A stretch of 37,642 nucleotides of DNA, taken from NCBI GenBank assembly GCA_014728215.1, contig WJLZ01000134.1, forward strand, positions 1 through 37,642, read 5' to 3'. Positions 1-37,642 of this stretch are shown here, piece by piece. This DNA is from Chitinivibrionales bacterium (GTDB taxonomy: Bacteria > Fibrobacterota > Chitinivibrionia > Chitinivibrionales > WJKA01). A program made the position numbers and the translations under genes. Positions within the stretch are counted from its first letter, which is position 1. Every line of letters begins with the position of its first letter. Under the pieces are notes generated by a model, which was given only the letters and a program-made list of their open reading frames with translations, did not search any database and was not told the origin of the DNA.

Positions 1-2
1 CC

Positions 3-543
3 CTTGAAAAGATGCCAGACATGACGGGCAAAGAGGAATTGTTCTACAAGAAGTTGAACATGATGGACTTGAAGAAATTTCCGAGCTTTTTCATGGTTCA
101 TAAGGTAGCATACTTTTTGAAGCAGCGCCCCCAAACACAGAAGCCATCAGACTACTTTGACATTCTCTTTATTTCTCTGCTTCCGTCTCCGACTCCCTTC
201 GGTCGTAGGCACTCCAGCGATTTTATAGGCGGCAACTTCAGCAGTGGAGCGGACCGTTGTGCAAAATTAGGGCGCCAATTTCTTGAAATATGGTAGTGAA
301 ATAAGACTATTAGCGGCGTCGTCAGAACACGAAGATGTTGCCTGGAGAAATGCGCGTCGTCATCTGACTTTCCACGAAATCCGCGGAACATGTTTGGGTT
401 ATGGAGCCGGCTCAATCTCCGGAAGCGCTTTCGGGCCGGAGCTTACAAATCGGCTACTGCAGATTGGCAAAGAAATCGTTGATTTGGGAGTAAATGACCC
501 TGATTTATTCCCAGCAATGGCTCTTTTTGGTCGATCTCAGTAA
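3..543 (+). pseudogene. Fragments of an unrecognised gene, open from the left edge, apparently frameshifted near 283
   Basis: A frame is open from the left window edge (codon at 3) to a stop ending at 296, with an ATG at 12. A second frame, usable from TTG 283, runs to 543. The first contains SDYFDILFISLL and ends in GRQFLEIW. The second begins KYGSEIRLLAASSEH and has protein-like composition (GYGAGSISGSAFGPEL). Joining them at about 283 gives one continuous protein-like reading, so a single-base frameshift is plausible. I do not recognise a family. The adjacent inverted repeats suggest an eroded accessory patch. These could equally be two unrelated remnants, and the segment from about 180 to 280 may not be coding at all. 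Confidence 0.25.
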
Positions 544-641
544 TTTGACCGGTTCGTCTCACGTTATTTGACCGATATTTTAACCTGGTAGATTTTCTAC
601 TCAGATAAATTTAGATTTTCATAAGGTTACCGGTCAAATTA
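541..641. repeat. Perfect 13-bp inverted repeat flanking 75 bp
   Basis: TAATTTGACCGGT at 541-553 is exactly reverse-complementary to ACCGGTCAAATTA at 629-641. A further partial copy (TTTGACCG) lies near 570. The first arm includes the stop codon of the preceding open frame. The arrangement resembles the end of a small transposable element or a regulatory inverted repeat. No transposase is present here. Confidence 0.5.
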
Positions 642-690
642 AATATGGAATTAAGCCAACTGCCTATTATCGTCGGTTCGGCAGGTTAAA

Positions 691-789
691 ATCGTTTCAT
701 TCGGCTTGACCACAAGCGACAAAGCGATTTTTGAATAAAATATATCAGGGCGCCGAACCAGAAAATTCCGGGGCGCCGAATGAGACGAT
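691..789. repeat. Nested inverted and direct repeats in the gene-free stretch 544-1031
   Basis: ATCGTTTCATTCGGC (691-705) pairs with GCCGAATGAGACGAT (775-789) at 14 of 15 positions. Inside lies a second pair, GGTTCGGC (675-682) with GCCGAACC (752-759). There is also a direct repeat GGGCGCCGAA at 748-757 and 771-780. I see no convincing gene in 544-1031. The remaining content is the leader of the downstream secreted-protein gene, with a GGAGAG ribosome binding site just before 1032. Confidence 0.45.
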
Positions 790-1031
790 AATACGCAATT
801 AAGATAAAACACACTCTTTCGGAAAAAAAGTGGTATCAAAGCCAATCAATGCTTATATTGAATATTAATCTGCTGTAATCGGCAACCCGAACGCTATTGT
901 TTCTTTCCTGTGCCGAAATGACCGATAAAGTTTTGGTAGCCGGTGGTATTCTGAAGGAATGATGATACGGCGCCGGGCATTGGAAAGATTATTACACATA
1001 CACACCGCATTGCCTTAAAGGAGAGAATGGT

Positions 1032-3170
1032 ATGAAATATTCCTGGCTGAATCTGTGGGTGCTGGGGGTGATGACCGCATGTATGTCGACGTCCCTTTCC
1101 GCTCAATCGGTATTCTATTCCGGTACCACCGGCAATGAGCGCTTTTATTGTTCTTACCGGCTCTCAAACGGGGATATTCTGATTGGCGGAAAAGCCGATA
1201 ATCTCGATTGGGTAGCCGCTGGCGCCCCGGTAGTTGAAATGAGCACAACATGCGGCGATGGGCAGGATATGCCGGAATATGATTCGGCCGATGCTTTTCA
1301 GGGGAAATATGCTTTTATTATTCAGACAGATGGGGATCTATCCCGGGTGAAGAAAGTATATCATTTCTCCGAGGGCTACGGCGGTGCGATACGGGATATC
1401 AAGGCCACCAGTGTTCCTGGTACCCAAACCGGTGATATATTCCTTTCCGGACTCTATACCAATACCTCAAATAGTACGCCCGCGCAGGCATGGGTCGGCA
1501 AGTTGGATAATAATTTTCTTAATGCCGCACCAACGAAAATGTCGTGGATATGGACTCAATTCAGACTGGGTGGTGGTAAGGAAGACCAGCGGTTCATGCA
1601 GAACTGGGATGTCGGGTCTGATGGGAAAGTGGTGTATTTCGATTACAAATGTCCTTCGGCCGGTGCATGGGGGGCGGTGTATCGGCTGAAAGCCGACGGT
1701 TCGATACAGGATACGGCGCCCAACTGGTGGGACCATGGCCCCTCCTGCGTGTCATTGAAACCGGCTAACGGCGACCTTCGTTCGGAGACCCGGGCCGATT
1801 TTGACCTGGTCACTTCACATAGTGGAGTCGGCAAAGCCAAAAAGAAGGGGAAATATCCGCACGATTATTATTTCCAGGGACCCAAGGGCGTCAATGATAA
1901 CGGTGGAGGGTATACCGGCTACCGTTCCGACGGCAAGGCGGCAACAACCTGTGCAATTGCCGTCGACCGGCGCAATAACCGCATGTATATTGGCTGGAAT
2001 ACGCCGGTGGCGAATAATACGCACGATTTCGAGCCCAATATCATGGCGATGAAACCCGATGGAGAACTTATCTGGTACTCTCATTTGTATAGCGGTTGGG
2101 TCGATGAAAACGATAATGACGTCATCGATGACGGTGAAACACAACAAAGCCCGCCCGATCATTATATCGACGGGATGGCGGTTGATTATTCAAAACCCCT
2201 TCCTTCTTCCGAGATTGTCACTCTTGCCCGTTCCCACGGCAACGCCCCGCGTAATCTGTGGAACGGCGCCAATACATTTCATAATCGATTTACCGGTACC
2301 AACGGCAACGAACACCTGTGCTGGATCGGGCGTTTCAAGGGGGATGACGGCGTATTTATCAATGCGTCCTGGCAGGCCGAGTATGATCCCTGGAGTGGAA
2401 ATTTCGGTGCGCCCTACGATGACCCTGCTCTGGACGGCTGGCCGGACCACAACGCAGGCTGGGCCGATCTCAAAACCACCAAATCCCATAGCCTGACCTG
2501 TGACGCGACCGGGAATGTGTATGTCATCGGCAACAGCCGGGGCCCGGTAACGACGTCTGACGCCTATATTAAAGCAGCCAATCCCCTTAACGGCGGCGCC
2601 GGGTGCTGGACCGATTTTGTGCGGGTGTTCAAAGAAGATTTCTCTACATTGGTCTACAGCTCCATGTTCGCCACTGCTTGTGATTCGTCAACCGGCAGCG
2701 GGGGCGGAAACATCAAGCTCCATAGCGTACTGCCTGTTGCCGGGGGGCTAATTACCTGCGGATACCATAAACTCGATGACGCCGGTGATGTCAAAGGCGA
2801 ACCATTACCCACAATATCGGTCCCCTCGTGGGGCACGACAACGGTTGAAGGCGAGCAGGCCGTGGCTGCGCTGCTGACCTTTTCGGGTAGACAGAAAACA
2901 ATGTTTTTCGATGATATGTCACCCGTTGAGAAAGATGTGCCTGTTGGCATTACCGTGACCCCGGCCGGTATCCGTATTGCAATAACCGGCGATGGGGAGA
3001 TATACAATGCTGCGCTTTATACCATGATGGGAAAACAGTTAGTTGCTCTTCCGGCAGAAGCAAGGAGAACGGTTACTCTGCCAAGGGATGATATCGCCGT
3101 GGGAAACTATATCCTGCGGGTAACTACCCGGGTCGGAGAACATGTGTCCCGGGTCATGGTTGGCGAGTGA
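1032..3170 (+). CDS. Secreted protein with type-IX-like C-terminal sorting domain
   Basis: 712 residues. The N-terminus is a clear Sec signal peptide (positive start, hydrophobic core, then SLSAQS, so cleavage near residue 25). The body is rich in W, G, D and N, like beta-propeller or beta-sandwich extracellular proteins, but I cannot name a catalytic family. A calcium-loop-like acidic stretch (DENDNDVIDDGE) lies mid-protein. The last 75-80 residues look like a type IX secretion sorting domain: a strand with IRIAITGDGEIYNAALY, then MMGKQLVAL, and a terminal GNYILRVTTRVGEHVSRVMVGE-like beta segment. Family knowledge says such tails direct export through T9SS and surface attachment or release. 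The start is the ATG preceded by GGAGAG. It stands alone, convergent with the arginine operon. Sorting-domain call moderate; enzymatic role unknown. Confidence 0.8.
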   Translation: MKYSWLNLWVLGVMTACMSTSLSAQSVFYSGTTGNERFYCSYRLSNGDILIGGKADNLDWVAAGAPVVEMSTTCGDGQDMPEYDSADAFQGKYAFIIQTDGDLSRVKKVYHFSEGYGGAIRDIKATSVPGTQTGDIFLSGLYTNTSNSTPAQAWVGKLDNNFLNAAPTKMSWIWTQFRLGGGKEDQRFMQNWDVGSDGKVVYFDYKCPSAGAWGAVYRLKADGSIQDTAPNWWDHGPSCVSLKPANGDLRSETRADFDLVTSHSGVGKAKKKGKYPHDYYFQGPKGVNDNGGGYTGYRSDGKAATTCAIAVDRRNNRMYIGWNTPVANNTHDFEPNIMAMKPDGELIWYSHLYSGWVDENDNDVIDDGETQQSPPDHYIDGMAVDYSKPLPSSEIVTLARSHGNAPRNLWNGANTFHNRFTGTNGNEHLCWIGRFKGDDGVFINASWQAEYDPWSGNFGAPYDDPALDGWPDHNAGWADLKTTKSHSLTCDATGNVYVIGNSRGPVTTSDAYIKAANPLNGGAGCWTDFVRVFKEDFSTLVYSSMFATACDSSTGSGGGNIKLHSVLPVAGGLITCGYHKLDDAGDVKGEPLPTISVPSWGTTTVEGEQAVAALLTFSGRQKTMFFDDMSPVEKDVPVGITVTPAGIRIAITGDGEIYNAALYTMMGKQLVALPAEARRTVTLPRDDIAVGNYILRVTTRVGEHVSRVMVGE

Positions 3171-3313
3171 CCGCAATCCGGGCGCTTTAAAGAATCATAC
3201 TCATTTTTTTTGACATTGAGTAGGGGCTGGCCGGCAGTATTCTCAGTAACAAGCATGGTACAAATCGGCAAATCCGGTTGAATGGATAATGTCTGCAGTC
3301 CGCTTCCCTTTTG

Positions 3314-3685
3314 TCATTCGATCGTTTTTACAACTTCTTCGGGCTTCTTTACATTTTCGATGTCGGCAATCTTTTCAACCGAAAATTTAACGCCGCCCAT
3401 CTGTGTGGAAAGCAGATTGTATATGAGGGCGATGACGGTATTGAAAATTGCGGCCAGAATCGCATAGATCAGGGGCATGACAACAAGGAACACGCCACCA
3501 AACATGCTGAATGGATTAAAGGGAACATTTTCGGGCATTGAGTTGCTGAAAAAACTCCCCAGGGCCATGAAAATCAAACCAAAAGGAAGCATAAAGATTA
3601 CGCTGATAATAAAAAACAACACAAAGGAATAGAGCGCAACCGTTCCGAGGTCGATTTTTTTAAGTCGGTATTTAGCAATATGCAT
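3314..3685 (-). CDS. Small membrane protein, DUF3566-like
   Basis: About 123 residues from the ATG at 3685, which has a GAGGA ribosome binding site 8-10 bases upstream; a longer in-frame start at 3709 would overlap argD. Two long hydrophobic segments (VALYSFVLFFIISVIFMLPF and a second beginning FGGVFLVVMPLIYAILAAIF) flank a loop with a PENVPFNPFSMFGG stretch. The tail contains LLSTQMGGVKFSVE, which resembles DUF3566-type transmembrane proteins as I remember them. The gene follows argD by 10 bases, so it is probably the last gene of the arg operon. No enzymatic role can be assigned and nothing ties it functionally to arginine synthesis. Confidence 0.75.
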   Translation of the reverse strand: MHIAKYRLKKIDLGTVALYSFVLFFIISVIFMLPFGLIFMALGSFFSNSMPENVPFNPFSMFGGVFLVVMPLIYAILAAIFNTVIALIYNLLSTQMGGVKFSVEKIADIENVKKPEEVVKTIE

Positions 3686-3695
3686 GGTGGAATCC

Positions 3696-4871
3696 TCAGG
3701 ATGCCGCAATTTTCGAAAATAGTTTAACTGCCTTGTCGACGTCGGTCTTTTTAGCGATAAGCGGCGGCATAAACCGTACCGTATTATTGGCGGCTTTGAT
3801 CACAAGAAGGCCGTTGTTTTTGCATGCGGCAATAATGTCTTTAGGATCTTCTTTCATCCGTACCCCGACCATGAGTCCGGAACCCAAAACAGCGGTTATG
3901 GAATCGTTGCTTTCGGCAATTTTCTGGAGTTTGTTTTTGAGATAGGTCCCGGTGGAGTTTACCGACCGCAAAAATGATTTTTTTGACACAGTTTTCAGCA
4001 CTACTGTTCCCAGCGCGCAGGCGAGGGGATTCCCACCGAATGTCGTTCCGTGTTCGCCGGGCTTTATTTCATTTGAAATCTTTTTGCTGCACACCACAGC
4101 ACCAAGCGGGAGCCCGCCGCCCAGGGGCTTTGCCAGGGTCATTATGTCCGGCTTAACACCGTGCTGCTCATAATTCCACAAACTGCCGGTCCGTCCGATA
4201 CCACACTGAACTTCATCGAATATCAAAGCGATCTTATGTTTATTGGCATAGGTCCGGAGGAATTTCAGAAATCGGGTTGTAGCAGCATTAATCCCGCTTT
4301 CCCCCTGGAGTGGTTCGACAATGATCGCTGCAAACTCATGCTTGTCCAGGATTTTTTTAGCATCGGTGGTATTGTTGTATTCGGCATAGTAGAAACCCTT
4401 CATCATGGGACCGAAACCGGCATGGAATTTCTGTTGCGCTGTTGCGCTCAAGGCGCCATAGGTCCGCCCGTGAAATCCCTCATAAAAAGACAAGACATTA
4501 TATTTCTTCTTTGATATGGTGCCGGCCCATTTCCGCGAAAATTTAATCGCCGCCTCATTGGCTTCGGTACCACTGTTGCAGAAAAAGACTTTGTCACCAA
4601 ATGAGTGCTTAACTAAAAGTTTGGCCAGGTCGATCTGTGGCTGCACATGGAAAAGATTTGATACATGAAGAAGCTTTGTTCCCTGATCTTTTAAAGCTTT
4701 TATCATCTCCGGATGACCGTGACCCAGCGCGTTGACCGCTATTCCCGATGAAAAATCCAGATATTTCTTTCCCTTGCTGTCCCAGACATACATCCCTTTT
4801 CCCTTAACGATTGGGGGATTGGTACGGGCATAGGTGGGGACAAAATATTCGTTGCTGTTGCTCTTTTTCAT
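3696..4871 (-). CDS. argD: Acetylornithine aminotransferase
   Basis: 391 residues, the usual length for class-III PLP aminotransferases. It transfers an amino group between glutamate and N-acetylglutamate semialdehyde to make N-acetylornithine in arginine synthesis, and may also serve in lysine synthesis. Visible motifs: the N-terminal LDFSSGIAVNALGHGHP; the PLP-phosphate loop CNSGTEANEAAIKFSRKW (about residues 98-115); FHGRTYGALSAT; the cofactor ring segment IFDEVQCGIGRTG; and the Schiff-base lysine K248 in TLAKPLGGGLPLGA, followed by GTTFGGNPLACA. An AGGAG site precedes the ATG. It is the fourth gene of the minus-strand cluster, after nikR across a 133-base gap that holds a short direct repeat, so it may have its own promoter or a processing site. 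Confidence 0.95.
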   Translation of the reverse strand: MKKSNSNEYFVPTYARTNPPIVKGKGMYVWDSKGKKYLDFSSGIAVNALGHGHPEMIKALKDQGTKLLHVSNLFHVQPQIDLAKLLVKHSFGDKVFFCNSGTEANEAAIKFSRKWAGTISKKKYNVLSFYEGFHGRTYGALSATAQQKFHAGFGPMMKGFYYAEYNNTTDAKKILDKHEFAAIIVEPLQGESGINAATTRFLKFLRTYANKHKIALIFDEVQCGIGRTGSLWNYEQHGVKPDIMTLAKPLGGGLPLGAVVCSKKISNEIKPGEHGTTFGGNPLACALGTVVLKTVSKKSFLRSVNSTGTYLKNKLQKIAESNDSITAVLGSGLMVGVRMKEDPKDIIAACKNNGLLVIKAANNTVRFMPPLIAKKTDVDKAVKLFSKIAAS

Positions 4872-4896
4872 GGGTAACTCCTGTGTTTTATGATAT

Positions 4897-4938
4897 TCGA
4901 AAGTCGAAGCCGCTGCGCTGATCCTGTCGAAGGTCGAA
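4897..4938. repeat. Short direct repeat between nikR and argD
   Basis: TCGAAAGTCGAA (4897-4908) and TCGAAGGTCGAA (4927-4938) differ at one base and are separated by GCCGCTGCGCTGATCCTG. Strings of this kind (TCGAC near CAGCGCAGC) are common dispersed intergenic repeats in many genomes. It could instead be a binding site for a local regulator of argD. Confidence 0.3.
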
Positions 4939-5004
4939 AGTTATAGATTAAGGGTTAAAGAAGAAATCACAGCTTCAACCCCAATTTCATTTGTCTTTTA
5001 TCTG

Positions 5005-5418
5005 CTATACAAGCTTCCTCCCGGTACTCGACATGGAAATGGAAACATGCATAACACCGCGTAATGCTTTTAAGGCATTTGCCAGATCGCTGACATCCTT
5101 TGCCTTTCCCTTGACCGCGACAATTTCCATGCAATGGTCATGATCCAGATGAATGTGCTGTGTGGAAATAATCGTTTTGCCGAAATCGTGCTGGATGTCC
5201 ATGAGGTGGTTGACCAGTTCCCGCTTATGGTGATCGTATATGAGATTGATCGCCCCGGCAACTTCATTGCCGCAACGCCATTGTTTCCGGACCAGCTCTT
5301 CGCGTATAAGGTCACGGATGGCTTCAGAGCGATTTTTATATTTTCGTTGTTTAAGCAGCTTATCGAATTGATCGATAAGATCTTTTTCGAGTGATATTCC
5401 GAATCTATACAAGGACAT
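5005..5418 (-). CDS. nikR: NikR-type nickel-responsive ribbon-helix-helix regulator
   Basis: 137 residues, normal NikR length. The N-terminal 45 residues are a ribbon-helix-helix DNA-binding domain (RFGISLEKDLIDQFD, then RSEAIRDLIREELV). The C-terminal ACT-like domain carries the square-planar nickel ligands: H77, H88, H90 and C96, matching E. coli H76, H87, H89 and C95 shifted by one. Known NikR proteins repress nickel uptake genes when loaded with nickel. The context is odd: it starts 10 bases after the argB stop, inside an arginine biosynthesis cluster, and no nickel transporter, hydrogenase or urease gene is nearby. The metal site is complete, so it is probably functional; its target is unknown. 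Confidence 0.93.
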   Translation of the reverse strand: MSLYRFGISLEKDLIDQFDKLLKQRKYKNRSEAIRDLIREELVRKQWRCGNEVAGAINLIYDHHKRELVNHLMDIQHDFGKTIISTQHIHLDHDHCMEIVAVKGKAKDVSDLANALKALRGVMHVSISMSSTGRKLV

Positions 5419-5428
5419 AATCTACTTC

Positions 5429-6208
5429 TTATTCGTGAATTGTTGTTCCTGACGATGTTTTTATTTCAAGTTCATTTTTAAGGGTTTGTGCACCTTGCCA
5501 TCCGCAGATATGAATTCTTCCAACGCCGCGAAATACGGCATCCGCTGCGGAGCGGAGTTTGGGGACCATTCCGCCGGTGATGAGCTGTTGTTCGATCAAC
5601 TCATCGATCCGATTTGTATGTATCTCCCGACGCACCTCATTGTCAATGAGCACACCGGGAACATCGGAAATGTACAGAAGGTGTTCCGCTTTGAGGGCAA
5701 CGGCGATTTCTGCCGCGGCAAGATCTGCATTAACATTATAAACACTGCCGTCTTTGCCCCGCGAAATGGGCGACACCACCGGTACCAGGCTGTATTCACG
5801 GCAAATCGACAGCACCTGCGGATGGACAGCCACCACCGTACCGACATAACCGATATCCTGATCGTTCACTGTCATACGTTCGGCTTCGATCAAATTGCAG
5901 TCAACACCACTGAAACCAAGGGCCGGTACTTTTTCGCCTAAAAATTCGTTTACAATCCGTTTGTTGACATCGCCAGAAAGAACCATCTGCACCTGCTTGA
6001 GCATGTCTTCATCAGTAACCCGCATGCCTTCCACAAAGGTAAATTCTTTGTTAAGCATATCGAGCTGGCGTTTGATGTCTTTGCCGCCGCCGTGGATGAT
6101 AACGACAAACCACTTGTCCAGTATGGATTGTATGCCCAGAGCAAGCTCCCGCAACAATCCCGGAGAATCGATTGTCGATCCCCCGATTTTTATACAAAGT
6201 GTATGCAT
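5429..6208 (-). CDS. argB: Acetylglutamate kinase
   Basis: 259 residues from ATG 6208, chosen because GGGAG lies about six bases upstream and the protein then begins MHTLCIKIGGS, the conserved first strand; a longer frame to 6265 would overlap argC. It phosphorylates N-acetylglutamate, the second step of arginine synthesis. Motifs of the amino acid kinase fold: KIGGST (phosphate loop), VVIIHGGGKDIKRQLD (substrate glycine loop), LYISDVPGVL (nucleotide site) and GGMVPKLRSAADAV near the end. Gap to argC is 25 bases, to nikR 10 bases, so one transcript is likely. A LysW-linked aminoadipate kinase is a related alternative, but the argC and argD neighbours favour arginine. Confidence 0.93.
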   Translation of the reverse strand: MHTLCIKIGGSTIDSPGLLRELALGIQSILDKWFVVIIHGGGKDIKRQLDMLNKEFTFVEGMRVTDEDMLKQVQMVLSGDVNKRIVNEFLGEKVPALGFSGVDCNLIEAERMTVNDQDIGYVGTVVAVHPQVLSICREYSLVPVVSPISRGKDGSVYNVNADLAAAEIAVALKAEHLLYISDVPGVLIDNEVRREIHTNRIDELIEQQLITGGMVPKLRSAADAVFRGVGRIHICGWQGAQTLKNELEIKTSSGTTIHE

Positions 6209-6233
6209 GGTTCTCCCGTTCATTGGTAATAAA

Positions 6234-7259
6234 CTACAATAATCCGTCGGTTTCCTTGAATCCAAACATAATATTCATATTCTGTACGGCCTGTCCCGAC
6301 GCACCTTTCAGCAGGTTGTCGATTGCACTCACTGCAATCACCGGCGCGCCACCTTCTCCGCCATTGAATGTGAAATCACAATAGTTCGTGTGAATGACTC
6401 CTTTGGTGCAGGGAATATCATTCGGCTCACGAACCCGTACGAAAGGCTCGTCGGCATAGGCTTTTTCGGCAATCGAAAGGCACTCTTCGGCACTTGTATC
6501 GGTCATGATATAAATTGTCGACAAAATGCCCCGGCTGACCGGCATCAGATGGGGTGAAAAGACGATATTTATCGGTTTGTCTGCAGCAATCGAGAGTTCC
6601 TGGTCTATCTCGGAGATGTGACGGTGCTTTCTTCCCACATTATAGGCGGATACATTCTCGTTGGCTTCAACAAAATGACTCGTAAGTTTCAGTTTGCGAC
6701 CAGCGCCACTGACTCCCGATTTGGAATCTGAAATAATCGGCGCCTTGACAACAAGGTTTTTGCTTTTCATTAATGGGAGCAATGGAAGCAGTATGCTTGT
6801 CGGATAGCATCCCGGGTTCGCAATGATCTGGGCTTGCGCAATGGCATCGCGGTAATGTTCCGGAAGTCCGAAGACGGCTTTTTCCAGGAGCTCCGGTGCC
6901 GGATGGGTAGTGCCGTACCATTTTTCATATTCGGCAATGTCTTTAATCCGGAAATCCGCACTCAGATCGATCGCCTTTACTCCCTTTTGGATAAATGGAA
7001 GTATATAGGGCGCCGATACGGCATGGGGCAAACAGGAGAAAAGACAATCGATATCATAAGAATCGGTATCATCGGGAGCAATTAATGTTTTCTCGCAAAT
7101 GCCCTTGAGCTGGGGGAAAACCTCCGTAAAACATTTTCCTGCATAGGATCGTGATGCTACAAATTCAATTGTTGTATTCGGGTGACGATACAGTAAGCGT
7201 GTCAATTCGAGACCGGTATAGGATGTTGCTCCTATGATTCCAGCTTTGATCGTATTCAT
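6234..7259 (-). CDS. argC: N-acetyl-gamma-glutamyl-phosphate reductase
   Basis: 341 residues. It reduces N-acetylglutamyl phosphate with NADPH to the semialdehyde, the third arginine step. Evidence: N-terminal Rossmann motif GIIGATSYTGLELTRLLYRHP; LFSCLPHAVSAPYI; DLSADFRI; the active-site cysteine in NPGCYPTSILLPLLPL; the substrate loop HRHISEIDQEL; and FSPHLMPVSRGILSTIY. AAAGGA lies a proper distance before the ATG. It is the first gene of the minus-strand arg cluster. argJ or argA is not in the window. Just upstream is a tandem 10-base repeat that may be a regulator site. Confidence 0.95.
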   Translation of the reverse strand: MNTIKAGIIGATSYTGLELTRLLYRHPNTTIEFVASRSYAGKCFTEVFPQLKGICEKTLIAPDDTDSYDIDCLFSCLPHAVSAPYILPFIQKGVKAIDLSADFRIKDIAEYEKWYGTTHPAPELLEKAVFGLPEHYRDAIAQAQIIANPGCYPTSILLPLLPLMKSKNLVVKAPIISDSKSGVSGAGRKLKLTSHFVEANENVSAYNVGRKHRHISEIDQELSIAADKPINIVFSPHLMPVSRGILSTIYIMTDTSAEECLSIAEKAYADEPFVRVREPNDIPCTKGVIHTNYCDFTFNGGEGGAPVIAVSAIDNLLKGASGQAVQNMNIMFGFKETDGLL

Positions 7260-7298
7260 ATAAGAATTCCTTTGCTTAAAAATTCGTATGCACTCACT

Positions 7299-7318
7299 TG
7301 GGCAGAATTGGGCAAAAT
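7299..7318. promoter_or_regulatory. Tandem 10-bp repeat in the argC leader
   Basis: TTGGGCAGAA (7299-7308) is followed directly by TTGGGCAAAA (7309-7318), about 40 bases upstream of the argC start. The roughly one-helical-turn period would suit a dimeric regulator. It does not match the ArgR box or the NikR box as I know them. No confident promoter was placed in 7260-7501. Confidence 0.25.
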
Positions 7319-7501
7319 TGTTTCAGAAAATACAACATGCTCACCCGGAAGTTCTCGATTCCTGCATGATAAGGCCGGTTGAGAAGGTCAATTTGAGGGA
7401 AATGATGCTTTAAGAGGAAGATGAAAAATCTCCATCTGCGGGGATATTGAGCATCTCCGGGCATTAGAAACTTGAGAAACTATGGTTACCATTGATCTGA
7501 T

Positions 7502-8173
7502 TTAACGAGGGAGCTGAGTGGTTACGGTTATCGTTTGTATACCTCCGGCTTCCTTACCGTAAGAATTCACCACCCTGAACCTGGTGCGATATTTCCCGGG
7601 TCTGAAATAGGCTTTTGAGGTGTTGGCGTTTTTGGCTGAGTGATATTCGAAAACCTCGTCGCCGTCAAGGTCCCACTCATAAGAGACCATGGCGCCGCAG
7701 TGGCAGGCGACCCGGGGACGGAAAAACACCCGTGTTCCGATCTGGACGGTCGTGTCGGGACCGACAGTTACTTTTGGGCGGTCTTCCATGACATGCAAAA
7801 CCGCACTGTCCGGGAGTGACATCGTATTGCCGTTATCTTTAACCCGCAGGAGTACAAGATAGGATTGCGGTTTTTCCGGCGCCCTGAATGTCAATTCTCC
7901 CCTATCGGCAACCGTATCGACACTCCCGTTGCCGTCAAGATCCCAGTACCATTCGACGACTTCGCCCCCAACATCGATACTGGCCCAGCCGTCAAGCGTG
8001 ACTGTGTCTGAGGGACAGCAGATCTTGCTCCCGCCTATTTTTGCAATGGGGATTCCGTTTTGCATTGTGCCTTGTGAAGGGGGCGCTGCCCGGACCGGAG
8101 CGACAAATGCGCTTGCTGCAATAACAACGATTAAACAAATGTCCAACATAATACGTATATTGAGGATAGCCAT
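7502..8173 (-). CDS. Secreted protein with two PKD-type beta domains
   Basis: 223 residues. The N-terminus is a signal peptide (MLDICLIVVIAASAFVAPVRA, cleavage near residue 30). Two immunoglobulin-like PKD repeats follow, each with the typical core: VVEWYWDLDGNGSVDTV and later MVSYEWDLDGDEVFEYHS, with VLLRVKDNG and RFRVVNSYG as their closing strands. PKD modules usually mediate binding in secreted enzymes or surface proteins, but no catalytic domain is attached here, so this is a stand-alone binding or scaffold protein. It contains three cysteine-containing patches (ICC, CHC) that could form disulphides. The ATG at 8173 lacks a good ribosome binding site; an internal ATG at 8149 is an alternative. 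Confidence 0.8.
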   Translation of the reverse strand: MAILNIRIMLDICLIVVIAASAFVAPVRAAPPSQGTMQNGIPIAKIGGSKICCPSDTVTLDGWASIDVGGEVVEWYWDLDGNGSVDTVADRGELTFRAPEKPQSYLVLLRVKDNGNTMSLPDSAVLHVMEDRPKVTVGPDTTVQIGTRVFFRPRVACHCGAMVSYEWDLDGDEVFEYHSAKNANTSKAYFRPGKYRTRFRVVNSYGKEAGGIQTITVTTQLPR

Positions 8174-8311
8174 ATATTCAAAATACTATAGCTTTTTGGC
8201 GAAATAAACAGCATTTTTAAAAAACTGGTGCATTATACAATTTATTTCATTTCGATGCAAGTTTTTTCTTTTTTTCCGACGGCGAAAAAATCCCACATTT
8301 TTCCACAGGCC

Positions 8312-8342
8312 TTGACTCTAAACCCAAGATATTGTATCTTGG
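8312..8342 (+). promoter_or_regulatory. smc promoter with an overlapping perfect palindrome
   Basis: TTGACT (8312-8317), a 17-base spacer and TATCTT (8335-8340) form a good sigma-70-type promoter about 60 bases before smc. The perfect inverted repeat CCAAGATA-TTG-TATCTTGG (8324-8342) lies over the spacer and the -10 element, a classic repressor position. The promoter is seen directly; its use and the operator role are inference. Confidence 0.55.
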
Positions 8343-8399
8343 TACCAACTTATTATCAATCTATGGTATTTTTTTCCTATTCGATCAAAGGAACTGCTC

Positions 8400-11300
8400 A
8401 TGGTATTACGCGGAATCTCGATCTACGGGTTTAAGTCTTTTGCCGATAAGATTGAGATTGAATTCGGGGAGGGAATTACCGCTATTGTTGGCCCGAACGG
8501 GTGCGGTAAGAGTAATGTTGTCGATGCTATTCGCTGGGTATTCGGAGAACAGAAGGCTTCGGCGTTGAGAAGTTCATCCATGCAGGATGTCATTTTTTCG
8601 GGTACTCAGTTCAGACAGCCTCTTAATATGGCTGAAGTTACGCTGACGATCGAAAATACCCGTAATATTCTTCCGGTCGATTATAAGCAGGTGGGTATAA
8701 CCCGGCGGGTTTTCCGTAATGGTGAAAGTGAATACCGGATCAACAAGGTACCCTGCAGACTCAGAGACATTAATAATCTTTTTCTGGATACCGGCGTCGG
8801 GAGTAATTCGTATACTACTATAGAAAATCACATGATTGACGCGATTCTGAGCGATAAGGCTGATGAGCGCCGGGTGCTTTTTGAAGAAGCTGCGGGGATC
8901 GGCAAATACAAGAAACGTCGCAAAGAGAGTCAGCGGAAGCTTGAATATACCCGTCAGGATCTTCTGCGGATAAACGATAAAGTCCACGAGCGGTCTCAAT
9001 ATGTGAATATGCTGGCCCGTCAGGTGGAAAAGGCTAAACGGTACCGAAAATACTACGATGAACTGAAAGGGCTGGAGCTTGGGTTCGGTAATCGTCACTA
9101 TTCTGCATTGAATGAATTGCTTACGAATAAAAAAAGCGAACTGGCCGAACTTGAGAACGCCTATGAAATCCAGAAGGCCGAGACCGCATCGATGGAGTCC
9201 AAAATCGAAGAGCTTAACGTTGCAATGGCTCAAAAAGAGAAAGAACTCCAGGCTGCGGCTCAGAAAGTTGGCGAAGCCAATGAACAGATTGTTGCCACCG
9301 ATAAACATATTTCTGTTACCGAAGAGACGATTAAGCATCTCAAGGATAACGCCGAACGGTTTGAAAATGAGCGGGATTCTTTAGAGCAACAGGCGCAGGA
9401 AAAAACCGAACTCAAAGTGAAAATCGAGAAATATGTCACTGAAGGCGAGACTGTCATCCAACGCCATGAGGAAAATCTTGCCAACATTCAGAATGAACTG
9501 GCTCAGTTTGATGCATCAATATCATCGAAAAAAGAGAATGCCTCATTGCTTGCACAGGAGCAGATTGAAATGGTGAACGCCATGGCAGAGCAGCGCAATG
9601 CCATGGCCGAAATACAGAGCAAGATCCGAAATTGTCTCGATCTTCAGGAGCGGGACAAAAAAGAGATATATATCCTGGCCAACCGGGAGGAAGAATACTC
9701 GGAGCATCTTAAAGAATTCAGAAAACAACTTGAGGATGCCTGTGAAGCGGATAAAAATCTATTTCAATCCCGCCAGGTCCTTGTCTCCAGAATCGAACGG
9801 GAGGATGATCGGTATCGGAGCCTTCTTGAGCGGGAAAAACAGCTTGAGGCCCAGATCGATTCAATGAAATCTCAGCTCGAATTCCTGCAGGGGCTTGATG
9901 CACAGCTTGAAGGGTACGAAAATGGCGTCCGGGCGCTTCTCAAAGAAGAGATGCCGGGAAAACTTGGTACTGTTGCAGACCTGATTACTATTTCCGATGA
10001 AAAAATTGCCGGCATCGTCGAGCGGGTACTCTCCTCAGAGATCCAGACTGTGGTGTTCAAAAATGACAGCGATCTGAGAGGCGCGGTCGATTTTCTGAAT
10101 AAGGAGCCGGTCGGGACAGCACGAATGACCTGTCTTGAAAGGGTACAAAGTGCGTCATCCTTCTCAAAACCGGAAAATGATTCATGCACCACGCTTACCG
10201 GTTATATCAATACGGATGAAGAATACCGGGGTCTGGCGGAACACCTTTTCGGACGGTATCTCGTAGTCAAAGATCTGGAACAAGCCCTTCACCTGGCCGG
10301 ACAAAATGGTCGAAACCATATCTATATTTCGCACGAGGGCATTGTCTGTTTAGGTAATGGCACTGTAATCGCCGGGTCGAGTCATAAAGAACAGGCCGGT
10401 ATTCTGACCCGGAAAAAACGAATCGAATCGCTTCCCCGCGAAATTGAAGTGTGTCGGAAAGAGTTTCAGAGAATTGTCAGCGAAAAAGAAACCTCGATTA
10501 TCACCCGTGATGAAGCCAAGGTCGCGCTGACTGAAGTTAATGCAAAGCTCAGTGCAGGCCAGAGAAAGCAGCAGGAATACGAGACAAATATCAAGCATTA
10601 TGAAAACGAACTGGCAAATATTAAAGACAAAACCCGTTCCCTTCAGGAACAGCTCGATCAGACTGCTGCACGAATAACCGAACATGAACAGGAAATCCGG
10701 GGAGCACAGGAAAAACTGGCGTCACTGGAAACCGAAAAGATCGATACCGAAATCCGTATCGAGTCTTCAAAAGATCAGCTTGCGGGTATGGAAGAAGAGC
10801 GCAAGGCGATCCACGACCGTCTGGTGAATGCCCAGTTGAGACTCCAGGGGGATCGTCACAAGCTCGATCAGAATACAATGGACCTCAAGAATCTCGGCCG
10901 GGAAATCGAGAATATCGGCAAAAAGAAGCAAAAACTGCTTGAAGAAAGACAGCAGGCCGAGCATCGTGATAACGAGCTGTCCACTCAGGTACATCAGCTG
11001 AAAGATGACCTCGAGAATCGGATAGCACGGCGAAAGGAACTCCAGGAAAATCATGCAAACATCAGAGAAGAATATAATGCTATCCTGAATCAGATCGATG
11101 AGCTTCGTAAGCAGGTCAAAACAAAAGTGCATGAAAATGAAGGCTATTACGGCAGGATTGCCGATATGAAAAATGACCTGACCCGTGCGGAAGAAAAAAT
11201 GCGGAGTATCCGGGAAAAGGTCTTTGAATCCTATAAGATCGACCTTGAATATCTCGAAGAAGAGATTCCAGCGATTGATGGTGACGACCATGAGATTGAA

Positions 11301-11954
11301 GAAAATATTACAAAGTATAAAGAACGACTGGGCCGTCTTGTCGGTCAGGTGAATATGTCGGCGCCTGAAGAATACGAAGAGAAAAACAGTGAACTTCAGG
11401 AATTAATCAAGCAACGGGATGACCTTCAGAATGCCGTTGACGATCTCGAACGGGCAATCAAAAAACTGAATAAAGAGGCACGGACAAAATTCTCCGAAAC
11501 CTTCCAGCAGGTACAGGAGAATTTCACCAAGATGTTTACGACTCTCTTTGAAGGTGGCCAGGCATTTTTGAGTATCGAAGAAAATATCGATCCTCTCGAA
11601 GCACCCATTCATATCAATGCCCGCCCTCCGGGCAAAAAGATGCGTGGCGTCCAGTTGCTGTCGGGTGGAGAACGCGCTCTCACTGCCATATCGCTCCTCT
11701 TTGCTCTTTACATGGTGCGGCCGTCGGCATACTGTATCCTCGATGAGCTTGATGCTCCTCTGGATGACGCCAACGTCGAGCGCTTTGTCAGGGCTTTACG
11801 CAACTTTACCGACAACACCCAGTTCATTATCGTTACCCATAACAAGCGGACCATGGAATCGTCCGACCTGCTGTATGGCGTGACACAACAGGAGAAGGGT
11901 GTTTCGACGGTTGTTTCGGTAAGGCTCGAAGAAGCCTATCGCCATGCAGCCTGA
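8400..11954 (+). CDS. smc: Chromosome segregation ATPase SMC
   Basis: 1184 residues, full length for bacterial SMC. Order: N-terminal ATPase half with Walker A GPNGCGKSN (31-39) and the following VVDAIRWVFGEQ; a long coiled coil rich in E, K, Q and R; a hinge (about 510-670, GKLGTVADLITISDEKIAGI and onward, with glycine-containing dimer contacts); the returning coiled coil; and the C-terminal half with signature LLSGGERALTAISLLFAL (about 1085-1102), Walker B CILDELDAPLDDANVERF and H-loop FIIVTHNKRTM. It forms a ring-shaped dimer with ScpAB, which are not in this window, to compact and segregate the chromosome. AAAGGAACTGCTC provides the ribosome binding site. The methyltransferase follows by nine bases. 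Confidence 0.97.
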   Translation: MVLRGISIYGFKSFADKIEIEFGEGITAIVGPNGCGKSNVVDAIRWVFGEQKASALRSSSMQDVIFSGTQFRQPLNMAEVTLTIENTRNILPVDYKQVGITRRVFRNGESEYRINKVPCRLRDINNLFLDTGVGSNSYTTIENHMIDAILSDKADERRVLFEEAAGIGKYKKRRKESQRKLEYTRQDLLRINDKVHERSQYVNMLARQVEKAKRYRKYYDELKGLELGFGNRHYSALNELLTNKKSELAELENAYEIQKAETASMESKIEELNVAMAQKEKELQAAAQKVGEANEQIVATDKHISVTEETIKHLKDNAERFENERDSLEQQAQEKTELKVKIEKYVTEGETVIQRHEENLANIQNELAQFDASISSKKENASLLAQEQIEMVNAMAEQRNAMAEIQSKIRNCLDLQERDKKEIYILANREEEYSEHLKEFRKQLEDACEADKNLFQSRQVLVSRIEREDDRYRSLLEREKQLEAQIDSMKSQLEFLQGLDAQLEGYENGVRALLKEEMPGKLGTVADLITISDEKIAGIVERVLSSEIQTVVFKNDSDLRGAVDFLNKEPVGTARMTCLERVQSASSFSKPENDSCTTLTGYINTDEEYRGLAEHLFGRYLVVKDLEQALHLAGQNGRNHIYISHEGIVCLGNGTVIAGSSHKEQAGILTRKKRIESLPREIEVCRKEFQRIVSEKETSIITRDEAKVALTEVNAKLSAGQRKQQEYETNIKHYENELANIKDKTRSLQEQLDQTAARITEHEQEIRGAQEKLASLETEKIDTEIRIESSKDQLAGMEEERKAIHDRLVNAQLRLQGDRHKLDQNTMDLKNLGREIENIGKKKQKLLEERQQAEHRDNELSTQVHQLKDDLENRIARRKELQENHANIREEYNAILNQIDELRKQVKTKVHENEGYYGRIADMKNDLTRAEEKMRSIREKVFESYKIDLEYLEEEIPAIDGDDHEIEENITKYKERLGRLVGQVNMSAPEEYEEKNSELQELIKQRDDLQNAVDDLERAIKKLNKEARTKFSETFQQVQENFTKMFTTLFEGGQAFLSIEENIDPLEAPIHINARPPGKKMRGVQLLSGGERALTAISLLFALYMVRPSAYCILDELDAPLDDANVERFVRALRNFTDNTQFIIVTHNKRTMESSDLLYGVTQQEKGVSTVVSVRLEEAYRHAA

Positions 11955-11963
11955 TTGTAATCT

Positions 11964-12746
11964 ATGAATTGCAGCCTGTGCCAAAGTACCAGATGTTCCC
12001 TGTTCTTTACCTTGGGAAGCCGGGGAAAGTACAAATTCTACAGATGTAATGAGTGCGGGCTGGTCATCTATGACCGTACCGGCGGCCTCGATCAGAAAAA
12101 ATATGCGGTCCGTATCCGTGATCCGGAAGATCCCGCTCACGCATCGAATAAAATCCAGTCGCAATCATACGATTTCATACAAAGGCATATCCATTCACGA
12201 GGCCGATTCCTTGATATCGGGTGCGGAAACGGACACCTGCTTTCCCGCGCCCGTGATGATGGGTGGACCGTTGAAGGACTTGAGCTTTCATCCGAACTCG
12301 CAGAATATGTCAAGAATCGTCTTGATATCGATGTAATAACCGCCGATTTTATGCATTTCGTTCCCCGAGACCGGAATCAATATGACTGCATCGTCCTCCG
12401 CCATGTTCTCGAACATCTTCCCGACCCTGTCGCTGCAATGAACTCGATTCACTCGCTGCTTGCACCGGGCGGTATGGCCCTTCTCGAATTCCCCAATATC
12501 ATGGGGCTTGACTGCCGGGTAAAAAGAGTGGTTCGAAAAACGGGCCTTTATACGAAAAAATATCGTGAAGATTATCGCCCGGGGCATTGTCATGAATTCT
12601 GCAGAAAATCATTCTCCCGGCTGATAGATATGACCGGCTTTAAGCTCCAGGTCTGGGAAACTTATTCGATTCGTCCCCTTGCAAATCTCCTTTATCGAAC
12701 CATTCATATCGGCAACAAGGCCCGGGCGCTCATACAAAAAACCTGA
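11964..12746 (+). CDS. SAM-dependent methyltransferase with N-terminal zinc-ribbon-like motif
   Basis: 260 residues. The first 35 residues hold two CxxC pairs (CSLC and CNEC), typical of a small zinc ribbon preceding class I methyltransferases. The catalytic domain follows: motif I FLDIGCGNGHLLSRARDDG, acidic strand VEGLELSSELAEY, then CIVLRHVLEHLPDPVAAM and LLAPGGMALLEFPN, as in the UbiG/Methyltransf_23-like group that often modifies sugars or lipids of cell-surface pathways. The substrate cannot be told. The C-terminal segment (RPGHCHEFCRKSFSRLI) is typical of this group. It starts nine bases after smc, so is probably cotranscribed, though the ribosome binding site is weak. No functional link with SMC is established. 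Confidence 0.85.
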   Translation: MNCSLCQSTRCSLFFTLGSRGKYKFYRCNECGLVIYDRTGGLDQKKYAVRIRDPEDPAHASNKIQSQSYDFIQRHIHSRGRFLDIGCGNGHLLSRARDDGWTVEGLELSSELAEYVKNRLDIDVITADFMHFVPRDRNQYDCIVLRHVLEHLPDPVAAMNSIHSLLAPGGMALLEFPNIMGLDCRVKRVVRKTGLYTKKYREDYRPGHCHEFCRKSFSRLIDMTGFKLQVWETYSIRPLANLLYRTIHIGNKARALIQKT

Positions 12747-12784
12747 ATTCTCCCCGATTTGCGGCTCTATGGCCCAAAATCCCT

Positions 12785-12850
12785 CTTCACATACTTTTCA
12801 CCGTCTTTTCACAGAGCTTTCATTGTGCTTTCAATTTGTGGTGGTATCTT
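12785..12850 (+). promoter_or_regulatory. Five 11-bp-phased TTCA half-sites (CreB tag or Pho-box-like) with promoter
   Basis: TTCA occurs at 12786, 12797, 12808, 12819 and 12830, exactly every 11 bases. The first three are TTCAC, giving two overlapping perfect copies of the Cre tag (TTCAC, six bases, TTCAC) known for the CreB response regulator. The last two units, CTTTCAT and CTTTCAA, also resemble PhoB half-sites (CTGTCAT). A -10-like TATCTT lies at 12845-12850, about 11 bases after the last half-site, the geometry of OmpR/PhoB-family activation; TTGTGC (12823-12828) could serve as a poor -35 with a 16-base spacer. creB and creC are encoded at 24250-26417. Binding is inference; the repeat itself is plain in the sequence. 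Confidence 0.7.
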
Positions 12851-12917
12851 TGTAAGTGTCGGCAACGACAACACAAAAACCAACGTTTTAAACCATCATT
12901 TTAAAAGGAGGTTTCCT

Positions 12918-13526
12918 ATGAAACTCACAACCACCACCACAATTATGGCCGTTGCAGCCGGTTTTGTTATTGCCCGGAGCGGGGTGAAGGAAAATACTTC
13001 GGTTCAACAATACGCTCATACGCAAACCTCGATTGCTGAACCACATGGCCGAAGGATGGAAAAAAATCCTTTTGAAAATCTTTCAAAAAAAGAGCTGTGG
13101 CAGTATTACCGCGAATATCGAAAGGACGGCAACACTCTGAAAGACAGCGGATTGTATGACGCATCGGTTGTTTTGCTTTTAGGAGCTGCCGAATGTGCCG
13201 GGAAGCTGGATCGCCGGGATCTGGCTTCATGGCAAATGAATAATGCTGCAAAACATTTAATCGACAAGTTCAAAGAAAGAACCGGTTATGGTCATCGCAT
13301 GAACACGATTGAATCGATGAAACGGGGAGAAGAAAAGCAGCGATATATCGATAAAACCCGGGATGTACTGCTCGGTTATATCGAAAATCTTGAAACAGCC
13401 CATGAGTACCTTCAGGAAGCGGCGGTACTCAATGAACAATTGCCGGATGAACGGCGCAATCGAGTTATCTCCAGCAACAGCAAATTTATTTCCTGGGTGA
13501 AAAGCTTTGTTTATCCCGAATCATAG
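12918..13526 (+). CDS. Small membrane-anchored or secreted protein, first gene of the exosortase operon
   Basis: 202 residues from the ATG preceded by a near-perfect ribosome binding site, AAAAGGAGGT (12903-12912). A longer in-frame ORF from 12759 would run through the promoter array, so I reject that start. Residues 1-20 form a short signal or anchor (KLTTTTTIMAVAAGFVIAR). Residues 31-42 read QYAHTQTSIAEP, a motif found again, in another frame, over the 3' end of the exosortase gene. The rest is predicted largely helical and charged: LSKKELWQYYREYRKDG, a tyrosine-rich patch, then long helices with a four-helix-bundle or TPR-like look (YIENLETAHEYLQEAAVL). No known family recognised. By position it is a likely accessory or receptor component of the VIT/exosortase system. 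Confidence 0.8.
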   Translation: MKLTTTTTIMAVAAGFVIARSGVKENTSVQQYAHTQTSIAEPHGRRMEKNPFENLSKKELWQYYREYRKDGNTLKDSGLYDASVVLLLGAAECAGKLDRRDLASWQMNNAAKHLIDKFKERTGYGHRMNTIESMKRGEEKQRYIDKTRDVLLGYIENLETAHEYLQEAAVLNEQLPDERRNRVISSNSKFISWVKSFVYPES

Positions 13527-13543
13527 GTTGTTGTAATTCAAAA

Positions 13544-13572
13544 ACCGGTCTGGACATACCTTTCAGACCGGT
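13544..13572. terminator. 9-bp hairpin between the small protein gene and the VIT gene
   Basis: ACCGGTCTG (13544-13552) and CAGACCGGT (13564-13572) form a perfect 9-base stem with an 11-base loop, 18 bases after the upstream stop. No run of T follows, so it is at best an attenuating or mRNA-stabilising hairpin rather than a strong intrinsic terminator. It could make the first gene more highly expressed than the downstream two. Confidence 0.45.
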
Positions 13573-13625
13573 CATTCTCATGTATCTCCGAAATAACACA
13601 ATTATTCATTACAAAGGAGTCTTGT

Positions 13626-15635
13626 ATGAAATATATCCATAATTATATAAGTGCTCTGGTGCTGATTTTTGCAGTCGGCGTACCCGCGAGTCCGGGGCCG
13701 GAGAATGATGATGATAAAACCATGTCTCCCTACTTCCACATTCCTGCAGGGGATCCGTCAATCGACCGGCTTCCCCTGAAAGGTACCCGAATTGACGTCA
13801 CTATTAATGGTGTTATTGCCGAGGTTACTGTAAATCAGAAATATGCCAACGACGGCAACCGCCCGATCAATGCCTGTTATGTTTTCCCTGCATCAACCCG
13901 CGCTGCGGTTCATGGTATGAAAATGAAAATCGGTGAGCAGGTTATCACGGCAAAAATCAAAGAGCGGGAGCAGGCAAAAGAGACTTTTGAAAAGGCTAAG
14001 CAAGAAGGTAAAAGCGCATCGCTGCTTCAACAGCAACGTCCCAACGTATTTACTATGGATGTTGCCAATATCATGCCTGGTGATCTCATTGAAGTGGAAT
14101 TGAAATATACCGAGCTTATTGTGCCTGTCGACGGCGCCTATGAATTTATCTATCCCACTGTCGTGGGACCCCGGTATTCCGAATTGACAGAGTCAAATGG
14201 AGGGTCCGATAACAAATGGTTGAAAAATCCCTATTTCAAAAAGGGCGAGGAAAAAGAGGCGACCTGGGATATCACCGTTCATGTTATCTCTCCTATCGAG
14301 TTGAAGGAGCTTGTCTGCTACAGCCATAAAACATATACGGAATGGGAGAATGCCCAATCTGCGAAAATAACGCTTTCCCACGATGAAAAGCAGCTGGCAG
14401 ACAGAGATTATATCCTCCAGTACCGTCTGGCAGGCAACCGGATTCAATCCGGAGTGATGCTGTATGAAGGTAATGATGAGAAATTTTTTCTCTGTATGGT
14501 TGAGCCGCCCGAGCGAATTCGAAACAGCCTGATTCCCCCACGGGAATATATCTTTGTTGTCGATATATCCGGATCTATGAGTGGATTTCCCCTCCAGACG
14601 ACAAAAAAGCTTCTTCGGGATTTAATCAGCCATCTGAGACCCACCGATAAATTCAACATTATTCTTTTTGCCGGAAGTTCCAGTCTGTTGTCACCCACTT
14701 CGCTGCCGGTCACCCAGGAGAACGTTAATAAAGCGATCGCTCATATCGATAACCAGCGAGGCGGTGGCGGAACACGATTGTTGCCCGCGATAAAACGAGC
14801 ATTACAATTGCCGCATCATGATACGATATCACGAAATATTGTCGTGGTTACGGATGGTTACATTGCCGTAGAAAAGGATGTTTTTGAATGTATCGCAGAT
14901 AACCTGAACAGGGCAAACGTTTTTTCCTTTGGCATTGGAAGCAGTGTGAACCGTCACCTCATCGAAGGTATTGCAAAGGCGGGGAAAGGCGAACCGTTTG
15001 TTGTCACCGATCCGTCGCGTGCTCCGGCACAGGCGATTCGTTTCAGAAATTACATACAATCGCCACTGCTCACTCATATCGAATTTGAAACCAAAGGATT
15101 CAAGGTTTATGATATGATTCCCCGCTCGGTTCCCGATCTTCTTGCAGAAAGACCGCTCGTAATTTTTGGTAAATGGAGAGGAAAAAAACAGGGGAGTATC
15201 AGGATTACCGGCTATACCGGGGAGGGGCCTTTTGAAAAAACGTTTACTTTAAACAATGTTGAATCGAAAGCGAAAAACAGCCCTTTGCAGTATTTATGGG
15301 CACGGAAACGCATAGAAGAACGCTCTGATTTCAATTTTGGCCCCACCGATACAGAGGAGAGAGATGAAATAATTTCACTTGGTCTCAGGTATAACCTTTT
15401 AACCAGATACACTTCATTTGTTGCTGTCCATGAGGACGTTCGCAATACTGAAGGCGATGCAAAAAATGTTAAACAGCCGCTTCCCCTGCCCAAAGGGGTA
15501 AGCAATGCAGCAATCGGAGGAGTACGAGCCGTGCCTGAACCGGGATTGTTACTCGTGTTTTTTATACTGATGTTCGGTATCGGCTTTGCCAATTTACTCA
15601 GGAAATCCCTTGGCACTAAGAATAGTGCAGAATAG
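13626..15635 (+). CDS. VIT and VWA domain protein with PEP-CTERM-like sorting tail
   Basis: 669 residues, AAAGGAG site before the ATG. Signal peptide at 1-22. VIT domain at about 35-165 (NGVIAEVTVNQKYANDGNRP, CYVFPASTRAAVHGMKM, KAKQEGKSASLLQQQRPNVF). VWA domain at about 305-470 with a full MIDAS motif DISGSMS (313-319) and later VVVTDGY, implying a metal-dependent adhesion surface. The C-terminus is VPEP (636-639), an 18-20 residue hydrophobic helix and an RK pair (LLRKS), the layout of a PEP-CTERM exosortase signal, followed by a short hydrophilic tail. The protein is therefore probably exported, cut at the PEP region by the exosortase encoded 21 bases downstream, and left at the cell surface. 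It parallels the VIT/VWA target of the proteobacterial dedicated sortase system. Ligand unknown. Confidence 0.92.
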   Translation: MKYIHNYISALVLIFAVGVPASPGPENDDDKTMSPYFHIPAGDPSIDRLPLKGTRIDVTINGVIAEVTVNQKYANDGNRPINACYVFPASTRAAVHGMKMKIGEQVITAKIKEREQAKETFEKAKQEGKSASLLQQQRPNVFTMDVANIMPGDLIEVELKYTELIVPVDGAYEFIYPTVVGPRYSELTESNGGSDNKWLKNPYFKKGEEKEATWDITVHVISPIELKELVCYSHKTYTEWENAQSAKITLSHDEKQLADRDYILQYRLAGNRIQSGVMLYEGNDEKFFLCMVEPPERIRNSLIPPREYIFVVDISGSMSGFPLQTTKKLLRDLISHLRPTDKFNIILFAGSSSLLSPTSLPVTQENVNKAIAHIDNQRGGGGTRLLPAIKRALQLPHHDTISRNIVVVTDGYIAVEKDVFECIADNLNRANVFSFGIGSSVNRHLIEGIAKAGKGEPFVVTDPSRAPAQAIRFRNYIQSPLLTHIEFETKGFKVYDMIPRSVPDLLAERPLVIFGKWRGKKQGSIRITGYTGEGPFEKTFTLNNVESKAKNSPLQYLWARKRIEERSDFNFGPTDTEERDEIISLGLRYNLLTRYTSFVAVHEDVRNTEGDAKNVKQPLPLPKGVSNAAIGGVRAVPEPGLLLVFFILMFGIGFANLLRKSLGTKNSAE

Positions 15636-15656
15636 AAGCTTTACAGGGATATTTTC

Positions 15657-16511
15657 ATGAAAAAGAAAACTGCGATATCAGAATGGATCATTTTGATTGG
15701 CAATAGTATAAAAGGCCGTGTGTTCCAAATTGTAATTGTAATTGGAATATGCGGCCTTCTGAAACATCATTACAGCACGGCGTCTCCGGATCAGCTCAGG
15801 TGGATCCTTTGCCCCACGGCTTTTGCAACAGAAATGATAACCGGAGAAAACTTTACTTTCGTAAGGAATGAGGGGTATGTAAGCAGCGATCGTTTTCTTG
15901 TGATTGCAAAATCATGCGCGGGAGTCAATTTTATGATCCTGGCAATTATTCTTATCGCATTGGCACATGTTATATCCGCGGGAAAGGAGAGGAATGGGAT
16001 TTACAAAATGATTGGTGCGGTCATGGCCGGTTATGCGGTCACAATAATCGTAAATACGATGCGGATAGCTGGTGCGATTCATCTCTATTCACTTCCAATC
16101 TACGGAGGTGTTGTTACTCCGGCGGCGGTTCACCGGCTTGAAGGTATTCTGGTCTATTTTGTCGCCCTCCGGGTACTGTATGGGGTATCGTTGCGAATCG
16201 GGAAAAAGATAGGGAAAAGCCCCCCGGGATCGTCGGTCATCCACAGCATAATACCTCTGATTGCATATCTTTCTCTTATGATTCTGGTACCGTTATTACG
16301 AGGGGCGTTAAAGGAGAATCCCGAACGATTCTGTTTTCATTCTCTTTTTGTAGCGGGATGTCCGGTTCTGTTTATTCTTATTGTTTGGGGGATAAAAGGG
16401 TTTCGACTGTTGTTCCGCAGTACGCGCATGTGCAGACATCGATTGCACAACCGGAATTCGATTACGATACCGGTGAGAATGATTCATTTGATGAACAGTA
16501 TATTTAAATGA
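15657..16511 (+). CDS. Exosortase (K/N-like), probable dedicated processor of the upstream VIT protein
   Basis: 284 residues with six or more membrane helices. The catalytic triad of the exosortase/archaeosortase family is visible: C87 in KSCAGVNFMILAI, R136 in IVNTMRIAGAIHLY, and H159 in PAAVHRLEGILVYF. The size and single VIT partner recall the exosortase K and N groups; subtype is inference. The core family is about 190 residues; here about 90 more follow with two extra hydrophobic segments (SIIPLIAYLSLMILVPLL and FVAGCPVLFILIVWGIKG). The last 36 codons look wrong: the frame ends in a basic, low-quality tail (RSTRMCRHRLHNRNS) while another frame over 16403-16507 carries a conserved motif. 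The true C-terminus may be reached by a -1 shift near 16395-16403. AGGGA precedes the ATG. Confidence 0.88.
   Translation: MKKKTAISEWIILIGNSIKGRVFQIVIVIGICGLLKHHYSTASPDQLRWILCPTAFATEMITGENFTFVRNEGYVSSDRFLVIAKSCAGVNFMILAIILIALAHVISAGKERNGIYKMIGAVMAGYAVTIIVNTMRIAGAIHLYSLPIYGGVVTPAAVHRLEGILVYFVALRVLYGVSLRIGKKIGKSPPGSSVIHSIIPLIAYLSLMILVPLLRGALKENPERFCFHSLFVAGCPVLFILIVWGIKGFRLLFRSTRMCRHRLHNRNSITIPVRMIHLMNSIFK
16403..16507 (+). other. Out-of-frame coding segment carrying the QYAHxQTSIAxP motif
   Basis: In the -1 frame relative to the exosortase, codons 16418-16453 read QYAHVQTSIAQP, preceded by STVVP and followed by EFDYDTGENDSFDEQYI and a stop. This matches QYAHTQTSIAEP in the 202-residue protein (codons 13008-13043). 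Most differences are synonymous third-position changes (for example GCT/GCG, CAA/CAG, ACC/ACA, GCT/GCA, CCA/CCG), a signature of selection on the protein in this frame. It is either the true 3' end of the exosortase after a frameshift, a short gene from ATG 16358, or the remnant of a paralogue. Confidence 0.65.
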
Positions 16512-16740
16512 TTTTCATTGATTTTCTTTATAAAAACTCCATTGGCATTGTGATTCTTTTTAATGGTTCTTCCGTTAATGTGATCATCATCATGAGTTTC
16601 ATATACCACTTTTTTCGAAAACCTCAAATAGCTGTACGGATTGTCCCAGGGATTAAAAATCGCACAGCCGTTGACGTCAAAAAATATCCGGCACATAGTA
16701 CTGCAATTACAAAGCTTTGAGCAATTGTCTTGTTAGTCAC
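16484..16740 (-). pseudogene. Possible small secreted-peptide gene with GTG start, probably frameshifted
   Basis: On the minus strand AAAGGAGGATGCC precedes a GTG at 16740. The frame reads VTNKTIAQSFVIAVLCAGYF and then LTSTAVRFLIPG, a convincing signal-peptide or single-helix start, but stops at 16624 after 38 residues. Another minus frame continues from the same place to 16484 (NPWDNPYSYLRFSKKVVYE, then a His/Asp/Asn-rich tail). A one-base change in the T-run near 16650 would join them into a protein of about 85 residues. Not recognised. A functional 38-residue peptide is the alternative. It converges on the exosortase gene and overlaps its last codons. Confidence 0.35.
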
Positions 16741-16742
16741 GG

Positions 16743-16781
16743 CATCCTCCTTTACGCTTAATATAATTTAATTGGAGGATG
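16743..16781. promoter_or_regulatory. Inverted repeat able to hide the ribosome binding site of the minus-strand peptide gene
   Basis: CATCCTCC (16743-16750) and GGAGGATG (16774-16781) are perfectly complementary across an AT-rich 23-base loop. On the minus strand the arm next to GTG 16740 is the AGGAGGAT ribosome binding site, so folding of the leader would sequester it. Confidence 0.35.
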
Positions 16782-16948
16782 GCTTATCACATAAAAATTT
16801 AATGTTGGTTAATATATTTACATTCTCTGTAGTCAGACTTGTCCAAAATAGACCACTGATAAGCGAGCATAATGAGCATGATAAACCGCTATCGATGTCT
16901 CTCCGTGGCAGCTATAAAAATATAGGGCAATTGTAAACCGTATCAACC

Positions 16949-17035
16949 TGTCCCAGAGGGACAAGCTATCAATAGCCAGGGATGAAGTCCCTGGCGGTGG
17001 AACGATGGAAAAGATCTTCCGTCCCGTAGGGACGG
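16949..17035. repeat. Three-hairpin structured intergenic repeat element
   Basis: Within the gene-poor stretch 16741-17231 three perfect stem-loops follow one another: TGTCCC/GGGACA (16949-16963), GCCAGGGA/TCCCTGGC (16975-16995) and CCGTCCC/GGGACGG (17019-17035), with the linker CTATCAATAG between the first two. Similar GTCCC-rich multi-hairpin strings are dispersed repeats in many bacterial genomes. Some are linked to REP-associated IS200-like transposases; that link is from memory. No transposase is nearby. The rest of the stretch holds only a direct repeat CCGAGGATT (17099-17107 and 17115-17123). Confidence 0.5.
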
Positions 17036-17231
17036 TTCCCGGGTACGCCGAGTGACTGCATAAATGATAGTGCCGAAGTCGGTCATGAGCTATATTTTCC
17101 GAGGATTGGTATAACCGAGGATTCGCCGGTTTTCATAAAAGAGACCGATATGAGAAGGAAACAAAATACAAATGATCCGTTTTCGATTCTGGTATAGCAC
17201 ACATTCAGCAAAAGTCTCCGTCATTTAAAAA

Positions 17232-17487
17232 GTGCCTTCATATCCAGACTTTAAAGATTTATTACGGTTACTCGAAAATAATTCTGTCAGGTACCTGATC
17301 GTCGGCGGATATGCAGTTGCCTTTCATGGGTTCCTCGGCTTACCAAAACATAGATTTATTCTTTGATATCTCCGAAAAGAATGCACAAAAAATCTGCGGT
17401 GTATTGATTAATTTCGGATTTCCCAAACAAGACCTGAAATTAGAACCATTTATGACGCAAGACATATATCACGTTAGTTGGGATTGA
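17232..17487 (+). pseudogene. Broken MNT-type nucleotidyltransferase (antitoxin-like)
   Basis: From GTG 17232 one frame reads PDFKDLLRLLENNSVRYLIV, then GGYAVAFHGFLGLPKH, and stops; the following frame resumes with IDLFFDISEKNAQKICGVLI and ends FMTQDIYHVSWD at 17487. Together they are the N-terminal half of the small nucleotidyltransferase family (GG-x-A near the start and a D-x-D-like element expected near the break, here reduced to IDL). A deletion or shift around 17350 removed the catalytic junction, and the C-terminus is missing. Such proteins often act as antitoxins (MNT) or sit alone. The gene is dead or severely truncated. The next open frame starts two bases after its stop. Confidence 0.6.
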
Positions 17488-17488
17488 A

Positions 17489-17866
17489 ATGAATAGCAAA
17501 ACATCAATTCATCAGCACCATATATCAAAATCTTTGTTGCTGCATTTACTGCCGGGCATACTTACAGGCGCATGTTATTTCTCTCTTATGCCGGTTGCGC
17601 ATAGCCGGGGATACCCTTCCATAATGGCGCTCATGATTGCGGTGGCTCTGGTATTAATCCCTTTTTATGCTGGGATATCTGTTCTATCAGGCGAAAAAGA
17701 AAAATTCGCGGGGCTTTGGGAATCTGGTGTTGTATCGTACTTCTTTGCCAATCCTGTTGCTGTAGTTGCATTGGGGGCACTTAGAGCCTTGTTTGGATTC
17801 CTGTCGGTGACCGGGACCGGAGCATACTATCGATGCTGGAGTAATTCAAACATATCGATTACATAA
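17489..17866 (+). pseudogene. Truncated CPBP-type intramembrane protease-like protein
   Basis: 125 residues with three hydrophobic segments: LLLHLLPGILTGACYFSLMP, then PSIMALMIAVALVLIPFYAG, then FANPVAVVALGALRALFGFL. The first 75 residues resemble the N-terminus of CPBP-family membrane metalloproteases (LPG-x-L, then a Y-P-S-I-M-A-L-like helix and a charged loop SGEKEK). Those proteins are normally above 230 residues and carry EExxxR and HxxxH motifs further on; neither is present, so this is a fragment. The last 25 residues diverge into non-membrane sequence, suggesting a deletion junction. No ribosome binding site is evident. Confidence 0.5.
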
Positions 17867-18027
17867 TGATCAAACCTGTCTGGACAGGCCGTACCATTAT
17901 ATAGATTCCAATAGTTTAGAAGTTTAAGATGCCCATATTTTCATAAAGATTAAAAAGGTAGTCCGTTCCTGAATCCCTGATAATCGGGAAAAAAAAAGAA
18001 AATCAGGACCTCCCTGACATCTGCTGA

Positions 18028-20622
18028 CTATTGACTGTATTCCACTGCTTGCGCTACAAACTCAAGCGAATGAAGGGTGTCCGGCAGCGTTACCGAATAC
18101 TCGTACAACTCGCCCGCAGAATAGGTCCTACCCGCGCTGCTGCCTCGAGAAATGAAACGGACCCCGCCATCGGGGCGCCGTATCACCGATGCATGGTAAA
18201 TCTTAACAGAAGTTGAGTGTCCGTTGGTGACCTTTATGATTTTCTTTTCGGGGTCGGTTGCGGTGGTTATATTGACGGCAATTGCGCTTGGTGGGACAAC
18301 CACCTCATGAAATTCTTTATATTCTGCTTGAAATTGAGGTGTGCCGCCCTCATTTTTCTTTATCATTGTCATAAACCAGACCGAATCGCCGGGAGCCAGA
18401 AAGCGAGCGGCAATCGAGGAGCCGGTACCCCTGGTGTTGGCGATATGCATCGAATAGCACTTGAGATCAGCCACAGGAACCGTCCCGCTGTTGGCAAGTT
18501 TACCATAGTAAATCGTTCGCGTAATACTGTCATTGAACTGGTCCGAATCATAGGTTCCTTTAACGACCGGGACGATCATCAGTTTGCCTGTGCGGCTGGT
18601 TCGGGCGATATACACCTGATCGCCACTGGTGTGTACCGACTGGAGCAGTAGATTAAAATCGCCGGTGTCACCGACCGCGATGATTTTTTCGAAAACAACC
18701 TCGCCCGTTCCACCGGCATAAGACTGGTTGGGATGGTACTTGATCAGGTTGCCCTGGTCGTCGTAGGAGCAGGCCAGCCCTACAACCTCAGAACTCATAG
18801 AAAGTGAAGGCGCCGTAACATGTATGTCAATACCGGTGTAGGGACTGTATTCTTTTGTCTGATAATCCTGCCTCATGAATCGCTCGATAGTTGATCCTGG
18901 GATTTTCAGTGTCGTGGTATCTGCTGTCCGCGTGGTTTGCCTTCCCAGCATCTTCACCCGCCAGGGCCGTGAAATATTATCGCCGAAAATTGAGAAATAG
19001 AATGGAGCGCGGTAACCCGGCATTAAAATCCTATGATGCACATATCCCTGATCGTAGCTGGCAACGTTTCCTTCAGAGTCAAGAAATTCAATGCGAAATT
19101 CGAGATCGGAAAAATTGCGTGTGCTCCGGTTTTCGAATTCGCCGTAAATTTCCTTAATCGAAGTATATGTCGGATCGATATACTCCTTCTTGTTTACTAA
19201 AACAACCCCTTGAGCAGACAGGTCTCCCTTAGCTGTTGTGTCGACAAAGGATGTATGCACGACGGTTGAAGCGGGTACGCCAAGATATAGCACTCCGGCG
19301 CCGGCCAGATTCATAACTCCTAATGCCAGGCCGCCACCAACACCCACGACACCAAGCACTTGCAGAGCCGCTGCCGCCGCGGGGGTGAGTAATCCCAGTG
19401 ATGATAATACGGCCGTCATGCCGACAAAGGTCATAGTGACTTCGGTCAGGGCCGAAATAAATTCCCGTAGCGTGGTTTTTTGAAAAGATTCGTACACCTG
19501 GTTCATGAGATAGGCGCCGTTGGGGATCTGGTTAAGCTGAGAAATGCATTGGGTAACTTTGGCAAGTGCTTTACTGCCGACATGGGAGACCCCGGAGATC
19601 ATTTCGATGAAGGGGAATAAGAAATAGAGAAGGTATGTCTTGGTATAAAACATTTCAAGATTTTCCTGGTCGATAATGTTCTGTATATCCGAGGGCAATT
19701 GAACAAGGTCGCGGGAAGAAAAGCCTGGTCCGAAAAACCAGTAGTCAACCTTCGGATTTACGGCAAAGTCAACCGTGTCGGTATACTCGAAGGGCTGCAA
19801 CATGGATACCGTGAGGACCGAACCAAAACTGAATCCGGTTGCCCCCGGCATTTCAAAAGATTCCAGCGAGGTTGGCGTCTTCCTGAAAACCTTGACATAT
19901 CGAAATCCGCCGTTTTGAAGGGTTACCGGCGCCTTTTCAGGATCGGCATTGGGCGGGATTGTGGCGCCGACATATTTTCTTTCCGGTTCTATATAAAACT
20001 TTGCCAGTGCCGGCGATAAATCGACGCCATAATATTCTTGAACAACATCAAGCATGAGGGAATCGATTTCGTGCTGTATCGTACTGCCGGCATTCCCCGA
20101 GAGCATATCGGTGATCGAAATCGTGGGAAGCTTTTGGTGCAAATAATCGACCATCGGTCCAAAGCTGGCCGTGGCCTTCAAGCGCTGCGTACGGGCCACA
20201 ATCGTATCGATATTGGCCGATGCAATACCGGGCGACATGCAGAGGATCCCCAGGGCCGTGGTGGTATCATCTATGTGCAGGTCCGATATCGTCCCCCGGG
20301 CATCAGGCATGGCGACGGTCATCCCCCGGATCTTGTTCTCCCGCCCGCGAAGCATAACAAGCTGGGCGCCTTCCTGTGATACCGCGGCCGTGAATGCCCC
20401 ATCATTTGAAACAGTTGCCTGCGGATCATACACCGAAAAGACAGAGAGACTGTCGCCGCCAAAAAGGCTGCTCACTGTACCGGTTGCCGTGGTGGTTTGT
20501 ACCGTTAACGGTTTCTCTTCTTCGCCTCCCAATGGATTATCTCCCTTACCCGAGCAGCCCAGGAACAGAAGCATACTTGAAATAATGCAGCATGACACCA
20601 AGGACCTGAAATTAAAAAACAT
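18028..20622 (-). CDS. Large orphan lipoprotein with an internal hydrophobic Gly/Ala-rich segment
   Basis: 864 residues from ATG 20622, which has GGGAGAAG seven bases upstream and starts a lipoprotein signal with lipobox LGCS (C23); a longer frame to 20697 lacks support. A linker (GKGDNPLGGEEEKP) follows, as in lipid-anchored proteins. Residues about 40-330 are beta-rich. Residues 395-450 are strongly hydrophobic and rich in Ala, Gly and Val (TPAAAAALQVLGVVGVGGGL, then ALGVMNLAGAGVLYLG), unusual inside an otherwise soluble exported protein. The C-terminal third is beta-rich with repeated sandwich-like strands. No family recognised. It stands alone; its leader (20623-20790) shows no clear regulatory site. 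Confidence 0.8.
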   Translation of the reverse strand: MFFNFRSLVSCCIISSMLLFLGCSGKGDNPLGGEEEKPLTVQTTTATGTVSSLFGGDSLSVFSVYDPQATVSNDGAFTAAVSQEGAQLVMLRGRENKIRGMTVAMPDARGTISDLHIDDTTTALGILCMSPGIASANIDTIVARTQRLKATASFGPMVDYLHQKLPTISITDMLSGNAGSTIQHEIDSLMLDVVQEYYGVDLSPALAKFYIEPERKYVGATIPPNADPEKAPVTLQNGGFRYVKVFRKTPTSLESFEMPGATGFSFGSVLTVSMLQPFEYTDTVDFAVNPKVDYWFFGPGFSSRDLVQLPSDIQNIIDQENLEMFYTKTYLLYFLFPFIEMISGVSHVGSKALAKVTQCISQLNQIPNGAYLMNQVYESFQKTTLREFISALTEVTMTFVGMTAVLSSLGLLTPAAAAALQVLGVVGVGGGLALGVMNLAGAGVLYLGVPASTVVHTSFVDTTAKGDLSAQGVVLVNKKEYIDPTYTSIKEIYGEFENRSTRNFSDLEFRIEFLDSEGNVASYDQGYVHHRILMPGYRAPFYFSIFGDNISRPWRVKMLGRQTTRTADTTTLKIPGSTIERFMRQDYQTKEYSPYTGIDIHVTAPSLSMSSEVVGLACSYDDQGNLIKYHPNQSYAGGTGEVVFEKIIAVGDTGDFNLLLQSVHTSGDQVYIARTSRTGKLMIVPVVKGTYDSDQFNDSITRTIYYGKLANSGTVPVADLKCYSMHIANTRGTGSSIAARFLAPGDSVWFMTMIKKNEGGTPQFQAEYKEFHEVVVPPSAIAVNITTATDPEKKIIKVTNGHSTSVKIYHASVIRRPDGGVRFISRGSSAGRTYSAGELYEYSVTLPDTLHSLEFVAQAVEYSQ

Positions 20623-20790
20623 GTTCTTCTCCCGCGACAACTGGTGAGGGCCGATATGATGACACATAATATATAACGGTCGCCGTTCCCATACCAAAAA
20701 TTCCGGTAAAGCGACTCACCAATGACCTCAAAGAAGGGCCTCACCGAAAATTACCGGGGTTTGTAGGGGATATCGGGGACGGACTAACTT

Positions 20791-21024
20791 TTGAACCTTA
20801 ATAGTACAAATCGAAAAAAAAATTCATTAAATCTATTATCAGTGACATACGTGTTCGGCGACAATTGCGGGTTGGCATTGGAGACGGCGGAAAAATTGGC
20901 CGGGGTGAATAAAGAAAAAATTATGCGGGAAAACGGTTTATCAAACGTTGCCTATTGTATTTCAATTAAACAAGACGGTAGGCGAGTAATCAAGAAAATC
21001 GTTTCGCTTTCGCGGAAGCGATAA
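20791..21024 (+). CDS. Small hypothetical protein
   Basis: Open for 77 residues from TTG 20791, or about 60 from GTG 20842 (VTYVFGDNCGLALETAEKLA). The stretch ETAEKLAGVNKEKIMRENGL has the look of a helix-turn-helix fold, ending in a very basic tail (RRVIKKIVSLSRKR). No good ribosome binding site precedes either start. It could be a small DNA-binding protein, a remnant, or chance. Unrecognised. Confidence 0.35.
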   Translation: MNLNSTNRKKNSLNLLSVTYVFGDNCGLALETAEKLAGVNKEKIMRENGLSNVAYCISIKQDGRRVIKKIVSLSRKR

Positions 21025-21058
21025 TTCCGGTTTTATCCCAATAAATAGACCGATTGTA

Positions 21059-21439
21059 TCAACCGCCCTCATTATCGAGCTTTTTCTCGGCCTCTTGCAT
21101 GGTGGGAACATATACCGGTTTATATCCGGTGAATCCCTGCGTTAATCGAGCAAACTGTATTAGGCCCACCTTGGAACCGCCGACCACCCTGACCACGGTT
21201 CCCACATTGCGCGAGTGAAGAAATTCCATGGCATTTTTTAAAATGAAACCGGCACTGATATGGCCAAATTTTAATCCGGTCATATCGGTTATCACGCCAA
21301 AATGGGGTTTGAGTTTGATCGATTCCTTTACTATCATATCGGCTACCCGTTCGGCAATGTCCTTAGTAATAGTATACCGAAGAACAATATAGAGACGGTT
21401 CTTGTTCACATCCGCGGTGACTGAGTATTCCGGTTTCAT
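21059..21439 (-). CDS. STAS/SpoIIAA-like domain protein
   Basis: 126 residues with AAAAGG before the ATG. The alternation of strands and helices (NRLYIVLRYTITKDIAERVA; HFGVITDMTGLKFGHISAGF; FLHSRNVGTVVRVVGGSKVG) resembles SpoIIAA-like/STAS proteins, which act in phospho-dependent partner switching or ligand binding. The conserved phosphorylatable serine of true anti-anti-sigma factors is not evident in the expected DxSG-like loop, where DMTG is present. It stands alone next to a transposase remnant. A second, more canonical STAS protein is at 32885-33217. Confidence 0.65.
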   Translation of the reverse strand: MKPEYSVTADVNKNRLYIVLRYTITKDIAERVADMIVKESIKLKPHFGVITDMTGLKFGHISAGFILKNAMEFLHSRNVGTVVRVVGGSKVGLIQFARLTQGFTGYKPVYVPTMQEAEKKLDNEGG

Positions 21440-21538
21440 TATAAATACCTTTTTGGAATTGGTGGGTAGGATATCTATAAGTATACCAGAAACCGGACAG
21501 CAATTTCAATAGGTAAATTGAGGGATGGATTTTAAAAA

Positions 21539-21877
21539 AATGGAGCGCTGAAATACTCCTTGACTATAGAATTTTCCTGGGCGGCTTTGATCCGCCAGGT
21601 TTTCAAAGTCCACCCCCTGGTGTGCCCTCGTTGCGGCGGAAAAATGAGAATCGTCGCTTTTATCGAACAAGCAGCAGTCATAGAAACAATTCTGCCTCAC
21701 GGCGGCAAATGGGAGCAGGCCCCGTTTTTTAAGGTTCGCAAAAAAGCCCGGGGAAAGGTGCGCTTTGGATTGACAAAAACTGCCGAAATTGGTATATTTC
21801 CTGATATGAGCCAGCCGGGGGGAAGAGTGGAAAAACAACTACATTGCATGATGTTTTTGTCGGATGTAAATAATTGA
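21539..21877 (+). pseudogene. C-terminal remnant of an IS91-type transposase
   Basis: The frame reads FSWAALIRQVFKVHPLVCPR followed by CGGKMRIVAFIEQAAVIETI and LPHGGKW, the characteristic tail of IS91/ISCR-like Y2 transposases (W-A-x-LI, then a CPxCGGxM zinc motif and I-A-FI). The catalytic HUH and tyrosine regions are absent, and the C-terminus after residue 60 diverges. No ribosome binding site, no intact ends and no target duplication seen. It marks a former mobile-element insertion between 21440 and 22080; the rest of that interval holds nothing recognisable. Confidence 0.65.
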
Positions 21878-22080
21878 GGAATATGGTCGGCGTGGAAGCT
21901 GAAAAAAGAAAATGCCGATCAGCTAAGGTGAGTTGGACAGGGATAGAGGATAGGCGCGAAAAGTCCGAGTCTTAGCGGATGTAAAGAGAGGTTCTTTATC
22001 CGCCCACCCAGTTCCCGAAAAATCAAATTGTCTATCGATTAATAAAGGACAGTTTATAATCGAAGAAATAAAGGTCTGGA

Positions 22081-22449
22081 ATGAACAGTAAATCTGTTGT
22101 TGTTGTCGGGGCAAGTAACAAACCCGAGCGCTATTCCAATAAGGCGCTGAAAATGCTTTTAGAATACGGGCATGAGGTAATCCCGGTTCATCCGGCAATC
22201 GATCAGATTGAAGGTATTACTACCGTTGCCGGGCTCGATGACGTACAGAAGCCGGTTGATACGGTAACCTTGTATGTAGGACCGGCAAAGAGCGAAGAAC
22301 TGGTAGACTCCCTCATTGCACTGCACCCCAACCGGGTGATCATGAATCCGGGAGCGGAATCGGATACTGTGGAGCAGAAACTGACCGAATCGGGTATTCC
22401 GGTTATGCGGGCATGCACAATGGTTCTGTTGCGGACGGGTCAGTTTTAG
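22081..22449 (+). CDS. CoA-binding domain protein (YccU-like)
   Basis: 122 residues, a single Rossmann-type CoA-binding domain. Motifs: VVVVGASNKPERYSNKALKM, then EVIPVHPAIDQIEGITTVAG, then VDTVTLYVGPAKSEELVDSL, and the closing NPGAESDTVEQKLTESGIPV, typical of the YccU family. Its biochemical role is not established. AAAGG lies about nine bases before the ATG. The sulfatase starts three bases after its stop, so translation is probably coupled. Confidence 0.85.
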   Translation: MNSKSVVVVGASNKPERYSNKALKMLLEYGHEVIPVHPAIDQIEGITTVAGLDDVQKPVDTVTLYVGPAKSEELVDSLIALHPNRVIMNPGAESDTVEQKLTESGIPVMRACTMVLLRTGQF

Positions 22450-22451
22450 CA

Positions 22452-23882
22452 ATGCCGAAGCCGAATATTATCCTCATCTGTGCCGATGACATGGGATACG
22501 GCGATATCGGCTGTTATGGCGCAGAAAAAATCCCCACACCGAGTATCGACAGTATCGCATCCAACGGCGCCACCTTTACCGATGCCCATTCGTCGTCGGC
22601 CGTCTGCACACCCAGCAGATATTCAATACTCACCGGACGCTATTGCTGGCGGTCACCGCTCAAACGATGGGTCCTCGGTGGTTTCGGCACACCGCTGATT
22701 GAAAAAGAAAGGTTGACGCTTGCGTCGATTATGAAACCACGCGGGTATTCCACCTGTATAATCGGCAAGTGGCATCTGGGACTGAACTGGACCGATACAA
22801 AGGGAAAGTTTCGTGCTCCGAATTACGAATTAAGCGGCCTAAAAGATAACGGGTATGATATCGATTATTCGGTTCCGGTAACCGGCGGCCCCATCGATCT
22901 GGGATTCGATTACTGGTTTGGAATATCCGGCTCACTGGATATGCCACCGTACTGCTTTATCGAGAATAATCGGACTGTTGGAATTCCCGATCAAGAGAAA
23001 TATCCACTTTTTCAGCAGCAGCGCAAAGGACTCATGGTACCGGAATGGCGGGATGACCTGGTTGATATCACCTTTGCAGACAGAGCCTGTGAGTATATCG
23101 AGACCCATCGCCGCACAAAACCCGACCAACCTTTTTTCCTCTATCTTCCAACCGCAGCCCCTCACCGTCCATGCGATATCCGTCCGGATTTCATTATCGG
23201 CTCAAGCGCAGCGGGTGACCGGGGGGACATGGTCTGTCTTTTTGATTGGGTTGTCGGCCGGATTGGCGAGACAGTTGACCGCCTGGGAATAACCGAAAAC
23301 ACACTGCTCATTGTCACCAGTGACAACGGCGCCCGCAGAACCTGTTTCGACGGCAATACCTATAGTCATAAGTCAAACGGGAATTTTCGCGGCCAGAAAT
23401 CGGATATCTGGGATGGCGGCCATCGGGAGCCCTTTGTTGCCCAATGGCCGGGGAAAATACAGCCGGGAACCACGAGCAACGAGCTGATCTGCCTGGTCGA
23501 CCTGTTTACAACAATAGCAGATATTACCGGAGCAACATTTCCCTCCCATGCTGCCGAAGACAGTTGCACAATTTGGCCTGCCCTTCAGGGGAAACCATTA
23601 CCGAATCGTAACCGATCCATTGTTCACCATTCAGGCAATGGCATGTTTTCTATCAGGCAGGGCAAATGGAAACTTGTTGATGGTCTTGGTTCAGGGGGAT
23701 TTACCGAGCCTAAATTCGAAGAGCCTGAGCCGGATGGGCCTCGCGGGCAATTATATAACCTGGAGGAGGATCCCGAAGAAACCCTGAACGTGTGGAAAGA
23801 AGAAGAGGATATGGTAACTCAATTGTCTGCAGAGCTGGAACAAATCAAAAAGGCAGGCGCTATCAATAGGGGCATTGCCTGA
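22452..23882 (+). CDS. Formylglycine-dependent sulfatase
   Basis: 476 residues from ATG 22452; an upstream in-frame ATG at 22413 lies inside the previous gene and adds only a non-conserved stretch. Type I sulfatase motifs: metal-binding ADDMGYGD (D12, D13), the formylglycine sequence CTPSR (C52 to R56) followed by YSILTGR, the GKWHLG box, and LIVTSDNGAR for the second metal-binding pair. Sulfatases of this family hydrolyse sulfate esters of glycans or aryl compounds after the cysteine is converted to formylglycine by FGE or AtsB, neither of which is here. There is no signal peptide, unlike most polysaccharide sulfatases, so it may be cytoplasmic. Substrate unknown. Confidence 0.92.
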   Translation: MPKPNIILICADDMGYGDIGCYGAEKIPTPSIDSIASNGATFTDAHSSSAVCTPSRYSILTGRYCWRSPLKRWVLGGFGTPLIEKERLTLASIMKPRGYSTCIIGKWHLGLNWTDTKGKFRAPNYELSGLKDNGYDIDYSVPVTGGPIDLGFDYWFGISGSLDMPPYCFIENNRTVGIPDQEKYPLFQQQRKGLMVPEWRDDLVDITFADRACEYIETHRRTKPDQPFFLYLPTAAPHRPCDIRPDFIIGSSAAGDRGDMVCLFDWVVGRIGETVDRLGITENTLLIVTSDNGARRTCFDGNTYSHKSNGNFRGQKSDIWDGGHREPFVAQWPGKIQPGTTSNELICLVDLFTTIADITGATFPSHAAEDSCTIWPALQGKPLPNRNRSIVHHSGNGMFSIRQGKWKLVDGLGSGGFTEPKFEEPEPDGPRGQLYNLEEDPEETLNVWKEEEDMVTQLSAELEQIKKAGAINRGIA

Positions 23883-23960
23883 TTGGTAGATATGGCCTTC
23901 TGCATAAAACATGTCATCCAGAGAATACTCATTTGAGCATGATAAAAAAAGCGCAATTTT

Positions 23961-24232
23961 GTGGCCTGTTTCAAAAATAAAGGATATGAATCTTCATTGG
24001 AGGTCAGGAAGCTTTATGAGACGCTTCCCGATCCCGAAGCGGAAAGCATCAGCAAATATGGGTTATCGATGAATCCGGTGAAGATTACCTTTATCCTGAG
24101 AAATTTTTTGTTGCATTGTCCATTCCGGAAGAAACTCAAAAGGCTATAGCCCAGGCAGCTGAGCACTTTTTCACAAATAAATTATCTATCGAGCATTACG
24201 TAAATCGGCCGGACATCCCTGCCACTCAGTGA
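23961..24232 (+). pseudogene. Frameshifted small protein of the VIDESGEDYLYP family
   Basis: From GTG 23961 one frame reads ACFKNKGYESSLEVRKLYET and LPDPEAESISKYG. At about 24060 the protein-like reading moves to another frame, VIDESGEDYLYPEKFFVALS, and ends at 24232 with HYVNRPDIPATQ. Spliced together they make a typical small (about 90 residue) bacterial protein whose core L-x-D-x-EA ... RVIDESGEDYLYP I recall from many genomes, of unknown role. The break removes two or three residues (L/MIR) of the consensus, so one indel or a sequencing error explains it. Confidence 0.55.
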
Positions 24233-24249
24233 TTGATGGGCGGTTTTAT

Positions 24250-25701
24250 CTATGCAAGCGGCACACCAAAAACCGCAACTGCGCCGCTGCCGGCGTTATT
24301 GTTATCGACCGAAATGGCTCCTCCGTGCAACTCTGCGACCTCCCCCACAAAGCTCAATCCCAGCCCGGTGCTTTTTTTGTTGGTATCCAGCCGTTTCAGT
24401 GAATAGAACCGGTCGAAAATTTTTGTGCGGGCATAGTCGGGTATTCCCGGGCCGGAATCGGTTATTATGATTTGTGCTGTCGTATCATGCTTGTTTGCGG
24501 TAATACCGATTGCACCCTTGAAAGGGGAAAACTCGACCGCATTCTGGACAAGGTTGGCAAGTGCCTGACGAAGTAAAAAACGTTCGCCCCGTACGACAAG
24601 CTTTTCTGAAAGTTCCATTTGCAGCGATAATTGCTTTTTTTCTATCAATGGTCTGCTGTCGTTGACAACTTCTTTGGCAAGTGCGCCAATATCGACAAAC
24701 TCGATATCGCGAAGCTCTTTTCTGTTTTCGAGTGCGGCCAGTTGCAGCATCCGGTCGACAATGTTTTGAATACGTATGGTTTCGGAGCGGATATTTTCGA
24801 GGAATTTTTTCCGCCGTTCAGGATCCATCTTTTCATCCATCAACTCCGCGGCTCCCTGAATCGCGGAAACCGGGCTTTTTATTTCATGCGTGAGAGTCTG
24901 GACATACTGTTCGACATATTTTTTGCCCTCAAGGGTATCCCTCATCTCCTCGAAAGCCTCACCCATGGTGTCGATTTCGCTTTTGCCGAGTATTATTTCC
25001 CCTTTTGACCGGGGCCTTCGTGCATTGCTTCCATCCTTTACCGCCCGGGCATAAGAGGTCAATCTGGCAATTGGTGTCGTTACCCAGATTGAAAGAAGAT
25101 ATCCGATTACTGCAACCCCGCATACAACCAGAAGTCCGGCGATCAGAATATCACGGCGGCCTTTCTGGACAAAGAAACTTACGCTGCCGATAGGTTTTGA
25201 GACGGTCAGCACACCGGCGAGCCTGTTTTGTATGAAAAGCGGTGATGCCACATAGAGAACCGTTGTTCTTTCATCACCAAGGGTCTGTGGGGTCGCACGG
25301 GCGCCATAATTGCCCTGTAAAGTTAGCCTGACATCATTCCACTGGGAAAAATCTGTGCCTTCAGCCTTACCATTATCGGAATCGTAAATGACGATTCCCG
25401 CGGTATCGGTAATATACACCCGAATATTCATCCGCGTTTTAAGGAGATCATAGATCTCGGCGGATATCTCCTGTTGTGATGCATTGTGCATTACCCGTTC
25501 GAGTTGATCGACATCCAGGGTGTCGCCATGGGCCTGAATGCTTACCATCGATGAAAGCAGGGTGCCGGTATCAACCAGCGATTCCTCCATAGATTTAAGG
25601 TAATGGGGACGAAGGTCTCTGAGTACCCAGTTGATCAGGTAGGCAAAGCCGAGGATCGCGACAGTAAGAAAACCGATCAGGATACGGGTACGGATTTTCA
25701 T
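24250..25701 (-). CDS. creC: Sensor histidine kinase CreC
   Basis: 483 residues (E. coli CreC is 474). Helix 1 at about 8-27; a periplasmic sensor domain with the CreC-like VYITDTAGIVIYDSDNG; a second helix at about 185-207; HAMP region; dimerisation box with phospho-accepting H272 in LTHEIKSPVSAIQGAAEL; then the ATPase boxes NLVQNAVEFSP (N), DSGPGIPD (G1) and FDRFYSLKRL followed by STGLGLSFVGEVAELHGG. It phosphorylates CreB. Its ATG overlaps the creB stop by four bases. CreBC responds to growth conditions and cell-wall stress in enterics and Aeromonas; the signal here is unknown. No creD gene is in the window. Confidence 0.92.
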   Translation of the reverse strand: MKIRTRILIGFLTVAILGFAYLINWVLRDLRPHYLKSMEESLVDTGTLLSSMVSIQAHGDTLDVDQLERVMHNASQQEISAEIYDLLKTRMNIRVYITDTAGIVIYDSDNGKAEGTDFSQWNDVRLTLQGNYGARATPQTLGDERTTVLYVASPLFIQNRLAGVLTVSKPIGSVSFFVQKGRRDILIAGLLVVCGVAVIGYLLSIWVTTPIARLTSYARAVKDGSNARRPRSKGEIILGKSEIDTMGEAFEEMRDTLEGKKYVEQYVQTLTHEIKSPVSAIQGAAELMDEKMDPERRKKFLENIRSETIRIQNIVDRMLQLAALENRKELRDIEFVDIGALAKEVVNDSRPLIEKKQLSLQMELSEKLVVRGERFLLRQALANLVQNAVEFSPFKGAIGITANKHDTTAQIIITDSGPGIPDYARTKIFDRFYSLKRLDTNKKSTGLGLSFVGEVAELHGGAISVDNNNAGSGAVAVFGVPLA

Positions 25702-26417
25702 AATCCCTCTCTCAGCAGGTACCCGAATCCCCGGCGCGTTTCAATGGGGTCCAGAGCAGGATCGGATGCACGTAGCTTTGCCCTGATAGCCTTAATATGG
25801 GCATCCACGGTCCGTTCGGTGCTGAATCCGGGCTCATCCCAGGCCAGGTCCATAAGCTCACTGCGGGAATATACCCGTCCGGGGCTTTGAACAAGAATTT
25901 TCAGGATTTTGTATTCATACAGCGAAAGATTGAGCGGCTTTTGGGAAAAAGTAATCGTCTTGGTGGGTTCGTCAATAACAAAGAGCCTGTCGTCATTGTC
26001 AAAACATTCATCAGGGGGTTCGTTATTAATTGAAGGCATTGTCGTGGTTCGTCGAAGGATCGCTTTGATTCGGGCGGTAAGCTCCCGGGGGCTGAACGGC
26101 TTGACAACATAGTCGTCGGCGCCGATTTCCAGGCCCACGACCCGATCGATCTCTTCATTGCGGGCGGTTAAGAAAATTATTGGTATCGAGGATTCTTTTC
26201 GAATCTGTTTGCACAGCTCGAATCCGTTGAGGTCAGGAAGGCCGATGTCGAGTACGATCAGGTCAAACTGCTCGTGGGCCAGTTCATCCAGAGCTTTGTG
26301 TGCGGTATCAGCCCATACGGGGCTAAAGCCTTCGGTGGTCAGGGCATAGGTGATGTTGTCTGCAATAGCCGCTTCATCGTCGACCACCAGTATTTTCTGT
26401 TTTTGATCGGAATTCAT
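25698..26417 (-). CDS. creB: Response regulator CreB
   Basis: 239 residues, OmpR/PhoB family. Receiver domain 9-120: acidic pocket VVDDEAAIAD, phospho-acceptor D57 in DLIVLDIGLPDLNG, conserved T in IIFLTARN, K in YVVKPFSPREL. The winged-helix domain follows from about 155 (LNLSLYEYKILKILVQSPG, SRSELMDLAWD, ERTVDAHIKAIRAKLRA). AGGGATGG precedes the ATG. CreB proteins bind TTCAC direct repeats spaced at 11 bases, exactly the arrangement at 12785-12839 in this window. Nearest neighbours are the hemerythrin gene 10 bases upstream and creC. Confidence 0.92.
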   Translation of the reverse strand: MNSDQKQKILVVDDEAAIADNITYALTTEGFSPVWADTAHKALDELAHEQFDLIVLDIGLPDLNGFELCKQIRKESSIPIIFLTARNEEIDRVVGLEIGADDYVVKPFSPRELTARIKAILRRTTTMPSINNEPPDECFDNDDRLFVIDEPTKTITFSQKPLNLSLYEYKILKILVQSPGRVYSRSELMDLAWDEPGFSTERTVDAHIKAIRAKLRASDPALDPIETRRGFGYLLREGL

Positions 26418-26427
26418 GGATCCATCC

Positions 26428-26823
26428 CTATTTCGGGCGCAATTTTTTTACCGCCTCTGCATATTTTTCATCGCTGATTCTACTGTGTTCGGCCAGCCAC
26501 CAGATGAGAAAATTGCGGAGTTTTAATGGGTTAAGTTTCCCTTTTTCAAAATCTTCAAGAAAGAGTACAAAGCGTTCGCCCGCTTGCTCGTGGTCGGCTT
26601 GATGTTCCGTGAATCCGGGAATTTTATACATCCTGATAAAATGCTCTTCGGAGGTGAAATGAAAAAGAAGATAGGCTTCGATTTCTTCAAGAAGGCGTTT
26701 TGTCCTTTCGTAATCCGTAACCGTGCCGGTAGTTTCGATTCTATCGAACAGCGAATAGAGATACCGGTGCTGCTCATCCATTTCAGGGATTCCAAGAATA
26801 TGACGGTCGGGTAGATTTTCCAT
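26428..26823 (-). CDS. Bacteriohemerythrin
   Basis: 131 residues, one hemerythrin domain. All seven di-iron ligands are present: H19 (MDEQHRYLYSLFD), H55 and E59 (HFTSEEHF), H74 and H78 (FTEHQADHEQ), H113 and D118 (LAEHSRISDEKY). Bacteriohemerythrins bind oxygen at a non-haem di-iron site and serve in oxygen sensing, storage or delivery. No signal peptide, so cytoplasmic. It lies between the TPR giant and creB in one tight minus-strand run. An oxygen or redox input to the CreBC pair is an attractive guess, not shown. Ribosome binding site weak. Confidence 0.92.
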   Translation of the reverse strand: MENLPDRHILGIPEMDEQHRYLYSLFDRIETTGTVTDYERTKRLLEEIEAYLLFHFTSEEHFIRMYKIPGFTEHQADHEQAGERFVLFLEDFEKGKLNPLKLRNFLIWWLAEHSRISDEKYAEAVKKLRPK

Positions 26824-26854
26824 AGTTTATTTTACCGATACTGATCGGGCGGAG

Positions 26855-29800
26855 CTATTGTATTTTATGCAGTCGTAAAGTCACTGTGCGGTTCTCTCCG
26901 CCTTTATTTACATATTTCTCATAAAACTTTTTTGCCTTGCTTTTGTTTTTAAGGGACGAATAATAAATGTTGCCGATATACCGGTAGGCATCGATCATAG
27001 AATCTTTTCCAAACCGTGTGGCCCTTTTATACTGTTTTATAGCATCTTTATATTGTGAAGTGAGACGATACTCATGGCCGAGAGCCATATGATAGAGTGG
27101 ATTTCTTCTATCGATATCAAGAGCATTTTTAAGAGCTGTAATCGATTTAAGATGGTTTTTCCGCTTGCCTTCAACACGGGCAATGGCAAAATGGGCCTGA
27201 TGGTATTCCGGATTCGATTTGAGCGCAGTCTGATACAGTTCGACTGCCGAGGAATAGCTTTTCTGAGCTTCATAGGCATTTCCAAGGTCGAGGATGATAC
27301 CGAGGTTGTTGGGATCGATACCAAGGGCTTTTCCGAAATTGACAACCGCCTGATCGTACCTTCCCCGCCGCAAGTGAATCCGTCCATACCCGGCCAGGGC
27401 CTGAGCATTAGCGGGCAGCATACGAACCGCACTTGAATAGGAGAGTTCGGCTTTTTTGATTTTATCCTGCTTTTCGGCAAGTAAGCCTTTTGTCAGATAA
27501 TACCAACCGTTTCCTTTCCGGTTAGGCCTTTTTTTCATAAGTTCTGATGCCATAAATAGCTTGCCGTCACTGATATATGCCGTGCATACATAATAGAGGG
27601 CTTCATCATTGGTAGGATTTTTCGACCATATTACTTCAAAAGTTTGAAGCGCTTTGTCCTTTTTTCCGTTTTTTAATAAAGCTTTCCCATAGTGTAGGTT
27701 TACATATTCATTATCGGGGGCGATATCCAGTGCTTTTCTGAAAAAGTCTTCAGCACGATCGTAACGGGTCTGCTCATAGGCAATTTCTCCAAGAAGAATA
27801 TAGCACGAATCGCATCCCCTGTTTCTATCAGCAGCTTTTTCGAGCATGGTATAGGCAGAATCCGGTTTGTCCGCTTTTTTTAGGAGTTTTCCTGCCCAGA
27901 ACAGGATTTCAGGATCTCTGCCGTCTAATAATAAGGCCTGGCGAATGCTTTTTAAGGCATCGGAATTTTTCCCGATAAGGTGAGATGTCTGGGCAAAGCG
28001 CAAAAAATGGCGACTTTTAAGAGGATCGTGTTTAGCTGCCAGCCGAAAATGGGTGTTTGCAGCAGTGTTTTCCCCTTGTGCAAAAAGTACTTCACCGTAT
28101 GAAAAATGAGCTTTCGCGTTTTTCGGCTTGAGGAGTACCGCTTCTTTAAGGTGAGGATAGGCTTTGTCCAGCTGTTTTCTTTCAAGGTAATACGATCCAA
28201 GGCTGAACCGGATATTAAAATCCTTCGGTGAATGTTTGACTGCTTCAGTAAGATAAGACAGCCGTTTCTCATCATTCTTGCGCTCCTTATGGATTCCGGC
28301 AAGTGCATTCAGCGATTGTACATCCGAGGGTTTCATCCTGACTGCAGTCTTCAGTACCGGAACAGCATCATCGGGCTTGTCAAGAGATAGGTACAGGAGA
28401 CCGAGTTCCTGGTGAAGTGCATGGTCGGTGGGTTTTTTCTTAATCAACGTTACCAGAACCCCGGCGAGTTCTTTCCGGCTGTTGAGTTTGCGATAGCACA
28501 CTGCCAGTTGTTCAATGGTTTCCTGGTGCTCCGGATCGAGTTTGTGGGCCCGTTCCAGTGGGTCGACTGCGCTTTTGTACTTTTTGGATTTCAGATAGGC
28601 GGCGCCAAGCATGGAATGACACCTGAAATTTCGGGGTGTTAAAACCGACGCTTGGTTTAGATGGGGTATCGCCTTATCATACTGGCTGCGGTGGTAGTAG
28701 AGTTCACCCAGTTCCAGAAGCCCGCTTGTGTCGGTAGGGACTTCTTTTACATACTGCTCATAATACTTCGCGGCATTAGTCTTCTGATTTTGCGCTTCCA
28801 GCGCCCGGGCCAGCATTCGTGTAAATCGTGGAGGAGCATCCTTTACTTTAATGGCCTGGTAGAGCACCCGGGATGCTGATTTGTAACGCTTTTTGGCCAT
28901 ATATAATTCAGCAAGACGCTCGTGGTTGCGCAGGTCTGAGGGATAGTAACGGGTATTGGCCGCGTACCGCTCGAGGGCATCCTCTCTGCGCCCTGTCTTT
29001 TCATAGAGCCGGGCTAACCGAAATCCATAGTCGTTGCTCGCTCCCTTTTCCAGATATTTTTCATACATGCGTACGGCATTTTTATAATTGCCGGTAGAAT
29101 CGCTTGCAATTGCCGATAGTTCGATGAGGTGCTGGTCGGATGGTTTTTTAACCAGCGCCTGGGAAAGATACTTTTGTGCCATTTTGTAGTCATTCAACCG
29201 GTAATATGAATCGGCAAGCATGGTAATTACCCGGATATCTGATCCCCAGGCGCCAGAAAGACCTCTCAAGAGCTCGATCACCTCTTTGTAATCTTTATCC
29301 TCATATTCAAGTCCGGCGAGTTTAAAATTGACATGGGGGTTCTCGAAATTTTTGTCGAGAAATGTACGATAGCATTTTTGGGCCGAATTTTCTTTTCGTG
29401 CCTTAACAAACAAGTCCCCTGCGGTTATGATAGATTCTTTGTTTTTGCGAGGATCAAGTGAAAAATGGCCGGCATAAGCTTCGGCGGCTGCACTGTCGTT
29501 GTTTGTCTTCGTATACAAATCTGCGAGTTTCAGCCAGGAAGCTTCGTGGTCGGAATCAATAGAAAGAGATTTTGTATAAAAATCGATCGCCTTTGAATTC
29601 ATGTTGAACTCGGCATATTTTTCACCGAACTCGTGATATATCTCCGGTGTTGGTTTTTTAAGCACCGATGCTGTGGTGAAATATTCTTCAGCGCTTTTAA
29701 AATTTTTCTGTTTTAATGAAAGTAATGCTAACCGATAGAACGCTTCTCCATTGGTCTTGTCTTTTTTCACAAGCTCCATGTACTCGTTCTCTGCAGTTTG

Positions 29801-31702
29801 TCGGTTACCCAGAGCATAGTTAAGGTCTGCGATGTTTTGTCGCAGGTAAGGTGAATCACCATGATATTTTCGTTCGAGCAGATAGTTGGATAGCGCTTTT
29901 TCCCTCTTGCCAAGGGAGAGCCAGGCGTCGCCGAGATAACGGTGAGTCTCTTTGTATTTCGGCTTTTCGGCCACAATGGAATCAAGATAGGCGATTGCTT
30001 TACGAGGGTTCTCTTTAATAAGCGACAGTCGGGCAAGGGCCAGCCTGCAGCTGTTTTTATCTTTAACCAGCGGAAGAGCGGAAGAAAACATTTCGAGGGC
30101 GCGGTCGTATTCTTTGGCTCCAAGGTGAATATATCCCATGGCAAGAAACACCGATGAGTCTTTTCCTCCCCCTGCTATGAATCTGTTCAGATGGTTTCGA
30201 GCGCTTGCCGTGTCGTTCAGGAAAAGCTCGAGTAAACCCATTTCTTTCTGAAGTTCCGAATTGTTTGAAAAATTGGGTTCGATTTTTCGTAATATTTCAT
30301 ACGCTTCCTTATGCTTTCCTGTTTTCCGCAACGACAAGGCGGCATTGAGGTGTACAAGAAAATCATTGGGCATTTCTTTCATTGCAATGCGAAAATGGTC
30401 TGCCGCTTTCTCGTAATTTTCCTTTTTGGCGTAAATTTGCCCCAGGTATTTGTGAGGCACAGGATTATCGTCGAGAAATCGTACCGTGCGGTCAAATGCC
30501 TTGAGCGCTGCATCTTCCTTCCCCAGTCGAAAAAGGCTTTTTCCTTTCTCCAGATAGGCCGGCCCGTTTGCAGGATCATGGGCGAGGAGTTTTTCGGCAT
30601 ATGATAATGCGTCGTCATGTTTATTATGATTATTAAAATATTGGGCAAAGAAAAGAAGTGCAGAAACATTATCATCGTCTTTATCAAGAACCCCCCGGTA
30701 GGCTGATTTTGCCTTTTCGGTATCTCTCCGCGCTTCGAAGGCCCGGGCCTTTTCGAGTGCGAGTTTAATAGTATCCATACCACCCTTTTCCCCGAGAATC
30801 GCTATACGGATGGCATCATCATAATTCCCGGCAAGACGGTAACTTCGGGCAGCGGCTACGTAAAGTTCAGGATAAAAGGGACCGATAGTAACAAGCAGAT
30901 TGTCGAGTCCAACCGCAGCGTTATAATGTTTTTCGGCTTTGACAAAATGGCGGGCTGCGTAGTAGTGAGCAAGGTACATTAAAACGTCACGTTTTACTAT
31001 CTTTCGATACTCTTCAGCCATCTCAAGGGGGCGCCCCGATTTTCCGTAGAGGTCGTCTAAAAGTATTTCGGAAAATTGCTTGAGGATTTTTTCATTACCG
31101 CTGAGCAGGGGGGTGCGGAGAAATCGGGCATGCTCAGGCGTCAACTTAACGCCGGCTGCACTATGAAACTGTCGAATACATGAATCGAGCTCGTGGGGAA
31201 GGGAACCTGTGGGAAAGGTGCTCTCAAAAACTGAAACAGCTCTGTTTTCATCCACAGATATTAATTCGGCAAGATACTGAACATTACCTTTAATGATTTC
31301 ATAATTCTGGAATATCATATATCCGACATCTTTTAGCTGTATCAGATCCCGGTAATCAGGTTCGGCGAGTCGGCGGGAAAGATTTTTAAACTGGCGGATA
31401 TTGTTATTCAGGGTATCCCAGGGAATAACATCGATATGCTCGGTTGCCGAAAATTTGAAATAGAAAAGAGCTTCACTGAGAACAGCAAACCACTTGTTTT
31501 CATCCTTCTCGTCAAATGAAGCATCTTCAGGACGGGCAATCAGAATTGTTGTCGATTTTAAATTGCTGTTTTCATGTAAGGATGAGTTTCCTTGTGCAGA
31601 AGAATCGCTCTCCTCTGGTGCCGCTGGTAAAAAAGCGGCAAAACCTGCTATACATATACTATACAAACAAACCGATAAAAATCGGAAATGAACTCTAAAC
31701 AT
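26855..31702 (-). CDS. Giant periplasmic TPR-repeat protein
   Basis: 1615 residues with a signal peptide (LSVCLYSICIAGFAAFLPAA, cut near residue 28). Residues about 50-220 form a distinct N-terminal domain (STTILIARPEDASF, ALFYFKFSATEHIDVIPWDT, YMIFQNYEIIKGNVQYLAEL) that looks like the alpha/beta domains found in front of TolB- or FlgO-like proteins. From about 230 to the end are back-to-back 34-residue TPR units (for example ALSYAEKLLAHDPANGPAYL), about forty if continuous. Such superhelices act as scaffolds for exported protein complexes. Start ATG follows GAAGGGATAATTA. First of the run TPR, hemerythrin, creB, creC. Partner unknown. Confidence 0.92.
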   Translation of the reverse strand: MFRVHFRFLSVCLYSICIAGFAAFLPAAPEESDSSAQGNSSLHENSNLKSTTILIARPEDASFDEKDENKWFAVLSEALFYFKFSATEHIDVIPWDTLNNNIRQFKNLSRRLAEPDYRDLIQLKDVGYMIFQNYEIIKGNVQYLAELISVDENRAVSVFESTFPTGSLPHELDSCIRQFHSAAGVKLTPEHARFLRTPLLSGNEKILKQFSEILLDDLYGKSGRPLEMAEEYRKIVKRDVLMYLAHYYAARHFVKAEKHYNAAVGLDNLLVTIGPFYPELYVAAARSYRLAGNYDDAIRIAILGEKGGMDTIKLALEKARAFEARRDTEKAKSAYRGVLDKDDDNVSALLFFAQYFNNHNKHDDALSYAEKLLAHDPANGPAYLEKGKSLFRLGKEDAALKAFDRTVRFLDDNPVPHKYLGQIYAKKENYEKAADHFRIAMKEMPNDFLVHLNAALSLRKTGKHKEAYEILRKIEPNFSNNSELQKEMGLLELFLNDTASARNHLNRFIAGGGKDSSVFLAMGYIHLGAKEYDRALEMFSSALPLVKDKNSCRLALARLSLIKENPRKAIAYLDSIVAEKPKYKETHRYLGDAWLSLGKREKALSNYLLERKYHGDSPYLRQNIADLNYALGNRQTAENEYMELVKKDKTNGEAFYRLALLSLKQKNFKSAEEYFTTASVLKKPTPEIYHEFGEKYAEFNMNSKAIDFYTKSLSIDSDHEASWLKLADLYTKTNNDSAAAEAYAGHFSLDPRKNKESIITAGDLFVKARKENSAQKCYRTFLDKNFENPHVNFKLAGLEYEDKDYKEVIELLRGLSGAWGSDIRVITMLADSYYRLNDYKMAQKYLSQALVKKPSDQHLIELSAIASDSTGNYKNAVRMYEKYLEKGASNDYGFRLARLYEKTGRREDALERYAANTRYYPSDLRNHERLAELYMAKKRYKSASRVLYQAIKVKDAPPRFTRMLARALEAQNQKTNAAKYYEQYVKEVPTDTSGLLELGELYYHRSQYDKAIPHLNQASVLTPRNFRCHSMLGAAYLKSKKYKSAVDPLERAHKLDPEHQETIEQLAVCYRKLNSRKELAGVLVTLIKKKPTDHALHQELGLLYLSLDKPDDAVPVLKTAVRMKPSDVQSLNALAGIHKERKNDEKRLSYLTEAVKHSPKDFNIRFSLGSYYLERKQLDKAYPHLKEAVLLKPKNAKAHFSYGEVLFAQGENTAANTHFRLAAKHDPLKSRHFLRFAQTSHLIGKNSDALKSIRQALLLDGRDPEILFWAGKLLKKADKPDSAYTMLEKAADRNRGCDSCYILLGEIAYEQTRYDRAEDFFRKALDIAPDNEYVNLHYGKALLKNGKKDKALQTFEVIWSKNPTNDEALYYVCTAYISDGKLFMASELMKKRPNRKGNGWYYLTKGLLAEKQDKIKKAELSYSSAVRMLPANAQALAGYGRIHLRRGRYDQAVVNFGKALGIDPNNLGIILDLGNAYEAQKSYSSAVELYQTALKSNPEYHQAHFAIARVEGKRKNHLKSITALKNALDIDRRNPLYHMALGHEYRLTSQYKDAIKQYKRATRFGKDSMIDAYRYIGNIYYSSLKNKSKAKKFYEKYVNKGGENRTVTLRLHKIQ

Positions 31703-31786
31703 TAATTATCCCTTCAAGAAAGAGGAGATCATAGATGAAAATGACACAATGAGTTTTTGTTCTCCTCACTTGGATATGTTGCCGAA

Positions 31787-32611
31787 TTAAACTGTTACGG
31801 AACCTTCAAACACCCATCGGGCCGGACCGGTCATGAAAACCGGGCTCTTTTCATCTCCGTCCCATTCGATTCTGAGATCTCCGCCCAGAAGGTGAACGAG
31901 AACATTGTTTCCATGTTTTCTGTTGAGTATGCCGGCCACAACACTTGCACAGGCGCCGGTGCCGCATGCCATCGTCTCTCCGACACCCCGCTCAAAAACG
32001 CGCATCCGTATTTCATTATCAGAAATTATCGAAATAAATTCGACATTGGTTTTATTGGGGAAAAAGGAGTGGCTTTCTAAAATGCGTCCGTAATCCAGAA
32101 CCAGTTCGTCGGTTATTTCATTCACATGAATTACTGCATGGGGATTGCCCATCGAAACGGCAGTAATTTCGAACGTTCTGTTTCCCGCGGTTATTTTTTC
32201 TTCAACGATGGGTTTTCCGGCCTTTGCGACCGGTATCTTATCACCCTCCAGTATGGGCGGTCCCATATTGACTTTAATGTCGTCATCGACAAATTCGGTG
32301 CCGATAATACCTGCGCCGGTTTCTATCCGCAAGGCCGGTTTTGTACTTAATTCCATTTGTTTTGCAAATAATGCAAGGCACCGGATTCCGTTGCCGCACA
32401 TTTCTGCCTCAGAACCGTCGGCGTTGATAATTCTCATTTTTAAATCGGCCACCGAAGAGGGCAACAATGCAATAATTCCATCACCCCCAATCCCAAGCCG
32501 CCGGTCGCATATATACCGGGCTTTAGACGAGATATTGCGAATGGTATCTTCCGTAAGATCATTGGTTACGATAAAATCGTTTGCACACCCCTCCATTTTA
32601 ACAAAATTCAT
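31787..32611 (-). CDS. dapF: Diaminopimelate epimerase
   Basis: 274 residues. It interconverts LL- and meso-diaminopimelate for lysine and peptidoglycan synthesis. Two catalytic cysteines sit in the conserved loops: C72 in ADGSEAEMCGNGIRC and C216 in GETMACGTGACAS. The N-terminal MNFVKMEGCANDFIV and GIGGDGII motifs are also typical. AAGGGATAGGGT precedes the ATG. The TPR gene starts 84 bases downstream on the same strand. Confidence 0.96.
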   Translation of the reverse strand: MNFVKMEGCANDFIVTNDLTEDTIRNISSKARYICDRRLGIGGDGIIALLPSSVADLKMRIINADGSEAEMCGNGIRCLALFAKQMELSTKPALRIETGAGIIGTEFVDDDIKVNMGPPILEGDKIPVAKAGKPIVEEKITAGNRTFEITAVSMGNPHAVIHVNEITDELVLDYGRILESHSFFPNKTNVEFISIISDNEIRMRVFERGVGETMACGTGACASVVAGILNRKHGNNVLVHLLGGDLRIEWDGDEKSPVFMTGPARWVFEGSVTV

Positions 32612-32884
32612 ACCCTATCCCTTTGAATTCCTTGTTTAAATAAGACATAACCAAAGGATTATATCTCATAGTTATATTTGCTGTATTAGAATTTTAATAC
32701 GTTGTAATTAAATTACCCATGGGCCATAAGGTCCGTAAAGTTATTTAGAAAAATATATGAATTAATAGAATAATGGAAATCATTAAAGGTAATTGAGGAT
32801 AATTCCTTCTCAAGAGATTAGTTATATTATATTGGAGATGCTTTCCGATGGCTGTTACATCATTACTAAACTAAGGCGAAGAAA

Positions 32885-33217
32885 ATGGATGTCCAGAGGA
32901 AAAAGGTCGGCAGATACATTGTTTTGTCGGTTGTAGATGATATCGGGTTGAATTCAAATCTTTCCGGTCTATACCGGATATTTGAAGAAAATGTCAAAAA
33001 AGGAGAAATCAATATTGCTCTCTCCTTTACTTCGACATCATATCTCTATTCAAATTCAGTTGGAGTATTAATTCAATGCTATGAGATGCTCAAAGAAAAG
33101 GGCGGAAAGCTTGTGCTATTCGACCCTAATGAGAGCATTATGGATATTTTCCGGATGCTGAATATTGTGGATAAGGTTTTAATTGTTAAATCCGAAAATG
33201 ATTTGCTGAATGCCTGA
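32885..33217 (+). CDS. STAS-domain anti-sigma factor antagonist-like protein
   Basis: 110 residues, full-length single STAS domain. GRYIVLSVVDDIGLNSNLSG forms the first strands; the loop SFTSTSYLYSNSVGVLIQCY corresponds to the DxSxxxFxDSxGLG-like phosphorylation loop, with a serine at SNSVGVL; KGGKLVLFDPNESIMDIFRM is the closing unit. Anti-sigma antagonists of this type are switched by serine kinases and phosphatases. The ribosome binding site is AAGGCGAAG. It is monocistronic, convergent with lptE; no partner kinase is nearby. The 270-base region before it holds only AT-rich sequence with no clear promoter. Confidence 0.85.
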   Translation: MDVQRKKVGRYIVLSVVDDIGLNSNLSGLYRIFEENVKKGEINIALSFTSTSYLYSNSVGVLIQCYEMLKEKGGKLVLFDPNESIMDIFRMLNIVDKVLIVKSENDLLNA

Positions 33218-33238
33218 TTGATGCGAGGGGGTGAGGGA

Positions 33239-33775
33239 CTACCATCCTTGTACAGAATTTTGAATAATCTGCTCAACTGCATGGTCTATGGCTTTTGACC
33301 GGCCGATATCTTCGGTTTCCGAATCAAAATTATAAATTCCTTCACCGACAATTGTTCCCTTATAGATAGGCTTGTTTTTTTTATTATCGACAAACTCGAC
33401 CTCAACGGCAATTTTTACTGCATATTCGCTGATATCCACCTCTCTGGCTCCTCTGCTTCCATAGGTGTGAGGTTGATTTGCATAAGAAACAACTCTTCCA
33501 TTGATTGTCGCATCACCCTGGGAGGAAACGATACGCAAGAGATTGGAAGACAGGACCTCTCGGGTAAGGCCTTCAGTAATCTCTTCGGCCACACCCGGTT
33601 GAAGGGAATTATTAACAAAGAGCGGGATATCGACCGTTTTCAGGTATGCCGGCAGGGATGAACCGCTGAACGTATATACACCACAACCAGCAACAAGTAT
33701 CAGAACTGCCAGAACAGCAAATGCTTTAAATGCTTTTAGTGATACGGTGAACCGATTCGATGAAATATGAGCCAT
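33239..33775 (-). CDS. lptE: LPS-assembly lipoprotein LptE
   Basis: 178 residues from ATG 33775; a TTG three codons upstream is less likely. Signal with lipobox VAGC (cysteine about residue 30), then the LptE-type body: GVYTFSGSSLPAYLKTVDIP, PGVAEEITEGLTREVLSSNL, and DATINGRVVSYANQP. LptE plugs the LptD barrel and assembles lipopolysaccharide on the outer membrane, so the organism is diderm. It lies 36 bases after the DinG-like gene. Confidence 0.85.
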   Translation of the reverse strand: MAHISSNRFTVSLKAFKAFAVLAVLILVAGCGVYTFSGSSLPAYLKTVDIPLFVNNSLQPGVAEEITEGLTREVLSSNLLRIVSSQGDATINGRVVSYANQPHTYGSRGAREVDISEYAVKIAVEVEFVDNKKNKPIYKGTIVGEGIYNFDSETEDIGRSKAIDHAVEQIIQNSVQGW

Positions 33776-33811
33776 TGCTCTCAAATTATGCCTCGATTTT
33801 TAGTGCCCCTC

Positions 33812-36727
33812 TCAGGCTTCATCAAAGGGAACATAGGAAATATTGTCATAATTGCCTTCTTCGGGCTCATTTTCAAAAAAATACTTCACTGCACTGCAGG
33901 CATTACCAATAGAATCAAATGAATTAAACACTCCATCAACCGAACGGATAAATTGTTTTCCATATCCTTTGGTTACAATCCTCTTGTCGAGAACCAGGAG
34001 TGCGCCGTGGTCGGTGACACTCCGGATAAGCCGTCCAGCCCCCTGACGGAATTTAATGATGGCCTCGGGTACCATGAATGAGAAAAAGGATTCACCGTAA
34101 AGCTCAACATGCTTTTTGGCCAGCGCTTCGGTGAGAGGATGGCTGGGCACCGGGAAGGGAAGTCGGCACATGATAACGATTTCACAGGCTTTACCGGGAG
34201 CATCGATTCCTTCCCAGAAGCTATCCGTTCCCAGAAGTACCATCGAAGAGCCACTTTTAAACTGTTCCAGAATAGTCTGTCGGTTCCCCGAAATTCTCTG
34301 GGCCAGTATTTTCAGACTGGGAATTTCAGTTGATGTTCTGAGGGCCGAATAGACGCTGCTTAACTGGGCGTTGGAGGTAAAGAGGCAGAGAATGTTTTTT
34401 TGAAACCGTTCCCAGAATGTTTCGATAACCCGAGCGGTAAAGGGGATATAATTGGGCGAATCCAGCTCGGGAGCATCGGTGATAACACCTCTGATCGCCT
34501 GCTGCGATGAAAAGGGGCTGTCAAAAATTTTGACCTCCGTGGTGTGAGAAAAATCACCGGTCAACCCCAGCTTATTTATCAGGTACTCCATGGAGCTGGA
34601 GATAGAAAGTGTGGCAGAAGTAAAAACCAGTCCGCCTTCAATGCGATCCCATACTGTTTTCAGAATAGATCCGATATCAAGAGGCACCCCGCACAATTTG
34701 ACCCATCCCTTGTCACGATTACCCTCAATCCAGAATACATGATCTTCGGTAACTGCCTGGGTTACATAGATTAAATCCGCTTTGATCTGTGAGGTCTGTT
34801 CGCTGCAATAATCGATTTCGGTGACAGTTTCATCACAGGCAGGGTTGTTTTCAACGGTGCCAACCGCATTTTTCAAATTGAGCAGACGGTCCTGCATTTC
34901 ATCGATGACAATTTCCATTCCCGCACGGCTTGAAAAAGTATCAAAAGGCGCGTCAGTGTAGGAGAATTGATAGGAGGAATGCGTTGGGTAACGACATTCG
35001 GCCCATTTATCGAGGTCCTTTAGCAGGGCCTCGGCGCTTTTTCGTATCCGTTTTAGATGGGTGTTAACCTTTTTGGCGGTCTTTATTGTTTCGGAATCGG
35101 CAAACTGCTTTTCGAGCCGCTTGAGCATGGTGTTGATTATTTCGGTATAGAGCTTGAACCGGTTGGTATCCACCTCTACCCGGAGCTGATGGTGTCCGAC
35201 AGATTCGACATGATGGGCTTCATCGAAAATAAGCGAATCAAGTTTGCCTAAAAACGATGTTTCGGAGCAAACCTCCGAAAAGAAGAGAGCATGGTTGATT
35301 ACCACGACATGGGAGTTGAGTGCTTTCTGACGGGCATGCTGGAGATAGCAGGTTCCGAAGGATGGACATTTTCTTCCAAGGCAATCCCGTGATTCTGCGG
35401 AGATCAGGTTCCAGATTTTTGCAAACCATTTGCGATTGAATTGATTCTGCTCTTCGATATCACCGGTAGTGGTATCTTCGGCCCATCGGATCAGCGGTAA
35501 AACAGCGCCTCGTTCCCGGCGGGAAAGGTTGCCCAGTTTGCCGCTTAAGAGCAGTTCAAACCGTCGACGGCACAGATAATTGGCCCGCCCCTTTAAAATC
35601 GCGTACCGGAAATCATCACCTGCCACTTTCCGGCCCACCGGGAGATCTTTGTTGATCAGTTGATCCTGCAGATTCCTGGTGTGGGTCGCGATTGCTATAC
35701 GTCTGTTATTCTTAACCGAGTAGAGTGCTGCAGGGATAAGATAGGCAAAAGATTTTCCGATACCCGGGCCGGCTTCGGCAACCAGTTGCGATTGGGCGTT
35801 CAGGGTTTTTGCGACATGCCAGGCCATATCGATTTGTGAATGCCGTTCGGCATAATTTGCAAATGCCTGCGAAAGTGGTCCCTGTGCGCTGAATGCATTC
35901 GACACATCATCAAAGGACAGTTGTTGTAATTCATCTTCGGGAACAAGTTTGCCCGGAAGCTTCGGAAGGCCGGGTATCCGTCGCTTGATATGAGCACCAT
36001 GGGTTCTGCAGCTGTCCTGGAGTACTCTTTTAAATAGAGAGGGTGGTGCAAACCAGGCCATTTTTTCACGGGCCGAAAGTGATATCTCGGGAATCCTTTC
36101 GAGCAACCGGATGGCAACCCTTCCCGATGCACGGGCATCATCGAGTGCGCGATGAGCATCGAGGAGTTCTACCTTGAGATATTCGGCAATGAATTTCAGC
36201 GAATAGGCGGGTTGGTTGGGAAGAACAACCCGTGAAATGAGCGCAGTATCAAGATACCAGGGTTTGAGCTTGTTGCGGGAAAGTCGGGTAAGTGATTCGT
36301 TCAGAAAAGAGATGTCAAATTCCACCTGATGAGCGCACAAGGGAAGATTACCGATAAATTCTAAAAGAGTATCGGCAATATCACCAAAGCAGGGAGCATC
36401 TTGGACATCCTTGTCAACAATGCCGGTGAGCTGAGAAATCTGCGGTGGTACAGGACACCCGGGATTAACAAAGGTCGAATACTCTGATTCTACTTTGTTG
36501 TTTTTGAAATGGACAGCGCCGATTTCAATGACTCGATCGTTTTTCGAATCCAGACCGGTTGTTTCGAAATCCAGTGAGATAAATTCGCCGACTGGATATG
36601 GTGAATTGGGCTTCTGGTGTGGACGCGGTTTTTGTTTCCTTTTTTTCGTCCGGATGTTTTCTGATGCGATGGCAGCGAGTTTGTCTTTTGATGAATTACC
36701 GGAGAGAAGGTCGGATAATTTAGGCAT
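33812..36727 (-). CDS. dinG: DnaQ-type exonuclease fused to DinG-family Fe-S helicase
   Basis: 971 residues. Residues about 47-215 are a DEDDh exonuclease: ISLDFETTGLDSKNDRVIEI (first D-x-E), CAHQVEFDISFLN, and HRALDDARASGRVAIRLLE. The helicase follows: Walker A AEAGPGIGKSFAYLIPA; an iron-sulfur site with one cysteine in ANYLC and three in DCLGRKCPSFGTCY; DEAH box LIFDEAHHVES; and C-terminal motifs GTDSFWEGIDAP and RQGAGRLIRS. DinG-type helicases unwind R-loops and damaged DNA; DnaQ-DinG fusions are normal in Firmicutes and appear in other phyla. Two genes after flagellin on the minus strand. Confidence 0.93.
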   Translation of the reverse strand: MPKLSDLLSGNSSKDKLAAIASENIRTKKRKQKPRPHQKPNSPYPVGEFISLDFETTGLDSKNDRVIEIGAVHFKNNKVESEYSTFVNPGCPVPPQISQLTGIVDKDVQDAPCFGDIADTLLEFIGNLPLCAHQVEFDISFLNESLTRLSRNKLKPWYLDTALISRVVLPNQPAYSLKFIAEYLKVELLDAHRALDDARASGRVAIRLLERIPEISLSAREKMAWFAPPSLFKRVLQDSCRTHGAHIKRRIPGLPKLPGKLVPEDELQQLSFDDVSNAFSAQGPLSQAFANYAERHSQIDMAWHVAKTLNAQSQLVAEAGPGIGKSFAYLIPAALYSVKNNRRIAIATHTRNLQDQLINKDLPVGRKVAGDDFRYAILKGRANYLCRRRFELLLSGKLGNLSRRERGAVLPLIRWAEDTTTGDIEEQNQFNRKWFAKIWNLISAESRDCLGRKCPSFGTCYLQHARQKALNSHVVVINHALFFSEVCSETSFLGKLDSLIFDEAHHVESVGHHQLRVEVDTNRFKLYTEIINTMLKRLEKQFADSETIKTAKKVNTHLKRIRKSAEALLKDLDKWAECRYPTHSSYQFSYTDAPFDTFSSRAGMEIVIDEMQDRLLNLKNAVGTVENNPACDETVTEIDYCSEQTSQIKADLIYVTQAVTEDHVFWIEGNRDKGWVKLCGVPLDIGSILKTVWDRIEGGLVFTSATLSISSSMEYLINKLGLTGDFSHTTEVKIFDSPFSSQQAIRGVITDAPELDSPNYIPFTARVIETFWERFQKNILCLFTSNAQLSSVYSALRTSTEIPSLKILAQRISGNRQTILEQFKSGSSMVLLGTDSFWEGIDAPGKACEIVIMCRLPFPVPSHPLTEALAKKHVELYGESFFSFMVPEAIIKFRQGAGRLIRSVTDHGALLVLDKRIVTKGYGKQFIRSVDGVFNSFDSIGNACSAVKYFFENEPEEGNYDNISYVPFDEA

Positions 36728-36842
36728 TGTGGAATCTCGATATATCTATACTTATTATATGTTTATCTATCGGTATACGTATCAGTGAAAAAAGAATATA
36801 GATCACACAGGAACATTCAGCAAGGCGACGCGCAGATTCGTG

Positions 36843-37193
36843 CTACTGTTGATTAATCAACGTCGAAAGAGTGTCACTCAGGGGGTGAATTATTTCCAGT
36901 GCATTGATGCATTCTGTTTCGGTGCCGCTTTCCAGCAGCATGTAACAGTAATCATAGAGTAGAAAAATACTTTTTGACATCGAATCACCGTAGCGGAGCG
37001 ACGACTGGAGTTGGGCGAGAATGTTTTGCGAACGGTCGAGATAGTCTCGCCGTTCATCCGGATTCTCCAGAGCTTTCCGGATATAAAGAATGCACTTATC
37101 ATGAAGCATGCATATCGCCTTTGGCAGCGATGCTGTGGTTATTTGCATCGCTGAATAGTGTCTGGCGATATCCTGTTCGGTTGTTTTGAACAT
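36843..37193 (-). CDS. fliS: Flagellar export chaperone FliS
   Basis: 116 residues from ATG 37193, giving MFKTTEQDIARHYSAMQITT, a standard FliS beginning; the longer frame to 37241 is not conserved. The four-helix bundle pattern is typical (SLPKAICMLHDKCILYIRKA; YLDRSQNILAQLQSSLRYGD; SIFLLYDYCYMLLES). FliS binds unfolded flagellin C-termini in the cytoplasm before export. It lies 95 bases downstream of flagellin on the same strand. The ribosome binding site is weak. Confidence 0.88.
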   Translation of the reverse strand: MFKTTEQDIARHYSAMQITTASLPKAICMLHDKCILYIRKALENPDERRDYLDRSQNILAQLQSSLRYGDSMSKSIFLLYDYCYMLLESGTETECINALEIIHPLSDTLSTLINQQ

Positions 37194-37288
37194 AATAGAA
37201 AAAATGGAGTGCTGGAGTAGTGAAGTATTGGTAAAAAGCAAATATATCTTTTCACAGAGTATCCATCACTTCGCTACTCCATTCTTCC

Positions 37289-37642
37289 TTATCCAATTAA
37301 TCCCATCAAATGGTTTGCGCTGATCTGGTTAAATCTGCTGAATGCTTTCATTCCGCCTTCTTGAAGGAGCTGAGTACGGACAAGCTCGGTCAGTCCCTTT
37401 GCCATATCCTGATCCCGGAGGACCGATTCGGCAGCCTGGGTATTTATTTCGGATACTGACAGATTATTCATGGTTGATTCAAACCTGTTATACATGGCTC
37501 CAACATCGGTTCGCTGACTGTTCATCTGGGTGAGTGCAGTATCCAGAGACGCCAGTGCAGCATTTGCATCAGCCTGTGTGGCAATAGAGGTTCCTTCAAT
37601 GCCCAGCGATGCGGCGGTCATATCGTTTGCCGGCATTGAAAC
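37289..37642 (-). CDS. Flagellin C-terminal end, cut by the window edge
   Basis: The last 117 or so residues of a flagellin; the frame runs unbroken into the right edge, so the N-terminal part lies outside. The conserved D0/D1 C-terminal helices are clear: ASLDTALTQMNSQRTDVGAM, YNRFESTMNNLSVSEINTQA, AESVLRDQDMAKGLTELVRT and ISANHLMGLIG. Flagellin is the filament protein; its D0 helix is what FliS binds, matching the neighbour. Confidence 0.93.
   Translation of the reverse strand, partial: VSMPANDMTAASLGIEGTSIATQADANAALASLDTALTQMNSQRTDVGAMYNRFESTMNNLSVSEINTQAAESVLRDQDMAKGLTELVRTQLLQEGGMKAFSRFNQISANHLMGLIG

Follow-up and report, generated by a model that had tools for sequence, protein, structure and literature searches.

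The window, a 37,642-nucleotide stretch of a Chitinivibrionales genome, contains a putative three-gene operon preceded by a phased repeat and a predicted -10 element, as well as the two-component pair creBC (Table 1). TTCA occurs in the repeat at 12786, 12797, 12808, 12819, and 12830, in steps of exactly 11 bp. The first three units read TTCAC and thereby form two overlapping exact copies of the cre tag TTCACN6TTCAC, at 12786 and 12797, while units four and five read TTCAT and TTCAA rather than TTCAC. Counted from the first base of the last TTCA, the TATCTT hexamer begins 15 bp further on, which leaves a gap of 11 bases after that TTCA. The original prediction had described both this phasing and a -10 element about 11 bases past the array, and each was confirmed in the sequence. 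TTCA was the sole tetramer in the window with five copies at 10-, 11-, or 12-bp steps, and five-copy tetramers at 11-bp steps appeared in 0 of 150 simulated windows (third-order Markov).

Table 1 Features of the putative operon, its promoter, and the creBC region.
Feature	Position	Strand	Basis or description
Five-unit array, putative operator	12786..12834	+	Units TTCACAT, TTCACCG, TTCACAG, TTCATTG, TTCAATT
-10 element TATCTT, predicted	12845..12850	+	Consensus match and comparative spacing
First gene of putative operon, 202 aa	12918..13526	+	No known family; AGGAGG precedes start
VIT and VWA protein, 669 aa	13626..15635	+	VPEPG...hydrophobic...RK C-terminal tail, PEP-CTERM-like
Exosortase K (XrtK)	15657..16511	+	TIGR04287 109.5 bits (cut-off 55)
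creC, sensor histidine kinase	24250..25701	-	NF008312 554 bits (cut-off 356)
creB, response regulator, proposed reader of the array	25698..26417	-	NF008296 309.6 bits (cut-off 273)
Bacteriohemerythrin-like gene	26428..26823	-	10 bp upstream of creB

Putative operon. A longer, TTG-started ORF from 12759, which would extend across the array, is unlikely. The XrtK ortholog adjoins a candidate sorted substrate with a VPEPG-hydrophobic-RK end, as expected of an exosortase K/PEP-CTERM-type pair. The last ~35 codons of xrtK (16396-16508) look out of frame, and the other frame encodes VPQYAHVQTSIAQPEFDYDTGENDSFDEQYI, similar to VQQYAHTQTSIAEPHG of the 202-aa protein; a frameshift or partial duplication at this 3' end is possible. 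Further along, 17250-17490 resembles, as judged by eye, a broken nucleotidyltransferase gene, possibly an AbiEii-type remnant.

Regulators. The products of creB and creC, which the original prediction had recognized, both passed the NCBIfam equivalog cut-offs. The host thus has a CreB ortholog, 49% identical to E. coli CreB, and the bacteriohemerythrin-like gene is probably co-transcribed with it. A domain search of the ~96%-complete genome returned two Trans_reg_C matches, CreB and PhoB. The PhoB assignment is that of an OmpR-type protein encoded in the pst operon; the family it matched best was PhoB at 247.5 bits, a score below the strict cut-off of 296. The 5.0-Mb genome, which has many histidine kinase candidates, yielded two OmpR/PhoB-type DNA-binding proteins in all. 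No match to creD was found in the same genome at ~96% completeness.

Occurrence of the motif in the host genome

We searched the host genome (G000; 5.0 Mb, about 96% complete) for the bare pair TTCACN6TTCAC, as the original prediction had proposed. It matched 21 times (two of them in the array), vs 4 times for the reversed control. The 19 pairs outside the array lay mostly within long stop-free frames, and at none of them did we see a third unit together with the right distance to a -10; the bare tag was dropped as a regulon predictor. Three phased TTCA units were present at the array and at one other site (C141) in the whole genome, and three units followed by TATNNT at the array's spacing, with zero mismatches, occurred once, at the array itself. 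The bare pair is therefore scattered and not diagnostic, and the phased array with its -10 is unique in the genome when no mismatch is allowed.

TTCA arrays at creD and VIT genes across Fibrobacterota

The comparison covered 101 Fibrobacterota genomes, of which 11 had four phased TTCA units and 10 a close CreC. Such arrays occurred in 7/10 genomes with creC vs 4/91 without it (Fisher p about 2e-6, computed over related genomes that are not independent), and the association spanned several families. Seven four-unit arrays lay directly upstream of creD (G026, G039, G080, G083, G090, G092, and G020), and an eighth creD (G089) had three units in the same place. In G003, creD was preceded by three TCCA units instead of TTCA, with the register unchanged. 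Counting this variant, each of the eight genomes that have creC as well as creD carried an array of 3-5 units at creD (8/8), so that creD in the creBC-bearing relatives has an architecture like that of the host array. For G020, whose creD has the array too, no creC was found; the assembly is 69% complete. By comparison, six creD genes from genomes in which no creC was found (G095, G078, G023, G024, G038, and G033) had an array at none. The distance from the start of the last unit to TATNNT was exactly 15 bp in the window and in every array-bearing creD promoter, if the degenerate last units of G026 and G039 are counted.

The other four-unit arrays in genomes without creC were set aside individually: that of G011 falls within a coding ORF, that of G071 is a simple tandem repeat, and that of G030 is intergenic but has no -10 at the expected distance. 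The G030 site (L102 7435-7504) is a long intergenic run of TTCAC, with four copies at 11-bp steps and two more, in a genome with no close creC. G002 has a five-unit CreB-type array with one TCCA unit that adjoins the 3' end of creC (L090 10080-10140, G002:C93). It points into a short region that looks empty apart from a ribosome-binding site and a 7-codon ORF. Because no creD was found in G002, this array may be what is left of the promoter of a creD since lost. G003 encodes three creC paralogs (L091, L092, and L093), and G026 has a further array ahead of a glycosyl-hydrolase-18-like gene near creC.

The cre/blr tag TTCACN6TTCAC is the CreB/BlrA motif of gammaproteobacteria, with creD as its target. 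Between creC and creD, E. coli K-12 has TTCAC, TTCAC, TTCA, and CCCA at 47, 36, 26, and 15 bp before TATCCT. The host array shares with this system the unit sequence, the 11-bp step, and the place upstream of a TATCCT-like -10, and the degenerate third and fourth E. coli units keep nearly the host register. It differs in having five strong units vs two, in its occurrence in Fibrobacterota, and in a VIT-exosortase target rather than creD. Judged against the E. coli layout, the window array is a lengthened version of an already known type of promoter, one in which the proximal units are strong.

The original prediction had made conservation of the array upstream of the orthologous operon in relatives its touchstone; among the phylum genomes searched, no orthologous VIT-XrtK operon was found with which the array could be compared. 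XrtK itself is rare in the phylum, with three genomes above the TIGR04287 cut-off. In G103 and G110 it neighbors a large membrane protein with many spans, and the short stretches read showed no VIT partner. Relatives' VIT genes, found by similarity to the VIT gene of the window, had no arrays at the loci fetched, except in G001, where the array is off-register and downstream. G039, of a different family from the host, has a second CreB-type promoter (TTCAC-TTCAC-TTCAT-TACA, with TATTCT at the host array's distance) 75 bp before a VIT gene (L154 6274-8559, G039:C200). The 761-aa product scored 43.3 bits to PF08487 and 95.3 bits to TIGR04477 (below the cut-off of 250), and ends in a DEPE-hydrophobic-basic tail of exosortase type. 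With this second promoter ahead of a VIT gene, the predicted CreB-to-VIT link recurs and seems less likely to be an accident, with two cases still being few. Across relatives the array was conserved at creD in creC-bearing genomes, and additionally at one VIT gene in G039, rather than at an orthologous VIT-XrtK operon.

Candidate readers of the array and direction of control

We consider the array probably the operator of a CreB-dependent promoter that would switch on the 202-aa gene, the VIT/VWA gene, and xrtK as one operon. CreBC would then probably control an operon for surface-protein sorting in place of its usual target creD. CreC, encoded on the same contig, would phosphorylate CreB, and CreB~P would bind the 11-bp direct repeats head-to-tail along a single side of the helix. 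In this arrangement the proximal units would substitute for a -35 element, and bound CreB would bring RNA polymerase to the TATCTT -10, turning on all three genes as a single operon. In this scheme we infer CreB binding, activation, the operon structure, and the signal; the array, its spacing, the genes, the association with creD and creC, the two candidate regulators, and the different pst repeat are seen in the sequences. CreB, the reader named in the original prediction, is likely and the best supported of the candidates, given the creD arrays in relatives with creC, elimination of other regulators, and the similar creD layout in E. coli.

Repression. The direction of control is a separate matter, and in S. 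maltophilia, where creD is under negative CreBC regulation, deletion of creBC raises creD expression (PMC4689548). Activation of the host operon is therefore not certain. We nevertheless find it unlikely that CreB binds the array but represses the operon, or both represses and activates it: creD is activated by CreBC in E. coli, Aeromonas, and P. aeruginosa (PMC4689548), and an array that stops 11 bp short of the -10, where it replaces the -35, is in the usual position for an OmpR-family activator.

PhoB. With PhoB the only OmpR-type regulator besides CreB found in the genome, the array could in principle be read by PhoB and the operon belong to the phosphate regulon. Like the array, the Pho box of PhoB/PhoP consists of 11-bp direct repeats just upstream of a -10 and serves a winged-helix regulator of the OmpR family. 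The host pst unit differs, however, being CTAACATAA and lying at another distance from a -10-like element. The region upstream of the host pst operon reads CAAACATAACT-CTAACATAATA-CTAGCATTATA (units CAAACAT/CTAACAT/CTAGCAT at 11-bp steps), and that of G002, from the same family as the host, reads CTAACACAATT-CTAACGCAACG-CTTACATAACC (units CTAACAC/CTAACGC/CTTACAT, not TTCA). Three CTAACATAA-type units at 11-bp steps precede pstS in each case (L302 about 3428-3465, G000:C26; L305, upstream of pstS). Judged by position and pattern, these repeats are the probable PhoB operator of the clade. The TTCA-type array does not match them, no TTCA array was present at pst, and in relatives TTCA arrays track creD and creC. 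A Planctomycetota gene resembling a Na/Pi cotransporter, identified by eye, does carry TTCA arrays (L177 and L233), and PhoB-type regulators in other bacteria may therefore recognize units of this kind. PhoB, formerly the chief alternative, is thus disfavored, and its control of the host operon is improbable. With CreB and PhoB the only regulators found and the pst repeat being different, elimination points to CreB as the likely reader, an argument that is strong but not final at 96% genome completeness.

Other regulators. In a genome about 96% complete, an OmpR-type regulator or creD could be absent from the assembly, and outside this phylum TTCA arrays are apparently used by different regulators. 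We scanned about 85,000 species genomes across phyla for four TTCA units followed by TATNNT. Among the matches listed, most were from Firmicutes, and the array with its spacing also occurred in Nitrospirota and others at unrelated genes, which by eye, from their first residues, resemble VTC, HtrA, MMPL, Na/Pi-cotransporter, and response regulator genes. An array with a -10 so placed therefore seems to be a general arrangement for activators of the OmpR family, not one exclusive to CreB; as other bacteria have a like layout at other genes, it signals CreB within this phylum only. Two arguments consequently carry the assignment to CreB, namely the association seen across the phylum and the elimination of other regulators. 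That a missing or different regulator reads the host array is very unlikely in view of the two Trans_reg_C matches in the genome and the creC association over several families. Two-unit tags do arise by chance in coding DNA, but a chance periodicity without function has a negligible probability here: five exact units with creD-type -10 spacing are unique in the genome, and the simulated windows had no five-unit array at 11-bp steps.

A proposed link between CreBC and surface-protein sorting

With CreB as the likely reader, the host, where no creD was found, would have in the VIT-XrtK operon its best CreB target and perhaps its only strong one. The arrangement recalls the proteobacterial dedicated sortase system (regulator TIGR03787, kinase TIGR03785, and VIT target TIGR03788), in which a VIT/VWA target is likewise tied to a two-component system. 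Unlike that system, the host has an exosortase in place of a sortase, and its CreBC is encoded on the opposite strand, some 8 kb away from the operon. Scores to the three families were 156, 136.8, and 415.8 bits, below the respective cut-offs of 335.7, 612.2, and 551.65 (for regulator and kinase by a wide margin), which places the locus outside the dedicated sortase families.

CreBC and exosortase/VIT systems are both conserved and poorly understood, and none of the papers searched names CreBC and exosortase together. More tentatively, CreBC in Fibrobacterota could act as a switch that senses the envelope, its output having shifted repeatedly from creD to surface-protein systems of the VIT/exosortase kind, with the host VIT-XrtK operon as its sole strong target; we hold this broader proposal to be possible, and somewhat doubtful. 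If true, the host would have a dedicated exosortase under two-component control, a counterpart of the sortase systems that marine proteobacteria have. The comparisons supply a working motif for CreB targets in Fibrobacterota, namely 3-5 TTCA units at 11-bp steps with the last unit 15 bp before TATNNT. The Cre regulon would thereby extend to a phylum beyond Proteobacteria, and its proposed link to an exosortase suggests that a VIT protein sorted by this enzyme could have a role in the response that CreC senses.
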